From: a virus | DNA: 64,000 bases | IMG/VR virus record: IMGVR_UViG_3300025424_000296 | Location: 1 to 64,000 of that record | Reading direction: 5' to 3' (one strand) | Shown: positions 1-64,000 of the stretch, piece after piece | Position numbering within the stretch: the first letter of the stretch is position 1 | Layout of the letters: the number at the start of each line of letters is the position of its first letter | Program-made: the position numbers and the translations under genes | The notes under the pieces: generated by a model | Database searches by the model: none | What the model was told of the DNA's origin: nothing | Seen by the model: only the letters and a program-made list of their open reading frames with translations

Positions 1-1668
1 GTAGGTGCATTAACTAACTGGACACAAGTTTCTGCTGGTTTCTATAACATCGCAGCAGTTAAAACTGATGGAACACTATGGACCTGTGGATATAATAATT
101 ATGGTCAATTGGTTTTTCCTCAAGTGTCAACGATAGTTTTACCAAATCTTTCCTCTCCTATACAAGTGGGTGCACTTACCACATGGAAACAAGCTGCTGC
201 TGGATCAAACTTTGCAGCAGCAATTAAAACTGATGGAACATTATGGGCCTGGGGATATAATAGTTTTGGTCAATTGGGTAACAACGACCCAACTTTAGCC
301 CAACAATCTTCTCCAGTTCAAGTTGGTGCATTAACTAATTGGAAACAAGTTTCTGCTGCACAAAATTTTGCAGCAGCAATTAAAACTGATGGAACACTAT
401 GGGCCTGGGGAACAAACACCTCTGGTCAATTGGGTAATGGTACAACAGTTCTTTATTACTCCTCTCCCATACTAGTGGGTGCATTAACTAATTGGAGTCA
501 GGTTTCTGCCGGTACTGGTTTTACAGCAGCAGTTAAAACTGATGGAACATTATGGGCCTGGGGAACAAACAACGCTGGTCAATTGGGAAATGGTACAAAT
601 ACTGCTTATTTATCACCTATTCAAATTGGTGCGTTAACTACGTGGAAACAGATGTCTGCTGCACCAAATTTTACAGCAGCAGTTAAAACTGATGGAACAT
701 TATGGGCCTGGGGAACAAACAACGCTGGTCAATTGGGTATTGGTACAACAGTTCTTTATTCCTCACCTATACAAGTGGGTGCATTAACTAATTGGAAACA
801 AGTTTCTGCTGCACAAAATTTTGCAGCAGCAATTAAAACTGATGGTACATTATGGGCTTGGGGAATAAACATTACTGGTCAATTGGGTAATGGTACTGTC
901 ACAACTTATTATTCCCCAGTTCAAGTAGGTGCATTAACCAACTGGAGTCAGGTTTCTGCTGCACCAAATTTTATAACAGCAGTAAAAACTGATGGAACAT
1001 TATGGGCATGTGGACTAAACACCTCTGGTCAATTGGGTATTGGAACTACTACTTTATATTCATCTCCCGTTCAAGTTGGTGCATTAACCACGTGGAGTCT
1101 AGTTTATGCCGGTACTGGTTTTATAACAGCAGTAAAAACTGATGGAACATTATGGACATGTGGACTAAACACCTCTGGTCAATTGGGTTATAGCACAACT
1201 CAATCGAGCGTACCTCTTCAGTTGTCCTCTCCGGTTCAAGTAGGTGCATTAACCAATTGGAAATATGTTGCTGTTAATTCTTCAGGTTATTCAATGGCAG
1301 CAGTAAAAACTGATGGTACATTATGGACTTGTGGATATAATGGTCAAGGTCAGTTGGGTAATAGTACAATCGTTTCTTATTCCTCTCCAGTTCAAGTAGG
1401 TGCATTAACCAACTGGAGTACCGTTGCTACCGGTGTTAATAACACAGCGGCAATCAAAACTGATGGTACACTATGGACCTGGGGAATTGATAATTATGGT
1501 CAATTGGGTAATGGAACATCTGCATGGTATTCATCCCCAGTTCAAGTAGGTGCATTAACCACTTGGAATACGGTTTCAGTTGGGAACAATTCAATGGTAG
1601 CTACAGCAACACCAGCTGCTCCAACTTTTACTATAAACATCGGGCCCGGTGTGAAATTTAACACTTAA
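1..1668 (+). CDS. RCC1-repeat protein, 5' end outside window
   Basis: The frame is open from the first base, so the start lies outside the window; 555 codons are visible. They form about ten near-identical repeats of roughly 50 residues, each with KTDGTLWxWG, a GQLGNG turn and SSPVQVGALTxW. This is the RCC1 beta-propeller blade pattern (pairs of blades give a seven-bladed ring). In phages such proteins are usually fibre or adhesin parts, so host-surface binding is an inference. The repeats are very similar in DNA as well, suggesting recent expansion by recombination. The first visible blade is irregular: the GNG turn is replaced by VFPQVS. The C-terminal 20 residues leave the repeat. No SD or promoter can be seen. 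Confidence 0.8.
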   Translation, partial: VGALTNWTQVSAGFYNIAAVKTDGTLWTCGYNNYGQLVFPQVSTIVLPNLSSPIQVGALTTWKQAAAGSNFAAAIKTDGTLWAWGYNSFGQLGNNDPTLAQQSSPVQVGALTNWKQVSAAQNFAAAIKTDGTLWAWGTNTSGQLGNGTTVLYYSSPILVGALTNWSQVSAGTGFTAAVKTDGTLWAWGTNNAGQLGNGTNTAYLSPIQIGALTTWKQMSAAPNFTAAVKTDGTLWAWGTNNAGQLGIGTTVLYSSPIQVGALTNWKQVSAAQNFAAAIKTDGTLWAWGINITGQLGNGTVTTYYSPVQVGALTNWSQVSAAPNFITAVKTDGTLWACGLNTSGQLGIGTTTLYSSPVQVGALTTWSLVYAGTGFITAVKTDGTLWTCGLNTSGQLGYSTTQSSVPLQLSSPVQVGALTNWKYVAVNSSGYSMAAVKTDGTLWTCGYNGQGQLGNSTIVSYSSPVQVGALTNWSTVATGVNNTAAIKTDGTLWTWGIDNYGQLGNGTSAWYSSPVQVGALTTWNTVSVGNNSMVATATPAAPTFTINIGPGVKFNT

Positions 1669-1728
1669 TTAATAATTGCATAATATAATAACTCACTGTA
1701 GACTAACACTACTCGACGAGGATATGCG

Positions 1729-1869
1729 ATGCAACAACAGTTCAAAGCCTTACTATTGATGATTGTTATGTTTGTGGTACTGTCAACACTTCTAAATGCG
1801 TTTATGAATACTTGGAACTATCTAGCCAAAATAGAAAGAGGGCGAGTTGTCACACTTGAACAACACTAA
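1729..1869 (+). CDS. Small membrane protein, 46 aa
   Basis: ATG with GACGAGG about 10 nt upstream. After a short polar start (MQQQFKA) there is one hydrophobic segment at about residues 8-24, then a polar tail ending EQH. It is a single-span microprotein of unknown function. A second possible ORF overlaps its end. Confidence 0.5.
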   Translation: MQQQFKALLLMIVMFVVLSTLLNAFMNTWNYLAKIERGRVVTLEQH

Positions 1870-1957
1870 ACCACGAGAACGATTGCTGGTCTGGACTTGC
1901 ATTGTAATTTTTGGAGGATGCTTCATTAATTTGATCTACAATGTATTGACAAAATAA
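1856..1957 (+). CDS. Possible TTG-start membrane microprotein, 33 aa
   Basis: A TTG codon overlapping the end of the previous gene opens 33 codons: a basic start (NNTKPRER) and then a hydrophobic span (LLVWTCIVIFGG). The arrangement is typical of overlapping phage microproteins. There is no clear SD, so this is a weak call. Confidence 0.25.
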   Translation: MNNTKPRERLLVWTCIVIFGGCFINLIYNVLTK

Positions 1958-2018
1958 TACGAGAAGGTATACTAAGATTGTTGCTGCTGTGGTTAGTGGC
2001 GGTGGTAGGTATAAACAA

Positions 2019-2092
2019 TGCTCTGGTAGCCTAACGGTTAAGGCAGCTGACTCATAATCAGTTGATTGGGGGTTCGAATCCCTCCCGGAGCA
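2019..2092 (+). tRNA. tRNA with CAT anticodon (Met or lysidine-Ile)
   Basis: A 7-bp acceptor stem (TGCTCTG with CGGAGCA), loop CTCATAA with anticodon CAT at 2053-2055, a canonical TTCGAAT T-loop, and an encoded CCA at 2093-2095. By eye I cannot separate elongator Met from Ile(k2C). All stems pair, so the gene is probably functional. Confidence 0.9.
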
Positions 2093-2109
2093 CCACCCAC
2101 ATTTTATTT

Positions 2110-2229
2110 TTAAACTAATCTTTCACTAGAATTTATCCTATACTTTTCAATAATTTTCCAATCTGAATTTCCAAAATATATTAATCCAGTATTGATACCT
2201 TTTTCCTTAGCCCAATTTTTTAAATGCAT
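2110..2229 (-). pseudogene. Possible C-terminal remnant of a homing endonuclease, 39 aa
   Basis: The minus strand has a 39-codon frame with KNWAKEKGINTGLIYFG followed by SDWKIIEKYRI. This resembles the C-terminal tail of phage homing endonucleases, which often sit beside tRNA genes. No SD and no catalytic part are seen, so it is probably a decayed fragment. The family link is from memory and weak. Confidence 0.35.
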
Positions 2230-2230
2230 A

Positions 2231-2249
2231 TGTAGAGCCAGGCTCTACA
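2231..2249. repeat. Perfect 19-bp palindrome
   Basis: TGTAGAGCC, a single A, then GGCTCTACA: two 9-bp arms one base apart. The loop is too short for an RNA hairpin, which favours a dimeric protein site or a cruciform. It lies at the 5' end of the minus-strand remnant and about 100 bp before the next plus-strand gene. The 2250-2350 stretch holds a TCTAAATAC box near 2262 but no gene. Confidence 0.6.
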
Positions 2250-2350
2250 GACTGGGTTTCTAAATACTTGTAACATTTTGATTATTAACAATATTTACCT
2301 TTGTAATATGCAATAAATAATTTTATCAGTGGTATAGAAAGGCTAATATA

Positions 2351-2524
2351 ATGAAGTTAAAAGTAGTCGAATCGGCAACAAAACCTGGACCGGAATATGT
2401 AGAAGTTACACTAGATTTAGTGCCAATGTGGGAAAAGCTTTTAGACAATTTTGAAAAACAAGCAAAAGAAATAAATTTGATTTTGAAACAGGCGGGTCAT
2501 GTTTCTAAAAGAAAGAAAATATAA
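2351..2524 (+). CDS. Hypothetical protein, 57 aa
   Basis: ATG AAG TTA start, with its stop overlapping the next ATG (TAATG). The protein is polar and predicted mostly helical (MWEKLLDNFEKQAKEINLIL), ending in basic RKKI. No family recognised. The overlap implies translational coupling with the next gene. Confidence 0.6.
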   Translation: MKLKVVESATKPGPEYVEVTLDLVPMWEKLLDNFEKQAKEINLILKQAGHVSKRKKI

Positions 2525-2829
2525 TGCGATTGGAGGAAATAACACCTTCTAACAGAGCATTTTTGGACTTGGTTGGAAACGAAAAGTTAGCAATCGGTTC
2601 TGCTTATTTCGAGATGTTGAATTTATTTGATGCATGTAAAGCCGGCACGGTACATAAATCTATTTGGATAGATAATTTTGAAAGGTTCAATGCGGGTATT
2701 AATGGAGCATATGAAATACTTGACCGTATGCCTGATACAACTGACCAGTTTGTTAGAAATTTGAAATCAGTTATAGAATCATATCAACATGACGTGTACA
2801 AACTCAACAAGAAACTAATAAAACCATAA
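2524..2829 (+). CDS. Hypothetical protein, 101 aa
   Basis: Starts inside the stop codon of the previous gene. It is acidic to neutral and mainly helical, with no signal peptide, membrane span or motif I recognise. Both genes likely come from one transcript. Confidence 0.6.
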   Translation: MRLEEITPSNRAFLDLVGNEKLAIGSAYFEMLNLFDACKAGTVHKSIWIDNFERFNAGINGAYEILDRMPDTTDQFVRNLKSVIESYQHDVYKLNKKLIKP

Positions 2830-2894
2830 GACAATTTGACTGTAAACAGTTACTTCGATAATAATACAGTATACAAAAAAATATGGAGTAATTG

Positions 2895-3347
2895 ATGAAG
2901 AAACTCTTAATTTTAGCTGCAATTTTCCTAAATTTTGCTACCACAGCGTCAGCAGCAGAAATTGTTGTTAGCCAACGATCCCGCACACTAACACTGTATC
3001 AAGATGATGGATCAGTTAAGCGTTATTCAGTTGCAGTGGGTAAGCCAGGGTTTCAATGGCATGGTACACATACAATTGGTGCCAAGCAGGAATGGCCTGC
3101 GTGGACCCCTCCTCCAGCTATGTTAAAGCGTAAGCCATACCTTCCTCATCACATGGCAGGTGGTCGCGGCAATCCGCTAGGTGCTCGTGCTATGTATATC
3201 AGTGGTACACTGTATAGAATACATGGGACCAATGAGCCCAGCAGTATTGGTCGTGCTGCCAGTTCTGGTTGTATTAGAATGCGTAATGCTGATGTGGTTG
3301 ATTTGTATAACCGAGTGGCAGTCGGAACAACTATTACAGTTCAATAA
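2895..3347 (+). CDS. Exported L,D-transpeptidase (YkuD domain)
   Basis: L,D-transpeptidases form 3-3 crosslinks in peptidoglycan or attach proteins to it, using a catalytic Cys in the periplasm. The protein (150 aa) has a signal peptide (MKKLLILAAIFLNFATTASA, cleaved about residue 21), then a compact YkuD domain with IHGTNEPSSIG and the signature SSGCIRMRNADV near the end, giving the His and the catalytic Cys. I chose ATG 2895 over TTG 2892 because of GGAG upstream. The next gene overlaps its stop by one base. A minimal one-domain enzyme in a phage could remodel the wall for lysis or entry; that role is inferred. Confidence 0.85.
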   Translation: MKKLLILAAIFLNFATTASAAEIVVSQRSRTLTLYQDDGSVKRYSVAVGKPGFQWHGTHTIGAKQEWPAWTPPPAMLKRKPYLPHHMAGGRGNPLGARAMYISGTLYRIHGTNEPSSIGRAASSGCIRMRNADVVDLYNRVAVGTTITVQ

Positions 3348-3622
3348 TGAGTTTGCTTAGAGAGTTTCCCGCAATGGAAGATTCCCCAGTAAGAATTTGG
3401 ACCACTGGGGGATACGATGTATCTGATCTTACTCTAAAAGATTTTCCATATGTTATTAATATATGCAGAGATAGCCTACCGTGGACATGGGTTGAGTGGT
3501 GTAAAAACAATTGTACTGAGCATTGGGCATGGTGGTTTGATAATAATATATGTTATGTGGGATTTATTGATCAGCAAGAAGCTTTATTATTTGCACTGAT
3601 ATATGTGGGAACAGAGGGATAA
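3347..3622 (+). CDS. Hypothetical protein, 91 aa
   Basis: Start overlaps the transpeptidase stop (TAATG). Trp-rich in the middle (PWTWVEWCKNN, HWAWWFDNN), with no signal peptide. No family recognised. Likely co-translated with the upstream gene. Confidence 0.6.
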   Translation: MSLLREFPAMEDSPVRIWTTGGYDVSDLTLKDFPYVINICRDSLPWTWVEWCKNNCTEHWAWWFDNNICYVGFIDQQEALLFALIYVGTEG

Positions 3623-3626
3623 TCAA

Positions 3627-3857
3627 ATGAATGATGCTGAAGATTTATATGATTTTGTTGATAGAGTTAATAGAGAAAATAACGAGAGAGAAATACGGCA
3701 AATGGAAGAAGATGGATATGTACAAATACCAGTTGAATTCAGAGTATATTTCAATAATCAAAAATGGATTAACCGAGAAACTCTACGTCATTTGCGAGCG
3801 TGGCTAACAGATGACACTGTTTATAAATTAGTTAAATCAGATTTTCAAATAACTTAA
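3627..3857 (+). CDS. Hypothetical protein, 76 aa
   Basis: ATG 3627 follows AGAGGGA at a normal distance. An upstream in-frame GTG at 3603 lies inside the preceding gene and lacks an SD. Charged helical N-terminus (RENNEREIRQMEED), then a beta-type segment. No known family. Confidence 0.6.
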   Translation: MNDAEDLYDFVDRVNRENNEREIRQMEEDGYVQIPVEFRVYFNNQKWINRETLRHLRAWLTDDTVYKLVKSDFQIT

Positions 3858-3881
3858 TCAAAACATAAGGATTGACGCTGT

Positions 3882-4229
3882 ATGTTAAAGCAAATCATGA
3901 AGACCTGGGAAGATAGTGAGTCAGTTTATTATGAAATCGGCTGTGATTGTCGCAGCAGTGATCATAATCTACAGGTTAACGCTGAGTCTGATAAGGATAG
4001 TACTTTAGCAGCATTAAATTTTGGTGTTACATTACATACTCGGTGGCAGTGGAATAGATTTAAACATCCGTTATTTGCTTGGTTAAATGAGCCACTAAAG
4101 CGTATCTCTATTGCCAGTGAGATTTTATTTCGGGGTAGATCAGAATATTATTATGAATTTATCCTAGGAGAAGATAATATTAAAGCATTGCGATATGCAT
4201 TAGATGAAATAGAAAAGAAGTTCAAATGA
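3882..4229 (+). CDS. Hypothetical protein, 115 aa
   Basis: Begins MLKQIMKTWEDSESVYYEI. The pattern YYEIGCDCRSSDHNL near the start, then a long amphipathic segment, is common among small phage proteins, but I cannot name the family. The stop overlaps the start of the glycosyltransferase by 4 nt, so the two are co-translated. Confidence 0.6.
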   Translation: MLKQIMKTWEDSESVYYEIGCDCRSSDHNLQVNAESDKDSTLAALNFGVTLHTRWQWNRFKHPLFAWLNEPLKRISIASEILFRGRSEYYYEFILGEDNIKALRYALDEIEKKFK

Positions 4230-4879
4230 AGATAGTATTTTGCATACCGGGTAATAAGTTTAGTGATCGTTGGCTACATTCATGGATGGATACAATTGCC
4301 ACAATGAGTCAGAATGGAATAGAATGGGTTTATTCTCTTGCATATGATCCTGTTGTATATTATGCACGTAATAGAGTATTAGGTGGTAATAACATAGATG
4401 GTCCTGATCAAAAACCTTTTAGAGGTCAATTGGATTATGATTATCAAATCTGGATTGATAGTGATATGGTCTGGACCGGACAAGATGTTTTAAATTTAAT
4501 TAAATTAGACAAACCCATTGCAAGTGGTTGTTATATGATGGCTGATAATGTTCAATTACCAATAGTAGAAAATTTAGATTGGAATTATCTATTCAAGGCT
4601 GGTACATTTAAATTCTTACACCGAGATGAGTTAGCAACCAGGACTGCGCCGTTTCCTGCTAGTTATGCAGGATTTGGTTTTATGGCAATCAAGCGAGGTG
4701 TAATAGAACATATGAAGTATCCTTGGTTTAGACCTAAATTTGTAGAGTATGAACACTTTCATGAATTCACAGCCGAGGATGTTGCATTTTGTTGGACTGC
4801 CCAGGAATTGGGATATGAGATCTGGGTAGATCCAGCAACAAAATTAGGTCATGAGAAATTAGTACCATTAACACCATAG
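4226..4879 (+). CDS. Glycosyltransferase-like protein, GT-A fold
   Basis: GT-A enzymes transfer sugars from nucleotide-sugar donors, binding a metal through a DxD motif. This 217-residue protein begins IVFCIPGNKF, has RNRVLGG and the DxD-type stretch YDYQIWIDSDMVW at about residues 71-83, then IASGCYMM, and a C-terminal EDVAFCWTAQELGY, typical of this fold. It is related in layout to the gene at 42455-43168. Acceptor unknown: host surface glycan, virion protein or modified DNA base are all possible. Confidence 0.7.
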   Translation: MKIVFCIPGNKFSDRWLHSWMDTIATMSQNGIEWVYSLAYDPVVYYARNRVLGGNNIDGPDQKPFRGQLDYDYQIWIDSDMVWTGQDVLNLIKLDKPIASGCYMMADNVQLPIVENLDWNYLFKAGTFKFLHRDELATRTAPFPASYAGFGFMAIKRGVIEHMKYPWFRPKFVEYEHFHEFTAEDVAFCWTAQELGYEIWVDPATKLGHEKLVPLTP

Positions 4880-4894
4880 AAAGGAAACATAAAC

Positions 4895-5119
4895 ATGTTT
4901 ATTAAATTAACAAATGCTGCTGAACAACATAAGAGTAAAGCACTTTATATCAACCCTGACCATATTACAACTGTATATGAGCTGGTCAAAGAAGGTGAAA
5001 CCAATCCGACTACATTTATTTACGGCGGCCCAACAGGAGTTAATTGGGAAGTTGAAGAAAGTTTAGATGATGTGATTAAGTTATTGAATAAGACTGGTAC
5101 AAAGGCTGTTAAAGCTTGA
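4895..5119 (+). CDS. Hypothetical protein, 74 aa
   Basis: SD GAAAGGAAA before the ATG. Small beta-rich protein (MFIKLTNAAEQHKSKALYIN), no family recognised. Last gene before a two-way terminator. Confidence 0.6.
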   Translation: MFIKLTNAAEQHKSKALYINPDHITTVYELVKEGETNPTTFIYGGPTGVNWEVEESLDDVIKLLNKTGTKAVKA

Positions 5120-5131
5120 TAATTGTTGAAT

Positions 5132-5170
5132 AAAAATTTGAAGCTATGCAAACATAGCTTCAAAAATTTA
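5132..5170. terminator. Bidirectional hairpin terminator
   Basis: GAAGCTATG, loop CAAA, CATAGCTTC at 5140-5161, flanked by AAAAATTT on both sides, so each strand ends in a U-tract. It separates convergent genes. Confidence 0.8.
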
Positions 5171-5173
5171 ATA

Positions 5174-5728
5174 TCACCATTTCTTTTTCAGTTGAATAAT
5201 TTCTGATTCAATTTTACTCACAATTGATTCTTTGGCAACTACATTACCAGATGTTGAAACATTTGTATTACCACTTACAATTGTCTTAATATTACCAACG
5301 GCAGTTACTTCTTTAACAGTAATAGTGGTTTTACTTGGTTCACTTATAGAAACTTTTGACTGTTCTTTTACAACTTCTGCGGTTTTTGATACTACATTAG
5401 ATGTAGTCTTTGAGTTCTCCTTAGTATATTCTGTTGTTTTTGATTTCACGGGCTGAGGAACAGGCTTCGGTTCTGGTGTTACTGCAATTTTTGGTGCAGC
5501 AGGCGGGGGTGCTACAGGTTTTGGTGCAGCAGGCGGGGGTGCTACAGGTTTTGGTGTCAGTGGGGGTTTCTCATAAACTGACAACCCTTCATCTGAAAAA
5601 ACCTTAGCAGACCAACACTGAGTTTTATCGACAAAGTCACATGCTTCATCTAGCTTTGGAAAAACAAATTTCTCAGTTTTTTCTTTGTAATTTACCCAGT
5701 TGTAAATTTCAACTTTGAACTTACTCAT
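5174..5728 (-). CDS. Proline-rich protein, 184 aa
   Basis: A 50-residue globular start (MSKFKVEIYNWVNYKEKTEK) leads into two tandem copies of PKPVAPPPAA, then a long low-complexity K/T/S/V region and a charged C-terminal helix (KIESEIIQLKKKW). Such Pro-rich linkers join virion domains, but nothing proves that here. The SD CGGAG and a CTATAAAT late-like box lie just upstream, which fits late expression. Confidence 0.6.
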   Translation of the reverse strand: MSKFKVEIYNWVNYKEKTEKFVFPKLDEACDFVDKTQCWSAKVFSDEGLSVYEKPPLTPKPVAPPPAAPKPVAPPPAAPKIAVTPEPKPVPQPVKSKTTEYTKENSKTTSNVVSKTAEVVKEQSKVSISEPSKTTITVKEVTAVGNIKTIVSGNTNVSTSGNVVAKESIVSKIESEIIQLKKKW

Positions 5729-5785
5729 GTTATATCTCCGATAAATTTATAGTTATTTAACAATTTAAATCATGATCATTAAAAA

Positions 5786-6691
5786 TTATTTTCGATCTGT
5801 TTTTAAAATTTTATCCCACTTATCTTTTAGGAATTCTATATATTGCTTGGGACTTGTAAAGCCTAATTTATTAAATATTTTCAGTAATTTTATTAATCCG
5901 GGGTCATTTTTAGTTCTGGAATTATGTATATCTGCTGATAATGAATTTGTCAAGTCTTGCGAATACTGTAACAGTTTCCACATTTTTGACTTACCTTCTT
6001 TGCTGAGCGAATTCATATCATTTTTATAGTATAACTCGCGCCATTCTTTAAAATAATCGCGATCAACTCGGCCCCAGGACTTTTGTGGTAGTACAGTTCG
6101 CATGCTCTTGACCAAGCTATCGGTTTCTATACGTTTGCCGGGATTTTGTGTCAACCAATCATTTGGTGTTTTGTAAACATATACAGGTATGCCCAGTCTC
6201 TTAGCACCTAATAATGTTTTTCTTAACCATACCAATCTATTTTGATCATCGTCATTTTTGATTTTATCAATTTCGTACAATATATGTACGCTCTTTATCA
6301 GTTTGGTAGCTGGTGTGGGAAACGGAATAGTAGGCTCTCTACTATAAATTCTATCTTCAGCTTCACTAGTCCTGGACCCGTCACTTCTGATCCAAGATCT
6401 TTCCCAGTAATCAACTGGAGCAGAGGTATATTTGTGATTTAACCAATTACCATCTAAATTAAACACAACTCCGTCTAGATAGTGATTTCTCAGTGTATAG
6501 TCGCCGACTTTACTTCTAGATGTGCTTAGATAATAAAACTTACCTGGTTTATGAAATTGCAGTTCAGCAGCCGTACCTGCACTGGCTGTGAGTTTAAAAT
6601 AACCACTATTTAAAATAAATGACGCAGTACTTAATCTGGTACTGTGGTATAATTCAGATGTAGCTGCTTCGAATAAGTCTTTTAATTTCAT
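5786..6691 (-). CDS. Possible ADP-ribosyltransferase-fold protein, 301 aa
   Basis: Starts MKLKDLFEA. The first half has LYHSTRLSTASFILNSGYF, then KFYYLSTSRSKVGDY and EDRIYSREPTIPF with KSVHILYEI. These resemble the H-Y-E/Q layout of ADP-ribosyltransferase folds (His/Thr strand, a serine strand, a late ExxR/E strand). This is a weak pattern match. The C-terminal 100 residues are charged and helical. The ATG is only 4 nt after AATAAATA, a late-type box, so the message may be nearly leaderless. Alternatives: a virion or injected protein of unknown function. Confidence 0.5.
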   Translation of the reverse strand: MKLKDLFEAATSELYHSTRLSTASFILNSGYFKLTASAGTAAELQFHKPGKFYYLSTSRSKVGDYTLRNHYLDGVVFNLDGNWLNHKYTSAPVDYWERSWIRSDGSRTSEAEDRIYSREPTIPFPTPATKLIKSVHILYEIDKIKNDDDQNRLVWLRKTLLGAKRLGIPVYVYKTPNDWLTQNPGKRIETDSLVKSMRTVLPQKSWGRVDRDYFKEWRELYYKNDMNSLSKEGKSKMWKLLQYSQDLTNSLSADIHNSRTKNDPGLIKLLKIFNKLGFTSPKQYIEFLKDKWDKILKTDRK

Positions 6692-6723
6692 GGTGTATTT
6701 ATTTAAAAATAACCAATAATAAA

Positions 6724-6747
6724 AAAGGGGCATCGAAATGCCCCTTT
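6724..6747 (-). terminator. Intrinsic terminator for minus-strand gene
   Basis: AAAGGGGCAT, loop CGAA, ATGCCCCTTT. Read on the minus strand it is followed by a T-rich run. It ends the transcript of the 73-aa gene to its right. Confidence 0.85.
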
Positions 6748-6778
6748 AGATCTCGTTGTGTATTTGTGTGTGTTTAAA

Positions 6779-7000
6779 TTACTTCTTCCAAAGAGAAGCA
6801 GAGTACAAATCATTTATACTCTTAAGAAATGGTAAATCCTTGTAGAACTCGCCAGCACTCTTGGTAAGAGCAGTGTGAAACTTTACAGAATCTTCCCAGG
6901 TCTTTGCATAAACTTCTGTGCTGATTTTGAACATAGAAGATGCAAATTCAATGTAAGCATTGCTTAATTCGGTGTGTGGTGTTTTTGATTTTTCTGACAT
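6779..7000 (-). CDS. Hypothetical protein, 73 aa
   Basis: All-helical protein (ELSNAYIEFASSMFKISTEV), slightly phasin-like in character but too short to assign. SD CGGAG and a clear promoter (7033-7060) lie upstream; a strong terminator follows. It is a monocistronic unit. Confidence 0.65.
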   Translation of the reverse strand: MSEKSKTPHTELSNAYIEFASSMFKISTEVYAKTWEDSVKFHTALTKSAGEFYKDLPFLKSINDLYSASLWKK

Positions 7001-7032
7001 AAATAGTCTCCGTTAAACATTGTAACAAATTT

Positions 7033-7060
7033 ATTATAAGTTATTTATTGTGCATTGCAA
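7033..7060 (-). promoter_or_regulatory. Sigma70-type promoter, minus strand
   Basis: TTGCAA at 7060-7055, 16-bp spacer, TATAAT at 7038-7033 on the minus strand; drives the 73-aa gene. Confidence 0.7.
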
Positions 7061-7088
7061 CATATTTATTGTTCTGAACAAAAATATT

Positions 7089-7448
7089 TCATTTTTTATT
7101 TTTCTTTAGCCAAATTCTATAGCTACCAACACCTCCTCTGCTGTCAACAATGGGTTCTACACGCCGTATGCAACGTATTTGTTTGCACCAATCTTGGAAT
7201 TCATGAGCAATTTGTCCACTTTTACCTGTTATGATTACCACATGTTCAGTTTGTGCTTCATTATGATCGGCTACAAAGTCATTGACTTTACCATGTGCTT
7301 CGCTAACAGTCATGCCGTGTAGGTCTAGTCTACGTTTAAGGGCTTGTGGTTCTTTCATGGGTATTATGGTTTCTTGTGGACTGTTAAATACTCTATCAAT
7401 ATAGAGATTCCAATCTCGTTGATCCTGTTCTCGTAATGGCTCAAACAT
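7089..7448 (-). CDS. Smr-domain protein, possible nuclease
   Basis: Smr domains (as at the MutS2 C-terminus) nick DNA or cleave RNA, for example to release collided ribosomes. The 119-aa protein has a short N-terminal arm, then LDLHGMTVSEAHGKV (the LDLHG signature), VVIITGKSG and a final GGVGSYRIWLK. ATG 7448 is chosen; the upstream TTG has a weaker context. In a window that also holds an ArfA-like peptide, IF-3 and bS21, a ribosome-related role is attractive but unproven. DNA repair or recombination is the alternative. Confidence 0.8.
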   Translation of the reverse strand: MFEPLREQDQRDWNLYIDRVFNSPQETIIPMKEPQALKRRLDLHGMTVSEAHGKVNDFVADHNEAQTEHVVIITGKSGQIAHEFQDWCKQIRCIRRVEPIVDSRGGVGSYRIWLKKNKK

Positions 7449-7528
7449 TTTGGTTTCTTTCTTTAGCAACTTCTACATTTTAACTAATTTTTATTAGTTT
7501 GCGAATCTTTTTTAAGAAATTAATAACC

Positions 7529-8512
7529 ATGAATAAATACCTACATATTTGGAGCATGGCTATGAAAATGAAATTAGAAGACTATATAGAAAAATATGGA
7601 GAATAATCTGGTACTCGGCGATTTTATGGTATGCAAAAATTATTAAAGACCAGACAAAAAACATATGAATCTCATCCATATAAACGACTGACTAAGGAAT
7701 GGTTTATATGGCGATATCCGGGGGATGGGTTACAACGTTTCAACGACCATGTTAACAAATCGAGACAATCCGAAGAAAATATGATTAAAAGATACGGAGA
7801 AAAGTTAGGCAAGAAAAAATGGGAAGAAACTGTACAAAAGAAAAATACCTTATCTATATTAAAAGCTAAAGGAGGTGAAAAGGCGTTATTAGAATGGAAA
7901 GAAAAACGTAATAAAGGATATGATGCTTATTGGGATAAGTTGTCGGAACAAGAAAGACAACAAGTTATAAAGAACCGAACCAAAAAATCTAAAGTAACAA
8001 AAAGGCAAAGATATGGTAATAAGAAAAAAATTGAAATTTTTAAAGAAAAATACGGCGAAGATGGTTCAGTCGAATATGCGAAATATTTACAAACTATTTT
8101 TAAATCAATTGGATATTCAAAAGAATGTGAAAAATTTATAAAAGATTTGATTAATAGCTATCCAATTTTACAACAGTATACATTATTCTATAGAGATCAA
8201 AATAATAATAAGGTTGAGTGGTTTTTAACAGACGGTAACAACATATTTTTCTATGATTTATGCATAAAAGAACGTATGATATTAGTAGAATATGACGGAA
8301 GCAAATGGCATCCCACTTATGATCAATATCTAAATAATCCTGATGATATTATGGAGATAATTGGAATGTCCGTAAAAGAAAAATTTGAAAAAGATCAAAA
8401 TAAAATTTTATTAGCTGAACAAAAAGGCTATACTATATTTGTAGTTAGATCAGATATGTCTAAAGATGAAATAAATCGAATTATATTAGACATCATACAT
8501 GAGGTTAGTTAA
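7529..8512 (+). pseudogene. Vsr-like homing endonuclease interrupted by in-frame TAA
   Basis: The frame can be read from ATG 7529 (MNKYLHIWSM) through LEDYIEKYGE to a TAA at 7604-7606, then on in the same frame through SGTRRFYGMQKLLKTRQK to 8512. The downstream 293 codons from ATG 7631 carry KRLTKEWFIWRYPG and a C-terminal PD-(D/E)XK/Vsr-like core, LVEYDGSKWHPTYDQY, then a K/D helix and GYTIFVVRSD. This matches the EDxHD/Vsr-like homing endonucleases of phages. The gene is either broken by one stop (GAA to TAA would do it) or re-started at ATG 7631 without the N-terminus. It lies directly before the QueD-like gene, overlapping its SD. Confidence 0.7.
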
Positions 8513-8513
8513 A

Positions 8514-8984
8514 ATGGAAGAATGTTTTACTTCAACTAAAAGTTATTATAATTATCCGTGTGCTCACAGACAATACAGGCATGACGGAAATTGTGCTAAA
8601 ATACACGGATATTCGAGATCTTTTCACTTTGTGTTTGGTGCAAAAACTATGACTAAAGAAGGATTTGTAGTTGATTACGGTGATTTAGATGATCTTAAAG
8701 CTCACTTAGATTATATGTATGATCACACACTTGTTCTTGATGAATCTGACCCATTTATGGATATGTTTAAACAATTAGAAGTAGCAGGTGTTTGTGACAT
8801 TAGAACTCATCCATTGGGACCAGGTATGGAAGGTACAGCTCATTATCTATGTGAATGGGCAGATAACTGGTTACGAAATAAAACAAAAGGCCGTGCCTGG
8901 GTAATTACTGTAGAAGCAAGGGAAAACGATAAAAATAGTTCAATTTATCGAAATCCGGATGCTGGTTTCAAAGGTTGGATTTAA
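8514..8984 (+). CDS. QueD/6-pyruvoyltetrahydropterin synthase-like enzyme
   Basis: QueD-type enzymes turn dihydroneopterin triphosphate into 6-carboxytetrahydropterin on the way to preQ0, used for queuosine or for 7-deazaguanine DNA. The 156-aa protein shows the fold: YPCAHRQYRHDGNCAKIHGY, FVVDYGDLDDLKAHL, YMYDHTLVLDESDP, then GTAHYLCEWADNWL. Cys and the Asp-His pair are kept. The second His of the usual HGH zinc motif is Tyr, and the usual Glu near the C-terminus is His, so chemistry may differ; another His (SFHF) could fill the metal site. ATG 8514 is preferred over 8499 because GAGG sits before it. No QueC or QueE is in the window. Confidence 0.75.
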   Translation: MEECFTSTKSYYNYPCAHRQYRHDGNCAKIHGYSRSFHFVFGAKTMTKEGFVVDYGDLDDLKAHLDYMYDHTLVLDESDPFMDMFKQLEVAGVCDIRTHPLGPGMEGTAHYLCEWADNWLRNKTKGRAWVITVEARENDKNSSIYRNPDAGFKGWI

Positions 8985-9020
8985 CCTTAAGTATCTTAAG
9001 TAATAACCATAGAGCTAAAG

Positions 9021-9076
9021 CTATACTCCGACTTGCAGCCTACTAGGCTAAATATTACTAACATATCGGAGTATAG
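9021..9076 (+). promoter_or_regulatory. Leader stem hiding the Shine-Dalgarno
   Basis: CTATACTCCGA (9021-9031) is perfectly complementary to TCGGAGTATAG (9066-9076), which contains the SD CGGAG just before ATG 9079. The 34-nt loop holds AGCCTA/TAGGCT and a CTAAATAT late-type box (9048-9055). If transcription starts upstream the SD is sequestered; if it starts at the late box the 5' arm is missing and the SD is free. Confidence 0.6.
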
Positions 9077-9078
9077 CC

Positions 9079-10218
9079 ATGACAAATTATAAACCAAGTC
9101 CTACATATTATCATGTAACATGGAATCAGGGTTCCCCAACTGATTATACAGATCTAACAGGTACACAAGCCGGTGGGTTAGATAGTGTTTCACCAATAAA
9201 ATATAATGAAAAAGTCAGTATTACCGGTAATGCATCAAGTCCAACAACTACTGCCGGCGATACATTGTTAATAAATGGTTATACTATATTATTTGGTTCT
9301 AGTTCACTGGCAGACATATTAACCACAATCAATATGTCAACTGTGCTTACAAATGTTATTGCACACAATGCTGTTAGTTCTAATTATGTAACACTTACAA
9401 ATGCAGATGGTTATGAAGGTTTGATTATCGAACTAGCCGAAGGCAATGGTGCGTTAGCCAAGTTGGGATTTACAGCGGGTTCATATAATGCACTTCTTAA
9501 CGGTGTTGGTGGAGCATTTACCAACTTTACAAACGGTGATGTTGTTACCATTAATGGTGTTAATATAACAATGACAACGGGCGGTGGATTAAATGTTGCC
9601 GGTGCTGTTGCTACAATTAATTCATTTACATCACTTACTGGTGTAGTTGCTATAGCTGCTGCTGGTACAGTTCAACTATCTAGTGTAAATGGTCAACCAT
9701 TTGTTACTGCCGGCTCTGCTGCATCTAAACTAGGGTTCCCAGCTGGTGTATATGCTGGTTCTCCCGGCACACTAGATCAAAGCACATCGAAAACTCAAGC
9801 TAATCTACGTTGGCAGCAGGTAGTTAATCAACTAGAAGTTTTTTCAACTCCGTTTATGTTAGCTGATCAATTGGGAACAGGTAACTACAGTGGCGACGAT
9901 GAGCTTACTACATTTTCATTTACAGTTGGATATGAGCATCCAGATCAAATTTTCACAGTTGCATTAGCATCTGAACCAGATGCGGGTACAGTATTGACTG
10001 GAACTGCTGCTATCAAAAGAGCTGTAGCAAGAGGCTTGACTGCGTCTTATACAGGTAATACCAATCTATTTGATCCAACTGTTGAAGTACGTAACGGTTG
10101 TGCTATAAGACCAAATCCAGTAAGAACTGTTAGACTAACAGCAGACGGGTTTGATACTGTTGCTAATATTGCCACTGTTGAAGGTAATATTACAGTTAGC
10201 ATGATTTCATTAGATTAA
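9079..10218 (+). CDS. Probable virion protein with duplicated domain, 379 aa
   Basis: Begins MTNYKPSPTYYHVTWNQ. Two related domains follow: GDTLLINGYTILFGSSSLA ... KLGFTAGSY and GDVVTINGVNITMTTGG ... KLGFPAGVY. The C-terminal third (residues 230-379) carries a conserved-looking DDELTTFSFTVGYE and ends in beta-strands. The Thr/Gly/Asn-rich composition, duplicated beta domains and late-type box suggest a tail or head decoration protein. I cannot name the family. A following gene with AGGAGG starts 22 nt downstream. Confidence 0.6.
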   Translation: MTNYKPSPTYYHVTWNQGSPTDYTDLTGTQAGGLDSVSPIKYNEKVSITGNASSPTTTAGDTLLINGYTILFGSSSLADILTTINMSTVLTNVIAHNAVSSNYVTLTNADGYEGLIIELAEGNGALAKLGFTAGSYNALLNGVGGAFTNFTNGDVVTINGVNITMTTGGGLNVAGAVATINSFTSLTGVVAIAAAGTVQLSSVNGQPFVTAGSAASKLGFPAGVYAGSPGTLDQSTSKTQANLRWQQVVNQLEVFSTPFMLADQLGTGNYSGDDELTTFSFTVGYEHPDQIFTVALASEPDAGTVLTGTAAIKRAVARGLTASYTGNTNLFDPTVEVRNGCAIRPNPVRTVRLTADGFDTVANIATVEGNITVSMISLD

Positions 10219-10240
10219 GATCATAGGAGGTAGCGGTTTT

Positions 10241-11410
10241 ATGTTATTAACAATACTGTTACTGCTTTCTGCTCTGTGTCTAAGTTCAATAGCTGGATTT
10301 TATAGTGTATTAGGTATGACTGCTATATTTGCTGCATCGTGGTGGCCAATTGTCATAATGACCGGTACATTAGAGTTTAGTAAAGTTATAGTAGCCAGTT
10401 GGCTATATAGAAATTGGGGTAAAACGCCACTATTTCTAAAATCTTATTTTACTGTTGCTGTGATAATATTAATGTTTATTACCAGTTTAGGTATATTTGG
10501 ATTCTTATCTAAGGCACATATAGATCAAATAGCAAGTACTAGCGATAACCCATTGTTTATCAAACAAATTGATCAGCAAATTGCAACAGAACAAGCTCAT
10601 ATCGATGATAATAGAAAAGTTATTGCACAGATGGATAGTGCTGTTAATAGCGTGTTAAGTCAAAGTGTTTCTGAAAGCGCACAACGAGCCAATAAGGGTA
10701 GCACTATGGCACGACAAGCTACCATATTGCGAGACAGCCAGAAAAAAGATCGAAACTCTCTTAATAAATCTATAGATGAGTTAAATGCAAAAATCAGGGA
10801 CCTCAACAAGGAACGATTGAAGTTAGAGCAAGATCAAATAAAGATCGAAGCAGAAGTTGGTCCAATTAAATATATTGCTCAAATGATATATGGCAATAAT
10901 CTGGATAAGTCTCTGCTTGAAAAAGCTGTACAATATGTAATAATCATGATTATCATGGTATTTGACCCGCTAGCGGTATTAATGATCATTGCTGCCAACA
11001 TGAGTATGCAACAACTAGCTGAAGATAAAAAAGCCAAGAAAATTGCGGAAAATGAGGATATCGAACTTAAAAAAAAAGTAGATGAACCGATTTTAAACCG
11101 CATTATAGAACCATTAGATACATCAAACACTGATTTTGCTTTTAACCTAATAGATGATACAATAGATCACGTAATAGAGGAATCAATAGAGTCAGTGTCA
11201 GACGATTCGATAGCAGAACCATACTCATTGGAAAGCAATGTCGACAATGACATAACTATTATAGAAGAACCTGTTCAGGAGTTATTGTATGGTAATGAAA
11301 CAGAAGCTCCTTATGTTCCCTCTGTTGTTAATAAACCAGATGATGTATTGCAAAATATAAAAAAATATCATAATGTTAGATTAGATGATGCAAGACGCAC
11401 ATTAAAATGA
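10241..11410 (+). CDS. Membrane protein with coiled coil, 389 aa
   Basis: Strong SD AGGAGG. Hydrophobic spans at about residues 1-30 and 65-90, a long coiled coil (about 100-215; QIDQQIATEQAHIDD, ELNAKIRDLNKERLKLEQD), another span near 230-255, then a charged acidic tail. Similar membrane plus coiled-coil proteins are widespread in marine T4-like phages, from memory, with no known role. Directly upstream of clpX, probably co-transcribed. Confidence 0.6.
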   Translation: MLLTILLLLSALCLSSIAGFYSVLGMTAIFAASWWPIVIMTGTLEFSKVIVASWLYRNWGKTPLFLKSYFTVAVIILMFITSLGIFGFLSKAHIDQIASTSDNPLFIKQIDQQIATEQAHIDDNRKVIAQMDSAVNSVLSQSVSESAQRANKGSTMARQATILRDSQKKDRNSLNKSIDELNAKIRDLNKERLKLEQDQIKIEAEVGPIKYIAQMIYGNNLDKSLLEKAVQYVIIMIIMVFDPLAVLMIIAANMSMQQLAEDKKAKKIAENEDIELKKKVDEPILNRIIEPLDTSNTDFAFNLIDDTIDHVIEESIESVSDDSIAEPYSLESNVDNDITIIEEPVQELLYGNETEAPYVPSVVNKPDDVLQNIKKYHNVRLDDARRTLK

Positions 11411-11434
11411 TCTTTAATTTGAATAGGACAAATT

Positions 11435-12694
11435 ATGGGAAGCGGTAAACAATTGCATACTTGTAACTTTTGCGGTAAAAATCAATTAGAAGTAGAAAAA
11501 TTAATATCTGGTAATGATGTATTCATTTGTAATGAATGTATCACACTATGCTATGACATTCTAGAAGATGATAACGAAGAAAAAAAGAAAAAATCCAAGA
11601 AAGATTTGATAAGTCCTGCTGCTATCAAGACATTTCTTGATGATCGTGTGATTGGACAAGATATTGCTAAACGCATGCTAAGTGTTGCCATTTATAATCA
11701 TTATAAAAGAGTCAATAACCCAGTAATAGATGGGGTTGAAATTGATAAAAGTAACATGCTATTCATTGGTAGTAGCGGTGTTGGTAAAACATACATAGTA
11801 CAAAACATTGCCAAGATACTTGATGTACCATTTGTTATTGTTGATGCTACCAGTTTAACTGAAAGTGGATATGTGGGTCTCGATGTAGAGGAAGCTATCA
11901 CCAGACTTTATCAATCAGCTAATCAGGATATTGAAAAGACTCAGCGTGGTATTGTATACATTGATGAAATTGATAAGAAAGCTCGTAAAAGTGAAAGCAG
12001 TAGCATAACACGCGATGTTAGCGGTGAGGGCGTACAGCAAGCACTACTCAAAATGATGGAAGGTTGCGAAGTCAAAGTTCCCCCTCAGGGCGGACGTAAA
12101 AATCCACACGGTGAGTTTATTCTAGTAGACACTAAAAATATCTTGTTCATTGTCGGCGGGGCATTTGTTGGCTTATCAAAAGCCATTGCCAAACGACTCG
12201 ACAAGGATAATACAGGAATAGGATTTGGTGCCAAATTCTCATCCAATGATGAGGAAGAAAAGAATAGTATTGAATATCTTAAAAAGGTAGACAGTGACGA
12301 CTTAACCAGTTTTGGATTGATACCTGAAATGATCGGACGTTTACCAATTATTGTTCCTTTTGCAGATTTGGAAGAAGACGATTTGGTTAAAATTCTTCTT
12401 GAACCAAAAAATGCCATAATTAAACAGTATCAAAAAATGTTTAAATTGGACAATGTTACATTGGAGTTCGAACCTGAATCATTGAATGCTGTTGCTAAAT
12501 TAGCAATCAAAAGAAAAACAGGTGCCAGAGGATTGAGAAGTATTCTGGAATCAATATTATTACCTATACAGTTTGACTTACCAACTTATTCAGCTAATAA
12601 TATAGAGAAGATCGTTATTACAGACGAGTTTATAAACGGAGGTAAAGAGCCATTGTTAGTATATCGTACAGCAACCAAGGAACAGACTACATGA
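11435..12694 (+). CDS. clpX: ATP-dependent unfoldase ClpX
   Basis: ClpX unfolds tagged proteins and feeds them to ClpP, or remodels complexes alone. The 419-aa protein is full length. N-terminal zinc finger (CNFCGK ... CNECITLC), Walker A GSSGVGKT, pore loop GYVGLDVEE, Walker [12 protein letters not shown], sensor/arginine region [10 protein letters not shown]. The ClpP-docking IGF loop is kept ([10 protein letters not shown]), so it can in principle dock host ClpP; no clpP is in the window. The stop overlaps the IF-3 start (ATGA), a tight pair. SD AGGAC. The conservation suggests capture of a host gene. Confidence 0.95.
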
Positions 12695-13251
12695 AACCTG
12701 GGGTGAAATTTGATAGAAGAGCAAATTCAGAACCAGAATATATTGTAAACAACTGGATACGTAGCTCTAGTGTTAGATTAATCGATGAAACTGGAACAAA
12801 TGTAGGAGTTGTCGATACTAAACAAGCATTAAATCAAGCAAGAGATCTTGGATTAGATTTAATAACAATTGCCAAAGATGCCGAACCTCCTGTTTGTAAA
12901 ATATACGAACTTAGTAAGTACATTTATGAGCAAAAAAAGGTCAAGAAAGAGCTTGATAAAAAGAACAGAGAAAATGCTATTATTGTCAAGGAAATACAGA
13001 TTAGACCTCATATCACCGAGCATGATCTACTGATAAAACAAAAACATGCCAAAGAATTTTTAGAAGAAAATCACAAGGTAAGAATTGTGATGAAATTCAG
13101 AGGACGAGAAATTGCTTTTGCTAAAAAAGGCTTTGAACTTGTCACCAAGTTTATAGATGGATTAGGGGAGCATAAGGTTGAAAAAGATCCTAGTCTAGCC
13201 GGTAACACTATATTAGCTATACTTGCACCGTTGGCTAGACAATCGAAATAA
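12691..13251 (+). CDS. infC: Translation initiation factor IF-3
   Basis: IF-3 binds the 30S subunit, blocks 50S joining and proofreads start codon and initiator tRNA. All 186 residues fit the family: N-domain [20 protein letters not shown], linker after [19 protein letters not shown]-domain [20 protein letters not shown] and [17 protein letters not shown]. Length matches bacterial IF-3 (about 180). Start overlaps clpX by 4 nt, so both are made together; a bS21 gene with its own promoter follows. A phage copy may change start-site choice, and weakly led or leaderless messages, which this window predicts, are known to be sensitive to IF-3. Confidence 0.95.
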
Positions 13252-13257
13252 ATTAAT

Positions 13258-13286
13258 TTGCTTTAATATAAGCTTTTACTTACAAT
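13258..13286 (+). promoter_or_regulatory. Promoter for bS21 gene
   Basis: TTGCTT, 17-bp spacer, TACAAT, 25 nt before the ATG of the bS21 gene. Confidence 0.5.
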
Positions 13287-13311
13287 TAGGTATCAACAGG
13301 GAAATATAAAG

Positions 13312-13617
13312 ATGTTTGATAAAAATGATGATCCGTTTCACGGTAAACGAGGTGTAAGCGTTAAAGTATTCAATAACAACATTAATGGTGCTATTGCACA
13401 GTTAAAGCGTAAAAGCAATGCAGAGGGTATCAATCGAGAGTTGCGTAAGCGCAAGCATTTTGAACCAAATACCATGAAACGTCGTCGTAAACTAGCAGAA
13501 GCTCAATTACGTTGGCGTAAGAAGCAAGATCAAATTAATGAAGTTGTAAAACCAAAAAAGAAAACTGCTACACCACCTTCTCAGGCACCTCGCCGAGAAG
13601 TTGAAACCAACTCATAA
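13312..13617 (+). CDS. rpsU: Ribosomal protein bS21, phage version
   Basis: bS21 sits near the anti-Shine-Dalgarno of 16S rRNA and aids initiation. The core SVKVFNNNINGAIAQLKRK, then AEGINRELRKRKHFEP and KRRRKLAEAQLRWRKK, matches bS21, with an extra N-terminal arm of about 12 residues and a 30-residue basic tail. It is 101 aa against about 70 in bacteria. bS21 is the ribosomal protein most often reported in phages. It follows IF-3, so the phage carries two factors acting at the same step. The SD is weak (AGGG, 12 nt away). Confidence 0.85.
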   Translation: MFDKNDDPFHGKRGVSVKVFNNNINGAIAQLKRKSNAEGINRELRKRKHFEPNTMKRRRKLAEAQLRWRKKQDQINEVVKPKKKTATPPSQAPRREVETNS

Positions 13618-13628
13618 GAAGACACCCG

Positions 13629-14054
13629 ATGAAAAAACAAACCGCTATTACAGCAGGATTATTATTAGTCCTGCTTGGAGGTTGTGTACATTCAAACACA
13701 GATTTTGTATCAACATTTGAAGAAAATGAGATCAGAACGCCGCAGCCTGTTATGGGGGAACATTACTTTGACGCAGCACTTGATACATTAGAAAAATCAT
13801 GTGATCAAGGAAAATCAGAGAAATTACAAGCAGCTGATTCGGTCATGAAAAAAATTGTTGAATTGGGTTTAGATAATCACGGTCACAAACTAAAAGATGC
13901 AAATCCAGAATTGATCAGAGCTGGTAATACCTTATACAAATTAACCATGGAATTTTATAATAACAACACAGATCCAGCGTATTGCAGAACACAAGTTAAT
14001 GTTATAGGTCGTTATTTAGATCTTGTACATCCTAATTTTAGTTCTAAAAATTAA
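13629..14054 (+). CDS. Lipoprotein, 141 aa
   Basis: Signal sequence with lipobox LLGGC (Cys about residue 19), so it is likely anchored in a membrane. The mature part is helical with three more Cys and no known domain. It follows bS21 by 11 nt and may share its promoter. Possible roles such as superinfection exclusion or lysis control are guesses. Confidence 0.7.
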   Translation: MKKQTAITAGLLLVLLGGCVHSNTDFVSTFEENEIRTPQPVMGEHYFDAALDTLEKSCDQGKSEKLQAADSVMKKIVELGLDNHGHKLKDANPELIRAGNTLYKLTMEFYNNNTDPAYCRTQVNVIGRYLDLVHPNFSSKN

Positions 14055-14065
14055 TGTAGTGAGTC

Positions 14066-14094
14066 TTGACTATCCTATCGAGAGTAAATATATT
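14066..14094 (+). promoter_or_regulatory. Promoter for hsp20
   Basis: TTGACT, 17-bp spacer, TATATT; a GTAAATATA late-like box overlaps the -10. An inverted repeat TGTAGA/TCTACA lies in the leader (about 14100-14125). Confidence 0.6.
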
Positions 14095-14162
14095 ATCAGT
14101 GTAGATGCTCATGTGAGGTCTACAATGTAATAACATACTTCGCTTTAATAGGAGGTAATATC

Positions 14163-14639
14163 ATGCGTAGTTTAAATGTAACCGCCTCAACTCTCGAGGA
14201 CCTTTTCCAAGACCTTAATCGTGTAGCTATTGGCTTTGAGCCAACTATTCGAAGATTACACGATGTACAAAATGCATTTTCGTCTAATCCCAACGGATAC
14301 CCGCCGTATGATTTAGAAATGGTAGAAGATGATCATTATAGAATCACATTAGCAGTAGCAGGCTTCTCATTAGATGATTTGGATATCGAAACAGCTAATA
14401 ATCAATTGACTATTACCGGTGAGATCAAAAACAAAGATGAGGATAGACAATATCTATTTAAGAGTATTGCAACTAGATCATTTAAACGAGTGTTTCACCT
14501 AGCTGATCATGTTAGAATTGAATCTGCTGATCTTGCTGACGGATTATTAACTGTTGACTTGATCAGAGAAGTTCCAGAAGCACTAAAGCCTAGGAAAATT
14601 GCAATCTCGAGTCAAAAAGTCATTGATGCTAAACTCTAA
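14163..14639 (+). CDS. Small heat-shock protein Hsp20 (alpha-crystallin)
   Basis: Hsp20 proteins hold unfolding proteins in a refoldable state without ATP. The 158-aa sequence has an N-terminal arm, then the ACD: YPPYDLEMVEDDHYRITLAV, GFSLDDLDIE, NNQLTITGEI, and the closing strand DGLLTVDL, followed by PRKIAI. It is IbpA-like in length. Hsp20 is frequent in T4-like phages. Strong SD (TAGGAGGT). A terminator follows at once, so it is monocistronic. Confidence 0.92.
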   Translation: MRSLNVTASTLEDLFQDLNRVAIGFEPTIRRLHDVQNAFSSNPNGYPPYDLEMVEDDHYRITLAVAGFSLDDLDIETANNQLTITGEIKNKDEDRQYLFKSIATRSFKRVFHLADHVRIESADLADGLLTVDLIREVPEALKPRKIAISSQKVIDAKL

Positions 14640-14662
14640 ATCATGATATTATGATTTGATAG

Positions 14663-14688
14663 ATAAGGTGGGATTACTCCCACCTTAT
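14663..14688 (+). terminator. Intrinsic terminator after hsp20
   Basis: ATAAGGTGGG, 6-nt loop, CCCACCTTAT then TTTC. Confidence 0.85.
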
Positions 14689-14695
14689 TTCATGC

Positions 14696-14723
14696 TTGAC
14701 AACAACTCAGTGTTGTTTATAAT
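14696..14723 (+). promoter_or_regulatory. Consensus sigma70 promoter for clpS
   Basis: TTGACA, 16-bp spacer, TATAAT: a near-perfect host-type promoter. Confidence 0.8.
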
Positions 14724-14748
14724 TGTTCTAATAGCGGAGAACATGATT

Positions 14749-15066
14749 ATGAGCAAAATGCAAACCAAAGACGATGCTTCAACGCAAGTATTAGAAAAGG
14801 TAGTTGTACAACCTCCGAGAAAGTGGAACGTAGTTCTATATAATGATAATGTTACCACTATGGAATTTGTAATATTGGTATTGATGCAGATCTTCCACAA
14901 AAGTTTTGAAACTGCTAGTGATATTATGATAAACATTCACGAAAATGGTAAAGGTATTGCAGGTACTTACTCTAATGAAGTGGCAACACAAAAGCGAGAC
15001 GAAACTGTATCTGCTGCCAAATCAAATGGCTTCCCACTTAAATGTGAACTTGAACCTGCTGAATAA
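14749..15066 (+). CDS. clpS: ClpS N-degron adaptor
   Basis: ClpS delivers proteins with destabilising N-terminal residues (Phe, Leu, Trp, Tyr) to ClpAP and blocks other ClpA substrates. The 105-aa protein matches: PPRKWNVVLYNDNVTTMEFV (with the Asn-Asp and the gate Met), then INIHENGKGIAGTYS and a C-terminal KCELEP. The pocket His in NIHENGKG is kept. ATG 14749 is chosen with CGGAG at about 9 nt; ATG 14743 is possible. Own strong promoter. No ClpA in the window, so the target would be host ClpA, or it may redirect it. Confidence 0.92.
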   Translation: MSKMQTKDDASTQVLEKVVVQPPRKWNVVLYNDNVTTMEFVILVLMQIFHKSFETASDIMINIHENGKGIAGTYSNEVATQKRDETVSAAKSNGFPLKCELEPAE

Positions 15067-15142
15067 TTCAAAAATTTCTACGTATAATCTAAAAGGATTA
15101 AATAGTCTAGTTTAGCTGATACTCGCTTATCGGAGGTTAGTT

Positions 15143-15379
15143 ATGGATATACGTGATATAGTCTGGGACGAGGATGGCGAGATGCACTGCCATCAATTAT
15201 ATAGTTCGGATGTTACAATTGAAGATGTACCAAAATTAATTCAGGAACATCGCGATTTACGTCGAGCTTTACATGCCACAGTAGAATTACTAAAGAAAAT
15301 GGATTATAATCCAAATAATCCTAGATCTCGGCACGAATGGGATATTATCAATGAATTAAAGCGTAAACTAATCATTTAA
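15143..15379 (+). CDS. Hypothetical protein, 78 aa
   Basis: SD CGGAGG. Acidic start (MDIRDIVWDEDGEMHCHQLY), then a helical pair. An ATTAAATAG late-like box is about 35 nt upstream. No family recognised. Confidence 0.6.
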   Translation: MDIRDIVWDEDGEMHCHQLYSSDVTIEDVPKLIQEHRDLRRALHATVELLKKMDYNPNNPRSRHEWDIINELKRKLII

Positions 15380-15435
15380 AATGTTTACATATAGTACCTG
15401 CTAAGTTGTTGATTTTGAATTGGTAAAAATACCGG

Positions 15436-15463
15436 TTGACAGCCATTATTTTGATAGTAAAGT
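15436..15463 (+). promoter_or_regulatory. Promoter for 15517 gene
   Basis: GGTTGACA, then TAAAGT after 16 bp; the -10 is poor, and TATATT a few bases on is an alternative. Confidence 0.5.
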
Positions 15464-15516
15464 TATATTGCAACAAACGGACAATGGTGTCCCAAACGTA
15501 CAAAAGGAGTAGTTGC

Positions 15517-15849
15517 ATGTCAGATCGTACTTTCAATATCGCTGGTTTTTCATCACTTTCCGGCCAGCGCAAGGTTCGCTTTGCCAATGGCACTGTTGAG
15601 GCCCGTGCAAAGATTCTAGAGCGTAATGGTCATGTTGACATTGACCTACGTGAGCTTCCTCGTGCAATGTCCAAGTCAGAAGCTATGGCGTTCCTTGAGG
15701 TTACTGCTGAGGACGTTCGTGCTCCTAAGGGTGTGCAGGCTGCTGCTGCTAAGGCTCGCAAGGGTGTTAAGGTTGCAGAAGTTATTGCAATTGCCAAGGA
15801 TGCTGGTAAGGCTCGTGCTAAAGAAGCTGCTGAGGAAATTGCAGCTTAA
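15517..15849 (+). CDS. Small early-type protein, 110 aa, paralogue of 23745 gene
   Basis: AAAGGAG precedes the ATG. Residues 1-60 (FNIAGFSSLSGQRKVRFANG ... KILERNGHVDIDLRELPRAM, SEAMAFL) align with the start of the protein at 23745-24239, defining a family of small domains. The rest is Ala/Lys-rich and helical. Base composition is clearly richer in GC than its neighbours, and the codons look tuned for high expression. Function unknown. Confidence 0.7.
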   Translation: MSDRTFNIAGFSSLSGQRKVRFANGTVEARAKILERNGHVDIDLRELPRAMSKSEAMAFLEVTAEDVRAPKGVQAAAAKARKGVKVAEVIAIAKDAGKARAKEAAEEIAA

Positions 15850-15864
15850 TTTAAATTAGATTAA

Positions 15865-15892
15865 TGGGGGACAGTTAGTCCCCCACTCTTTT
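15865..15892 (+). terminator. Intrinsic terminator
   Basis: TGGGGGAC, loop AGTTA, GTCCCCCA then CTCTTTTAT. Confidence 0.9.
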
Positions 15893-15913
15893 ATCATAAT
15901 TCGAAATTTGCAT

Positions 15914-15962
15914 ATGATATCATAAGACTGCTTAATTATGTAGAGCAGAATTATGATATCAT
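15914..15962. repeat. Two copies of the palindrome ATGATATCAT
   Basis: Identical 10-bp palindromes at 15914-15923 and 15953-15962, 39 bp apart; the second overlaps the ATG of the next gene. This looks like an operator pair. Confidence 0.5.
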
Positions 15963-16264
15963 TACCTCCATTGATAAAATTAATATTAGTATTACAGCAT
16001 TGGTCAGAGACTTGCAGCGAGTTTTGGACAGATACAATACAGCCAACTGATGACCCAGTTGGAGAATTTATCAGAGATTATTCACTATATACATTTGAAT
16101 GGAAAATTTCAAGACCCCTTATACCTCGCAAGTGTTTTATTACCAATGACTGGTTATGGGGTCGTAGACATTATTGTGTTACAGTACACGACATAACCGG
16201 AATATTCGATATAAAAATTTGGATAGGTCTTGAAATAGGTACACAGATTAAGTTAATGTTGTAA
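15953..16264 (+). CDS. Hypothetical protein, 103 aa
   Basis: Hydrophobic start (MISLPPLIKLILVLQHW), Trp-rich centre, basic patch GRRHYC. No SD. The start codon lies inside a palindrome, so its expression may be blocked by a bound protein. No family recognised. Confidence 0.55.
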   Translation: MISLPPLIKLILVLQHWSETCSEFWTDTIQPTDDPVGEFIRDYSLYTFEWKISRPLIPRKCFITNDWLWGRRHYCVTVHDITGIFDIKIWIGLEIGTQIKLML

Positions 16265-16328
16265 TCATTTATTAAAAATTATTCTAAAGACTCTTGTAAT
16301 TTGAAAAAATATTCCTTATATAATTAAC

Positions 16329-16351
16329 TTGCTAGCCTATTTAGGTAGCAA
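16329..16351 (+). promoter_or_regulatory. dnaK leader hairpin
   Basis: TTGCTAgCC pairs with GGTAGCAA across a 6-nt loop in the 5' leader; a TATAAT is just upstream (about 16317). It could tune dnaK expression, for example with temperature. Confidence 0.4.
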
Positions 16352-16388
16352 AACTTATACACATCTTGCTTTTTAAAGGAGATAGCAT

Positions 16389-18254
16389 ATGACACGTACT
16401 ATCGGAATAGATCTTGGAACTACTAATAGCTGTGTAGCCATCATGGAAGGCGGCAAGGCAAAAGTAATCGAAAATGCAGAAGGCGCACGTACAACACCAA
16501 GTGTTGTAGCATGGACTGATCAGGAACAACTGGTCGGACAGCCTGCAAAGCGTCAAGCAATAACCAATCCAGAAAATACAGTATTTGAAGCTAAACGTTT
16601 AATTGGGCGTAGATTTGACGATCCAACTGTTAAGAAAGACATGAAGAGTTTATCATATCATGTGGTAAAAGCCGACAACGGCGATGCATGGGTAGACATC
16701 AAGGGCAAGAAATATAGCCCACAGGAAATTTCAGCACAAGTCTTACAAAAGATGAAGAAAACTGCTGAAGACTATCTTGGGTCACCTGTGACCAAAGCAG
16801 TTATCACAGTACCTGCATACTTTTCAGATTCTCAGCGTCAAGCAACCAAGGATGCTGGCAAGATTGCTGGATTAGAAGTCCTACGTATTATCAACGAGCC
16901 AACTGCGGCTGCTATGGCATTTGCTGTAGACAAGGGTGGTTCTGGTAAAGTTGTAGTAGTCGACGCTGGTGGTGGCACTCACGACGTTTCGGTGTTAGAT
17001 ATCGGTGACGGTGTCATCGAAGTGTTATCCACTAACGGTGATACACACCTTGGCGGTGCTGACTTTGACGAAGTTGTATTCCATTATCTAGTAGATGCAT
17101 TTAAAAAAGAAAACGGAATAGATCTTACCACAGATAAGATGGCAGTACAGCGTCTAAAAGAAGCTGCTGAAAAGGCCAAGATTGAACTTTCAAGTGCAAC
17201 TGAAACTGACATCAATTTACCATATATTACAGCAGATAGTTCTGGGCCAAAGCATCTTGTTACCAAACTAACTCGTGCTAAGTTTGACAGCCTTACAGAA
17301 GATCTTGTTAAACGCATCATTGCTCCGTGTAAGCGAGCTCTTAAGGATGCTAACCTAAAAGTTAGTGATATCAAAGAAGTGTTGTTAGTAGGTGGTACCA
17401 CTCGTATTCCTGCTGTTAAGACAGCTATTAAAGAGTACTTTGGTAAGGAGCCAAATAACTCTGTTAATCCAGACGAAGCAGTTGCTATTGGTGCTGCAAT
17501 TCAGGGAGGTGTTCTAGCCGGCGATGTCAAGGACGTGGTACTACTAGACGTTACACCATTAAGCCTTGGTATCGAAACATTGGGTGGTGTGTTTACTAGA
17601 CTAATTGATCGCAACACTACTATTCCTAGCAAAAAGAGCCAAGTGTTCTCTACTGCTGAAGACAATCAACCTGCTGTTACTATCCGTGTGTTCCAGGGTG
17701 AACGCGAAATGGCCAACGACAATAAGTTGTTGGGTCAGTTCAATTTGGAAGGTATTGCTCCGGCACGTCGTGGTATGCCTCAGATCGAAGTTACATTTGA
17801 TATTGATGCTAACGGCATTGTTAATGTCAGTGCTACCGACAAGGGAACTGGTAAGGAACAGAAGATTTCTATCCAGGCTAATGGCGGACTTGACGACAAG
17901 GATATCGAGCGTATGATCCGAGAAGCTGAAGAAAATGCTGAAGCTGACAAGAAAAAGCGTGAAATTGTGGATGCCCGTAACGGTGCTGATGCAATGATAG
18001 CCAGAGTTGAAAAAACCCTCGAAGAGGACGGTGATAAGATTGATGCAACTCTTAAAGCAGAGGTTGAGCAAGCTATTACTGATCTTAAAGCAGTTATGGA
18101 TAGCGAAGACGCAGAAGTTATACGTAATAATACCAATGCATTGGCTCAGGCTAGTATGAAAATTGGCGAAATCATGTATAAAGAAGCACAAGCCAACGCT
18201 GCTAAACCTGATGATGATGACATCATTGACGGAACAGCTGAAGAAGTAGCATAA
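16389..18254 (+). CDS. dnaK: Molecular chaperone DnaK (Hsp70), full length
   Basis: DnaK binds exposed hydrophobic segments in an ATP cycle driven by DnaJ and GrpE. All 621 residues are present: ATPase start [74 protein letters not shown], then the substrate domain ([19 protein letters not shown]) and an acidic tail [14 protein letters not shown], the usual end. The phosphate loop usually reads DLGGGTFD; here it is DAGGGTHD. No dnaJ or grpE is in the window, so host partners are presumed. SD AAAGGAGA. A complete Hsp70 in a phage is unusual. Confidence 0.95.
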
Positions 18255-18262
18255 TATGCCTT

Positions 18263-18478
18263 ATGCAGGCTATTAGTTATACAGATAATTTTGATAGTAT
18301 GGGATGGGGGTTTTTTATGTTCCCCCATCCAGTTTCTTTAAAAGACGTTGAAAACTTGCTCGGTGTGGACTATATAAATCCAAAAGATATACAAATTTAT
18401 CAAATGCATAGTTGTAATGGTATCATCGTGGTTCACAATTTAGAATTGGCTATGATGCTTAAATTTAAACTATTATGA
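18263..18478 (+). CDS. Hypothetical protein, 71 aa
   Basis: Begins 8 nt after dnaK, without an SD. A perfect hairpin, GGATGGGGG/CCCCCATCC with an 11-nt loop (18302-18330), lies inside the reading frame, and an in-frame ATG sits in its loop (18317). The true start may be that ATG. The hairpin may also act as a dnaK 3' end. No family recognised. Confidence 0.45.
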   Translation: MQAISYTDNFDSMGWGFFMFPHPVSLKDVENLLGVDYINPKDIQIYQMHSCNGIIVVHNLELAMMLKFKLL

Positions 18479-18486
18479 GTACAAGG

Positions 18487-18515
18487 TTGAGTTTACTTGT
18501 GTAGTGCCTTAAACT
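18487..18515 (+). promoter_or_regulatory. Promoter giving a leaderless mRNA
   Basis: TTGAGT, 17-bp spacer, TAAACT. The predicted start (+7 after the -10) is the A of ATG 18522. Confidence 0.55.
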
Positions 18516-18521
18516 GTATGT

Positions 18522-19190
18522 ATGATAGAATCAACTGAAATTATACAAATTGATTTTGATCGGATGCCGCCAAATGTCAAACAATTTATTGAAGTTGAAT
18601 TGAATAAGTGTAGACAGCACAACATCAAAATAAACCTACCAAAAACCAAAACTATTACACATAACGGATTGTTTGAATGTGCTGGATATTTTGATCAAGA
18701 GCCAGAAGAATTTGCAGTAGCCTGTGCTAAAAGTTACAAAACTTGGCTCAGTATTTTTGTTCACGAGAGTTGCCATATGGATCAATGGATAGAAGATATT
18801 CCCTTATGGCACGAACAAGTAAACGACGAAGATCCATTGGATTTAATGGACGAGTGGTTACTTAAAAAACGAGAACTCAACGACGAAGATTTAAATCGAG
18901 TCTTTGATATTGGATCAATGATAGAGTTAGATTGTGAAAAGCGTAGTGTTGATAAGATAAAAAAATATAATCTACCAATAAATCTAAACAGATATATTCA
19001 AAAAAGCAACGGATATGTTTGGAGTTATAGACTAATGCAGGAAACTCGCGACTGGGATCATAGTGCAGCATACGGACTTCCGGAGGTGTGGAAATCAATG
19101 CCCAAACACTTTGATAATGATTATTCGACTTTACCAGACAATATTAGAACTGTATTTTACAAACACATAGAGAAGTTTTCTAAAATCTAA
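18522..19190 (+). CDS. Putative zinc metallopeptidase (HExxH), 222 aa
   Basis: IFVHESCHMDQW at about residues 81-92 contains HESCH, the HExxH zinc motif; a downstream IELDCEKRS could give the Glu ligand. The rest is charged and helical. No signal peptide, so a cytoplasmic enzyme or a degenerate protease fold. No SD: the message is predicted leaderless. The stop overlaps the next ATG. Confidence 0.6.
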   Translation: MIESTEIIQIDFDRMPPNVKQFIEVELNKCRQHNIKINLPKTKTITHNGLFECAGYFDQEPEEFAVACAKSYKTWLSIFVHESCHMDQWIEDIPLWHEQVNDEDPLDLMDEWLLKKRELNDEDLNRVFDIGSMIELDCEKRSVDKIKKYNLPINLNRYIQKSNGYVWSYRLMQETRDWDHSAAYGLPEVWKSMPKHFDNDYSTLPDNIRTVFYKHIEKFSKI

Positions 19191-19411
19191 TGACTCGAAT
19201 AGGTTTAATAGATGTAATTACCAGGAATACTGACTTTTATCATGCCAAGATAGATGTAGAGCACGTATTAGATGCTGTAGAATGGTGTGAAAATCATCCA
19301 AGTAACGGGATATTTTTTATCAAATGGGGTTATCTAACAGGCGACATCTTTGGTACGTTTGGATTCTCTGAGTCAGAAGATCACACGACTTTTAGTCTAA
19401 GATGGTGCTAA
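19190..19411 (+). CDS. Hypothetical protein, 73 aa
   Basis: Starts in the TAATG overlap with the HExxH gene. Single small domain (MTRIGLIDVITRNTDFYHAK ... SLRWC); no family recognised. Confidence 0.6.
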   Translation: MTRIGLIDVITRNTDFYHAKIDVEHVLDAVEWCENHPSNGIFFIKWGYLTGDIFGTFGFSESEDHTTFSLRWC

Positions 19412-19433
19412 TCAAAATACTTTGGTTCTGTAG

Positions 19434-19462
19434 TTGACCTATACCATATTATATTATAACAT
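19434..19462 (+). promoter_or_regulatory. Promoter for the HTH gene
   Basis: TTGACC, 17 bp, TAACAT (TATAAC at 15 bp is an alternative). The leader has a GCAAC/GTTGC hairpin. Confidence 0.5.
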
Positions 19463-19511
19463 GTTAAAGCAACTTATAAATTGTCATGTTGCACTAAAAA
19501 GGAGATTACAT

Positions 19512-19736
19512 ATGACAACTTTAACTCAAGCAGAGAAGGTTCTCGATTATCTTGAGGCCGGCCGTACACTGACATCAAAGCAAGCTCGTGCTCGCTTTGG
19601 TATTCAAAATCTACGTGCTCGTATTTCAGAGCTACGTTCAGAAGGCTATAACATTGTATCAGAATCAGTTACATTTCGTGACACTGGTGCTCCTGGTGTT
19701 AAGTATCTTCTAGGTGGTCGCCGTCGTCACGCTTAA
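19512..19736 (+). CDS. Helix-turn-helix protein, 74 aa
   Basis: AAAGGAG precedes the ATG. Nearly the whole protein is one winged-HTH: QAEKVLDYLEAGRTLTSKQA, then ARFGIQNLRARISELRSEGY as recognition helix, a strand, and a basic RRRHA end. This matches the small phage HTH domains of the HTH_39 kind. It is probably a DNA-binding regulator; targets unknown. GC-rich relative to neighbours. A terminator follows. Confidence 0.75.
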   Translation: MTTLTQAEKVLDYLEAGRTLTSKQARARFGIQNLRARISELRSEGYNIVSESVTFRDTGAPGVKYLLGGRRRHA

Positions 19737-19760
19737 TTGTGTAACGATACGATTATAATT

Positions 19761-19784
19761 AAAGGGCTCTATGAGCCCTTTTTT
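19761..19784 (+). terminator. Intrinsic terminator
   Basis: AAAGGGCTC, TAT, GAGCCCTTT, then TTTA. Confidence 0.9.
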
Positions 19785-19785
19785 A

Positions 19786-19815
19786 TTGTATATGGTTTCA
19801 ATTATATTGTATGCT
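19786..19815 (+). promoter_or_regulatory. Possible promoter giving a leaderless mRNA
   Basis: TTGTAT, 18 bp, TATGCT; predicted start coincides with ATG 19822. Confidence 0.4.
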
Positions 19816-19821
19816 TGCGAC

Positions 19822-20007
19822 ATGAAAAAGCCTGTTAATCATGAAATGGTCAAGATAGACGAGGTACTAAAGGTACTCGATGATTTCAGAGTGGATATCA
19901 AGCAAACTTATAAATCTTCAGATCTTATTGATCAAATAGAACGCAAGATATTAACATTAGAGACCAAACGACGATTAGTTGTTATAGACGGTGGCAAGAA
20001 CAAGTAA
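19822..20007 (+). CDS. Hypothetical protein, 61 aa
   Basis: ATG 19822 (MKKPVNHEMVKIDEVLKVLD) has no SD but sits right at the predicted transcription start. One long charged helix pair. The stop is 10 nt before the cyclophilin start, so the two are probably co-transcribed. Confidence 0.55.
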   Translation: MKKPVNHEMVKIDEVLKVLDDFRVDIKQTYKSSDLIDQIERKILTLETKRRLVVIDGGKNK

Positions 20008-20017
20008 AGGACAAAAA

Positions 20018-20467
20018 ATGAACCCAATAATCAGAATGGATCTACCTCATGGAATGGTATTAATAGAGTGTTTTCCAAATTTAGCTCCAACACACGTAGC
20101 ACAAATTATTAAAATATCAAATGACGGTGCATATGATGGGGTACCATTTCATAGAGTTATCGATGGCTTTATGGCACAAGGCGGAGCTACTATGAAAGGC
20201 TATCCGCAGCTTCAAGCTGAATTTAATGATGCTCCGCACGTAGAAGGCATGTGTAGTATGGCTAGAACCCCTGATCCAAACAGTGCAAGTGATCAGTTCT
20301 TTATTTGCATAGCTAATGCACAATTTCTAGATAGACAATACACAGTATGGGGTCGAGTGATGTATGGAATTGAACATGTCCACGCAATTGCCAAGGGTGA
20401 ACCACCTGCAAATCCAACACCAATTGTCAAAATGCGATCAGTTGATCCTACAAGCATTGGAGCATAA
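20018..20467 (+). CDS. Cyclophilin-type peptidyl-prolyl isomerase
   Basis: Speeds cis-trans change at proline bonds during folding. The 149-aa protein is a bare cyclophilin domain: PFHRVIDGFMAQGG (catalytic Arg), MARTPDPNSASDQFFI, LDRQYTVWGRVMYG. No signal peptide, so cytoplasmic. SD AAAGGAC selects ATG 20018; the in-frame upstream GTG (19991) overlaps the prior gene. It adds a third folding factor to the DnaK/Hsp20 set of this region. Confidence 0.9.
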   Translation: MNPIIRMDLPHGMVLIECFPNLAPTHVAQIIKISNDGAYDGVPFHRVIDGFMAQGGATMKGYPQLQAEFNDAPHVEGMCSMARTPDPNSASDQFFICIANAQFLDRQYTVWGRVMYGIEHVHAIAKGEPPANPTPIVKMRSVDPTSIGA

Positions 20468-20469
20468 TT

Positions 20470-20724
20470 GTGGATGTTCTCGATTTTACAATGCTGGAAA
20501 ATCAACTGAGTCATAGCAAAGTTAAGATTGAGTTTATCAAAGTCGATGGTACATATCGAGTTATGATATGTACCAAATCTCCAGTAATAATTACGTCCGC
20601 AAATATGCCAGCTAATACCACAAACGCAGTGAACCAATCAATACTTAAGGTTTTTGATTTGGAAAAACAAGCTTGGAGAAGTATGCGCAAAGATCGTATA
20701 ACACAATGGGAACTATATGAATAG
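20470..20724 (+). CDS. Small phage protein, DUF2693-like, GTG start
   Basis: GTG start with GGAG 8 nt before. The 84 aa contain VKIEFIKVDGTYRVMICTKS and LKVFDLEKQAWRSMRKDRIT, the pattern of a small SH3-like phage family I recall as DUF2693. Role unknown. Overlaps the next gene by 8 nt. Confidence 0.6.
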   Translation: MDVLDFTMLENQLSHSKVKIEFIKVDGTYRVMICTKSPVIITSANMPANTTNAVNQSILKVFDLEKQAWRSMRKDRITQWELYE

Positions 20725-21451
20725 TAAATGGTTAGAAAATCTTCAGAATCCTATGAACCAAAATGGGGTTTACATGATAGAAAGGTTTTCTAAAATTTTA
20801 AATTTAATAAATCCAAGTGAAATTAAAACAATATTTGAAATTGGAAGTTGGCATGCTATTGATGCACTAAATTTAGCGTATGTCTTTCACGATGCTGATG
20901 TTCATGTATTCGAACCAGTTCCTGAAAATATGAAACAGTGCGTGACAAATTTAACAATACCGCCAGATTCGGTTGCTAATCGTGTTCATTTACATGAGAT
21001 TGCTGCTAATGATGTAACCGGACCAATGTACTTTTATCCACTTGACTTAGAAAAACAGATAGGTGATAATCACGGTATCGGAAGTAAATTTCAATTGATA
21101 GATCCAAACTTTTATCAAAATCAACATAATATACAACGTAAAATAACCGTACAGGGTTATAGACTAGATGAATGGTGTAAAGAAAATAATATTGATAGTG
21201 TTGATTTCATTTGGATGGATGCACAGGGATCTGAACTTGATGTTCTAAAAGGTCTTGACAATATGCTAGATCACACTCAGATCATTATGACAGAAGTTGG
21301 AGTTAAAGAGTATTATCATGGGCAAACCCTTAAACCAGAAATAGACGAGTTTTTAGAAGCTCGAGGATTTATTGAATACACACCAAGTAGACGATATGCA
21401 CATGAGTATGAAATTGATACTATATACTTAAATCAAAAAATTAAATATTGA
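20717..21451 (+). CDS. FkbM-family methyltransferase
   Basis: SAM-dependent methyltransferase, usually O-methylating sugars or natural products. 244 aa: motif I TIFEIGSWHAIDALNLA (residues about 37-53), acidic motif II VHVFEPVPEN, then VDFIWMDAQGSELDVLKGLD, the FkbM hallmark. With several glycosyltransferases in the window, a surface glycan is a likely substrate, by inference. Confidence 0.85.
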   Translation: MNSKWLENLQNPMNQNGVYMIERFSKILNLINPSEIKTIFEIGSWHAIDALNLAYVFHDADVHVFEPVPENMKQCVTNLTIPPDSVANRVHLHEIAANDVTGPMYFYPLDLEKQIGDNHGIGSKFQLIDPNFYQNQHNIQRKITVQGYRLDEWCKENNIDSVDFIWMDAQGSELDVLKGLDNMLDHTQIIMTEVGVKEYYHGQTLKPEIDEFLEARGFIEYTPSRRYAHEYEIDTIYLNQKIKY

Positions 21452-21473
21452 TTAATTAAGCGTTTGAAATTAT

Positions 21474-21500
21474 TAGGCTAATTTATTTAAAATTAGCCTA
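21474..21500. terminator. Bidirectional terminator
   Basis: TAGGCTAATTT, loop of 4-5, AAATTAGCCTA; lies between convergent genes and overlaps the stop of the minus-strand gene. Confidence 0.75.
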
Positions 21501-22275
21501 TTTGTTTCATTTCTGGTTGGTTACCAATTTGCTTAACTGAATCTTGCTCTGGCCAAGCATAGATATATTTGCCCATCATGTCCTGGACAACTAAGAATCT
21601 AATTCCAGATGCAGTGTAGCTGATAGTATCTGCAGTATATCCCTGCATGGTAGAACCGTAATCCATTTTAGCACGATCAACTTCTTCGCCGTTGGTCTTT
21701 AACCATTTGGCCACGGCATCAACTTCTCTGTTACTATTTGGACCTTGTCCACCTAGGTTAGCAATGACCGTAATATCTTCGATTGGAGTAGTAGTATATG
21801 GTTTGAATGTTTCCCTACCAAGCACACGAATCTGCTTGCTCATATAACCTGGAAGATTCTTAACTTGATGCCAGTCTGGGTTGACAGTTGACTGATCACC
21901 TACTTCGCTGCCAACAGTTGTCATTGCTTTGCTAATAAGCGCAGGAACTGTATCTGCTGCAACTGGTGTTGCACTTGCTGCGGGTAAATCTGGCTCTGCT
22001 GCTAATGCTGCATCAGGTATGTTCAAACTTCCTAATTTTTGAGCAGCATCTGGACTCATGTTTACCTTGCTCATGGCTTTTTTGGTAGCAGGTGCAGAAG
22101 CTTGTTTGAGTTTTGGTAATTCAGCTTTGTTATCCGGCTTTCCCACACTTGACTGTGATTTTGCAGTGGTTAATTCGCCCTTTGAAGTGGGTTCATCAAA
22201 CATTGTATCCCAATCTATATCAGTTGGGTCTGTTGTTTTTGTTGGTTTTGCTTCGGTGATCTCGTGTATTTTCAT
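21493..22275 (-). CDS. Probable virion-associated protein, 260 aa
   Basis: Begins MKIHEITEAKPTKTTDPTDI, like the MKLKDLFEA start of the gene at 5786-6691. Long low-complexity Pro/Ala/Thr/Lys region, then a C-terminal domain of about 110 residues (VKNLPGYMSKQIRVLGRETF ... GKYIYAWPEQD). The ATG lies 8 nt after AATAAATA, a late-type box, with no SD. Function unknown. Confidence 0.55.
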   Translation of the reverse strand: MKIHEITEAKPTKTTDPTDIDWDTMFDEPTSKGELTTAKSQSSVGKPDNKAELPKLKQASAPATKKAMSKVNMSPDAAQKLGSLNIPDAALAAEPDLPAASATPVAADTVPALISKAMTTVGSEVGDQSTVNPDWHQVKNLPGYMSKQIRVLGRETFKPYTTTPIEDITVIANLGGQGPNSNREVDAVAKWLKTNGEEVDRAKMDYGSTMQGYTADTISYTASGIRFLVVQDMMGKYIYAWPEQDSVKQIGNQPEMKQIG

Positions 22276-22334
22276 AGTGATATTATTTATTTGAAAACTG
22301 TGATGTAGCAAAAATGCAACACTCTAATTTCTGG

Positions 22335-22362
22335 TTGACAGCTGATTAAAAGACGTTATAGT
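22335..22362 (+). promoter_or_regulatory. Promoter for arfA-like operon
   Basis: GGTTGACA, 16-bp spacer, TATAGT. Confidence 0.7.
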
Positions 22363-22392
22363 GTCACTATGACCAATAGGAGACCTCCAAAA

Positions 22393-22521
22393 ATGGCTAA
22401 AATCAATCCAGTTGCGAAAGCATTGGCTAGCGGTTCATGCCGTCCACAGGTTGTAAAAGCTCGCAAAGGTAAAGGCTCATATTCCCGTCGAGAACGATAC
22501 AGGCCGCTCGGGCGATACTGA
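22393..22521 (+). CDS. ArfA-like ribosome-rescue peptide, 42 aa
   Basis: ArfA recruits RF2 to ribosomes stalled without a stop codon, its basic tail entering the empty mRNA channel. This peptide has NPVAKALASGS, then PQVVKARKGKGSYSRRERYR; the KGKGSYxR core is the ArfA signature and the first part fits its RF2-binding helix. It is shorter than E. coli ArfA (72 aa, processed to about 55). SD AGGAGA. Its TGA overlaps the ATG of the deaminase gene. A hairpin is possible near its 3' end (CCCG..GAG with CTCGGG), as in host arfA, but it is imperfect. Found by reading the gap; too short for routine gene finders. Confidence 0.65.
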   Translation: MAKINPVAKALASGSCRPQVVKARKGKGSYSRRERYRPLGRY

Positions 22522-22979
22522 TGTTAGCTAATCGAGATAAACGTATCATGCAATTTATTAGGCGTCAAGCAATTGACGTTGAAAAGGTTAGTAATGCTCG
22601 TGTCGCTGCGGGTATTGCTATTAAAGGACAGTTGATCTCAACTGGCAAAAACAGCCGACGAACTCACCCCTTCCAGAAACAATTTAGTAAGAACGATCAT
22701 GCAATATTTTTTCATGCTGAAACTTGCGCTATTAGCAATAGCCTTAACCATATCCATAAAGACGATCTAAGACGTGCTACCTTGTTTATACATCGTGTTA
22801 AAATACCACTGCGATACAGTACAGAATGGGTAGATGGATTAGCTAAACCTTGTAATGGTTGCATGGCTGCTGTTGCTGCATTTAATATTCGCAGAGTTGT
22901 GTATAGTACAGATGTAAACCACAAATATGTGATATTAGAACGTAATAGTAAATGGTCTTGTGACGAGATAGGAGTATAA
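22521..22979 (+). CDS. CMP/dCMP-type deaminase
   Basis: Zinc deaminases of this fold act on cytidine, dCMP or guanine. The 152-aa protein has FFHAETCAISNSLN (HAE; the Glu is catalytic) and KPCNGCMAAVAAFNI (PCxxC), with a basic N-terminus. Substrate unknown; dCMP for phage DNA synthesis is the usual one, but lengths and flanks do not prove it. Translationally coupled to the ArfA-like gene. Confidence 0.8.
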   Translation: MLANRDKRIMQFIRRQAIDVEKVSNARVAAGIAIKGQLISTGKNSRRTHPFQKQFSKNDHAIFFHAETCAISNSLNHIHKDDLRRATLFIHRVKIPLRYSTEWVDGLAKPCNGCMAAVAAFNIRRVVYSTDVNHKYVILERNSKWSCDEIGV

Positions 22980-22980
22980 A

Positions 22981-23262
22981 ATGAAAGATCTAATAGCAAC
23001 TGTACGTGAGTATTCAAACAAAATCATAAACGATAGAGAACCTGTAGACATATTCGAAGCTCTACGCGACGAGGTAGAAGAGCTTGATGCAGAAATGTAC
23101 GGATATAGCCAAGGTGAAGATGGTATAGCAGGTGAAGCAATTGATGTTATTAATTGTGCGTTGGATTTGATCTTCAAAGCCAATCCAGAATGGACCAATG
23201 ATGATATCGTAGCATATGCTGAAAAGAAATGCCAGAAATGGTTAGAGAAAAATAGTGGTTGA
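22981..23262 (+). CDS. MazG-like NTP pyrophosphohydrolase
   Basis: All-alpha NTP-PPases hydrolyse (d)NTPs to monophosphates; phage copies are thought to clean nucleotide pools or lower (p)ppGpp. 93 aa with FEALRDEVEELDAEMYG (EExxE-type) and EAIDVINCALDLIF (ExxD), the two metal helices. Follows the deaminase by one base: a nucleotide pair. Confidence 0.7.
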   Translation: MKDLIATVREYSNKIINDREPVDIFEALRDEVEELDAEMYGYSQGEDGIAGEAIDVINCALDLIFKANPEWTNDDIVAYAEKKCQKWLEKNSG

Positions 23263-23286
23263 CATACAGTAGTCAGATGCTACTGT
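23259..23286 (+). promoter_or_regulatory. Extended -10 promoter with internal inverted repeat
   Basis: GGTTGACA, 16 bp ending TGC, TACTGT. CAGTAG/CTACTG (23267-23285) is an inverted repeat inside the promoter, a possible operator. Confidence 0.65.
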
Positions 23287-23290
23287 AATA

Positions 23291-23375
23291 CAAACAACGG
23301 ACAACTGGACGCAGGCCCTGCGAAGTGAGATAGGGAGGTAGCTGCCCGAAGGCATGGAGGGTGTCCGTTGGTTTG
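23291..23375 (+). ncRNA. Structured leader RNA, possible riboswitch
   Basis: CAAAC-AACGGACA (23291-23303) pairs with TGTCCGTT-G-GTTTG (23362-23375), 13 bp with one bulge. Inside are a CGCAG/CTGCG hairpin and a TGCC-CGAA-GGCA hairpin, giving a three-way junction with a purine-rich joint. GC content far exceeds the surroundings. It directly follows a promoter and precedes the SD of the next gene. I could not match it to a known class. Confidence 0.6.
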
Positions 23376-23396
23376 TGTATAAACAAGGAGTGAGAC

Positions 23397-23612
23397 GTGA
23401 AAAATGCAGTCCACTTTGTTGGTTTCAGAGGCAACGAATATGTAAACGCAGTTCGAGTTTTTGGTAAACCGGACTTTGTACATCGCTCCTGGGATATCCG
23501 CGCCCAGCAAGAAGTTGACCAAAATGATAGGGTTATTTTCGCTCGTACCCGAGATTTAGAGCGTATACAGACGCCAAAAAGCCAGGCTTTTGACGATTCT
23601 GCGGTAATGTAA
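23397..23612 (+). CDS. Hypothetical protein, 71 aa, GTG start
   Basis: GTG with AAGGAG at 6 nt. Begins MKNAVHFVGFRGNEYVNAVR, basic, beta-rich (NDRVIFARTRDLERIQ). Small DNA- or RNA-binding protein possible, not assignable. Expressed behind the structured leader. Confidence 0.6.
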   Translation: MKNAVHFVGFRGNEYVNAVRVFGKPDFVHRSWDIRAQQEVDQNDRVIFARTRDLERIQTPKSQAFDDSAVM

Positions 23613-23677
23613 ACAAACTTTTTTCCTTGATTTAGTAAAATCAACGACTTATAAGCACCAAAATGTTTAGATTTTGG

Positions 23678-23705
23678 TTGACGGGACAGCTAATGGTGCT
23701 ATTGT
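23678..23705 (+). promoter_or_regulatory. Extended -10 promoter
   Basis: GGTTGACG, 16 bp ending TGC, TATTGT. Confidence 0.7.
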
Positions 23706-23744
23706 ATGTGTATAAGCAGTTAAACACAAACAAGGAGTAAACAA

Positions 23745-24239
23745 ATGGATAAGGTTTTTGCAGTTGCCGGCATTAGCAAAATGGACGGCGTTTACAAGGT
23801 TCGCTTTGCTAAAGACATGAGTCGTGTTAAGGTTCTCGAGAAGAACGGGCACACGTATGTGCGCTTGATAGAACTTCCCGAGGCTATGGACAAGGCTGCT
23901 GCTGTTGCATTCCTTAAGGCTCATAAGAGCTTCCAGGATACGGTAGCACAGGATACACTTGCTGGTGAAGGTAAGGCAGCTCCGGCTCCAAAAGTCAAGG
24001 CAGCTAAACCAAATATTGCTCAACCAACTTTTGTTCCTAAGGCCGAAGTTGCTAAGACTCCTGCGGAAATCGAGCGCATCAAAGCCAAGAACTTGGCTAC
24101 ACTGCGTAAGGTTGGCAAGAGCTGGCAGGAAGTCCGTGATACAGAAGGTGAGCAAATGCTTGTTGAAGCCATGGAACATATTGATGCTCTTAGCGAAGCT
24201 GGTGTTCCTAACTACCGTTGGGCTCGAATTGATGACTAA
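23745..24239 (+). CDS. Small early-type protein, 164 aa, paralogue of 15517 gene
   Basis: AAGGAG SD. Residues 1-65 (VFAVAGISKMDGVYKVRFAK ... KVLEKNGHTYVRLIELPEAM, AVAFL) match the protein at 15517-15849. A Pro/Ala/Lys linker follows, then a helical domain (KNLATLRKVGKSWQEVRDTE). GC-richer than most genes here, its own promoter and terminator: a highly expressed single unit. Function unknown. Confidence 0.7.
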   Translation: MDKVFAVAGISKMDGVYKVRFAKDMSRVKVLEKNGHTYVRLIELPEAMDKAAAVAFLKAHKSFQDTVAQDTLAGEGKAAPAPKVKAAKPNIAQPTFVPKAEVAKTPAEIERIKAKNLATLRKVGKSWQEVRDTEGEQMLVEAMEHIDALSEAGVPNYRWARIDD

Positions 24240-24241
24240 TA

Positions 24242-24270
24242 GAGAGGGGCCAAGTCCCCTCTCAACTTTT
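24242..24270 (+). terminator. Intrinsic terminator
   Basis: GAGAGGGG, CCAAGT, CCCCTCTC, then AACTTTTT. Confidence 0.9.
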
Positions 24271-24273
24271 TGG

Positions 24274-24301
24274 TTGACAAGTTACAAATACATGCTACTA
24301 T
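24274..24301 (+). promoter_or_regulatory. Extended -10 promoter
   Basis: GGTTGACA, 16 bp ending TGC, TACTAT. Confidence 0.75.
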
Positions 24302-24338
24302 ATCCATACAACATCAATTAGCAACAAAGGACCACGTT

Positions 24339-24479
24339 ATGAAAACGTTTAAAGTTAAGATCCGTGTTAGTAACGCCGGCTCTACACAAACAACCACTGT
24401 GAATGCTGACAACTATCAAAATGCTAAACATATGGCTGAGATGTTATACGGTAAGTCAAATGTGATTATGGTCTGGTAG
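24339..24479 (+). CDS. Small protein, 46 aa
   Basis: AAAGGAC before ATG. MKTFKVKIRVSNAGSTQTTT ... NAKHMAEMLYG; similar in layout to the 52-aa protein at 25248-25406 (strand, strand, helix with YxxAxxxA). Function unknown. Confidence 0.6.
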   Translation: MKTFKVKIRVSNAGSTQTTTVNADNYQNAKHMAEMLYGKSNVIMVW

Positions 24480-24492
24480 AAAGCATATTAAC

Positions 24493-25227
24493 ATGATACC
24501 TAAAATTGTACACATCTGCTGGGATGATAAAAACGTTCTTAATCATCAATCACCTATGATTTTAAATGGATTGAAAAATTTATCATTGCTCAATCCAGAT
24601 TGGAAAATACAAATACATAGTGATCAAGACGTAGATGATTATATAAAAAACATGTTAAGCCCTGTTGATTACAGTTTATATACTAATACTCATATCGTTG
24701 AAAAATGCGATATTTGGAGACTGTTTAAACTGTATAATGAAGGAGGCTTATATATTGATATAGATCGCTTTTGCAATGTAAGTTTTGATGATATACTAAC
24801 TCCGGACATTAAATGGGTACTACCTACTTGTAATGATTATGATTTTTCTCATGATTTTATGATGAGTAGTCCGGGTAATCCAGTTTTTGCTAGTACTATC
24901 AATCTTATTTTAGAACGCAGGAGAGCAGGACATACAAATGTTTATTTTCTAGGACCTCAAACATATATGCATGCTATAACAATTCTATTAACTGGAGAAA
25001 TAATCAACACTAACCCGGGACAAGCAAAATTTGCAGAACTTAGAAACATTATATCAAAATTTGAATTTATTTTGACTTATAAAGAAAATGAACCATATGA
25101 TACAATAATCTACAAACATGACCCTGAATACTTTAAACAGGGAAATAGTATAGAAACAGATTTTGAAAAAATAAAACAAGAATTTTATAGGTCGTACAAT
25201 GTAAAACATTGGACAGGGGAATGGTGA
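24493..25227 (+). CDS. Glycosyltransferase, GT32 (Och1-like sugar-binding region)
   Basis: 244 aa beginning IPKIVHICWDDKNVLNHQSP, with the family core VEKCDIWRLFKLYNEGGLYI and the DID metal motif just after. GT32 enzymes add mannose, galactose or related sugars to glycans. It lacks an SD-proximal promoter and is likely read with the 46-aa gene. The acceptor is unknown. Confidence 0.85.
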   Translation: MIPKIVHICWDDKNVLNHQSPMILNGLKNLSLLNPDWKIQIHSDQDVDDYIKNMLSPVDYSLYTNTHIVEKCDIWRLFKLYNEGGLYIDIDRFCNVSFDDILTPDIKWVLPTCNDYDFSHDFMMSSPGNPVFASTINLILERRRAGHTNVYFLGPQTYMHAITILLTGEIINTNPGQAKFAELRNIISKFEFILTYKENEPYDTIIYKHDPEYFKQGNSIETDFEKIKQEFYRSYNVKHWTGEW

Positions 25228-25247
25228 TTACAGAAAAAGGAAATGCT

Positions 25248-25406
25248 ATGATAATTGAGAGATACAAGTTCTCTGTTTGGATTAATTCAATCGGACAGAG
25301 CTTTGATGTTATTATTCACAGTGACAGTTATTATCATGCTGAGATACAGGCAAAAGCACAGTACCCAAACGCTTATAAAATTATTTCATGTGGACGAGTA
25401 TTTTAA
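25248..25406 (+). CDS. Small protein, 52 aa
   Basis: AAAAAGGA SD. ERYKFSVWINSIGQSFDVII ... SYYHAEIQAKAQYP; related in layout to the 24339 gene. Followed by a terminator. Confidence 0.6.
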   Translation: MIIERYKFSVWINSIGQSFDVIIHSDSYYHAEIQAKAQYPNAYKIISCGRVF

Positions 25407-25413
25407 TAAAAGG

Positions 25414-25438
25414 TTGAAAGGGGCTGAGCCCCTTTCAA
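25414..25438. terminator. Bidirectional terminator
   Basis: TTGAAAGGGGC, TGA, GCCCCTTTCAA; between convergent genes. Confidence 0.85.
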
Positions 25439-25439
25439 A

Positions 25440-25625
25440 TCAAGCAACAAGGGTTTCTTCTTCTAGCGCCGCAATTTGATCGCGAATAGCCAGTTTTTTC
25501 TTTTTGAGTTTGTGCAAATATGCAAACTCGTCATCAGTCATTAATTCTGCTTTACGTTTTTGGAGACTTGATATTTCTAGATCTATTTCGCGATGTTTAT
25601 TAATAAGATGATCTAAATTTGTCAT
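25440..25625 (-). CDS. DUF465/YdcH-like small protein, 61 aa
   Basis: Two-helix hairpin: HREIDLEISSLQKRKAEL and LHKLKKKKLAIRDQIAALEE, the pattern of YdcH (DUF465), short coiled-coil proteins of unknown function common in proteobacteria. SD GGAGG. Upstream minus-strand promoter region has an ACCAGCTC/GAGCTAGT imperfect palindrome (25636-25658), a possible operator. Confidence 0.7.
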   Translation of the reverse strand: MTNLDHLINKHREIDLEISSLQKRKAELMTDDEFAYLHKLKKKKLAIRDQIAALEEETLVA

Positions 25626-25696
25626 GTTATCCTCCTTTATACCAGCTCTGATGAGCTAGTATAATGTTAATAATTCATGTCATAGTTTGCAAGAGT

Positions 25697-26587
25697 CTAG
25701 TCTGCTTTGTGAGTCATTTTTGGAATTGGAGTATCGTTTAGTTCTCGTTTATTCTTATACAATACTCTGTTACCTAATATTTCAATCCATAATTTAGTCT
25801 TTGGACTATTTAACGCCCAAAAGTTGAACGATAGGTTAGATTGAACTGGGCGTATAAACATAGTATCTTCGCTGGGTATCAACATGATCTGACTAGTGGT
25901 GCGCATCTTCTTTCTATCATCGGCAGTACGCAAGCAATTCAATTGTGGATTGTCTATATAAGTTCCAGCTAAACCGTCTATCATGTCATCTGCTGATTTG
26001 GCACGATCAACCACATACTCAGCTATCTTCTTACGACTTTCGGAACTAAGACGACTCATGATTTGATTTTCGTTCTCTGGATCTTTTTGATATCCAGCCC
26101 AGTCCAACCACACGCCGTGATTGGTTCTTACTATGGTTTCATCTCGAGGAATTTCTCTGATTTTATAAGTATATTTTCTATCAGCATATCCGCCCGGCTC
26201 CCAGCAACCTTCTAATAGATAACAAGTGTCTTTGTCAAATATCAGTGTATTACCGGGTAACTTTGATTTAATCAAATACATGGCAGCCGCTTTGACATTT
26301 GGATAACGCAAAGCTCGCTTTAGTTTAGCACCATCTTTGCTGGGTGTTTTACTACGTACTGTTATTTCTTTTTCGTCGTCTTTGACCATGAGGCTTGCAC
26401 TTATTATGCACACACCGCCGCTGTTTAATCCCTCACAGTACTGTGTAACATCATCCCAGAACATGAGAATCTCTACACCATTACTGGTAGTACTTTTAAA
26501 ACTGATTTCTGGAACATAGTTTCGATCTCTATTTTTTACTCCGATCCACCCAATATTATCAAAATATTTTGCTGAAATTATACACAT
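25697..26587 (-). CDS. Putative Ntn-hydrolase with N-terminal Cys, 296 aa
   Basis: Starts Met-Cys-Ile-Ile; after Met removal Cys would be the nucleophile, as in Ntn amidohydrolases of the C45/acyltransferase or TANGO2 kind. Supporting: IGVKNRDRNYVPEI (the N-R-D box), GGVCIISASL, TIVRTNHGVWLDWAG (the NH oxyanion region). Substrate unknown. SD AGAGG and a CATAAATA late-type box upstream. Family placement is by pattern only. Confidence 0.55.
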   Translation of the reverse strand: MCIISAKYFDNIGWIGVKNRDRNYVPEISFKSTTSNGVEILMFWDDVTQYCEGLNSGGVCIISASLMVKDDEKEITVRSKTPSKDGAKLKRALRYPNVKAAAMYLIKSKLPGNTLIFDKDTCYLLEGCWEPGGYADRKYTYKIREIPRDETIVRTNHGVWLDWAGYQKDPENENQIMSRLSSESRKKIAEYVVDRAKSADDMIDGLAGTYIDNPQLNCLRTADDRKKMRTTSQIMLIPSEDTMFIRPVQSNLSFNFWALNSPKTKLWIEILGNRVLYKNKRELNDTPIPKMTHKAD

Positions 26588-26705
26588 TTAATAAACCTCT
26601 GCGATTAGATATTTATGCAACCTTTTGAGTGAGTTATGTTATTGGATATATCACCACATACTGCTATTAAATACACTAGTTGACCAACTCTGATAAGGAG
26701 GTTCC

Positions 26706-26909
26706 GTGGTAAAAGTATATCAACAAGACACATATAATTATTACCCAGATGAACCCTCCGCTTCATATAGAGAAGGTTTACGAGCATATAGAAGTTGGTT
26801 AAATTCCGGCAATCGACGCCCAGAAAATCCCTACTGGTTTGGATTAGATGAAAGCAGAGATTATCTCGAATGGGAACGCGGTTGGCTAGATGGTAGCTTT
26901 GAAATCTAA
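26706..26909 (+). CDS. Hypothetical protein, 67 aa, GTG start
   Basis: GTG with AAGGAGG at 5 nt. Rich in Tyr and Trp (YNYYPDEPSASYREGLRAYR, YLEWERGWLDG); resembles small ribosome-modulation-factor-like helical proteins in its EGxxA...G pattern, but the match is weak. Confidence 0.5.
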   Translation: MVKVYQQDTYNYYPDEPSASYREGLRAYRSWLNSGNRRPENPYWFGLDESRDYLEWERGWLDGSFEI

Positions 26910-27613
26910 CGATTGAGAGTCTTACAATTATTAAAATGATATCTTGCCATATTTCTATGTCCGCCTACTTTTTTACAATGCGGGCAAATTACTGGTTGTT
27001 GCTTCATATCTTGTTTAGCCCTTGCAATTCTGATTTTTTCTAAAGTTGATTCTTTTATTCCGTTGGTTTCGTAATAACGTTTTAATGACTGGGCTCGTTT
27101 ATTTTTTGTAGCAGTTGAATCTTTTCTACCTCGGTGAGAATTAGCTCTTTTGCGCTTAGTTTCTTCTGATTGTTTTCGGCCTTTTAAAGTTTTACTTATT
27201 TTAGCTTTTGTTTCTTGAGTTATTACTTGTTTAGCTCTTGCCGCACGTTTTTTACGTAGTGTGTCTTCTGATTGTTTTCGACCTTTTAATATTTTAGCAC
27301 GTTCTTCCTTTAAATATTTGTATGTTCTATTAGATATATTATTAAATTTATTCTCATTAGTTTTCATAGTCATAGCCCACGCAGCGAAAATCATCTTTCG
27401 TTTAGCGTCTCCGTGAGTCATTTTAGGTAATAGTCTATGACATATAAAATGTTCTTTAGCTGTTAACGATACCAAGTTACTTTTATCGTCAGACCCGCCG
27501 ATAGATTTTGGTATAATATGATGTTTTTCAGTATACCCATTAATGATTCTTAATTTAGCATGTTCTATTATTTTATAGTAAGTTTTTGTATATTTGTTCT
27601 GTATAAATGTCAT
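26906..27613 (-). CDS. HNH homing endonuclease with NUMOD3 repeats
   Basis: HNH core EKHHIIPKSIGGSDDKSNLV and LTAKEHFICHRLL in the first 80 residues, then several NUMOD3 DNA-binding repeats (KISKTLKGRKQSEETKRKRA), and a C-terminal zinc ribbon CPHCKKVGGHRNMARYHF with a final Cys. Free-standing, lying between two unrelated genes. Intact at 235 aa. Confidence 0.9.
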   Translation of the reverse strand: MTFIQNKYTKTYYKIIEHAKLRIINGYTEKHHIIPKSIGGSDDKSNLVSLTAKEHFICHRLLPKMTHGDAKRKMIFAAWAMTMKTNENKFNNISNRTYKYLKEERAKILKGRKQSEDTLRKKRAARAKQVITQETKAKISKTLKGRKQSEETKRKRANSHRGRKDSTATKNKRAQSLKRYYETNGIKESTLEKIRIARAKQDMKQQPVICPHCKKVGGHRNMARYHFNNCKTLNR

Positions 27614-27625
27614 TAAGATCCTGAT

Positions 27626-28831
27626 TTAAATATATTTGTCAATAGAATTTCTTAAAGATTTTCGTAAATCGCAAATCATTGCATCTGTATGATTTGGAGT
27701 AGGGGTAATTCGTAATCTTTCTGTTCCAATAGGGACTGTAGGATATCCAATTGGTTGTATATAGATATTATGTTCATCTAATAACCAATCAGACACTTGT
27801 TTACAGCGCACAGCATTGCCTATTATTAGGGGTACAATATGTGTATTACCTGGCATGACATTGAAGTTTTCTTGTGCCAATTGTTCTTTGACTTTATCAA
27901 CTACCTCAAACATGCGACTTCTTGCTTCTGGATGATCTTGAACATAACGCACACTGGCTAGTGCACCTGCACATAGTACAGGACTCATACTGGTACTGAA
28001 TATAAATCCGTTAGCATAGCTGCGTATCATATCAATAAGATCACGTCCGCCTGCAATATATCCTCCCTGTATACCAAATGCTTTGCCTAATGTTCCCTGT
28101 ATGATATCAACTCCGTCTACACAATGTTGTTCTTCTGCAATACCAGCACCCCGAACACCATAAAGACCTACAGCGTGAACTTCATCTACATAAACCATAG
28201 CACCGTACTGACGAGCAATATCACATACATCAGATATAAGACCTTTGTCGCCATCCATGCTATACACACCTTCCATGGCAATAATAGGTTGTGCATCATC
28301 GTCTAGACTTTTCAGTATTTCCTTAAGATGAGCTAGATCATTATGATTCCAAACAGTACAGGGTGCTCGACTGCTTTTCATACCAACAATCATGCTATTA
28401 TGATTCATACTATCGGATATAAAATGAACTCCTGTGATTATTTTACCTAATACATTAAGTGTGGATTGATTAGCAACATACCCACTGGTGAATAACAGTG
28501 CAGCAGTTTTATCGTGTAGTCTAGCCAGTTCACTTTCTAAGGCTGTATGAAAATGAGTAGTACCGGATATATTACGAGTACCACCACTACCAGCACCAGT
28601 TGTGTCGAGCGCAGTATGCATAGCATCAATAACGACTTTATGTTGCGCCATACCGAGATAATCATTTGCACACCAATTTGTAATATGTTTAATACCATAT
28701 TTGCCATAGAACATGGCTTTGGGAAAATGACCGCGCTCTCTCAGAATATCTGTAAAAACTCGATAATTGCCATCAGATTTTAATTTCTGTAGACTTTGTG
28801 CAATAGCATCTTGTGTTTTTGATTTTAACAT
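27626..28831 (-). CDS. hemA: 5-aminolevulinate synthase (ALAS)
   Basis: PLP enzyme joining glycine and succinyl-CoA to give 5-aminolevulinate, the first step of the C4 route to heme, used by alphaproteobacteria and mitochondria. The 401-aa protein is complete: NWCANDYLGMAQHKVVIDAM, GAGSGGTRNISGTTHFH, LLFTSGYVANQSTLNVLG, MNHNSMIVGM, VYVDEVHAVGLYG, catalytic Lys in GTLGKAFGIQGGYIAG, FSTSMSPV, ERLRITPTPNHT. ATG 28831 chosen; an upstream start would add an unconserved tail. Head-to-tail with the HNH gene. It may raise heme or tetrapyrrole supply in the infected cell. Confidence 0.93.
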   Translation of the reverse strand: MLKSKTQDAIAQSLQKLKSDGNYRVFTDILRERGHFPKAMFYGKYGIKHITNWCANDYLGMAQHKVVIDAMHTALDTTGAGSGGTRNISGTTHFHTALESELARLHDKTAALLFTSGYVANQSTLNVLGKIITGVHFISDSMNHNSMIVGMKSSRAPCTVWNHNDLAHLKEILKSLDDDAQPIIAMEGVYSMDGDKGLISDVCDIARQYGAMVYVDEVHAVGLYGVRGAGIAEEQHCVDGVDIIQGTLGKAFGIQGGYIAGGRDLIDMIRSYANGFIFSTSMSPVLCAGALASVRYVQDHPEARSRMFEVVDKVKEQLAQENFNVMPGNTHIVPLIIGNAVRCKQVSDWLLDEHNIYIQPIGYPTVPIGTERLRITPTPNHTDAMICDLRKSLRNSIDKYI

Positions 28832-28882
28832 TATTAAATATTTCTCTAGAAAAACAATTATAAACAAATCATTATGTGATAT

Positions 28883-28911
28883 TTGACATTATTTAATCAA
28901 TATATTATAAA
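28883..28911 (+). promoter_or_regulatory. Sigma70-type promoter
   Basis: TTGACA, 17 bp, TATAAA; divergent from the ALAS gene. Confidence 0.75.
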
Positions 28912-28930
28912 TTATAAGGAGAAATTCGAT

Positions 28931-29164
28931 ATGACCAATGAACAGTTGACAGAAATAGAGCATAACCTGGGATTAGGTACTCAGTTTAATTCATCAAATA
29001 TTACACAACAGGTCGAGGTTAGGTTAAAAGGGAATGTAGAATCCGCGATGATTGGAGATTATAATAGGTCACCTAACGGAACTTTAATAAGATTACGTCG
29101 AGGAGTGATAACTAATTGGATTGATATCGACAGTATTGCAGCAATAGGAGTTATTAACCGATGA
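28931..29164 (+). CDS. Hypothetical protein, 77 aa
   Basis: AAGGAG SD. Helical start, then beta segments (TLIRLRRGVITNWIDIDSIA). Overlaps the next gene by 4 nt. Confidence 0.6.
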   Translation: MTNEQLTEIEHNLGLGTQFNSSNITQQVEVRLKGNVESAMIGDYNRSPNGTLIRLRRGVITNWIDIDSIAAIGVINR

Positions 29165-29751
29165 GCATATTTGATAGAATATTTGGAAGAAAACCAAATA
29201 CAACAACCATACCAACATTAAAATTTAACAAAAATGATTCAGTTACTGTTAGAGCAGAAAAGATTTTGAGAGCTTCTGGAATTCCTGAAGATCTAATAGC
29301 CTGGCATTTAGACGGTGCATCGAGTGCAGTTAGATCATATTTTAAACTAGATGGTTTAGATGAAAGCTTGGTTAAAGTTACACGAGGTAAAACAAAAAAA
29401 GAACGTAAACCTGCAACTAAAAAACAAAAAACTGCCAAATTGGTAATTGACAGTGATAATACCAAGGAGAGTTCTTTTCGCACCTCGGCGAAGACAGACC
29501 TTAAAAAGAAAACAACTGTGGCAAAAACTACCAAAACAGCAACTGGTAATCCTTCTGAGCCAGTCCCAGAGAAGAAGGTTAGGGCACCGAGGAAGGATTC
29601 GAAGGTAGCAGCATCTAATTTAGATGCAGGCGGATTTGGTCAGAATCGCGGTGACGGTGTGTTGGATACAGAATTATCTGTTGCTAAACCTCTAGCTAAA
29701 CCGCCATTGAAGAGAAAGACTGTTTTAAGAGTTAAGAAAGAGTCAAAATAA
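29161..29751 (+). CDS. Lys-rich hypothetical protein, 196 aa
   Basis: Starts MSIFDRIFGRKPN. A short folded part (EKILRASGIPEDLIAWHL) is followed by a disordered Lys/Thr/Ala tail of 120 residues, likely nucleic-acid binding by charge alone. Co-translated with the upstream gene. Terminator follows. Confidence 0.55.
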   Translation: MSIFDRIFGRKPNTTTIPTLKFNKNDSVTVRAEKILRASGIPEDLIAWHLDGASSAVRSYFKLDGLDESLVKVTRGKTKKERKPATKKQKTAKLVIDSDNTKESSFRTSAKTDLKKKTTVAKTTKTATGNPSEPVPEKKVRAPRKDSKVAASNLDAGGFGQNRGDGVLDTELSVAKPLAKPPLKRKTVLRVKKESK

Positions 29752-29776
29752 AAGTTTAAATCAAAATAATTTTATA

Positions 29777-29805
29777 ATATCCTGTCGTTTGGCAGGATAT
29801 TTTTA
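29777..29805 (+). terminator. Intrinsic terminator
   Basis: ATATCCTG, 8-nt loop, CAGGATAT then TTTTTA. Confidence 0.85.
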
Positions 29806-29874
29806 TGACATTAAACTTTATTGATTCAAAATATCAATGAATATACACTTTATAAACGTAAGGAGTAAATATCA

Positions 29875-30081
29875 ATGACAAAAGCACAATACGACGGTAT
29901 TATTGCACATATTGAAGCCAAACATAAATCTGGGTATCGTTTAAGGTTACATATGTCAAACGGCGAATATGTTCAAGGAACAGTAGAATTAGTAGGAACA
30001 CGTACTCTAATAGTTAATCAGGATACTAACCAAATAGCTTATGCTGATTTAGATCGTGTTGATTATATTACAGTTGGATAA
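29875..30081 (+). CDS. Small Sm/SH3-like protein, 68 aa
   Basis: AAGGAG SD. After a helix (MTKAQYDGIIAHIEAKHKSG) come five likely strands: RLRLHMSNGEYVQGTVELVG, RTLIVNQDTNQIAYADL. This order resembles Sm-like folds but no Hfq motif is seen. Lies before prkA. Confidence 0.5.
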   Translation: MTKAQYDGIIAHIEAKHKSGYRLRLHMSNGEYVQGTVELVGTRTLIVNQDTNQIAYADLDRVDYITVG

Positions 30082-30151
30082 TATACTGGGTTATGTATAG
30101 TAAACTACTCATTTAAGTTAAATAGTATGTAAATACAAAAAAGGCTTATTA

Positions 30152-32086
30152 ATGACAAATATCTTTGACGACATTTTACAGGAAAAAAAGAAAATGCAAA
30201 GAGAGTCAATGAGTTTCATTGACTATCTTAAGCTGTGTAAGAAAGACTCATCAGTTTACGCTTCAGCTGCTGAACGCATGTTAGCAGCAATTGGTAAACC
30301 TACCATTGTTGATACCAGCAAAGACCCTAGACTGAGCAGAATCTTTCTCAATCGTACACTGCAAGTATATCCTGCGTTCAGCGATTTTTATGGTATGGAA
30401 GATACTATTGAACGTATTGTAGGATACTTTCGCCATGCTGCACAGGGTCTTGAAGAAAAGAAACAGATCCTTTACCTGCTGGGTCCAGTTGGCGGCGGCA
30501 AATCAAGTATTGCAGAACGTCTTAAAGAATTAATAACACGTTTACCATTTTATGTATTAACAGCAGAAGATGGAACACTGAGTCCAGTATTTGAAACTCC
30601 TCTTGGGGTGTTTGATGTTAATAGTCACGGTGAGAAATTAAAGAAGGATTATGGAATTGATCCTCGTTATCTTAATACCATTATGAGTCCATGGGCGATT
30701 AAAAGACTAGCAGAGTATGAGGGTGATGTTGGTCGTTTTCGTGTTACCAAAGTATGGCCAAATAAACTAGAACAAATTGGTGTTGTTAAGACCGAACCGG
30801 GCGACGATAACAACCAAGACATTTCAAGTCTAGTTGGTAAAACTAATATTCGCATGCTTGAACACTATGATCAAAATGATCCAGATAGTTACAGTTTCAG
30901 TGGTGCATTATGCCGTGGTAATCAGGGCATAATGGAGTTTGTTGAAATGTTCAAGGCTCCTATTAAGATGTTGCATCCGCTACTAACAGCTACACAAGAA
31001 GGCAATTATATCGGTACAGAAGGCATAAGTGCTATTCCATTCTCAGGTGTTGTCCTTGCACACTCCAACGAAGCAGAATGGCAAAGCTTTAAGAATAACA
31101 AGAACAATGAAGCATTTATTGATCGTGTTTATGTTGTTAAGGTTCCCTACTGTTTGCGTGTCAGTGATGAAGTTAATATCTATAAAAAAATGCTAGAACA
31201 CAGTAGTTTAAACAATGCCGTGTGCGCACCACAAACACTAGAAATGCTCAGCAAGTTCTGCGTATTAACTCGTTTAAATGAACATGAGAATAGCAGTCAA
31301 TACAGCAAGATGCGTGTATATGACGGTGAAGCAATTAAAGATGTAGATCCCAAAGCACGTAGTATACAAGAATATCGCGATGCTGCTGGTGTTGATGAAG
31401 GTATGGGTGGTATTAGTACACGTTTTGCATTCAAAGTTTTAAGTAAAACATTTAATTTTGATACAGCAGAAATAGCAGCAGATCCGGTTCATTTGATGTA
31501 TGTGCTTGAAGATAGCATACGCAGAGAACAGTTCAAAGACGATGTAGAAAACCGTTACATAGATTTTATCAAAGAGTATCTGGCACCCAAGTATGCGGAA
31601 TTCATTGGCAATGAGATTAGACAAAATTTCATTGAAAGTTATGCCGAATACGGTCAAAATTTATTTGATCAATATGTTGCGTATGCAGATGCGTGGATAC
31701 AAGAAATTGATTTTAAAGATCCAGATACAGGTAATATGTTTGATAGAGATATATTGAATAAGGAATTGGAGAAGATTGAAAAGCCAGCTGGCATTGCTAA
31801 TCCCAAAGACTTCCGTCACGAAGTTGTTAACTTTGTGTTAAGAGCTCGTGCAAAGAACGGCGGAGAGATATTGTGGTCAACTTATGAAAAATTACGCGAA
31901 GTCATTGAAAAGAAAATGTTTTCGACCTCAGATGACATGTTACCAGTTATATCTTTTGGTGCAAAAAGTAATTCTGAAATTCAATCAAAACACAGCGAAT
32001 TTGTAGATAGAATGAAAAATAACAGATATACTGAACGTCAAATTAAACGTTTAGTAGATTGGTTTATAAGAACTCAAAAAAGTTAA
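30152..32086 (+). CDS. prkA: PrkA/YeaG serine protein kinase, AAA+
   Basis: PrkA (E. coli YeaG) combines an AAA+ core with a kinase-like C-terminus and acts in stationary-phase and nitrogen-starvation responses; some studies ascribe Lon-like protease activity to it. 644 aa, full length: SFIDYLKLCKKDSSVYASAA, RLSRIFLNRTLQVYPAFSDF, Walker A GPVGGGKSSIAERLK, then the usual long helical C-terminus ending RQIKRLVDWFIRTQ. TAAATAG and GTAAATAC late-like boxes lie in the leader. It heads the trio prkA, yeaH, spoVR, interrupted by a homing endonuclease gene. Confidence 0.95.
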   Translation: MTNIFDDILQEKKKMQRESMSFIDYLKLCKKDSSVYASAAERMLAAIGKPTIVDTSKDPRLSRIFLNRTLQVYPAFSDFYGMEDTIERIVGYFRHAAQGLEEKKQILYLLGPVGGGKSSIAERLKELITRLPFYVLTAEDGTLSPVFETPLGVFDVNSHGEKLKKDYGIDPRYLNTIMSPWAIKRLAEYEGDVGRFRVTKVWPNKLEQIGVVKTEPGDDNNQDISSLVGKTNIRMLEHYDQNDPDSYSFSGALCRGNQGIMEFVEMFKAPIKMLHPLLTATQEGNYIGTEGISAIPFSGVVLAHSNEAEWQSFKNNKNNEAFIDRVYVVKVPYCLRVSDEVNIYKKMLEHSSLNNAVCAPQTLEMLSKFCVLTRLNEHENSSQYSKMRVYDGEAIKDVDPKARSIQEYRDAAGVDEGMGGISTRFAFKVLSKTFNFDTAEIAADPVHLMYVLEDSIRREQFKDDVENRYIDFIKEYLAPKYAEFIGNEIRQNFIESYAEYGQNLFDQYVAYADAWIQEIDFKDPDTGNMFDRDILNKELEKIEKPAGIANPKDFRHEVVNFVLRARAKNGGEILWSTYEKLREVIEKKMFSTSDDMLPVISFGAKSNSEIQSKHSEFVDRMKNNRYTERQIKRLVDWFIRTQKS

Positions 32087-32087
32087 A

Positions 32088-33059
32088 ATGAATTACATAG
32101 AACATTATAATAAATTAATTTTGCGAGGGAAAACCAGAGGTATTAAAAAAAGCTCTACGGTATATTATGAATTACATCATATAGTCCCTAAATGTTTAGG
32201 TGGCACTAATAGTGATTCAAATCTTGTTTTATTAACACCAGAAGAACATTTTATTGCACATAAGTTATTGGTTAAAATTTATCCTAATAAAGGTAAATTA
32301 ATCTATGCAGTTAATATGATGTGTGTAGGCAGAAATAATAAAATGTATGGTTGGCTTAAAAAGAAACTTCAGCAGGTGTTGAAAGATGATAAAGAAAGAT
32401 CTGACAAAATTAGTAAATCTTTAACTGGTAGACATGTACCAGATTATATAGGAAGAAAAATTTCTAAATCTAATAAAGGTAGGATAATATCACAGTCAAC
32501 AAGAGAGAAAATATCAAATAGTACTAAAGGTGTTTCTAAACCAACTAACTTTGGTAAAAAAATTAGTGCCAGATTAAAAGGTAGAAAACATAATGATTTA
32601 CATCATAAAAAAGTTATAGATAGTAAATTAAGAAATGGTACATTACTGCAATCAAAATCTACAAAAGAAAAAATATCTAATAGCTTATCTAAATTGAAAT
32701 GGTATAATAATGGGACAACCAACATAAGATCGTCTGTTAATCCAGGATGTGATTATGTACCTGGAAGACTGCCAATAGCAAAAAAGAAAAAAATAAATCA
32801 AAAATATGATAAGGTTATTTTAGATACATCAACACTTCCTAAGTTCAAATATGATCATTACAAAAAATCTAACAACGGCAAACGAAATGGTGCATGGAAA
32901 GGGTATATTGTTACCCCTGATGGAATTTTTGAATCATCTATGCAGGCAGCTATATATTATAGCCTTACAGACGGTACTATAAGAAATAGATGTTTAAGTG
33001 ATAATCCAAAATTTAAAGAATGGGTACAACTTACTAATTTAGGTAATGAAAATGAGTGA
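32088..33059 (+). CDS. HNH/NUMOD homing endonuclease inserted in the prkA operon
   Basis: HNH core YYELHHIVPKCLGGTNSDSN and LTPEEHFIAHKLLVKIYP, many NUMOD3 repeats (KISKSLTGR, KISNSTKGVS, KISARLKGRK), and a C-terminal NUMOD-type helix-turn-helix (SSMQAAIYYSLTDGTIRNRC). 323 aa, intact. It starts 1 nt after prkA and ends inside the yeaH start, so the element inserted without breaking either gene. GC is lower than its flanks. Confidence 0.9.
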   Translation: MNYIEHYNKLILRGKTRGIKKSSTVYYELHHIVPKCLGGTNSDSNLVLLTPEEHFIAHKLLVKIYPNKGKLIYAVNMMCVGRNNKMYGWLKKKLQQVLKDDKERSDKISKSLTGRHVPDYIGRKISKSNKGRIISQSTREKISNSTKGVSKPTNFGKKISARLKGRKHNDLHHKKVIDSKLRNGTLLQSKSTKEKISNSLSKLKWYNNGTTNIRSSVNPGCDYVPGRLPIAKKKKINQKYDKVILDTSTLPKFKYDHYKKSNNGKRNGAWKGYIVTPDGIFESSMQAAIYYSLTDGTIRNRCLSDNPKFKEWVQLTNLGNENE

Positions 33060-34338
33060 TTACCACATAATCGACCAACGTTCGAATCCTAAGGGTAAGA
33101 ACTTACCAAATCGTCAAAAGTTCCTTAAGAAGGTGCGCAAGCAGCTAACCGATCAGGTTAGGGGTGCCATTGGCAAACGTAAAATAACCGATAGCCGCGG
33201 AGAAGATATCAAAGTACCGGTAGACGGAATAAATGAACCCAGCTTTGATTATGACAGAACTACCGGCGAATGGGAAAGAATACTTCCTGGTAATAAAAAC
33301 TTCAGTGTGGGTGATCGAGTTAAAAAACCACCTAGCAGTGGAGGCAAAGGTGGCGGAAGCGGGTCTGGTGGTAACGGCGGTGAAGGTCAGGACGATTTCC
33401 GCTTTACTATAACCCGAGAAGAATATTTGGATATTGTGTTCGAAGATCTGGAATTGCCAGATATGATCAAACGTACCGAAAAGGCAGCTACAATATGGCA
33501 TAAGATACGTGCTGGATTTAAAACAGATGGCAACCCCAGTCAACTAGATCTTGTACGTAGCATGAAGAACAGTTTAGGACGTAGACTAGCACTACGCAAA
33601 CCGTTAGAACGCAAGGTTAATGAGATACAGTCGTTATTAGAGGACAGTGATAATCCAGAACTACTCTTAGAAGAAATTGAAAAGCTTCAGAAGAAACGCA
33701 GTAGTATTCCCTGGGTTGATCCTATGGACCTACGTTATCGTAGATTTGATAAGAACCCTGTGCCTAATAGTCAAGCAGTGATGTTTTGCTTGATGGATGT
33801 TAGTGGCAGTATGGGTCAACATGAAAAAGATATAGCCAAGCGATTTTATTTGTTGTTGTATTTGTTCCTGCAAAGAAAATATGAAAAGGTACAATTGGTA
33901 TTTGTACGTCACACAGAAGATGCTCGAGAAGTAGACGAAGATGAGTTTTTCAACAGTCAGGAAACAGGCGGAACTGTTGTAAGTAGTGGATTAGAATTGG
34001 TAAACAATATCATAAAAGAACGCTATCCGTTAGATGCCTGGAACATATATGTGGTGCAAGCCAGCGACGGTGATAATTATAGTCACGACAATCAGGTCTG
34101 TACAGAATTGTTAAATGAACTACTTCCCAAGGTTCAATATTATGTTTATGCTGAAGTCAAAAATTATAATAATTTGCGAGAAATATTCATGGTGAACCCC
34201 CGACATTCCGGTCTTTGGGAAATTATGAACAATCTGATGCCTCGTTATGAACAACTGGTGAGTGTCCAATTAACCGACGTAGAAAGTGTAGTACCCATAT
34301 TCAGAAGTGTATTTGCCCGGGAGAAGACCAATGGTTAA
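33052..34338 (+). CDS. yeaH: YeaH/DUF444 protein with VWA domain
   Basis: Partner of YeaG/PrkA in stress responses. 428 aa: N-terminal HIIDQRSNPKGKNLPNRQKF, GKRKITDSRGEDIKVP, a Gly-rich linker (residues about 98-117), and a C-terminal von Willebrand A domain with the MIDAS motif MDVSGSMGQHEKDIAKRFYL and TGGTVVSSGL. ATG 33052 is used, inside the end of the endonuclease gene. The stop overlaps spoVR by 8 nt. Confidence 0.95.
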   Translation: MSDYHIIDQRSNPKGKNLPNRQKFLKKVRKQLTDQVRGAIGKRKITDSRGEDIKVPVDGINEPSFDYDRTTGEWERILPGNKNFSVGDRVKKPPSSGGKGGGSGSGGNGGEGQDDFRFTITREEYLDIVFEDLELPDMIKRTEKAATIWHKIRAGFKTDGNPSQLDLVRSMKNSLGRRLALRKPLERKVNEIQSLLEDSDNPELLLEEIEKLQKKRSSIPWVDPMDLRYRRFDKNPVPNSQAVMFCLMDVSGSMGQHEKDIAKRFYLLLYLFLQRKYEKVQLVFVRHTEDAREVDEDEFFNSQETGGTVVSSGLELVNNIIKERYPLDAWNIYVVQASDGDNYSHDNQVCTELLNELLPKVQYYVYAEVKNYNNLREIFMVNPRHSGLWEIMNNLMPRYEQLVSVQLTDVESVVPIFRSVFAREKTNG

Positions 34339-35809
34339 ACCTCTGTTCACAGGTTCTGAATGGGATTTTGAGTTATTAGACCGAGCAATGCGCGAGTGTG
34401 GCATTATAGCTAAAGAAGAATTAAGACTTGATACTTATAAAAATCAAATATGTGTAGTTAGTTCAGAACAAATGCTAGATGCTTATGCCAGCACAGGGCT
34501 TCCGGTTATGTATAAACATTGGAGTTTCGGTAAGAAATTCAGCCGAGAACGAGATCTATATCAAAAAGGAAAAAGAGGTCTTGCATATGAATTGGTATTA
34601 AACCTAGACCCTTGTATCAATTATTTAATGGAAGAGAATACAGCTTGTACTCAGGTCCTTGTTATTGCACATGCGGCGTATGGACACTGTCACGTGTTCA
34701 AAAACAATTATATGTTCAAGCAATGGACAGAAGCCGATTCAATGTTAGACTATCTAATCTTTGCACGTAATTATATAGTGCAATGCGAAGAACATTATGG
34801 TGAAGAAGCTGTTGAAGCGACATTAGATAGTGCTCATGCATTGATGATGAACGGTATTGATCGTTACAAGCGCCCACGTAAATTGTCCATGGTTGAAGAA
34901 CAGTTAAGACAGAAAGAGCGTACTGAATATCTTGAACGCACCGTTAACGATCTATGGCGTACATTACCCAGGACAGATAATGAAGATAACACTAATGAAG
35001 GTTATAAATTCCCAGCACAACCAGAAGAAAATATACTCTATTTCTTAGAAAAGAATAGCCCTGTATTAGAACCATGGCAGAGAGAAATACTTCGCATAGT
35101 ACGCAAACTTGCACAGTATTTCTATCCACAGTATCTTACCAAAATGTTAAACGAAGGCTGGGCCAGTTTTACACACTATTATATCATGAATAGATTACAT
35201 GATAAAGGCCTATTAACTGATGGTGCAATGTTAGAGTTCTTGAAATTACACACATCTGTACTTTATCAACCCGAGTACGATAGTCCATATTTCAGCGGGT
35301 TAAATCCCTACTATCTTGGCTTTGAAATATTCATGGACATCAAAAGAATGTGTGAAAATCCTGACGATGAGGATCGAGAACTATTCCCTGATATTGCGGG
35401 AAGTAACTGGGTTGATACCTGCTTAGATGCTGTGGCAAATTATCGCGATGAGAGTTTTGTACATCAATTCCTAAGTCCCAAAGTTGTACGCAAAATGAAA
35501 TTGTTCAAGGTTGTAGATGACAGCAGAGAAGATCATTTCGTGATTGATGCTATTCAAAACCGAGAAGGGTTCAAAGATATTCGCAGTAGACTAGCTCGTA
35601 GTTATGAGCTAGATGATTGGTGCCCTAAGGTAGAAGTATCTAATGCTGATATCAAAGGCGATAGAACATTAACATTAACCTATTACAGGGAGCGCGGTCG
35701 TAATATTGGAGGTAGCTGGCAGGTTATGCTATCTCATGTCCAAAGTCTATGGGGACATAAAGTCAAATTGGTTACTGCTAGAGGTAATACCATTGGCGAA
35801 ATAGCCTAA
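34331..35809 (+). CDS. SpoVR/YcgB family protein
   Basis: Third member of the conserved prkA-yeaH-ycgB set; SpoVR is needed for spore cortex in Bacillus, YcgB role is unclear. 492 aa with SEWDFELLDRAMRECG, YKHWSFGKKFSRERDLYQKG, VIAHAAYGHCHVFKNN, the EGWASFTHYYIMNRL motif and NPYYLGFEIFMDIKR, all typical. ATG 34331 after GGGAGAAG. Complete. Confidence 0.95.
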   Translation: MVKPLFTGSEWDFELLDRAMRECGIIAKEELRLDTYKNQICVVSSEQMLDAYASTGLPVMYKHWSFGKKFSRERDLYQKGKRGLAYELVLNLDPCINYLMEENTACTQVLVIAHAAYGHCHVFKNNYMFKQWTEADSMLDYLIFARNYIVQCEEHYGEEAVEATLDSAHALMMNGIDRYKRPRKLSMVEEQLRQKERTEYLERTVNDLWRTLPRTDNEDNTNEGYKFPAQPEENILYFLEKNSPVLEPWQREILRIVRKLAQYFYPQYLTKMLNEGWASFTHYYIMNRLHDKGLLTDGAMLEFLKLHTSVLYQPEYDSPYFSGLNPYYLGFEIFMDIKRMCENPDDEDRELFPDIAGSNWVDTCLDAVANYRDESFVHQFLSPKVVRKMKLFKVVDDSREDHFVIDAIQNREGFKDIRSRLARSYELDDWCPKVEVSNADIKGDRTLTLTYYRERGRNIGGSWQVMLSHVQSLWGHKVKLVTARGNTIGEIA

Positions 35810-35870
35810 ATTAAATTTTAAACCTTATAATTTCAACAACTTATTACCCTTGTTTACAATTATATATTGG

Positions 35871-35898
35871 TTGACACAGTTTGTTATTGTGTTACTAT
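35871..35898 (+). promoter_or_regulatory. Sigma70-type promoter with 16-bp spacer
   Basis: GGTTGACA, 16 bp, TACTAT. Confidence 0.75.
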
Positions 35899-35923
35899 TT
35901 TAATACAACGTGAGGATTGAATA

Positions 35924-36007
35924 ATGGCTAAGCTAATTGGATTTGTAATCGGACTTGGTATTCAGTTTGTTGTGTTAAGTGCCATTTCGGCAGTCATATA
36001 CCACTAA
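35924..36007 (+). CDS. Membrane microprotein, 27 aa
   Basis: GTGAGGA SD then MAKLIGFVIGLGIQFVVLSA and a short tail: one membrane span and little else. First gene after a strong promoter; next gene 16 nt on. Confidence 0.6.
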   Translation: MAKLIGFVIGLGIQFVVLSAISAVIYH

Positions 36008-36023
36008 TACAAGGAGCAAGCAA

Positions 36024-36287
36024 ATGGGTTACGTTGTTTTCCACATTAACTCTAAGCGCAATGTTGGTTGGAAGCGTACTGAGCGTGGTGCCAAGATTAG
36101 CGTTGCTGCTTGGAATCGTCGTAGTAAGGGTGTGAATTACGATATTATGGAAGAAAACGAGTTTAATGAAAAGCATAATGGTTATGTCACTGTTAAGAAT
36201 ATGATGAGCGGTAATGACGTTCAGATCCGTGCCCAGGACGTTGGTGGTCCGTGTGATCCCAGTACTGAATTATATCATTGTATGTAG
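36024..36287 (+). CDS. Hypothetical early-type protein, 87 aa
   Basis: AAGGAG SD at ATG 36024. Begins MGYVVFHINSKRNVGWKRTE; basic first half, GC-rich codons like other promoter-linked small genes. C-terminus GGPCDPSTELYHCM. Unknown role. Confidence 0.65.
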   Translation: MGYVVFHINSKRNVGWKRTERGAKISVAAWNRRSKGVNYDIMEENEFNEKHNGYVTVKNMMSGNDVQIRAQDVGGPCDPSTELYHCM

Positions 36288-37046
36288 ACAACACCACCAC
36301 CCACCAAGGTGTGTTTTCTGAAATCCACTTGCAACACTTAACATAATTTTATATGTTAAGTGTTTTTCTTTACAAAATAGTTTTAGATTGTTGGTAATAA
36401 ATTCTTCATTTGTTGGACTGGTTATTTTGTAACATTTGTTACCGTTTGTCCCATTTTTAATTCTTGTTGCTACTGCTTTTTTTCTTGCTTGAGGCGTTGC
36501 AGCAGCTTTGGTCCAATGGTCTAAATTACCGCGTTGTTGTTGTGTTTTCCGACTTTTTGCTATTGATTCAGGAGTACAAGTCTTTAATGTCCCACGACGG
36601 GCTAATCGTGTTGCTAGTTGTTTTTTAATAGATTCGGGGCTGATAGTTACTAATGTATTATTGCGTCGTTTAGTCTCTAATTGTTTTTTAATAGAACTAG
36701 GAGAATTTGAATTTAATTTTCCATTTTTCTTTTTAGTTTCTATGATTTTCTTTTTACTTTCTTCTGATAACCTGCCGCCGTCTCCTGCTTCTTCTTTTAA
36801 GTTAGCCCAATTACGATCTTTAACAACATTCCATAATTTACTGTAATACAATCCCCATTCTATTAGTTCTTCTTCTGTTTGACATTCTCGTAGAATTTCT
36901 GTAGTGTAGTCATAGCCGTGCTTATCAAGATGGTTAAGCCATCTTGTTCCGGAGCCCGGGTACTTATGAGGATCTTTTCGAATAGTTTTACCTAGATATT
37001 TCAATCCTGTCTTATTATGTGTTTTAACATACAGATAAATAGGCAT
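36270..37046 (-). CDS. GIY-YIG homing endonuclease with NUMOD3
   Basis: YLYVKTHNKTGLKYLGKT followed by KYPGSGTRWLNHLDKHGYDY is the N-terminal GIY-YIG variant of phage Seg-type enzymes. NUMOD3-like repeats follow (RLSEESKKKIIETKKKNGK, PESIKKQLATRLARRG). 258 aa, intact. Its end overlaps the end of the previous plus-strand gene. Confidence 0.9.
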   Translation of the reverse strand: MPIYLYVKTHNKTGLKYLGKTIRKDPHKYPGSGTRWLNHLDKHGYDYTTEILRECQTEEELIEWGLYYSKLWNVVKDRNWANLKEEAGDGGRLSEESKKKIIETKKKNGKLNSNSPSSIKKQLETKRRNNTLVTISPESIKKQLATRLARRGTLKTCTPESIAKSRKTQQQRGNLDHWTKAAATPQARKKAVATRIKNGTNGNKCYKITSPTNEEFITNNLKLFCKEKHLTYKIMLSVASGFQKTHLGGWWCCLHTMI

Positions 37047-37127
37047 TGCTGTTGCTCCTTATAAGCTATAGAGTAGCTGGGAATTGGCGTTCCGCGAGCT
37101 ACATCCTATTTATTGCTTATTAGTCCA

Positions 37128-37195
37128 GTTAACCATAAATATTTCCGGGTAGGGTAGCATTCAGTTACCCTGCCTTGATCTATTTGAAGGTTAAC
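37128..37195 (+). promoter_or_regulatory. Late box and structured leader of 37196 gene
   Basis: CATAAATA (37134-37141) is a late-type box. GTTAACC (37128-37134) can pair with GGTTAAC (37189-37195) next to the ATG, and GGTAGGGTAGC/GTTACCCTGCC (37148-37174) forms an 11-bp hairpin between. The SD GAAGG is partly inside the outer stem. Confidence 0.5.
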
Positions 37196-37837
37196 ATGAC
37201 ACAGATTATCACAGCCGACTATTGGCCACAATTTTTTAATCCTCCGATTGCTGGTCAACATACCGGGGCAAGATTTGCGTTTGCTGCTACTTCGCAATTA
37301 CCCGCAATGTTGATGACATTCTTTTATGATACTGCTACTAAATCAATGAAGTTGATGCAGTATGACGCTGCTAATAAATGGAACAGCAATTGGTATTTGC
37401 AAAAGGTGCCAGGATTTGGTCTTGCTGAAATACAGGATGATTTACCGCAGAATAATGCAGCCTTGAAGATACTATTTGGATCACAAATAATTGAACGTTA
37501 TAAAACGCCAATTGGTTGGGGTAATACAGAAACCGTCGGAGGTCAATACACTAACAAACCGCAATTTGATCTTTTCCGCTGCACCCCTCTGCAATCCGCC
37601 ACCGGCTTTCAAACAATTAATTTTGAACAGCTACTTCCAACATTTACCACAGCAGATGGGCAGATATACCATGATGTACTGGTACAATTGTATCAACAGT
37701 CCTGGGGATCCGGTAAGACTGCCAGCGGTGCAAGAATGTGGATGGCTAAGGGAATAGGGCCTGTGGCAAATCAGTGGGTTTCATTAACTTCTAAAGTGAC
37801 TACAGATAGACAAGATGCTACAATTACTTACTTTTAA
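37196..37837 (+). CDS. Probable virion protein, 213 aa
   Basis: Begins MTQIITADYWPQFFNPPIAG. Trp/Phe/Gln-rich beta protein with KTASGARMWMAKGIGP near the end; no cysteines besides one and no enzyme motif. Late-type box upstream supports a structural role. Family unknown. Confidence 0.55.
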   Translation: MTQIITADYWPQFFNPPIAGQHTGARFAFAATSQLPAMLMTFFYDTATKSMKLMQYDAANKWNSNWYLQKVPGFGLAEIQDDLPQNNAALKILFGSQIIERYKTPIGWGNTETVGGQYTNKPQFDLFRCTPLQSATGFQTINFEQLLPTFTTADGQIYHDVLVQLYQQSWGSGKTASGARMWMAKGIGPVANQWVSLTSKVTTDRQDATITYF

Positions 37838-37853
37838 TCAGTAAGGATGCAGC

Positions 37854-38129
37854 ATGAAACCAAAGAAATCTGAGTTTGATAGATTTATTAAAAGAATGGA
37901 AAAAACCTTAGACACATATAGAATATTATTAGAAGACGAAAAAACTCGACAACATGTAAAAGGTTTTCCAGAACCAAATACCAGTTATTTTGAAGGTTGT
38001 ATACATGTATTAATGAGTTTGCTGTTTTCAGCAGCAGATATTAAACGTAAAGAAGATATGAAATTGGCAGAAGAGATACTGGCTAAAAAAGAAGCAGAAA
38101 AAAATGTCACTGATTCAACTGTTATATGA
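37854..38129 (+). CDS. Hypothetical protein, 91 aa
   Basis: AAGGAT SD. Charged helices (KPKKSEFDRFIKRMEKTLDT). Its last 26 nt overlap the next microprotein. No family recognised. Confidence 0.6.
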   Translation: MKPKKSEFDRFIKRMEKTLDTYRILLEDEKTRQHVKGFPEPNTSYFEGCIHVLMSLLFSAADIKRKEDMKLAEEILAKKEAEKNVTDSTVI

Positions 38130-38226
38130 CTTTGTTGGGTTTATAGTCGGTGCTACTTTTTCTATCTTGTTGATTTTATTAATAACATTATTTACACATA
38201 AAATCAACGACTTAATGCACAAATAA
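38104..38226 (+). CDS. Membrane microprotein, 40 aa
   Basis: ATG in another frame within the end of the previous gene, preceded by AGCAGAAAAA. MSLIQLLYDFVGFIVGATFS continues into one long hydrophobic span and ends HKINDLMHK. Confidence 0.5.
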   Translation: MSLIQLLYDFVGFIVGATFSILLILLITLFTHKINDLMHK

Positions 38227-38231
38227 AATGG

Positions 38232-38259
38232 TTGACAGAGCATCATCTGATGCTATTAT
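38232..38259 (+). promoter_or_regulatory. Extended -10 promoter with palindromic spacer
   Basis: GGTTGACA, 16 bp ending TGC, TATTAT. The spacer holds GCATCA-TC-TGATGC (38240-38253). Confidence 0.8.
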
Positions 38260-38284
38260 TTGAGTATAGCAAAGGAGACAGCAA

Positions 38285-38695
38285 ATGGCTACTCGTAGCA
38301 TTATCGGAATGATGAACGAAGACGGTACTGTTACTGGCATATATGTACACTTTGATGGATATCCCGAAAATAATGGAGCTATTCTTGTCAACAATTATAC
38401 AAACAAAAACAAAATCCTTGAACTTTTGGATCTTGGCAACTTATCTTCGCTTGGCAGTGAAATTGGTAAAACACACGATTTTGATGATCGCAGCCACAGT
38501 GATTGGTGTACTGCTTATGGGAGAGATCGCAGGGAAAACGATACCCGGGCAATTGTATACAAAGATTTCGCAGAATTTCTAGCAGAAGATCGTGGACAAG
38601 ATTACTCATACTTGTATGTAAACGGTGTATGGGAGTGTCGTGATTATGATAAAAAACTCATAAACTTGGATAAATTTAAAGAACAAGCTGCTTAA
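38285..38695 (+). CDS. Conserved phage protein, 136 aa
   Basis: Starts MATRSIIGMMNEDGTVTGIY, VHFDGYPENNGAIL, then LLDLGNLSSLGSEIG. This pattern is widespread in phage genomes, from memory, with no known activity. SD AAAGGAGA and a strong promoter. GC-rich for this genome. Confidence 0.7.
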   Translation: MATRSIIGMMNEDGTVTGIYVHFDGYPENNGAILVNNYTNKNKILELLDLGNLSSLGSEIGKTHDFDDRSHSDWCTAYGRDRRENDTRAIVYKDFAEFLAEDRGQDYSYLYVNGVWECRDYDKKLINLDKFKEQAA

Positions 38696-38726
38696 AATCA
38701 GTGACTTATAACTGGTATTTTTTTGG

Positions 38727-38754
38727 TTGACAACTCCTATTTTGGTGCTATTAT
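38727..38754 (+). promoter_or_regulatory. Extended -10 promoter
   Basis: GGTTGACA, 16 bp ending TGC, TATTAT. Confidence 0.8.
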
Positions 38755-38779
38755 AGTGGTATAAAGCGAGGAGATGATC

Positions 38780-39037
38780 ATGGAACGTACTGTTTTTGTT
38801 ATAGTTGCGTTTACTGTGTGTGTGGTCGCTGGCATAGCCGGTTATACTGTTAAGCAGGAATTTGCTTGGCAGGAGTTTTCAGAACTACATGAGTGTCGAC
38901 TGGTCCATGCAGCACCCGAACACATGACATACCAGTCATCTTTTGATACAGTTACCAAAACAATCTCACTGAAGCCAATTCGTGTTTCCAATGAAAAGAT
39001 TTACATTTGCAATGACGGTAACGAGTACATCCGCTAA
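38780..39037 (+). CDS. Small membrane-anchored protein, 85 aa
   Basis: GAGGAG 6 nt before ATG 38780. N-terminal span FVIVAFTVCVVAGIAGYTV, then about 55 polar residues with two Cys, probably exported. Unknown role. Confidence 0.65.
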   Translation: MERTVFVIVAFTVCVVAGIAGYTVKQEFAWQEFSELHECRLVHAAPEHMTYQSSFDTVTKTISLKPIRVSNEKIYICNDGNEYIR

Positions 39038-39043
39038 AAACGG

Positions 39044-39071
39044 TTGACAGCTATCCAATCTGTGCTATTAT
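39044..39071 (+). promoter_or_regulatory. Extended -10 promoter
   Basis: GGTTGACA, 16 bp ending TGC, TATTAT; starts 6 nt after the preceding stop. Confidence 0.8.
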
Positions 39072-39095
39072 AAGGTATAGAACAAGGAGACCATG

Positions 39096-39482
39096 ATGCT
39101 TACTGTTGCTGAACGTGAGGAAATGCTTAATACCATTAGCGACCTTTCAAAAAGTGCTTACGGCTTCCGTGTTCGCAGGGACTATGCTGCTATGAGTGAC
39201 CTCGAGCTAGAAGCTGAATGGGATTATTTCCTTGAAGTTGCAGACCGTCGTACCCGGGAAGAAGCTGAGCAGGAGGCAATTGCACTAAAGGCATGGAACC
39301 TGCGTATTGCTGCCTTGGCCAAGAATTATGGTATTGGCATCGCTACTGCTGTACAGTGGGACATACAGGCTTCTGATTGTGAAGGTCAAGGTTTTGATTA
39401 CTATATGTGGGACCAAGGCATTGGATTCGAGGATGGTCGCCGCATTGCTCGTGAACTTGGATATTGGAAGGAAGTTGCATAA
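39096..39482 (+). CDS. Hypothetical early-type protein, 128 aa
   Basis: AAGGAG SD; ATG 39096 has the better spacing (39093 is possible). Helical, acidic (LTVAEREEMLNTISDLSKSA). GC-rich codons. Upstream of the rIIA-like gene and probably co-transcribed with it. Confidence 0.6.
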   Translation: MLTVAEREEMLNTISDLSKSAYGFRVRRDYAAMSDLELEAEWDYFLEVADRRTREEAEQEAIALKAWNLRIAALAKNYGIGIATAVQWDIQASDCEGQGFDYYMWDQGIGFEDGRRIARELGYWKEVA

Positions 39483-39519
39483 TGAAGCTCTCTAACAATT
39501 TGACAGTAGGAGATCTAGT

Positions 39520-41685
39520 ATGAAGGTTGTTACCTCACCTACAGCCACAGTTGATCATGCTAATGCAAACACCGACCAACAGTTCAGCATCAACTTTGAT
39601 GCTAAAATGGCTCGCATTCTTGCAGACGGATTATATTCTGACAAGGTGCAGAGTGTTATACGTGAGCTGAGCTGCAATGCATATGACAGCCATGTTGAAG
39701 CCGGCAACAGGGATTATTCAATTGAAATTCATCTTCCGACATATGCAGAACCTTGGTTCCATGTCAGAGACTTTGGTGTCGGACTCAGCCATGACCAGGT
39801 AATGAAAATCTATACTCAGTATGGTGCTAGTACCAAGACCAACAGCAATGACGTTATCGGGCAGTTGGGTCTTGGTAGTAAGAGTCCGTTTAGTATCACT
39901 GACTCGTTTACAGTAGAGGCTCGTCAAAATGGCATCGAGAATCACTACAAGATGTACCGCAACGAACAGGGTATGCCTTGTGTTGCGCATCTGCATCAGG
40001 GTCCTACAAGTGAGACTGATGGAGTTACGGTTAAGGTGCCGGTAAACACTAGTATGACAGCAGAGTTTGCGGAAAAAGCTCGCAATGTTTATAAATGGTT
40101 CCCAATCAAGCCCACAGTTGTAGGCGGATCTATAATATATAACTCAGTTGAATATGCATATCGTGGATCAGGTTGGGGTATTGGTAAAGGACCGGAGAGT
40201 AACCGGTATGGATGGTCTCGTAGACACGACAATCCTGTAGCACTGATGGGTCTTGTGGCTTATCCGCTCGATGTAAACAGTATCAAAGACATCACTGATT
40301 CTGCTCGTACTATATTAACAGGTACGCCATTGGTGTTGGAATTTGATATCGGTGAGCTCGAAGTTGCGGCTAATCGCGAAGCTCTTGGGTATGATAGTCG
40401 TACCTGTGCTAATATTAATACCAAATTGTCACAAATGTTAAAAGATCTTGCTACAGATTTTGCTAATCAAATTTCCAGTGCTAAAACACTTTGGGAAGCC
40501 AAACTCAAGTTCGGCGAAATCTTTAGCAAGAGCACATATGCTAATGTGTTTGGTAATGTGTTCAGGGATCACGGATTTACCTGGGGTAGTTTTGAAATCA
40601 ACAACACTGTAATTGATTTCAGTACTCGCAACTACTATCCCATTGACAACAACGGTCATGTTGTAATTGACATATATCAGGCCAATCACCGATATAAACG
40701 CCCTCGAAAGATAATTGCCATCGAAGATAATATTTCGTTTCGATGTGACCCTACCACTGTTATCATGTTCAATGATCTGGACAAAGGTGGATTGAGCCGT
40801 GTAGCTGAATATAATAAGAACACCAGCTATAGAAACGAAATTTGGCTGTTTGGGCCAAGTCCTAGAAAATCTTGGAGTCAGTTACGTGAAGCTCTAGGTA
40901 ACCCAGAAGTCATAATGACCAGTTCTCTCGCCAAGCCAGAGCGTAAGGTATCTGAACGTACTGACATGCTCAAATGGAATGGCGGATTTAGCAACGGTAA
41001 GAAAGCCTGGTTGCAAGTTACTATAGATTTAGATAATGCCGGACACTGCTATTATGTTGAACTAAATGGTTGGGATGTGCAACGAGACGGCAAGTATGTC
41101 AGTGACCTTGGTTGGTATATTCGCGAAGCAAAGGCAGCAGGTATTATACATCCGACATCAGAAGTGTATGCTATGCGTAACAAGAACAAGAAATTGGTAC
41201 GCGAGCATGCCAATTGGAAGGAACTGTTCAGCACCATTAAAAATGGTGTAATGAATAAGATCAGTAAAGGCACACTAGCACAAGAAGTAGCTGATAATGA
41301 GGAATACACTCGCTTGTGCAGCTTATCAAGTTGGAGATTCTGGGAAAGTGGTATTGCTCCGCGAGCTCACGATAGTGTGTTCAAAGACTTCTGTGCTAAA
41401 ATTGATGCAATCAAATCTGTTAACAGGTTGGCTAACTTGGACGCAATCAAGAACTTGGCTAGTCGATATGAAGTTGCCATGGTTAAAGCTGCACCCAGAT
41501 ATGATTTAACCGCAGAATTTGAAAAGGTTAAGAAACACTATCCCATGCTTGATCTTATCCTGGGGCGTATTTCGTCATACAATCGACCAGACTCTGCTAT
41601 GTTAACAACGGTGGGTGACTATATTGACATGGTTGATGCATGTTGGGTGTTCTATGCATTGCAGGATCGAACGGAGGAAGAGTGA
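39520..41685 (+). CDS. rIIA: rIIA-like GHKL ATPase, 721 aa
   Basis: T4 rIIA is a membrane-associated protein tied to lysis inhibition and resistance to lambda Rex exclusion. N-terminal GHKL ATPase fold: IRELSCNAYDSHVEAG (N-box), VRDFGVGLSHDQVMKIY (G1), IGQLGLGSKSPFSITDSFTV (G2 region). The remainder is helical, as in rIIA (725 aa in T4). No rIIB is visible directly downstream. SD GTAGGAG. Confidence 0.88.
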   Translation: MKVVTSPTATVDHANANTDQQFSINFDAKMARILADGLYSDKVQSVIRELSCNAYDSHVEAGNRDYSIEIHLPTYAEPWFHVRDFGVGLSHDQVMKIYTQYGASTKTNSNDVIGQLGLGSKSPFSITDSFTVEARQNGIENHYKMYRNEQGMPCVAHLHQGPTSETDGVTVKVPVNTSMTAEFAEKARNVYKWFPIKPTVVGGSIIYNSVEYAYRGSGWGIGKGPESNRYGWSRRHDNPVALMGLVAYPLDVNSIKDITDSARTILTGTPLVLEFDIGELEVAANREALGYDSRTCANINTKLSQMLKDLATDFANQISSAKTLWEAKLKFGEIFSKSTYANVFGNVFRDHGFTWGSFEINNTVIDFSTRNYYPIDNNGHVVIDIYQANHRYKRPRKIIAIEDNISFRCDPTTVIMFNDLDKGGLSRVAEYNKNTSYRNEIWLFGPSPRKSWSQLREALGNPEVIMTSSLAKPERKVSERTDMLKWNGGFSNGKKAWLQVTIDLDNAGHCYYVELNGWDVQRDGKYVSDLGWYIREAKAAGIIHPTSEVYAMRNKNKKLVREHANWKELFSTIKNGVMNKISKGTLAQEVADNEEYTRLCSLSSWRFWESGIAPRAHDSVFKDFCAKIDAIKSVNRLANLDAIKNLASRYEVAMVKAAPRYDLTAEFEKVKKHYPMLDLILGRISSYNRPDSAMLTTVGDYIDMVDACWVFYALQDRTEEE

Positions 41686-41695
41686 CAGATATGAC

Positions 41696-42358
41696 TTAAT
41701 TGTATCTATTAGGATCTAGCCAGAGGTCGCCTATTAGACTCCCTTGATGATTAATCTTACGAGATTCTAACATATGAAGTAGTATATGTTCCGGTGTCGG
41801 GGCATGATCTATTAGAAAACTTAAATCTCGTTGATTACCATAATTATAAGCAGCATACATAACGTCGGGCGGTGCAACATTAATCCAATCACATATCCCG
41901 TTATCATCTAGTACATCACCTCTAATAGGTATAGGTCTCATAAAAGCGTAAGGTTCTATCCAATTTTTCATATGCTCGCCAAAATCAACATGCACATCTG
42001 TTCTCGAGTTTACAATTCGATCGTAACCTCCTGCCCCTAAGATTATTTCTATCGTTGACTTTATTTGATAATACATTTTATAAACATTTGGTACAGTTGC
42101 ATGTAAACCGTCAAAGTCTCTTCGAGTTATGTATCTTCGTATGTGATCTTCTGTGGGTTCGGCTAGTGCAATAACATTATCATAATATTTTAAATCTAAA
42201 TCGGATACATGATAATCTTTATGGTAAGTCCATGTAGCCAAGTATGAGTGTACTTCATGCCCTGTGTTAATTAACTGATCTAATAGAAATTTACTATTAT
42301 CTAGTACTGAACTGGGATTAGAACGTAGAGGACCTCTGAATATAACTGCTAGCTTCAA
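41696..42358 (-). CDS. Glycosyltransferase-like protein, TTG start
   Basis: TTG start with TTGGAG 7 nt before. 220 aa: KLAVIFRGPLRSNPSSVL, a GT-like Rossmann start, then VNSRTDVHVDFGEHM with an R-x-D motif, and LHMLESRKI. Related in layout to the minus-strand gene 58547-59296 (TRWDVLFEQD). Putative sugar transferase of a phage-typical group. Confidence 0.6.
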   Translation of the reverse strand: MKLAVIFRGPLRSNPSSVLDNSKFLLDQLINTGHEVHSYLATWTYHKDYHVSDLDLKYYDNVIALAEPTEDHIRRYITRRDFDGLHATVPNVYKMYYQIKSTIEIILGAGGYDRIVNSRTDVHVDFGEHMKNWIEPYAFMRPIPIRGDVLDDNGICDWINVAPPDVMYAAYNYGNQRDLSFLIDHAPTPEHILLHMLESRKINHQGSLIGDLWLDPNRYN

Positions 42359-42454
42359 TAAATTTCTCCAATTTTATGTATCATTTAGTATAAAATTATT
42401 GATTAATGGTGTCAAATTGCGATATATATTTGTAGTTAACCCAGGGGATTATTC

Positions 42455-43168
42455 ATGCAACTTACTCCAGAGCAAGTAAAAGTACTGCAAGCAGCTCGCT
42501 TACATTTTTGTATTCCGTGTTACGGCGGTCAAATAAACGAAGGCTGCTTTATTAGCATGTTAAAATATATGGCCACTGCTCAACGTCTCGGATTGAACTT
42601 TACCATTGACACTATGGTAAACGAAAGCCTGATTCCTAGAGGACGTAATAGTCTAGTAGCTAAGTTTCTACACTTCGAACCAAAGAGTACACACTTAATG
42701 TTTGTTGATGCTGATATCGGATTTGAGCCAGAAGAAATTTTCAAATTGATCTTAGCTGATAAGGATGTATGTGGCGGACTTTATCCTAAAAAAGCACTTC
42801 CAATTAGTTATGTAGTAAATAAAGTTCCAGACGCCAAGAAAGAAGGCAATATGGTTGAAGTACTTAATATAGGCACTGGTTTCATGCTTGTTAAACGTAG
42901 CGCAATTGAATCAATGATTGCTAAACATCCAGAACTACATTATCAGGATAACATTGGATTAGATCCAAAATATGCACCGTTTAAATACGCATTGTTTGAC
43001 ACTGAGATTGACCCAGAAACAAAAGAATATTTGAGTGAGGATTATTTGTTCTGTAAGCGTTGGAGAGCGATGGGCGGACATATTTGGGCAGATTTAACGA
43101 TAACACTAACACACATGGGCTATCATAGTTTCAGAGGCGATGCAACATTACTACAACCTCATTTGTAA
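42455..43168 (+). CDS. Glycosyltransferase, GT-A (Anp1/GT2-like)
   Basis: 237 aa: LHFCIPCYGGQINEGCFISM, ESLIPRGRNSLVAKFL, the DxD stretch HLMFVDADIGFEPEEIFKLI, then GGLYPKK and a C-terminal EDYLFCKRWRAMGGHIWADL. Related to the 4226-4879 gene. Acceptor unknown; virion or host-surface glycosylation is likely. Confidence 0.75.
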   Translation: MQLTPEQVKVLQAARLHFCIPCYGGQINEGCFISMLKYMATAQRLGLNFTIDTMVNESLIPRGRNSLVAKFLHFEPKSTHLMFVDADIGFEPEEIFKLILADKDVCGGLYPKKALPISYVVNKVPDAKKEGNMVEVLNIGTGFMLVKRSAIESMIAKHPELHYQDNIGLDPKYAPFKYALFDTEIDPETKEYLSEDYLFCKRWRAMGGHIWADLTITLTHMGYHSFRGDATLLQPHL

Positions 43169-43547
43169 ACAAGTAAATAACCATGAGTTAATTGAGTATT
43201 CTATTCGATTAACTCATTCTCCTAGAATTACCGTTAAATATTTAAAAGAAGGAAAATATTCTGACTTCTTTCAAATGTTATCCGTGCATATAAGCAGTGA
43301 TGAACCTCGACAATTGCTATGGCATGTAGTAAATCAAAAATCAGAAGTTCAATTGTGTGCATGCGGTAAGCCACTAAAATGGGTTCGAAGTTTACAAAGA
43401 TACAGAACTACATGCTCACCTGCTTGTGCTGGGAAGAATAAGTCCGATCAATTTTCAAAAAAAGAAAAAATAAAAAAAGTTCCGTACTATAAAGACCCTG
43501 TTCGACTTGCTGCTGGTCAAAGCAAATGGGTTTTAACAATAAAATGA
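43140..43547 (+). pseudogene. Truncated homing-endonuclease-like gene, 135 aa
   Basis: Starts inside the glycosyltransferase gene. It carries a zinc ribbon, LCACGKPLKWVRSLQRYR followed by TCSPACAGK, found in the N-terminal part of larger phage homing endonucleases, then stops without any nuclease core. Likely a decayed remnant or a stand-alone zinc protein. Confidence 0.5.
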
Positions 43548-43558
43548 GGGTTGCGACT

Positions 43559-43717
43559 ATGATTGAATGGTTTAAATCTACTAAACTAGGTCAATGGTTT
43601 ATGAAGCATAAATGGGCTAGACGCGGTGCGCTAGCCTTTTTGGCTTTTCAGCTGCTTAAAAGTACAGCTTGGACTGTGTTTTTTATCATGTTGTATTTAG
43701 GCTATATTAAACACTAA
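43559..43717 (+). CDS. Small membrane protein, 52 aa
   Basis: GAGGG SD. MIEWFKSTKLGQWFMKHKWA, basic, then a hydrophobic span to the end. Its stop abuts the stop of the collagen-like gene on the other strand. Confidence 0.6.
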   Translation: MIEWFKSTKLGQWFMKHKWARRGALAFLAFQLLKSTAWTVFFIMLYLGYIKH

Positions 43718-45697
<1,980 letters not shown>

Positions 45698-45775
45698 TTA
45701 CCAATATTTAGCTCGTAACATTACAAGTTTGTTAAGCCTGATACTTGACTAACAGATTAGATCCATAAATAAAAG

Positions 45776-46210
45776 ATGAGTACATATGTAGAATGGCCAA
45801 TACCATATGGCATAAATTTGATAACAGAACTAGCACCAGATAACTATTATCAAATAGCACGTAGCCAAACGGCTGTTTTCCCATTTAAAATGTCTGGCTA
45901 TTCTGCTGTAAGAGTAGATGCAGGGCATAGCAGCTTCTATGATAATCAACAAGGTACACTGTCAGTATGGGCAAGTGATCAAGTAAATGGAAGAAGTATT
46001 ACAGGTTATCCAAATTCTAATTTAACTAGAATACAGTTACAAGGATCTGGATCTAGTTGGTTGTTTCATAAATTGGGCGCAGATTTATCAGCCTTTCAAA
46101 ATGCCACAATAACACAATGGATCAATCCAATCCAAACATACTATATGTGTTTTCAAAATCTTGAAAATAAGGATAATGGATTATATGCTAAGTTTACTTA
46201 CATAATCTGA
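45776..46210 (+). CDS. Probable virion protein, 144 aa
   Basis: Begins MSTYVEWPIPYGINLITELA; beta-rich, Ser/Gly/Asn. CATAAATAA ends only 3 nt before the ATG and a TTGACT lies 15 bp before the box, so the mRNA should be nearly leaderless. It is flanked by fibre genes. Confidence 0.5.
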   Translation: MSTYVEWPIPYGINLITELAPDNYYQIARSQTAVFPFKMSGYSAVRVDAGHSSFYDNQQGTLSVWASDQVNGRSITGYPNSNLTRIQLQGSGSSWLFHKLGADLSAFQNATITQWINPIQTYYMCFQNLENKDNGLYAKFTYII

Positions 46211-46221
46211 GAACTTATAAT
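46193..46221 (+). promoter_or_regulatory. Promoter giving a leaderless mRNA
   Basis: TTTACT, 17 bp, TATAAT; predicted start (+7) is exactly the A of ATG 46228. Confidence 0.65.
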
Positions 46222-46227
46222 GCTCAT

Positions 46228-47037
46228 ATGAGCAATGATCATTTCCTACATTCAATTACAGTGTTAGATACAGAAACTACCAACTTGATACCTGAACTAG
46301 CAGAAGTAGTTGAAATTGCTGCGGCAAGATGGACCAAAACTGGTTGGAATATAGATTCTCTACTATTAGGCGCAGTGAATGGTATTCCGCCAGAAGCCAG
46401 CGCCAAAAATAATATTAGTAATAAAATGATTGACGGATTGCCAACATTTGCAGATTCAGCTGATAGTATCATCAAATTATTAAATTGGACAACCAGTAAC
46501 TATTATGTGGCACACAATGCCAAATACGATCGTGCTGTATTATCACATGCATGGAAAGGTACAACACATCAAAAAGCTGCAAAAGAGTGTGATGATCAAT
46601 CCAAATGGTTATGCACATGGAGACTTAGTCAGCACATACTACGACACGAGTTTACAGATTGTGAATATGGATTAAATTATTTAAGATATAAACTAGATTT
46701 AACTGTTAAAGATGATATTCAAACACATAGAGCTGGTGATGATACACTACTTTGTGCTACACTATTAGATTACCTAATAGCTGCTGCTATTAAAAATCGA
46801 CAAATTGATCCAGAGGATGATGTATTACGTCAATTAAATGAATTATGCTGGAGACCAATTATTCAAACCACTTGGCCGTTTGGTAAATATCGCGGTAAGC
46901 TGTTAACAGATTTACCAAATGACTATTATGCCTGGGCATTTGCTAACATACCGTCATTGAACGAATCGTCGACAGATTTTAATAGTGATTTAGCAGAAAG
47001 TGTTAGATTAGTGTTGGAAGAAAGATTATCTGATTGA
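46228..47037 (+). CDS. DEDDh 3'-5' exonuclease with C-terminal DUF3820-like domain
   Basis: DnaQ-type exonuclease: TVLDTETTNLIPELAEVVEI (D, E), YYVAHNAKYDRAVLSH (D), TWRLSQ and THRAGDDTLLCATLL (H, D). The C-terminal 50 residues, WPFGKYRGKLLTDLPNDYYA, match the small DUF3820 module often fused to such nucleases. 269 aa. No SD; leaderless promoter. Could proofread, trim DNA or degrade host DNA or RNA. Confidence 0.85.
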   Translation: MSNDHFLHSITVLDTETTNLIPELAEVVEIAAARWTKTGWNIDSLLLGAVNGIPPEASAKNNISNKMIDGLPTFADSADSIIKLLNWTTSNYYVAHNAKYDRAVLSHAWKGTTHQKAAKECDDQSKWLCTWRLSQHILRHEFTDCEYGLNYLRYKLDLTVKDDIQTHRAGDDTLLCATLLDYLIAAAIKNRQIDPEDDVLRQLNELCWRPIIQTTWPFGKYRGKLLTDLPNDYYAWAFANIPSLNESSTDFNSDLAESVRLVLEERLSD

Positions 47038-47062
47038 TACTATAACTATATTGGGTGTTATT

Positions 47063-47245
47063 ATGACAGAACCTGCTGAAAAAATTCGAGAAGAACATGA
47101 TAAACAATTTCTATTAGACATGGCCGAAATTGTTTGGTTGCAGGTAAAAGGATATCCTATACCCAATTGTTATTCAGAAGAAGATAGATTAGATATATTT
47201 GCTAGATACTATCACCGGGCTGTTTCTCAGTCACAGGGAGAGTGA
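47063..47245 (+). CDS. Hypothetical protein, 60 aa
   Basis: MTEPAEKIREEHDKQFLLDM, helical, small. No clear SD; a TATATT 10 nt upstream would give a 4-nt leader. Lies between the exonuclease and the large fibre gene. Confidence 0.5.
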   Translation: MTEPAEKIREEHDKQFLLDMAEIVWLQVKGYPIPNCYSEEDRLDIFARYYHRAVSQSQGE

Positions 47246-47258
47246 TAGCAAGCTTTAA

Positions 47259-47295
47259 CTAAATATGTGCATCATATCTTGGAGATATCTGATGC
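47259..47295 (+). promoter_or_regulatory. Late box and start-codon stem of the large fibre gene
   Basis: CTAAATAT (47259-47266), then GCATCA (47269-47274) pairs with TGATGC (47290-47295), which includes the ATG 47292; TATC/GATA extend it and the loop shows TTGGA, part of the SD. Confidence 0.5.
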
Positions 47296-50200
47296 GCAAT
47301 TATGTTAGTAAAAATACTACATCTAACTCAAACACATATGTAGGATCACACGGCGAGTTAACAGTAGATCCGGTTACATTATCACTTAGAGTACACGATG
47401 GGTCAAGTCCGGGCGGTTTTCCAATAAGCGGTGGTAGCGGATTAGGAAACCTAACTGTAGCTGATCAGACCGTATCCCCATCAAACGACCACGATATTGT
47501 GCTAGGTGGTGGTAGTTTTGGGCACGGTTCCGTAACCATGCAAAATCAAGCTGCTGGTGGTAATGTTGTAATTTCAACAACAACACAAGATTGGATCAGT
47601 TCCTACGGTGTTTTACCAGTCAATTCTACAGCAGACATATTTGGAACCAGTGTGGCATTAGATGCAGATGTCAACATATATACCATAGGGTCAGATACCA
47701 GTGGTGCTAAGCATGGATACATATTAAAATATCAACCAGATGGCACTCAAGCGTGGCAAAAACAAGTCAATCTGTCTAATAGCGCAGGCGAAAGTCTTGC
47801 AGTAGATTCGGGTGGTAACGTTTGGGCACTATTTACTAACTATTCAGATGCCAGCTTCAATGTTTATAAATTAGATCCAACTGGAACTGTAGTAAGCCAA
47901 TGGGCTGTAGCAAGTTCCCCACAAACCAGCTATGGTTATGACCTAACACTGGATTCTGCTGACAATGTTATTGTTACTGGTAGAACGTATACCGTTAATA
48001 ATACATTTGCCAATATCACATCTGCAGCACCGAGTGGTGTGCTGGGTACTATATTAATAAATCCATCAGTTTTTGGTACTGAGATACCTGCAAATGACGG
48101 GTCGTGGACCATGACAGGTACTGGTATCAGTGGCACAGCTAGTGTAACAGCAGTTGTAGTAAGCTCTAACATTTCAGTAACCATTGACCAACGTGTTAAT
48201 TTTAGTACCGTCGGGGGTTCGTGGACATTAACTCACTATCGTAACGGTGATGTTGTTATCATAAAGTTAGATACACATGCTAATCAAATTGCATGGCAGT
48301 GGGCATTTGGTAATAATTATGCCGACTACGGATATGGTATCACAGTTGATTCTGGTGATAATGTTATTGTTACAGGTAACATAGCAGATCCAACATTACC
48401 ATATTATAATCGTACCCTTGCAGCAATTAAGTTGAATACTAACGGAAACATATTATGGAAAAAGGTGTTTACTCAGGTTGATTCTGGTACACCGGGATAC
48501 GCAACAGGATACGGCGTAACTGTTGACAACTCGGATAACATTTACATATTAGGTGAAACAAATCCGCTCAATGAAAATGATCAAGTTCTAATATTAAAAC
48601 TGGATTCTAATGGTAGTATAGTTTGGTCAAAGACACTTTATGCTGCTGGAACATTCGCGTACGGTACTGGTATAGGATACAGCCAATATGATGGCAGATT
48701 GTATATAACCGGAGTGGATCAAGGAACACAAATTTATGTCGGCGTTGGGTGTTTAGATACAGACGGTAATGCAATCTGGGAAAGAATTTTATCCTATAAT
48801 CCGGATAATGTAACAGAAAAATACTATACAAACGGTCATAAAGCTATTGCTGTCGACCGTGACCACTTGGTGGTAACAGGTTATTATTACGGAACAGATG
48901 CTAATCAATTTACAATTAAATTACCTGTAGACGGTAGTGGCATAGGTACATACGGTGATTGGTCATATGTGCCAGGATTTTTTGCCATAGTGGATAATTT
49001 TGCTAATATAACCGGAACTGATTTAACAACAAATCCGGTAGCAACCGGATTAACAGTTAGTATTCCCACAAACTCTACTGTTGATTTATCATACAGTGAT
49101 CAACTAATACAGTTACCTGATCCAACAAATGGGTTTGTTGCTCCTAGTATCATATCTAATATTGTTCAAACAAATGAAATCAAAGGTAATACTGATTTAA
49201 TTTTAACAACACCAAGCAATGTTTTAATTACAACAGGTCGAGAAACATTTATAATTGGTGTAAATGGTAGCTTGACATTGCCAGCAGGTGGTGATATCAA
49301 AGACAGCAATAATAACAGTGTATTATTCAAAGCTAATCAAAGTGTTAACACAAACAGTTCAGTAATATTTTCTAATGTTATAGTATCTAGCAATTTAACA
49401 GTTCAAGGAACAACCACAACTGTTAATCAAAGTGTGTTGAATATTGCGGATAACAAAATAACATTGAATAGTGGACAAACAGGTACTCCCACACAAAATG
49501 GTACTTTTGAAGTAGATCGTGGATCTAGCCCAAATACCAGCATACGTTGGAATGAGTCTACTGGAAAGTGGGAACAGACTCGTGACGGTAACACATATGT
49601 TGTATTACCTATTAACACATCAGAACTTGCAGAAGGTACAAACCTATACTTTACCAGTGCAAGAGCAAGAAGTGCGATTAGTGTTACAGGTAGCGGTAGC
49701 TACAATAGTTCAACTGGTGTTATTACAATATCTGGAGGAGTTACCAGTGTTAATACACAAACCGGTGCAGTTACACTAACCACAACTAACATAAACGAAG
49801 GCACTAATTTATATTTCAGTAACGCAAGAGTAAGAAGTGCATTGGTAGCAGGCACCGGAATTAATTACAATAGCGGTACTGGCAGTATTAGTGTAATCAA
49901 CGGTGTTTATACAACGGACACAGGCACGGTTACAAATACCATGTTAGCTGGTAATATTGCTGTTTCTAAGATAACTGGACTAGCTGTATCAGCAACAACA
50001 GATACTACAAATGCTAGCAACATTACAAGCGGTACATTACCTAATGCAAGATTAAGTAGTATTCCTAATTCAGCTTTAGCTAACGTTGCAGTAACAATTG
50101 GTACAACTTCAGTTAACCTAGGCTCTGCTTCAACAACATTAACTGGTTTAACCACAGTTAACATAGGATCAGCAGTTGCTAACTTGTATAATACTGCACC

Positions 50201-52022
50201 ATTAAATATTGTAGGTAACAGTGCCGGCAATACCATAATTGGAGTCAATCTTATCAACACTGCGGGCGGTGCTGGTAGTGGTTCTGGTATAGACTTCTAC
50301 ACTTATACTGGATCCTCGAGTCCTCCAGAAGCAAGAATATTTGCTTACGACAACGGTGACTATTCGGCAAGTATTCAGTTTGCTAACAAGATACCTGGTG
50401 CCAATACCAATGTTCTACAAACAAATATGACCTTGACTACCAGCGGTAACTTGAACGTTGTTGGTTCTGTTAGTGCTCCAAGTTTTGTAATTAACGGTCA
50501 GCCAACAAGTTTTGGTTTAGTAAACAGTTCTTACTTGTTTGCACAAAATAACGCTGATCAAACAGTAGGGCAAAATGTTGCAGTTAACTTCCAAGTTACA
50601 AATGCAAGTAACGGCAGTCTTATAAACAAGATAAGCAATACACAAGTAACACTAACAGCAGGTAATACTTATAAACTAGAAGCTGTTGTGAGAAGAATGC
50701 AATCAAGTTCAACTTGGGGTGCATTCAGATGGTATGATGTAACCAATTCTACTTATGTTGGCTTAGAAGGATTTAGTGAAGTAGCAAATTCAAGCGGTGC
50801 TATTGGTTCAACTGATGTAGCTACATACTATGTAACTCCTAGTGTTAATACCACATATGAACTAAGACAAACCACAGTTAATTCTGTTATTGCAAATGGT
50901 AATTATGTTTCAATGGAAATTACGCAAATCAATCCTGCAATAGCAGTTCAAGCAACTGCTACTGGCACATTGAATGCTAACTATGCCAAATATACAAGAA
51001 CGACATCACAAAGTGTATCCGCTAATACGGTAGTTGTTTGTAACGTGGTAGAAAACGTATCAGGCAGCGATATATCAGTTAATACTTCAACTGGACAGGT
51101 AACATTAGTTGCAGGCAAAACTTATAGACTTCGAGGAACAGTAGGAACCATGGCAGGTAGCACAGTATCATCATTGCTGGGTTACTGCTGGTATAATGAA
51201 ACTACCAGTTCTTGGATCGGTGAAGGTTCTGGGTGGGTAAGTCCAGGTAGCACCAACTGGAACTCGGCTGCTGGGGGCACTGCTGAAGCAATATTTACTG
51301 CTGCATCAACCACAGTAGTATCATTTAGAATAATATCTGCAAATAATGTATCTAGTATAGGCGGAACGGCTGCAGACTGGGGATCACCATATGGTTATCC
51401 TTGGATTGACATAGAAGAGATTGGAACAGCTTTCAGCCTAAACACAATTAATACATTAACCACTACATCCAGTGTAAGTGTTGGTGGTAATTTATCTGTT
51501 GCAGGTAATATAACTGGCACATTAAATGTTACTGCTCCAACTTTCCATGGTGTTACACCGTCGTGGTCACTGGGAGATTCAGCTTCAGCTGCTTGGTTCT
51601 TGTTAGGAACATGGAATACAACAAATGCTGGTACCTCATTATATATGAGATTGATAGCACACTGCGGGTACAATGCTGTAGCACTTCAAAATCAAGTAAC
51701 CGAATTGATGTTTGTTACTAGTAATGCAAGTTCATACATTGCAGGTTCTAGTGGTAACTTCTATGCCAACGGATTAGCTAGTGCAAACAGTCGTTTGGGC
51801 ACAGGTGGAACAAGTCCTAGCTATCAAGCACCAAATTATTTTAGAATTGTTCAAGTATCTCTAACTCAGTATCAAATATATGCTTATTTTGGTTCGGCGT
51901 ATATGAGAAATAGTAACTACAGTATTCAAATCAGCTCAGGTGATACTTGGGTAGATGGCGGCGGCGGTGTAGTATCAGCACCTAGCGGCAACTATATAAC
52001 TATTACTCCAACATCATTCTAA
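47292..52022 (+). CDS. Large tail fibre/adhesin protein, 1576 aa
   Basis: Residues 1-60 resemble a fibre base (MRNYVSKNTTSNSNTYVGSH). About residues 100-540 are SBBP-like beta-propeller repeats (DVNIYTIGSDTSGAKHGYIL; YGITVDSGDNVIVTGNI). Then fibre repeats typical of T4-like phages: GTNLYFTSARARSAISVTGS and GTNLYFSNARVRSALVAGTG, and C-terminal beta-domains (GNTYKLEAVVRRMQSSSTWG; GKTYRLRGTVGTMAGS) and a final receptor-type domain. It is probably the main long or side fibre. The predicted start is at ATG 47292. Confidence 0.8.
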   Translation: MRNYVSKNTTSNSNTYVGSHGELTVDPVTLSLRVHDGSSPGGFPISGGSGLGNLTVADQTVSPSNDHDIVLGGGSFGHGSVTMQNQAAGGNVVISTTTQDWISSYGVLPVNSTADIFGTSVALDADVNIYTIGSDTSGAKHGYILKYQPDGTQAWQKQVNLSNSAGESLAVDSGGNVWALFTNYSDASFNVYKLDPTGTVVSQWAVASSPQTSYGYDLTLDSADNVIVTGRTYTVNNTFANITSAAPSGVLGTILINPSVFGTEIPANDGSWTMTGTGISGTASVTAVVVSSNISVTIDQRVNFSTVGGSWTLTHYRNGDVVIIKLDTHANQIAWQWAFGNNYADYGYGITVDSGDNVIVTGNIADPTLPYYNRTLAAIKLNTNGNILWKKVFTQVDSGTPGYATGYGVTVDNSDNIYILGETNPLNENDQVLILKLDSNGSIVWSKTLYAAGTFAYGTGIGYSQYDGRLYITGVDQGTQIYVGVGCLDTDGNAIWERILSYNPDNVTEKYYTNGHKAIAVDRDHLVVTGYYYGTDANQFTIKLPVDGSGIGTYGDWSYVPGFFAIVDNFANITGTDLTTNPVATGLTVSIPTNSTVDLSYSDQLIQLPDPTNGFVAPSIISNIVQTNEIKGNTDLILTTPSNVLITTGRETFIIGVNGSLTLPAGGDIKDSNNNSVLFKANQSVNTNSSVIFSNVIVSSNLTVQGTTTTVNQSVLNIADNKITLNSGQTGTPTQNGTFEVDRGSSPNTSIRWNESTGKWEQTRDGNTYVVLPINTSELAEGTNLYFTSARARSAISVTGSGSYNSSTGVITISGGVTSVNTQTGAVTLTTTNINEGTNLYFSNARVRSALVAGTGINYNSGTGSISVINGVYTTDTGTVTNTMLAGNIAVSKITGLAVSATTDTTNASNITSGTLPNARLSSIPNSALANVAVTIGTTSVNLGSASTTLTGLTTVNIGSAVANLYNTAPLNIVGNSAGNTIIGVNLINTAGGAGSGSGIDFYTYTGSSSPPEARIFAYDNGDYSASIQFANKIPGANTNVLQTNMTLTTSGNLNVVGSVSAPSFVINGQPTSFGLVNSSYLFAQNNADQTVGQNVAVNFQVTNASNGSLINKISNTQVTLTAGNTYKLEAVVRRMQSSSTWGAFRWYDVTNSTYVGLEGFSEVANSSGAIGSTDVATYYVTPSVNTTYELRQTTVNSVIANGNYVSMEITQINPAIAVQATATGTLNANYAKYTRTTSQSVSANTVVVCNVVENVSGSDISVNTSTGQVTLVAGKTYRLRGTVGTMAGSTVSSLLGYCWYNETTSSWIGEGSGWVSPGSTNWNSAAGGTAEAIFTAASTTVVSFRIISANNVSSIGGTAADWGSPYGYPWIDIEEIGTAFSLNTINTLTTTSSVSVGGNLSVAGNITGTLNVTAPTFHGVTPSWSLGDSASAAWFLLGTWNTTNAGTSLYMRLIAHCGYNAVALQNQVTELMFVTSNASSYIAGSSGNFYANGLASANSRLGTGGTSPSYQAPNYFRIVQVSLTQYQIYAYFGSAYMRNSNYSIQISSGDTWVDGGGGVVSAPSGNYITITPTSF

Positions 52023-52090
52023 TATATTAAATTTTAATATAAGGATTTCAATGATATACAACATTGGTTAGTTAATAATAATCAATGTTG

Positions 52091-52098
52091 TATAAATA
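52091..52098 (+). promoter_or_regulatory. Perfect T4-type late promoter box
   Basis: TATAAATA. Just before it is an ATACAACATTG/CAATGTTGTAT inverted repeat (52053-52092). It would start a short transcript ending at the 52222 terminator. Confidence 0.5.
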
Positions 52099-52137
52099 TA
52101 TCGTAAGCCATTAATAAATTTAAAAATCAAGTGAACT

Positions 52138-52212
52138 ATGATTAGTGTTCAAAACGTAGCAGTGATCCGGGATCACAGCAGTTTAAACATTAATTTAAGA
52201 TTCACCGGTTAA
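52138..52212 (+). CDS. Possible 24-aa peptide
   Basis: ATG ATT AGT GTT, MISVQNVAVIRDHSSLNINL and a few more. Lies between a late-type box and a terminator. The palindrome GTGATCC-G-GGATCAC lies in it. No convincing SD. Confidence 0.25.
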   Translation: MISVQNVAVIRDHSSLNINLRFTG

Positions 52213-52221
52213 AAACCAAAG

Positions 52222-52256
52222 AACTCTAGGGTTACAGAATAGTCCTAGAGTTTTTT
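52222..52256 (+). terminator. Intrinsic terminator
   Basis: AACTCTAGG, 13-nt loop, CCTAGAGTT, then TTTT. Confidence 0.85.
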
Positions 52257-52271
52257 GTTAGGTAATTGATA

Positions 52272-52394
52272 TTAGGCTGGTTTCTTAAAATAATGAGTAT
52301 AGCTACAAACAGCAACTAGTTCCCAACCCTGTGCACCAAAACTATTAAGTGTATCTAAATCTGGATTGCCACTATAAATCATATATTGCCACAT
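52272..52394 (-). CDS. DUF4177-like small protein, 40 aa
   Basis: GGAGG 7 nt before the ATG. MWQYMIYSGNPDLDTLNSFG, AQGWELVAVCSYTHYFKKP: the LNxxGxxGWELV motif and the final YFKK match DUF4177. ACTAAATAT late-type box upstream. Unknown role. Confidence 0.6.
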   Translation of the reverse strand: MWQYMIYSGNPDLDTLNSFGAQGWELVAVCSYTHYFKKPA

Positions 52395-52475
52395 GGTAAT
52401 TCCTCCATTTTTGATATTTAGTTTATTTTGGTTAACTTTTTGGTTAAAATACCATATTATTGTGGTTAATTTTCA

Positions 52476-52504
52476 TTGACATGATTAAATAAACATGATA
52501 AACT
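52476..52504 (+). promoter_or_regulatory. Promoter for RNA element
   Basis: TTGACA, 17 bp, TAAACT. Confidence 0.65.
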
Positions 52505-52510
52505 ATGCAG

Positions 52511-52640
52511 ATAACCACAAGGTTATGTTGAGATAGGGGAGTCTCATCACTCCGAAAAGATTAGTTATGAGTTCCGTGTGAGACACACAAGGCAGTGAAT
52601 TCTTGTGTACGTGAAAATAACAAGATCTTCTCAGCATTAC
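52511..52640 (+). ncRNA. Structured RNA or long leader
   Basis: Begins just after a promoter and has no gene. Hairpins: ATAACC-acaa-GGTTAT (52511-52526), GGAGT/ACTCC (52538-52553), ACACAAG/CTTGTGT (52585-52608). It may be a small RNA or the leader of the membrane protein at 52701, which also has its own promoter. Confidence 0.45.
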
Positions 52641-52647
52641 CATGTGG

Positions 52648-52675
52648 TTGACACTTCTAATAAAGATGCTAATAT
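52648..52675 (+). promoter_or_regulatory. Extended -10 promoter
   Basis: GGTTGACA, 16 bp ending TGC, TAATAT. Confidence 0.7.
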
Positions 52676-52700
52676 AATCTATAGCAAAGGAAGTGATGTT

Positions 52701-52829
52701 ATGAATCAAAATGAATTAAAATCAGTGCCCACATGGGCAGTTATACTTGTAGCAGTTGGTATGATTGCTGCTAGTGTTGTATATGCTTATACAACTGATC
52801 CAACCACAATCGCCGATGTAATCAAATAA
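52701..52829 (+). CDS. Membrane microprotein, 42 aa
   Basis: AAAGGAAG SD. MNQNELKSVPTWAVILVAVG, one span, then YAYTTDPTTIADVIK. After it, 52830-52912 has only a degenerate tRNA-like stretch. Confidence 0.6.
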   Translation: MNQNELKSVPTWAVILVAVGMIAASVVYAYTTDPTTIADVIK

Positions 52830-52919
52830 TGACGGTTGTGTAACTTGGCAGGCGGGATGACGTTCTCATATGTCCTCAAGTCGTAGGTTCCAGTTCTGAC
52901 ACCAAAACTATTTTAATAC

Positions 52920-52948
52920 TTGACATAAAAATTACTGTAGAGTAACAT
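52920..52948 (+). promoter_or_regulatory. Promoter giving a leaderless mRNA
   Basis: TTGACA, 17 bp, TAACAT; ATG 52954 is at the predicted start. Confidence 0.65.
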
Positions 52949-52953
52949 AAAGT

Positions 52954-53145
52954 ATGAGCATACATGAAAAAATAATTATGATACTTGTGATATTGGTTAT
53001 GCTTGTAATCAGTATACATTCTGATCAATCACACAATAATAAAGATATCGAAGCTTGTAAACAAGCGGGTAGTGTTGTAGTTATTAAAGATATCACCGGC
53101 AAAACTGTTTGTTTACACCCTGGTGCAGCCATTAACACCAATTAA
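52954..53145 (+). CDS. Membrane-anchored small protein, 63 aa
   Basis: N-terminal span (KIIMILVILVMLVISIHS), then a polar part with two Cys (EACKQAGSVVVIKDITG, TVCLHPG), probably exported. No SD, leaderless. Confidence 0.6.
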   Translation: MSIHEKIIMILVILVMLVISIHSDQSHNNKDIEACKQAGSVVVIKDITGKTVCLHPGAAINTN

Positions 53146-53158
53146 CAGGAGCATGGAC

Positions 53159-53356
53159 ATGTCCAAAGATATTAATTTCAAAGACTATGAACTAACTCAG
53201 ATGGGAATAGATGAAATACTAGATAAGGCTGCTCGTCTACAGGTATTTCTCAGTGAAAATTATAATAACATCACACTTCAAATGTGTATCGATCATGTGA
53301 TCCGTGCATATGCATCATATAATCCAGCCGAAGAAACTGTGGGTAAATACGCCTAA
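53159..53356 (+). CDS. Hypothetical protein, 65 aa
   Basis: AGGAG 7 nt before ATG 53159. MSKDINFKDYELTQMGIDEI, helical. Unknown. Confidence 0.55.
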   Translation: MSKDINFKDYELTQMGIDEILDKAARLQVFLSENYNNITLQMCIDHVIRAYASYNPAEETVGKYA

Positions 53357-53361
53357 TACAG

Positions 53362-53482
53362 TCCGGGCTAATCCTCTACTAGGCCAATGCAAATTTGAGC
53401 TTAGATATGATGTTAAATCTGGGATTTACCAGTGAACTTAGAGGACGCTCTAAGGTACGGATATCCAGGGGTGACAAGCCCC
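53362..53482 (+). ncRNA. Structured non-coding element before glpD
   Basis: TCCG (53362) pairs with CGGA (53458); TCCTCTA (53372-53378) with TAGAGGA (53439-53445); AAATC/GATTT (53415-53427); and GGGG/CCCC (53468-53482). The strand TAGAG can instead pair downstream, CTTAGAG-gacg-CTCTAAG (53437-53454), so two folds compete. No promoter of its own is clear; the glpD promoter lies downstream of it. Confidence 0.45.
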
Positions 53483-53514
53483 ATTAAAATCATTTCTAAC
53501 TAGGCAATATGACT

Positions 53515-53520
53515 TATAAG
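53515..53520 (+). promoter_or_regulatory. -10 box of leaderless glpD
   Basis: TATAAG; +7 is the A of ATG 53527. The -35 is poor. Confidence 0.45.
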
Positions 53521-53526
53521 TAACAT

Positions 53527-54981
53527 ATGATATATGACCTACTAATTGTCGGCGGCGGAATTAACGGCTGTGCTATAGCAAGAGATGCAGCAGGTCGTGG
53601 TTTACGAGTTCTGTTAGTCGAACAAAACGACCTAGCAAGTGCTACTTCTTCAGCATCAACAAAACTAATACACGGCGGCTTACGCTATCTTGAAACATAC
53701 GATTTCAGATTGGTACACGAAGCACTAGCAGAACGTGAAATATTACTGGCTAACGCACCTCACATCATTTGGCCCTTGAACTTTGTACTACCTCATGCAA
53801 AAGGACTGCGTCCAAAATGGATGATCAAACTTGGTCTTTGGTTATATGATCATCTAGCAACACGTAAAACATTACCCAAGTCTAAAATGGTAATGCTCCA
53901 GGGTAACTGGATGGGCAAACCTCTTAAGAAAGAATACGAAATAGGGTTTACCTACGCAGATTGCTGGGTAGATGATGCTAGACTAGTTGTGCTTAATGCA
54001 GTTAATGCTAGAGAATATGGAGCGGAAATATGTGTAGGTACTCGTCTATTGAATGCTACGTCTCAAAATGGATCGTGGACTGCAACACTTAGTAATAGAC
54101 GAGAAGTTCAATCACGAGTACTGATTAATGCAGCAGGACCGTGGGTGTCTGAAGTACTTGATAATATAGAAATAAAATCTCATAAACATGTGAAATTAGT
54201 CAAGGGATCGCATATTGTAGTACATAGACAGTATCCGGGTAGTCATGCTTATATACTACAGAACAATGACGGACGTATTGCATTTGCTATTCCCTATGAA
54301 GGGGCATATACATTAATTGGTACAACTGACTTTGTTCATAATGATGCACCCGGACCTGTTGCTATCAGTGATGTTGAAACTGATTATTTGATTGAGTTAG
54401 TTAATCACTTTTGGGACAAACCGATCGCTCACAGTGATATAGTCTGGAGTTATGCAGGATTGAGACCACTATATGATGACGGTTCGGTAAATGCATCAGT
54501 TGTAACTAGAGATTATGCGTTTGACCTTAATACAGATTCTGCACCGGTATTATCTATATTTGGTGGTAAGATTACAACTGCTCGTAGATTGGCAGAACAT
54601 GCACTGGACGAGTTAGGCAAGTTTCTACCCAGTTGCGGAAACAAATGGACCAAGTCAGCAGCATTACCTGGCGGCGGTATAGATTTTGATAGATTTGTTA
54701 GACAACTACGTGAAGATAAACCTCTGATAGATTTTCACTTGTTATACAGACTTGCTCGTGCCTATGGTACACGAGCGTATGACCTATTAGGTGATGCTAC
54801 AACAAATGAGGATCTTGGACGAGACTTTGGGCATGGATTGACACAAGCCGAAGTTGATTATTTAATTGCAAATGAGTGGGCAAGATCTGCTGACGATATT
54901 CTATGGAGACGCAGTAAATTAGGATTGCACATGACTCAAGACGAGCAAGCAGTATTACGTGAATTTGTCAACAAAGAATAG
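53527..54981 (+). CDS. glpD: Glycerol-3-phosphate dehydrogenase GlpD (FAD)
   Basis: Oxidises glycerol-3-phosphate to dihydroxyacetone phosphate at the membrane and passes electrons to quinone. 484 aa, full length (about 500 in E. coli): DLLIVGGGINGCAIARDAAG (FAD), TSSASTKLIHGGLRYLETYD, YTLIGTTDFVHNDAPG, SYAGLRPLYDD, IFGGKITTARRLAEHALDEL, and the C-terminal domain. The start codon fits the conserved N-terminus, and no SD precedes it. A respiratory phage gene could boost glycerol use, energy or lipid turnover. Confidence 0.95.
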   Translation: MIYDLLIVGGGINGCAIARDAAGRGLRVLLVEQNDLASATSSASTKLIHGGLRYLETYDFRLVHEALAEREILLANAPHIIWPLNFVLPHAKGLRPKWMIKLGLWLYDHLATRKTLPKSKMVMLQGNWMGKPLKKEYEIGFTYADCWVDDARLVVLNAVNAREYGAEICVGTRLLNATSQNGSWTATLSNRREVQSRVLINAAGPWVSEVLDNIEIKSHKHVKLVKGSHIVVHRQYPGSHAYILQNNDGRIAFAIPYEGAYTLIGTTDFVHNDAPGPVAISDVETDYLIELVNHFWDKPIAHSDIVWSYAGLRPLYDDGSVNASVVTRDYAFDLNTDSAPVLSIFGGKITTARRLAEHALDELGKFLPSCGNKWTKSAALPGGGIDFDRFVRQLREDKPLIDFHLLYRLARAYGTRAYDLLGDATTNEDLGRDFGHGLTQAEVDYLIANEWARSADDILWRRSKLGLHMTQDEQAVLREFVNKE

Positions 54982-55009
54982 TTGACATTAAGTTATAAGG
55001 CACTATATT
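54982..55009 (+). promoter_or_regulatory. Promoter for 55037 gene
   Basis: TTGACA, 16 bp, TATATT; overlaps the glpD end. Confidence 0.75.
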
Positions 55010-55036
55010 AAACATATAAAAGAAAGGAAACCGACT

Positions 55037-55225
55037 ATGAATAGATTCTTTATTACAACAACTCTAATGGTCGTACTTGCTACAACTTCGATCCCTAACT
55101 ATCTAGGATCTCTGATCGATGGAAATAGTGGTGGCTATCGATACGAAGCCAATGCTTCTACAATTAATAGAAAGCTGTCTTGTTTTACTCGTAGCTGGGA
55201 TGGACACACTACAGACTGTCTCTGA
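55037..55225 (+). CDS. Small exported protein, 62 aa
   Basis: GAAAGGAAA SD. Signal-type N-terminus MNRFFITTTLMVVLATTS, then a polar chain with Cys near the end. Unknown. Confidence 0.55.
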   Translation: MNRFFITTTLMVVLATTSIPNYLGSLIDGNSGGYRYEANASTINRKLSCFTRSWDGHTTDCL

Positions 55226-55227
55226 GG

Positions 55228-55255
55228 TTAACAGAGTTTTAAAAGATGCTAGTAT
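55228..55255 (+). promoter_or_regulatory. Promoter before tRNA-Asn
   Basis: TTAACA, 16 bp ending TGC, TAGTAT. Confidence 0.6.
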
Positions 55256-55272
55256 ATATGAGTAATAAATGT

Positions 55273-55352
55273 TTCCTTGTAGCTCAGTTGGTAAAGTAGT
55301 GACTGTTAATCACTTAATCACTTAGTCGTTGGTTCGAGTCCAACCGGGGGAG
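55273..55352 (+). tRNA. tRNA-Asn (GTT), probably defective
   Basis: Anticodon GTT in CTGTTAA (55303-55309), T-arm GTTGG-TTCGAGT-CCAAC. The 8-mer TAATCACT is tandemly doubled (55307-55322), giving a variable region of 13 nt instead of about 5. The acceptor stem (TTCCTTG/CGGGGGA) is wobble-rich and the 3' end reads GACA, without CCA. Confidence 0.6.
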
Positions 55353-55374
55353 ACAAAATTAAATAATTTTGTGA

Positions 55375-55404
55375 TTTGACTCAGTTACGTACATCACTTA
55401 TAAT
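55375..55404 (+). promoter_or_regulatory. Promoter giving a leaderless mRNA
   Basis: TTGACT, 18 bp, TATAAT; predicted start 2 nt before ATG 55413. Confidence 0.6.
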
Positions 55405-55412
55405 CATTGATT

Positions 55413-56081
55413 ATGTTAGAACATTTAGAAGATCAAATCAGGAAATTAAAACCTTTCTTTGCCAAAGGTGCTGTTAAAGATATATTTTCCTGGCAAGAAT
55501 TAGAGTCTTTAATAAATCTTAAACCTTTATTAAACCACCAGAGATTTCATATAATATCTGGAAAAAGATATGATCCTGGATTTTTTGCATGGACAACTGA
55601 TCGTGAATTATATAGTATAGAATCATTAGAAAATGATGTACCCAAATATCTATGCTTTTTACAGGATGCGTCGCGTGTAAATTCACAAGTTAACACAGTG
55701 TGTTCAGAATTAGAGGAATTAACCAAATGTCCAACAGATGCGCATATATATTTTGATTTAAATCCGGTCGCTAAAAATGGGTTTGGAATACATTATGATA
55801 TGTCACATAATTTAATTGTGCAAATTGAAGGAAAAACTCAGTTTGAATGCTGGGACATCAAAGGCGGACCAGAGCCAATGGGTCCTAAACCAGAGTCTTT
55901 ACCAGAAGATCCTATTTTAGATGTAACAATGGAACCAGGTGATGCGATTTTTGTTCCTGTTTATCATTATCACAGAGCAAGATCGATAACTAAAAGACTA
56001 TCTATTAGTCTCCCTAGCTGTGCCACTTCTCCATTCACTCCGTGTCAGGAAAGACAATGGATTAAATTAAATATAGATTAG
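55413..56081 (+). CDS. JmjC/cupin-like oxygenase candidate, 222 aa
   Basis: Cupin-type 2-oxoglutarate/Fe(II) oxygenases hydroxylate proteins or small molecules. HYDMSHNLIVQIEGKTQFEC gives the HxD iron pair, and DAIFVPVYHYHRARSITKRL gives the distal His, with PGD before it, as in cupin-8/JmjC enzymes. First gene of a group with two paralogous unknown proteins and a halogenase. Confidence 0.7.
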   Translation: MLEHLEDQIRKLKPFFAKGAVKDIFSWQELESLINLKPLLNHQRFHIISGKRYDPGFFAWTTDRELYSIESLENDVPKYLCFLQDASRVNSQVNTVCSELEELTKCPTDAHIYFDLNPVAKNGFGIHYDMSHNLIVQIEGKTQFECWDIKGGPEPMGPKPESLPEDPILDVTMEPGDAIFVPVYHYHRARSITKRLSISLPSCATSPFTPCQERQWIKLNID

Positions 56082-56088
56082 GAAATTA

Positions 56089-56832
56089 ATGTTCACTTTT
56101 TTTCATCGCAAACCTACTATAACAATTGACTGTTTTACCTGTAATGAATTTGCATATGAACACACACCGATAGTAAAGACTTCAAGATCTTTACCAGACT
56201 GGTGGCGTAAACTGCCGAGAAGTAAACCCACAAATCCAATCTATCCACAGTTACAAAAAACCAATATGAGACACTGTTATGGCTTTATAGAACTTTTCAG
56301 ACGTGGTCTGATTATACCGACATGGTGTGAAGCACATATCAAGTGTTACAGTGATAATGTAGTGTGTGAACCATCTAAATCAAATATTACTGGGTTTGAA
56401 AGTCACGAGAGAGAGTTATTTGCAGGTGGGTTTTCTAGCTATAATCATTTCAAATGGCACCCGCCTTGGTTAATTAAAGAAAAAACAGGATTGCACTTTT
56501 TCTTTACTGAAGCAACTTGGTTAATAGAAAATCAATGTTACACTATTCTACCAGGTGTAGTTGAATATAAACTAAATCATAGTACTGCTATTAATTTCTT
56601 TTTTCCAAAGTCAGACGTACCGTATGATGTTTATCTACAAGCAGGTCAACCTCTGATTCAGATAGTTCCGTTGTTAGATGATAAGAATATTGAACATAAA
56701 AATCATCTAATAAGTTCTGAAGAATATAACAGGATGCATGGTGCGTGTGCCATGGGATTATTTGGCGGATATAAATCTCTTACTAGATTATCTAAGAAAA
56801 ATGAAGAACAATCTAAATGTCCATTTGACTAA
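56089..56832 (+). CDS. Unknown protein, paralogue of 59411 gene, 247 aa
   Basis: MFTFFHRKPTITIDCFTCNE, VKTSRSLPDWWRKLPR, GFIELFRRGLIIPTWCEAHI, TILPGVVEYKLNHSTAI, then VYLQAGQPLIQIVPL and a final KCPFD. The paralogue at 59411 shares each of these blocks. I recall such proteins as DUF6065, often near tryptophan halogenases, but am not certain. Follows the cupin gene by 7 nt. Confidence 0.6.
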   Translation: MFTFFHRKPTITIDCFTCNEFAYEHTPIVKTSRSLPDWWRKLPRSKPTNPIYPQLQKTNMRHCYGFIELFRRGLIIPTWCEAHIKCYSDNVVCEPSKSNITGFESHERELFAGGFSSYNHFKWHPPWLIKEKTGLHFFFTEATWLIENQCYTILPGVVEYKLNHSTAINFFFPKSDVPYDVYLQAGQPLIQIVPLLDDKNIEHKNHLISSEEYNRMHGACAMGLFGGYKSLTRLSKKNEEQSKCPFD

Positions 56833-56895
56833 AATCAAATTGAATTTCATATCATTGATAGATTAAACAAATTTTATTTTTAAACGGAGAAAAAT

Positions 56896-57210
56896 ATGAA
56901 GAAGCCTTTTATTTCACTACTAGCAATACTTGTTATCTCACTATCTAGTATCACTCAGGCCAGTGCATGGCGAGGCGGCGGCTGGGGTGGTCACGGCGGA
57001 TATGGCTGGGGTCGCGGTGGCTATTATGGTGGTTATGGTAGGGGCTATGGTTACGGTGGTGGTTGGGGAGGCTACGGCGCTGCTGCTGGTATTGGATTAG
57101 GACTAGGTATACTAGGTGGTGCTATTGCTGGTAGCCAGTATTACAACCAAACTTGTATTAACCCTTATAATGGTGTTAGGTACTATTGCAACGGGTATAA
57201 CGGTTGGTGA
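56896..57210 (+). CDS. Secreted glycine-rich protein, 104 aa
   Basis: Signal peptide (KKPFISLLAILVISLSS, cleaved after QASA), then Gly/Tyr/Trp repeats (GGYGWGRGGYYGG) and a C-terminal part with two Cys (CINPYNGVRYYC). GC-rich repeat. Outer-surface or envelope protein of unknown role. Confidence 0.7.
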   Translation: MKKPFISLLAILVISLSSITQASAWRGGGWGGHGGYGWGRGGYYGGYGRGYGYGGGWGGYGAAAGIGLGLGILGGAIAGSQYYNQTCINPYNGVRYYCNGYNGW

Positions 57211-57218
57211 GTTAAATT

Positions 57219-57258
57219 AACTCCGCTGTGTTAGAATAAATATCAGCGTAGCGGAGTT
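57219..57258 (+). promoter_or_regulatory. Leader stem hiding the Shine-Dalgarno
   Basis: AACTCCGCT (57219-57227) is complementary to AGCGGAGTT (57250-57258), which holds the SD CGGAG of ATG 57264. A GAATAAATATC late-type box (57235-57243) is in the loop: the same arrangement as at 9021-9076. Confidence 0.6.
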
Positions 57259-57263
57259 ATTAG

Positions 57264-57986
57264 ATGAAAATAAACGAATTAGAACGCAACATTATTAAAA
57301 AGAGTGACGCTAAACTTTGGCCCTATAAGCGAAGCGATTACACAAAAGAATTACCTATTTCTATCGGCGAGTATGATGTTCTTTCTAAAACACACAGTCA
57401 ACGAGCAGGTGATAATATATCAACTATTAGCGGTATAATGGTTGGTGTATTTGACGGCGAAACAGGTGTTGCTAATATGTTTATTTCTCCTAGTGATTAC
57501 CAGGGCATTAAATGTTATCATGTTGAATATACGTTTCTTAATCCAAAATACCAAGGACAGGCTATAGGCTATGAATTATACAGAGGTTTGATAGTATTAA
57601 TGGGTATACCATTGATAACTGTTGGCAGCCAAAGTCCGGGTGCAAGAAAGACTTGGCTACGATTAGCACAAGATCCTCAGATAACAGCATACGGACTTGA
57701 TATTGATAGAGACATTGTGTTCAATTTACAAGCAAATAAAAATCAAACAGAATTAAAAAGTTCAGGTAAAAAGATACAGGTTTATGACAATTATAGCACG
57801 GGTATTATTTTGGTAATTAAGAATGGCCCATATGCTCGTAAGTTAGAAAAGTTAAGAAGAGAAACACAAGATCGTGTTGGATATTATGATCCATTATTTT
57901 ATGATAAACTAAGTGTTGATAAAAATATCAAGAAGCCAACCAAGCCAGATATTTTCGGCACTAAGAAATTTGATCCAATAACTTGA
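57264..57986 (+). CDS. GNAT-fold acetyltransferase-like protein, 240 aa
   Basis: MKINELERN start like other late-type proteins here. YTFLNPKYQGQAIGYELYRG is the acetyl-CoA-binding Q-x-x-G-x-A/G loop of GNATs, and LITVGSQSPGARKTWLRLAQ the following region. The last 60 residues are charged and disordered. May be virion-associated. Confidence 0.6.
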   Translation: MKINELERNIIKKSDAKLWPYKRSDYTKELPISIGEYDVLSKTHSQRAGDNISTISGIMVGVFDGETGVANMFISPSDYQGIKCYHVEYTFLNPKYQGQAIGYELYRGLIVLMGIPLITVGSQSPGARKTWLRLAQDPQITAYGLDIDRDIVFNLQANKNQTELKSSGKKIQVYDNYSTGIILVIKNGPYARKLEKLRRETQDRVGYYDPLFYDKLSVDKNIKKPTKPDIFGTKKFDPIT

Positions 57987-57999
57987 GAGTATTTGTGTA

Positions 58000-58104
58000 A
58001 TGATAGATTGTAAATTAATTATTTGGTTTTTGTGTGGTATTGTTATAATAATATTAATGACAATGTTTGATGACGTATTATTGGGGCCGCCAAACTTTCC
58101 CTAA
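58000..58104 (+). CDS. Membrane microprotein, 34 aa
   Basis: MIDCKLIIWFLCGIVIIILM, a single span, then DDVLLGPPNFP. No SD. It lies 14 nt after the GNAT gene. Confidence 0.45.
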   Translation: MIDCKLIIWFLCGIVIIILMTMFDDVLLGPPNFP

Positions 58105-58117
58105 AAGGAGAACTGCA

Positions 58118-58231
58118 ATGGATGAAAAAAATGCAATTAAGGCTATTACAATTTTAGCTGTTGGATTTGGTTGTACAATACTTCTTGGATTTGTGTTTAG
58201 TTCATTAGTAATGAAGTACGGTTTTAATTAA
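58118..58231 (+). CDS. Membrane microprotein, 37 aa
   Basis: AAAAGGAG SD. MDEKNAIKAITILAVGFGCT and the rest is one hydrophobic span. Confidence 0.55.
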   Translation: MDEKNAIKAITILAVGFGCTILLGFVFSSLVMKYGFN

Positions 58232-58247
58232 AAGGTAGCGCAATCAA

Positions 58248-58538
58248 ATGAAAAAATTATTCACAGTGGTATTGACAATTTTTATAATAAGTACCAACCT
58301 TGCTATAGCTCAAGTTTATTATGCACCATATCCTGTATACGGTGTTCAGGTAGTAGTACCTCCACCTGTTGTAGTAGCACCTGCTCCTGTAATTGTACAG
58401 CAACCCATAATTGTACAGCAACCCATAATCGTACAGCAACCTGTTACAGTGTATACCCCGACTTGTTGGATGCAACCGGATCCTTACACTTTTCTTGGTG
58501 AAATATTCGGATATGATTACTATCAAGTTTGCAGGTAA
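58248..58538 (+). CDS. Exported Pro/Val-rich repeat protein, 96 aa
   Basis: Signal peptide (KKLFTVVLTIFIISTNLAIA), then a Val/Pro/Tyr stretch with three tandem copies of VQQPIIVQQ-type units from an 18-bp DNA repeat (58389-58445), and a C-terminal part with two Cys. Resembles the small 'VPPPVV' envelope proteins of bacteria. Unknown role. Confidence 0.65.
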   Translation: MKKLFTVVLTIFIISTNLAIAQVYYAPYPVYGVQVVVPPPVVVAPAPVIVQQPIIVQQPIIVQQPVTVYTPTCWMQPDPYTFLGEIFGYDYYQVCR

Positions 58539-58546
58539 TCTTATTA

Positions 58547-59296
58547 TTATTGGTTAGAAAGCATTCTTTTGGATGTTATGGGTATATTTGCATTTATATC
58601 CCATTTTACACCATTATATTTTAACCAATCTGTATAAATTTTATGCGGATCAAAGGTATATAAATTCAAATCTGCAAATCTATTTAAATTATTATAAATG
58701 TCTGCCCAAATATCCATACTCTGGCTATTACCACTCACCCATAAATCATGTAAAATCGCATACTTATCTTTGTAAAATCCGTTATATGTCAAAATGTCGG
58801 GGTTTAGTATGGTAAGATCAATATCTTGTTCAAATAATACATCCCACCTTGTAGCAATTACGTAATCGTATTTTTTCCCAGTGAAAACTTCTTGTTGTTT
58901 TTTAAGGGTTATTACTGCACTTCTAGAATGCATTAAGCCAAAAACACCAAGAGGTCTATGTTTAGCAAACGGCATACCAAATCTTTTAAATTGTGTGGTT
59001 AATTCTTTAAATCTATTGATGTGCAAATTAAAATTATCTAGATGTAAACCTACTGGTTTGGTACAGTTAATCATACCCTCGATGACTCCCAGATCTACAG
59101 GCGAACTTGATAAATGATACCCGGGGTGATAAAGAGAAGACATACATTGCTCTGGCTCTATTTGAAGTCCGATACTATCAGTCCATGTCATAGCAAATAT
59201 ATCAGGATTATATGGTTTGATTAACTTCTGGTAAATTCCTTCCCAACACAACTCAAAAGTTCTAAGATGGCCGTATAAACAAAGAGCAATATTCAT
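58547..59296 (-). CDS. Glycosyltransferase-like protein, 249 aa
   Basis: GAGG SD before ATG. NIALCLYGHLRTFELCWEGI start, YDYVIATRWDVLFEQDIDLT with the R-x-D motif near the middle, and a C-terminal sugar-transferase-type region (HDLWVSGNSQSMDIWADIY). Related in layout to 41696-42358. Confidence 0.6.
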   Translation of the reverse strand: MNIALCLYGHLRTFELCWEGIYQKLIKPYNPDIFAMTWTDSIGLQIEPEQCMSSLYHPGYHLSSSPVDLGVIEGMINCTKPVGLHLDNFNLHINRFKELTTQFKRFGMPFAKHRPLGVFGLMHSRSAVITLKKQQEVFTGKKYDYVIATRWDVLFEQDIDLTILNPDILTYNGFYKDKYAILHDLWVSGNSQSMDIWADIYNNLNRFADLNLYTFDPHKIYTDWLKYNGVKWDINANIPITSKRMLSNQ

Positions 59297-59410
59297 AATT
59301 TATCCTCAGTTTTCTTTGTAATAAACTTGATTGACAAGGTTTTAATTTACAAATATACTTATCTATAATAAAGTGCATATTTAACATTTATAACTAAATT
59401 ATGAGGATAT

Positions 59411-60145
59411 ATGTTTACATTTTTTCACAGAACAACAAAAATAACTCTAGATTGTTTTACAGCTATGCCCGAAGTTTATAACTGTGTGCCAATAATTAAA
59501 ACATCGAGAACTATACCAGACTGGTGGAAATCTTTACCAAATCCTGGCAAAGGAAATGCATTAGTGAATCCTAACGACAATAACAATATGCGGCGTTGTT
59601 ACGGATTTGTTGAGCTGTTGAAAAAAGGTGTAACCTTATGTAATTGGGCAGATATGCATCTCCGTGTGACCGATGCTGGATATAAATTTAAAGTTACTGC
59701 CGGAGTAGAACCGGGATGCCATCATACTGATCAATATCAAGGAGCATTTTTAGACTGGTTTCACGTTAAGATGCATAGTCCTTGGTACTTCAGAGAAAAA
59801 ACAGGAGTACAATTTTTGTTTATGGGTGCTGAATGGCTGTTAGACAAATACGACTTTAAAGTTTTACCAGGTGTCGTTGAATTTCAAGTTAATGCTGCAA
59901 CTAATGTTAATATTATGGTACAAGCCAGAAGAGATCCGTATGATATATTTTTACCAGCAGGCCAGCCGTTAGTACAGTTAATACCATTAACTGAAAATAA
60001 AACAATAGAAGTAAAATGCCATGTAGTAACAGATGCAGAATACAGTAAAATTGCTCGACATCATATAACTTATAGGGGAATTAAAGAACAATTAAAATTA
60101 TATAAAAAGGCGCATACACCTGAATCAAAGTGTCCTTTTCACTGA
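59411..60145 (+). CDS. Unknown protein, paralogue of 56089 gene, 244 aa
   Basis: MFTFFHRTTKITLDCFTAMP, IKTSRTIPDWWKSLPN, GFVELLKKGVTLCNWADMHL, KVLPGVVEFQVNAATNV, IFLPAGQPLVQLIPL, final KCPFH. Same blocks as the 56089 gene. It lies directly before the halogenase; conserved Cys and His residues suggest a partner or substrate-binding role. Confidence 0.6.
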   Translation: MFTFFHRTTKITLDCFTAMPEVYNCVPIIKTSRTIPDWWKSLPNPGKGNALVNPNDNNNMRRCYGFVELLKKGVTLCNWADMHLRVTDAGYKFKVTAGVEPGCHHTDQYQGAFLDWFHVKMHSPWYFREKTGVQFLFMGAEWLLDKYDFKVLPGVVEFQVNAATNVNIMVQARRDPYDIFLPAGQPLVQLIPLTENKTIEVKCHVVTDAEYSKIARHHITYRGIKEQLKLYKKAHTPESKCPFH

Positions 60146-60175
60146 TTTTAAATCTTTAAAACAAGGTAGAGTTAA

Positions 60176-61735
60176 ATGCAAATTAATAGTATAATAATTG
60201 TAGGCGGGGGATCATCAGGATGGATGACTGCTGCTCTAATTTCAAAATTACTACCTGAAATTAATTTATCACTAGTAGAATCTAAACATATACCTATCAT
60301 CGGCGTCGGGGAATCAACTTTATCAAGTATTAACTCATATTTGCGAAGACTTGAAATACATGATGATCAATGGATGAGTAAATGTAATGCTACTTATAAA
60401 ACATCTATTAGATTTACTAATTTTTTTGAACAGGGTAAATCATATCATGACGTATTAAAATATCTAGAGGTTCCATTTCCCATACCAGGTAATTTTGGAA
60501 TTACAATATTTAATCTATTATGCCTTAGATTTCCTGACGAATTTAGACCAGAAGATTTACCTAAATTTGCAGATGACACTTGGCAAATGATAGAAAATAA
60601 CAGGTACACCGATGATCCTGGTCCAATGAGTTGGGATACTAAAAAAGAAAAAGCATATCATTTTGATGCTTATAAATTTGGATTGGTATTAAAAGATTTA
60701 TTAGCCATTCCGAATGGAACAACACACATACAAGACGATGTATTAGAAGTACAAACTGATAAATTTGGTGTTAGCGGACTTGTGACTAAAGAACATGGAA
60801 TATTAACAGCCGACTTATACATAGACTGTACAGGATTTAAGTCGTTATTGCTAGGTGAAACATTGGATACCCCTTTTAATAGGTTTGATGATACGCTGTT
60901 AAATAATAAAGCTGTAGTTACCAACATACCATATCTTGATAAAGTTAATGAATTAACCAGTTATACTGATTGTACAACCATGCCAAATGGTTGGCTATGG
61001 ACTATCCCTACATGGGATAAACTCGGAACAGGATATGTTTATTCAGATAAATTTGTTGATAATGAAACTGCAAAAAAACAATTTATAGACACTCTGAGAT
61101 CTCGATATGGAGACAGAGTTAACGAATGTGAATTCCGTTACATTGAATTCACTCCCGGTGTGAGGGATATACCATGGAATAAAAATGTCGTCGGTATTGG
61201 ACTAAGTTGTGGATTTATAGAACCACTTAGATCAACCGGACTTCAGGTTACACATGATATGGCAATAACATTAACTGATATATTAATTAAAAACAGTAGG
61301 AAAATAGGTAGTATTAATAAAGAAATTTATAATTTTAATGTTAAAGTACTCTTGCACAATGCTAGAGATTTTGTATCTTTACATTACGCATTATCTAAAA
61401 GATGCGACACAGATTATTGGAAACACGCAGTAAATGATGTAAGTTATTTTAAGGATAATGATCTTTTTAAACAATTTGCATATTCTGGAACTAGTAATGT
61501 ATTGAATAAATTTAACAGTAATGATCAAATGTTTAGAACGTATGCTAGTTCTGGATATAATAGAATGACAGAAGCTGATTTTAAAATTTTATTAGACGAT
61601 AATCCTGATTTAGATAGAGATTTACAAACTGTTAAAAAGATATGGACAAGACGGCATCAAGAAATCGGAGCATATGTAAAAACGTTGCCTACTACAGCTG
61701 AATTTTTAAAGAAAAATATATATAATACCGATTGA
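60176..61735 (+). CDS. Flavin-dependent tryptophan halogenase-like enzyme
   Basis: FADH2-dependent halogenases make HOCl/HOBr/HOI that passes down a tunnel to a lysine and then to the substrate. 519 aa: FAD motif IIIVGGGSSGWMTAALIS, IIGVGESTLSSINSYLRR, candidate catalytic Lys75 (CNATYKTSIRFTNFF), the halogenase signature WLWTIP in NGWLWTIPTWDKLG, and GFIEPLRSTGLQVTHD. All key marks are kept. A marine cyanophage (Syn10) homologue, VirX1, iodinates many substrates. No flavin reductase is in the window. SD AAGGTAGAG. Confidence 0.9.
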   Translation: MQINSIIIVGGGSSGWMTAALISKLLPEINLSLVESKHIPIIGVGESTLSSINSYLRRLEIHDDQWMSKCNATYKTSIRFTNFFEQGKSYHDVLKYLEVPFPIPGNFGITIFNLLCLRFPDEFRPEDLPKFADDTWQMIENNRYTDDPGPMSWDTKKEKAYHFDAYKFGLVLKDLLAIPNGTTHIQDDVLEVQTDKFGVSGLVTKEHGILTADLYIDCTGFKSLLLGETLDTPFNRFDDTLLNNKAVVTNIPYLDKVNELTSYTDCTTMPNGWLWTIPTWDKLGTGYVYSDKFVDNETAKKQFIDTLRSRYGDRVNECEFRYIEFTPGVRDIPWNKNVVGIGLSCGFIEPLRSTGLQVTHDMAITLTDILIKNSRKIGSINKEIYNFNVKVLLHNARDFVSLHYALSKRCDTDYWKHAVNDVSYFKDNDLFKQFAYSGTSNVLNKFNSNDQMFRTYASSGYNRMTEADFKILLDDNPDLDRDLQTVKKIWTRRHQEIGAYVKTLPTTAEFLKKNIYNTD

Positions 61736-61759
61736 CTTTATCAACAAAGACTATATAGT
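61732..61759 (+). promoter_or_regulatory. Promoter for RNA element
   Basis: TTGACT, 16 bp, TATAGT; overlaps the halogenase stop. Confidence 0.65.
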
Positions 61760-61765
61760 ATAAAA

Positions 61766-61922
61766 ACGTTATGAGAAAGAACAAAACAGTGGGCTACTGG
61801 CTAAATTTTATTTGTTTGCAACTAACCTGGATTGAACCAGGGGAGGGGCCTATCGTATAGTGTGATGTGATGACATTATACGACTTTTAGGCCCTTGGAA
61901 CAGACGTGTTTCAAGGGTTTTT
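61766..61922 (+). ncRNA. Structured RNA with terminator, sRNA or riboswitch-like leader
   Basis: Own promoter. CAGT/ACTG and CCTGG/CCAGG (61826-61841) hairpins, then GGGCCTA/TAGGCCC (61846-61894) enclosing CGTATA/TATACG. The terminator stem CCCTTGGAAC/GTTTCAAGGG (61892-61917) with T-run shares three bases (61892-61894) with the previous stem, so the two compete. Downstream a gene for a basic 51-aa protein starts. Confidence 0.6.
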
Positions 61923-61944
61923 GTTTATCAAAGGAGAAACTGAA

Positions 61945-62100
61945 ATGAAATGGTCCAAGTTGATTCAACGAACATACAAAGCTATAATCAAGGGCGATGT
62001 AGAAAAAGAAGCCAAACTATGGCATAGAGCTCTTAAGAAAAATATGAAAGCGCATGCCAAAGGTAAAAAGAGAAAACCAGGCGATACTGTTATACGTTAA
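61945..62100 (+). CDS. Small basic protein, 51 aa
   Basis: AAGGAGA SD. MKWSKLIQRTYKAIIKGDVE, then HRALKKNMKAHAKGKKRK: very basic, likely nucleic-acid or ribosome binding by charge. Expression requires readthrough of the upstream terminator. Confidence 0.6.
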   Translation: MKWSKLIQRTYKAIIKGDVEKEAKLWHRALKKNMKAHAKGKKRKPGDTVIR

Positions 62101-62110
62101 AATCCAGTAT

Positions 62111-62184
62111 GCTCCCATAGATTACGTTGGTTAGATCGTTGCCCTTTCACGGCAAAGAACCCGGATCGTCGCCGGGTGGGAGCA
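62111..62184 (+). tRNA. tRNA-Glu (TTC)
   Basis: Acceptor GCTCCCA/TGGGAGC, anticodon loop CTTTCAC (anticodon TTC at 62146-62148), CCA encoded at 62185-62187. T-stem CCCGG/CCGGG but loop ATCGTCG instead of TTCRANY, unusual for a working tRNA. Confidence 0.8.
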
Positions 62185-62201
62185 CCATTTAAAAGTTATA
62201 A

Positions 62202-62275
62202 TGGCGTGTAGCTCGGTTGGTCAGAGCATTCGACTGATAATCGAAAGGTCGGTAGTTCAAATCTACCCATGCCAA
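62202..62275 (+). tRNA. tRNA-Ile (GAT)
   Basis: Acceptor TGGCGTG/CATGCCA, anticodon loop CTGATAA (GAT at 62236-62238), T-loop TTCAAAT, CCA at 62276-62278. Looks functional. Confidence 0.92.
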
Positions 62276-62344
62276 CCATTATAAATAGATTTACTACAAT
62301 TTATACCATAAAATATCATATTTATAATACATAAAGGAACATTC

Positions 62345-63112
62345 ATGCTCATCGATTGTGTTTCATTTCTAAATGAATATGAAATGTTAGAGGGTAGATT
62401 AAAATATCTTTATGATATAGTCGACCACTTTATTATAGTAGAATCAGACTTTACATACACAGGTACACCTAAACCATTTAATTTTCAAGAAAATCGTGAT
62501 AGATACATGCCATTCATGGATAAAATCATTTATCTTCCTACACATCTTGATTATCAACCAGGAGTTAATCCCTGGCATATAGAAGACCGTCAACGAAATA
62601 GATATAATGATGCACTACAAGAATTCAGTAATGACACAGTGGTTATGATGAGCGACTGTGACGAAATACCATTGAAAGCTACGATACCTGCAGCAATTGA
62701 AGATTTAAAACAGAAAGGAACAACAACTGCATTCCAACAGCAATGCTTTTGGTTTAATTTTGATTGTTATGCAACATATCATAGCAATCCATGGCCGGGT
62801 ACAATCATGTCAACAGTTGGAATTTTAAGAAATCAAACAACTGGCCCAATGCGCGGACAACGATACCATTATAGACCAACTCAAAATGGTGGCTATCATC
62901 TTTCATACTTTTTTGACAACGAACGAATCAGTTTTAAAATACAAAGCTCGTCGCATAGAGAACAAGACTCTGAGACTGTTAGAAATTTAGACTACATTAG
63001 TGATAAAATTAAAAATCGTATTTGTTTGTTTAACAATGTACCATTTGACACCCCGCCTCCAATTGATCCTGAAATTTATGAAATTTTTCACGGATTACAA
63101 AATATGGGATAA
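62345..63112 (+). CDS. Glycosyltransferase family 17
   Basis: GT17 enzymes add N-acetylglucosamine in eukaryotes; bacterial and phage members are poorly known. 255 aa: CVSFLNEYEMLEGRLKYLYD, VDHFIIVESDFTYTGTPKP, MMSDCDEIPLKATI (DxD), then GQRYHYRPTQNGGYHLSYFF and RNLDYISDKIKNRI. AAGGAAC SD. Part of the glycan gene set. Confidence 0.85.
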   Translation: MLIDCVSFLNEYEMLEGRLKYLYDIVDHFIIVESDFTYTGTPKPFNFQENRDRYMPFMDKIIYLPTHLDYQPGVNPWHIEDRQRNRYNDALQEFSNDTVVMMSDCDEIPLKATIPAAIEDLKQKGTTTAFQQQCFWFNFDCYATYHSNPWPGTIMSTVGILRNQTTGPMRGQRYHYRPTQNGGYHLSYFFDNERISFKIQSSSHREQDSETVRNLDYISDKIKNRICLFNNVPFDTPPPIDPEIYEIFHGLQNMG

Positions 63113-63176
63113 ATCCTTAATTTATTGACTTTGTAACTTTTATTACAAAATAATAAATGATCAAGGAGGAAAGACC

Positions 63177-63368
63177 ATGAATAAGATTTTAATCACACTA
63201 ATAGTATCACTATTTGCTACATCTGTTGTGGCACTAACCGTCATACCGGCAGCAGTAAAAACTTCAAATGATGTTGCAGTTTCCAAACCAGCTGCTAAAT
63301 CCCACACAGGAACTTGGTTGCCACCAAAAGAAATACAAGACAAGGTTGCAAAAGAAAAACAAAAATAA
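63177..63368 (+). CDS. Small exported protein, 63 aa
   Basis: AAGGAGG SD. Signal-type start (NKILITLIVSLFATSVVALT), then a polar Lys/Ala tail. TTGACT at 63124 may be its -35; a TTGTAA/TTACAA palindrome lies in the promoter. Confidence 0.55.
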   Translation: MNKILITLIVSLFATSVVALTVIPAAVKTSNDVAVSKPAAKSHTGTWLPPKEIQDKVAKEKQK

Positions 63369-63382
63369 TATACTTTAAAGAT

Positions 63383-63455
63383 GCTGGTGTAGCTCAGTTG
63401 ATAGAGCGCGGCATTAGTAATGCCGATGTCGGGAGTTTGAACCTCTCCACCAGCA
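63383..63455 (+). tRNA. tRNA-Thr with AGT anticodon
   Basis: Acceptor GCTGGTG/CACCAGC, D-arm GCTC/GAGC, stem CGGCA-TTAGTAA-TGCCG with anticodon AGT at 63416-63418, T-loop TTTGAAC, CCA at 63456-63458. All stems pair. An A at position 34 is rare for bacterial tRNA-Thr. Confidence 0.85.
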
Positions 63456-63463
63456 CCACCTTA

Positions 63464-63587
63464 GCCCTTGTAGCCCAACTGGCAGAGGCAGGAGACTTAC
63501 GAGAAAGGGTTAAAGCCCATAACGGTGCGATTCCGGAATCTCGGAGATAAAATCTCCCAAGTATCAGTTCGAATCTGATCAAGGGCA
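63464..63587 (+). tRNA. tRNA-like gene with 50-nt insertion in the anticodon loop
   Basis: Acceptor GCCCTTG/CAAGGGC, D-arm, anticodon stem GGAGA (63491-63495) with TCTCC (63553-63557), T-arm ATCAG-TTCGAAT-CTGAT and CCA (63588-63590) are all sound, but the loop is 57 nt, not 7. The extra 50 nt fold into CGAGA/TCTCG around two small hairpins (GGG/CCC, CGG/CCG). If cut out, the loop reads CTTAAAA (anticodon TAA, Leu) or CTTACAA (TAC, Val) depending on the joint. Short variable loop. Confidence 0.6.
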
Positions 63588-63660
63588 CCAGAAATTATAA
63601 GTCCGACCGCTGGTATCACAACTTCAATAAGTAGTATTAGTACAACTTGTGAGATTTTTA

Positions 63661-63840
63661 ATGAAAGACCGTGTAATTTTAACAACATTTTTGATTTTAA
63701 TTCTAGCAATGGCATTGGTAGGATGTAATTCAGTTGAGAACATTGATACTAACGGCTATTACACTCATAGCAACAGTATAACTCAACATGTTTGTCCGGT
63801 GCAGGTTAGACATAACGTCGTTAAATGGTTACCATGCTGA
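63661..63840 (+). CDS. Small lipoprotein, 59 aa
   Basis: MKDRVILTTFLILILAMALV then GC: lipobox LVGC at about residue 22. The mature 38 residues have two further Cys. Typical of phage Rz1-like or exclusion lipoproteins in size, but not Pro-rich, so unassigned. Confidence 0.65.
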   Translation: MKDRVILTTFLILILAMALVGCNSVENIDTNGYYTHSNSITQHVCPVQVRHNVVKWLPC

Positions 63841-63842
63841 TA

Positions 63843-63871
63843 TTGTAATCAGTTGTATGTTAACCTATACT
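63843..63871 (+). promoter_or_regulatory. Promoter giving a leaderless mRNA
   Basis: TTGTAA, 17 bp, TATACT; predicted start is the A of ATG 63878. Confidence 0.55.
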
Positions 63872-63877
63872 TGATAC

Positions 63878-64000
63878 ATGATTACAACAACTATATTACT
63901 ATTGGGCACAGTCGTATGGCTTATTCTAACTATAATTGTTTTTGGTTTAACTGGATTTGATAGAATTTTGGCATGCTTGCAAATGTGGTTTGATAGAAAA
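63878..64000 (+). CDS. Small membrane protein, cut by window end
   Basis: 41 codons open to the last base: MITTTILLLGTVVWLILTII, one hydrophobic span, then FDRILACLQMWFDRK. No SD; leaderless promoter. Confidence 0.5.
   Translation, partial: MITTTILLLGTVVWLILTIIVFGLTGFDRILACLQMWFDRK

Follow-up and report, generated by a model that had tools for sequence, protein, structure and literature searches.

A complete PrkA-YeaH-SpoVR gene set, known from a bacterial operon, is encoded by a phage in the 64,000-nucleotide stretch analyzed here (the window; bases 1-64000 of a 113,210-bp IMG/VR virus record). The set recurs in other viral contigs, is present or cleanly absent among sister jumbo phages, and to judge from its sequences has long resided in phages, where purifying selection has acted on it. 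The explanation toward which we lean, tentatively and by analogy with E. coli, is that this would be a complete and functional host-type stress module, kept by jumbo phages as a discrete cassette, that brakes the metabolism of the starved infected cell.

Gene content and phage origin of the locus

The first-pass annotation proposed three complete genes in the order prkA, yeaH, and spoVR, and the family searches agree with it in span, order, and common strand (Table 1). PrkA contains both the AAA_PrkA domain (PF08298, E 3.4e-168) and the PrkA domain (PF06798, E 1.4e-67), far exceeding the curated cut-offs, and scores 1149 bits, above cut-off, against the NCBIfam equivalog NF011999. YeaH is a DUF444 protein (PF04285, E 1.1e-150; NF003707 above cut-off) with a complete MIDAS-type vWA motif, and SpoVR matches PF04293 (E 2e-159), SpoVR_C (PF24755, E 7e-14), and the equivalog NF008737 (748 bits, above cut-off). 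The DUF444, SpoVR, and SpoVR_C matches likewise lie far above their curated cut-offs, and all equivalogs of the set (PRK15455, PRK05325, and PRK11767) are represented over cut-off. The genes had also been described as overlapping, which holds for YeaH and SpoVR, whose reading frames share 8 bp, but not for PrkA and YeaH, which are not contiguous; the order and strand are those of the operon, and strict adjacency is broken by one homing endonuclease gene. The ATG at 34331 is the likelier SpoVR start, with the GTG at 34307 an improbable alternative. The region immediately upstream of PrkA probably holds expression signals and a short open reading frame, as read from the sequence. A promoter scan of the 400 bp 5' of PrkA found no more sigma-70-like matches than in shuffled sequence, and no T4 late promoter was found near the trio.

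Table 1. Coordinates of features in the window
Feature	Positions	Strand	Size	Basis
RCC1-like repeat protein	109-1668			phrog_4219, "regulator of chromosome condensation"
ClpX	11435-12694			NF003745 over cut-off
DnaK-like chaperone	16389-18254			huge-phage and Lak-phage relatives
Second HNH homing endonuclease, upstream of trio, adjoining ALAS gene	26906-27613	-		phrog_655, E 2.8e-53; PF01844 over cut-off
5-Aminolevulinate synthase (ALAS)	27626-28867	-		TIGR01821, 547 bits
Region upstream of PrkA	29752-30151	+	400 bp	candidate expression signals and short ORF (sequence reading)
PrkA/YeaG family protein	30152-32086	+	644 aa	AAA+ ATPase and PrkA C-terminal domain
HNH homing endonuclease between PrkA and YeaH	32088-33059	+	323 aa	phrog_655, E 1.6e-49
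YeaH/DUF444 von Willebrand A-type protein	33046-34338	+	428-430 aa	PF04285; NF003707
SpoVR/YcgB family protein	34331-35809	+	~492 aa, counted from ATG 34331	PF04293; NF008737
GIY-YIG-like homing endonuclease, downstream of trio	36270-37046	-		N-terminal YLYVK..KYLGKT motif reading
rIIA	39520-41685			phrog_612, E 1e-119
Tryptophan-halogenase-like flavoprotein	60176-61735			phrog_2928, E 3e-126

The view that the trio is carried by a phage is well supported. The same record encodes rIIA, tail-fibre genes, and five tRNAs, GC content is low and uniform throughout the trio region, and the same gene arrangement is found in independent assemblies. Capsid and terminase genes are absent from the 113-kb fragment and present on the contigs of relatives. 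The two artifacts that the first-pass annotation had named as fatal to its claim, non-phage DNA and misassembly, are both rejected: phage genes flank the trio within DNA of uniform GC, which argues against host contamination, and misassembly is excluded because independent assemblies agree. The trio has the marks of auxiliary or host-takeover genes, being a set of host-type genes that a genuine phage genome encodes, that evolve under selection, and that relatives do without; its benefit to the phage is putative. The window further encodes an RCC1-like repeat protein, unusual for a phage, and a tryptophan-halogenase-like flavoprotein.

All three proteins retain the residues expected of working family members. 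PrkA is ~66% identical to Enterobacter YeaG, has an intact Walker A motif (GPVGGGKS), and its K428 aligns with YeaG K426, which was changed to alanine as a catalytically defective mutant (PMC10954441). In YeaH the MIDAS-type DxSxS (249-253), T308, and D339 are invariant in 24 sequences, and in SpoVR H63, E101, H114, H119, H169, E275, H282, and H307 are invariant in 73; the Walker A, K428, MIDAS, and SpoVR His/Glu residues are conserved over phage and bacterial members alike. Two SpoVR genes are split in frame by inteins, namely the gene at L029:9965-13015 (TIGR01445 over cut-off) and the gene at L078:8171-10081, in huge phage LR756504, which contains a mini-intein. The two inteins differ, and their insertion points, both at the conserved NEGWA (EGWA) motif, are separated by a few residues; because inteins favor functionally critical sites, the EGWA motif is likely to be important. 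Foldseek searches with two AlphaFold models of SpoVR (pLDDT 77 and 83) found no relative of its fold in the PDB, and the C-terminal part gave scattered low-confidence matches to ring-building domains that are not relied on here. The sole viral fold match below E 0.001 was an unnamed 617-aa protein of the same length as the SpoVR of Thermus phage phiLo. A reading of SpoVR as a metallopeptidase, from its HxxxGH...EGWA motifs, is not supported, since neither model has a PDB relative. The kinase and protease activities of PrkA are disputed, and B. anthracis PrkA was found to be an AAA+ protein in which kinase or protease activity was not detectable (PMC13001217).

The endonuclease gene within the trio starts 2 bp past the PrkA stop codon, and its end overlaps the YeaH start. 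The PrkA-YeaH junction is unoccupied in loci L008, L009, L010, and L030, where the PrkA stop and the YeaH start lie within a few bases of each other, is occupied by a related HNH gene in L006, and by a different endonuclease-like ORF in L007; because relatives show empty, related, or different occupants, it is a repeatedly used insertion site. The GIY-YIG-like ORF downstream has no match in the family library, and L012 and L013 have a similar gene close to the trio. This ORF, the endonuclease gene within the trio, and the second HNH gene are the only relatives of their kind in the 113-kb record, and all lie in one 10-kb stretch around the ALAS gene and the trio. The idea that homing endonucleases mark trio loci in general was rejected: such genes occur around several loci, and an excess over background was not demonstrated. 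The ALAS gene itself lies 13 bp from the second HNH gene and has relatives in 27 further viral loci (52-77% identity), with the trio nearby in none; phage ALAS has already been described (PMC11480375).

Distribution, inheritance, and age of the cassette

A search for the ordered trio in other phage genomes, which the first-pass annotation had suggested as a check, shows that it recurs in hundreds of viral contigs with its order kept. Alignment-based scans detected SpoVR in 349 viral stretches and PrkA in 271, from which the best 80 of each were retained; because some of the retained IMG/VR loci have bacterial-looking neighbors, both totals, including the 349 for SpoVR, set an upper limit to the number of true phage carriers. 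In the retained loci, PrkA, YeaH, and SpoVR lie in order on one strand in 101 of 106 SpoVR-anchored and 66 of 78 PrkA-anchored loci. The 17 incomplete loci of both sets are all truncated by a contig end, and every uncut retained locus is a complete ordered trio. Among 16 examined trio contigs of at least 155 kb, T4-type gp23 gave a strong match in 11, a partial match in three, and none in two, and terminase was over cut-off in 12; on these counts the carriers are mostly jumbo T4-type myoviruses. The largest trio contigs reach 578 kb. Pairwise protein distances of the three genes are correlated over 86 loci (r = 0.84-0.88; permutation maximum 0.16), and therefore the trio has been inherited as a unit. 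Enterobacter phage LAU1 was rejected as a known carrier, as its YeaG and YeaH genes, which start from base 1 and are not accompanied by SpoVR, look like terminal host DNA. In a group of ~6 loci an elongation factor G-like gene lies directly 3' of SpoVR (L170:9679-11799).

Sampling that was independent of the trio, by the capsid gene gp23 with the L010 phage as reference, recovered 12 contigs (61-385 kb) whose gp23 shares 80-97% identity with the reference gp23 and which encode neither SpoVR nor PrkA. Two of these phages, G155 (95% capsid identity) and G154 (96%), have an empty site in which ~45 bp separate the NAMPT stop codon from the next gene, thymidylate synthase comes after that gene, and no remnant of the trio is present. 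The same interval of the trio-bearing sister G005 (= L010) contains one extra gene and the trio, and in L009 and L030 NAMPT is followed by the trio within ~100 bp. Because sister jumbo phages with capsids 95-96% identical lack it cleanly, the trio is an all-or-none accessory cassette. The difference may reflect loss of the cassette from G154 and G155 or its gain by their sisters. The ~45-bp gap of G154 and G155 contains a strong hairpin followed by T's, and in L030 a hairpin of this sort follows SpoVR and no such structure is seen between NAMPT and PrkA. These hairpin positions suggest that the trio joined the NAMPT unit by insertion ahead of its terminator, with the caveat that generic terminators resemble each other. 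An AT-rich element upstream of PrkA, common to L009 and L030, could be a separate promoter.

The tree that had been called for to date the transfer was built for SpoVR from confirmed phage contigs and 29 Pseudomonadota. The window SpoVR falls in a phage-only clade of eight rows (UFBoot 100, SH-aLRT 97), inside a phage-only group of 14 rows (93/89). A single origin of all phage SpoVR is rejected by the AU test (p-AU 2e-7) in this unrooted tree, in which nearly all of the bacteria belong to a single phylum, and phages and bacteria have therefore exchanged the gene at least twice. Between the window and L006-L008, dN is 0.14-0.34 and dS is saturated in nearly all pairs. The deep phage-only clade and these rates are what point to long residence in phages under purifying selection.

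Candidate functions of the phage trio

In nitrogen-starved E. coli, YeaG and YeaH together serve as a "metabolic brake", and cells lacking yeaG or yeaH emerge from nitrogen starvation after a shorter lag (PMC10954441, PMC4664914). If the phage proteins act likewise, PrkA would use ATP as an AAA+ machine, with its C-terminal domain possibly providing a kinase-like output, YeaH would be its metal-dependent vWA adaptor, and SpoVR would join the complex as the third, effector partner. Expressed during infection, the trio would slow the metabolism of the infected cell, which would thereby remain energy-competent and viable while a long infection runs its course in a host that is starved or stationary. 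The host NtrC/RpoS signals would not be required for the phage-encoded version. The first-pass annotation had allowed that the trio might force cells either into or out of a stress state; the host genetics make this plausible, and the intact residues favor "into". The gene neighborhood of some lineages may also be relevant, as NAD-related genes lie upstream of the trio, namely SIR2 and nitroreductase genes in L006, L007 (L007:2393-4475), and L029, and genes for NAMPT and a CTP_transf_like-Nudix protein in L030 (L030:2931-6665) and L010. The position of NAMPT directly before the cassette in one sublineage fits a maintenance role. Against a stress role, the R. etli prkA mutant has no clear stress phenotype (PMC3188799). 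A reading of the trio as a defense system was rejected, as the sole hits to known anti-phage defense models were marginal ones to the IetA AAA protein (E 0.006 and 0.009).

In other phages the cassette adjoins capsid, tape-measure, or lysozyme-spike genes, and such structural neighbors could point to an assembly or envelope role instead. According to the first of these alternatives, which we regard as unlikely, the trio is an AAA+/vWA remodeling machine for the folding or assembly of phage structural proteins, and belongs to a late or proteostasis program rather than to host stress. The trio of Thermus phage Lalka27a lies between portal/minor head genes and TerL, that of TMA lies near TerL, ~19 loci have it after tape-measure and PAAR-lysozyme spike genes, and in L006 it precedes a head-protein-like gene; genes for ClpX and a DnaK-like protein also occur in the window phage, which would suit a proteostasis program. 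This context varies, however, and NAMPT, SIR2, or metabolic genes flank the trio in other lineages. The trio is not needed for assembly, because close relatives with near-identical capsids do without it.

It is quite unlikely, in our estimate, that the trio alters the envelope or peptidoglycan so as to delay lysis or exclude superinfection. The idea draws on the connection of SpoVR with the spore cortex, spoVR being a spore-cortex gene in Bacillus according to a reference quoted in PMC4605624, and on peptidoglycan-binding or lysozyme neighbors in TMA, MN1, and the PAAR-lysozyme group. Foldseek searches of the SpoVR models found no hydrolase fold, however, and the window's own clade has different neighbors. 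More doubtful again is an antagonism of the host trio by the phage copies, acting as decoys or in mixed inactive complexes, by which quiescent cells would become productive. The shorter lag that follows yeaG or yeaH loss would suit a phage (PMC10954441, PMC4664914), but all three proteins keep every known functional residue under purifying selection, which a decoy would not need, and the most economical reading of the sequences is that the phage carries a working machine. That the trio is passenger cargo, taken up recently from a host and without function for the phage, agrees with its presence/absence polymorphism but is highly improbable and largely refuted by purifying selection on phage branches, given saturated dS with low dN, a deep phage-only clade, and hundreds of viral contigs.

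The metabolic-brake explanation can be carried a step further, to a proposal that we put forward as speculation and consider rather improbable. Jumbo phages would trade PrkA-YeaH-SpoVR as a unit, a "pause" cassette aided in its movement by homing endonucleases at its edges and inner junction. It would impose a reversible quiescence that leads to a programmed stalled infection of starved cells, supported in some lineages by the phage's own NAD-salvage genes.

Relation to known systems and meaning for phage biology

The bacterial prkA-yeaH/DUF444-spoVR operon (R. etli, PMC3188799; E. coli yeaGH and ycgB) contains the same three families, in R. etli in the same order, and Pseudomonas and Cupriavidus loci (L068-L075) likewise share the order of the window. 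The window trio differs in being phage-encoded, in forming its own clade, and in having a homing endonuclease between its first and second genes, and NtrC/RpoS control is not evident for it, the promoter scan being at chance level.

Among phages, the Thermus phages phiYS40, TMA, phiLo, MN1, and Lalka have all three families close together as in the window phage, but in the order vWA-SpoVR-PrkA, in TMA with an extra gene, and with 23-28% identity to the window proteins. Their SpoVR versions are far more divergent in the tree comparison, and because their branches are very long the Thermus trio is taken to be a separate acquisition. The published description of the Ralstonia jumbo myovirus RsoM2USA, from which our comparison is made, places SpoVR (ORF28) and PrkA (ORF30) two ORFs apart on one strand, and its authors do not treat them as a module (PMC8504454). 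The huge phages LR756502, LR745206, and LR756504 (635-642 kb) encode all three families, with PrkA and SpoVR 50-61% identical to those of the window; unlike the window cassette, SpoVR of LR756502 lies ~245 kb away from PrkA-YeaH. In the viromes of a marine low-oxygen zone spoVR was the most abundant sporulation-type viral gene (PMC8940887), and the accessible part of that report treats it as a single gene, read as sporulation, and does not describe the trio, PrkA, or YeaH. SpoVR- or PrkA-like genes of Thermus and Ralstonia phages and spoVR in viromes are thus already on record. The intact cassette and its empty site appear to be undescribed, as do the homing endonucleases and inteins that target the cassette; in the searchable non-subscription literature we found no description of these or of the all-or-none distribution. 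A possible lead to a phage link of the host genes comes from E. coli selected for T7 resistance, in which yeaG E414K was fixed in one line, and from an iron-selected line with ycgB H127Y (PMC10044975).

The YeaG-YeaH-SpoVR module is conserved in bacteria, and for finding its role the phage sets offer a natural minimal set and the trio-less sister phages a natural deletion series. If the phage version is indeed a brake, it would explain the long infections of giant phages in starving hosts, and would add the control of host dormancy to the known strategies of phages.
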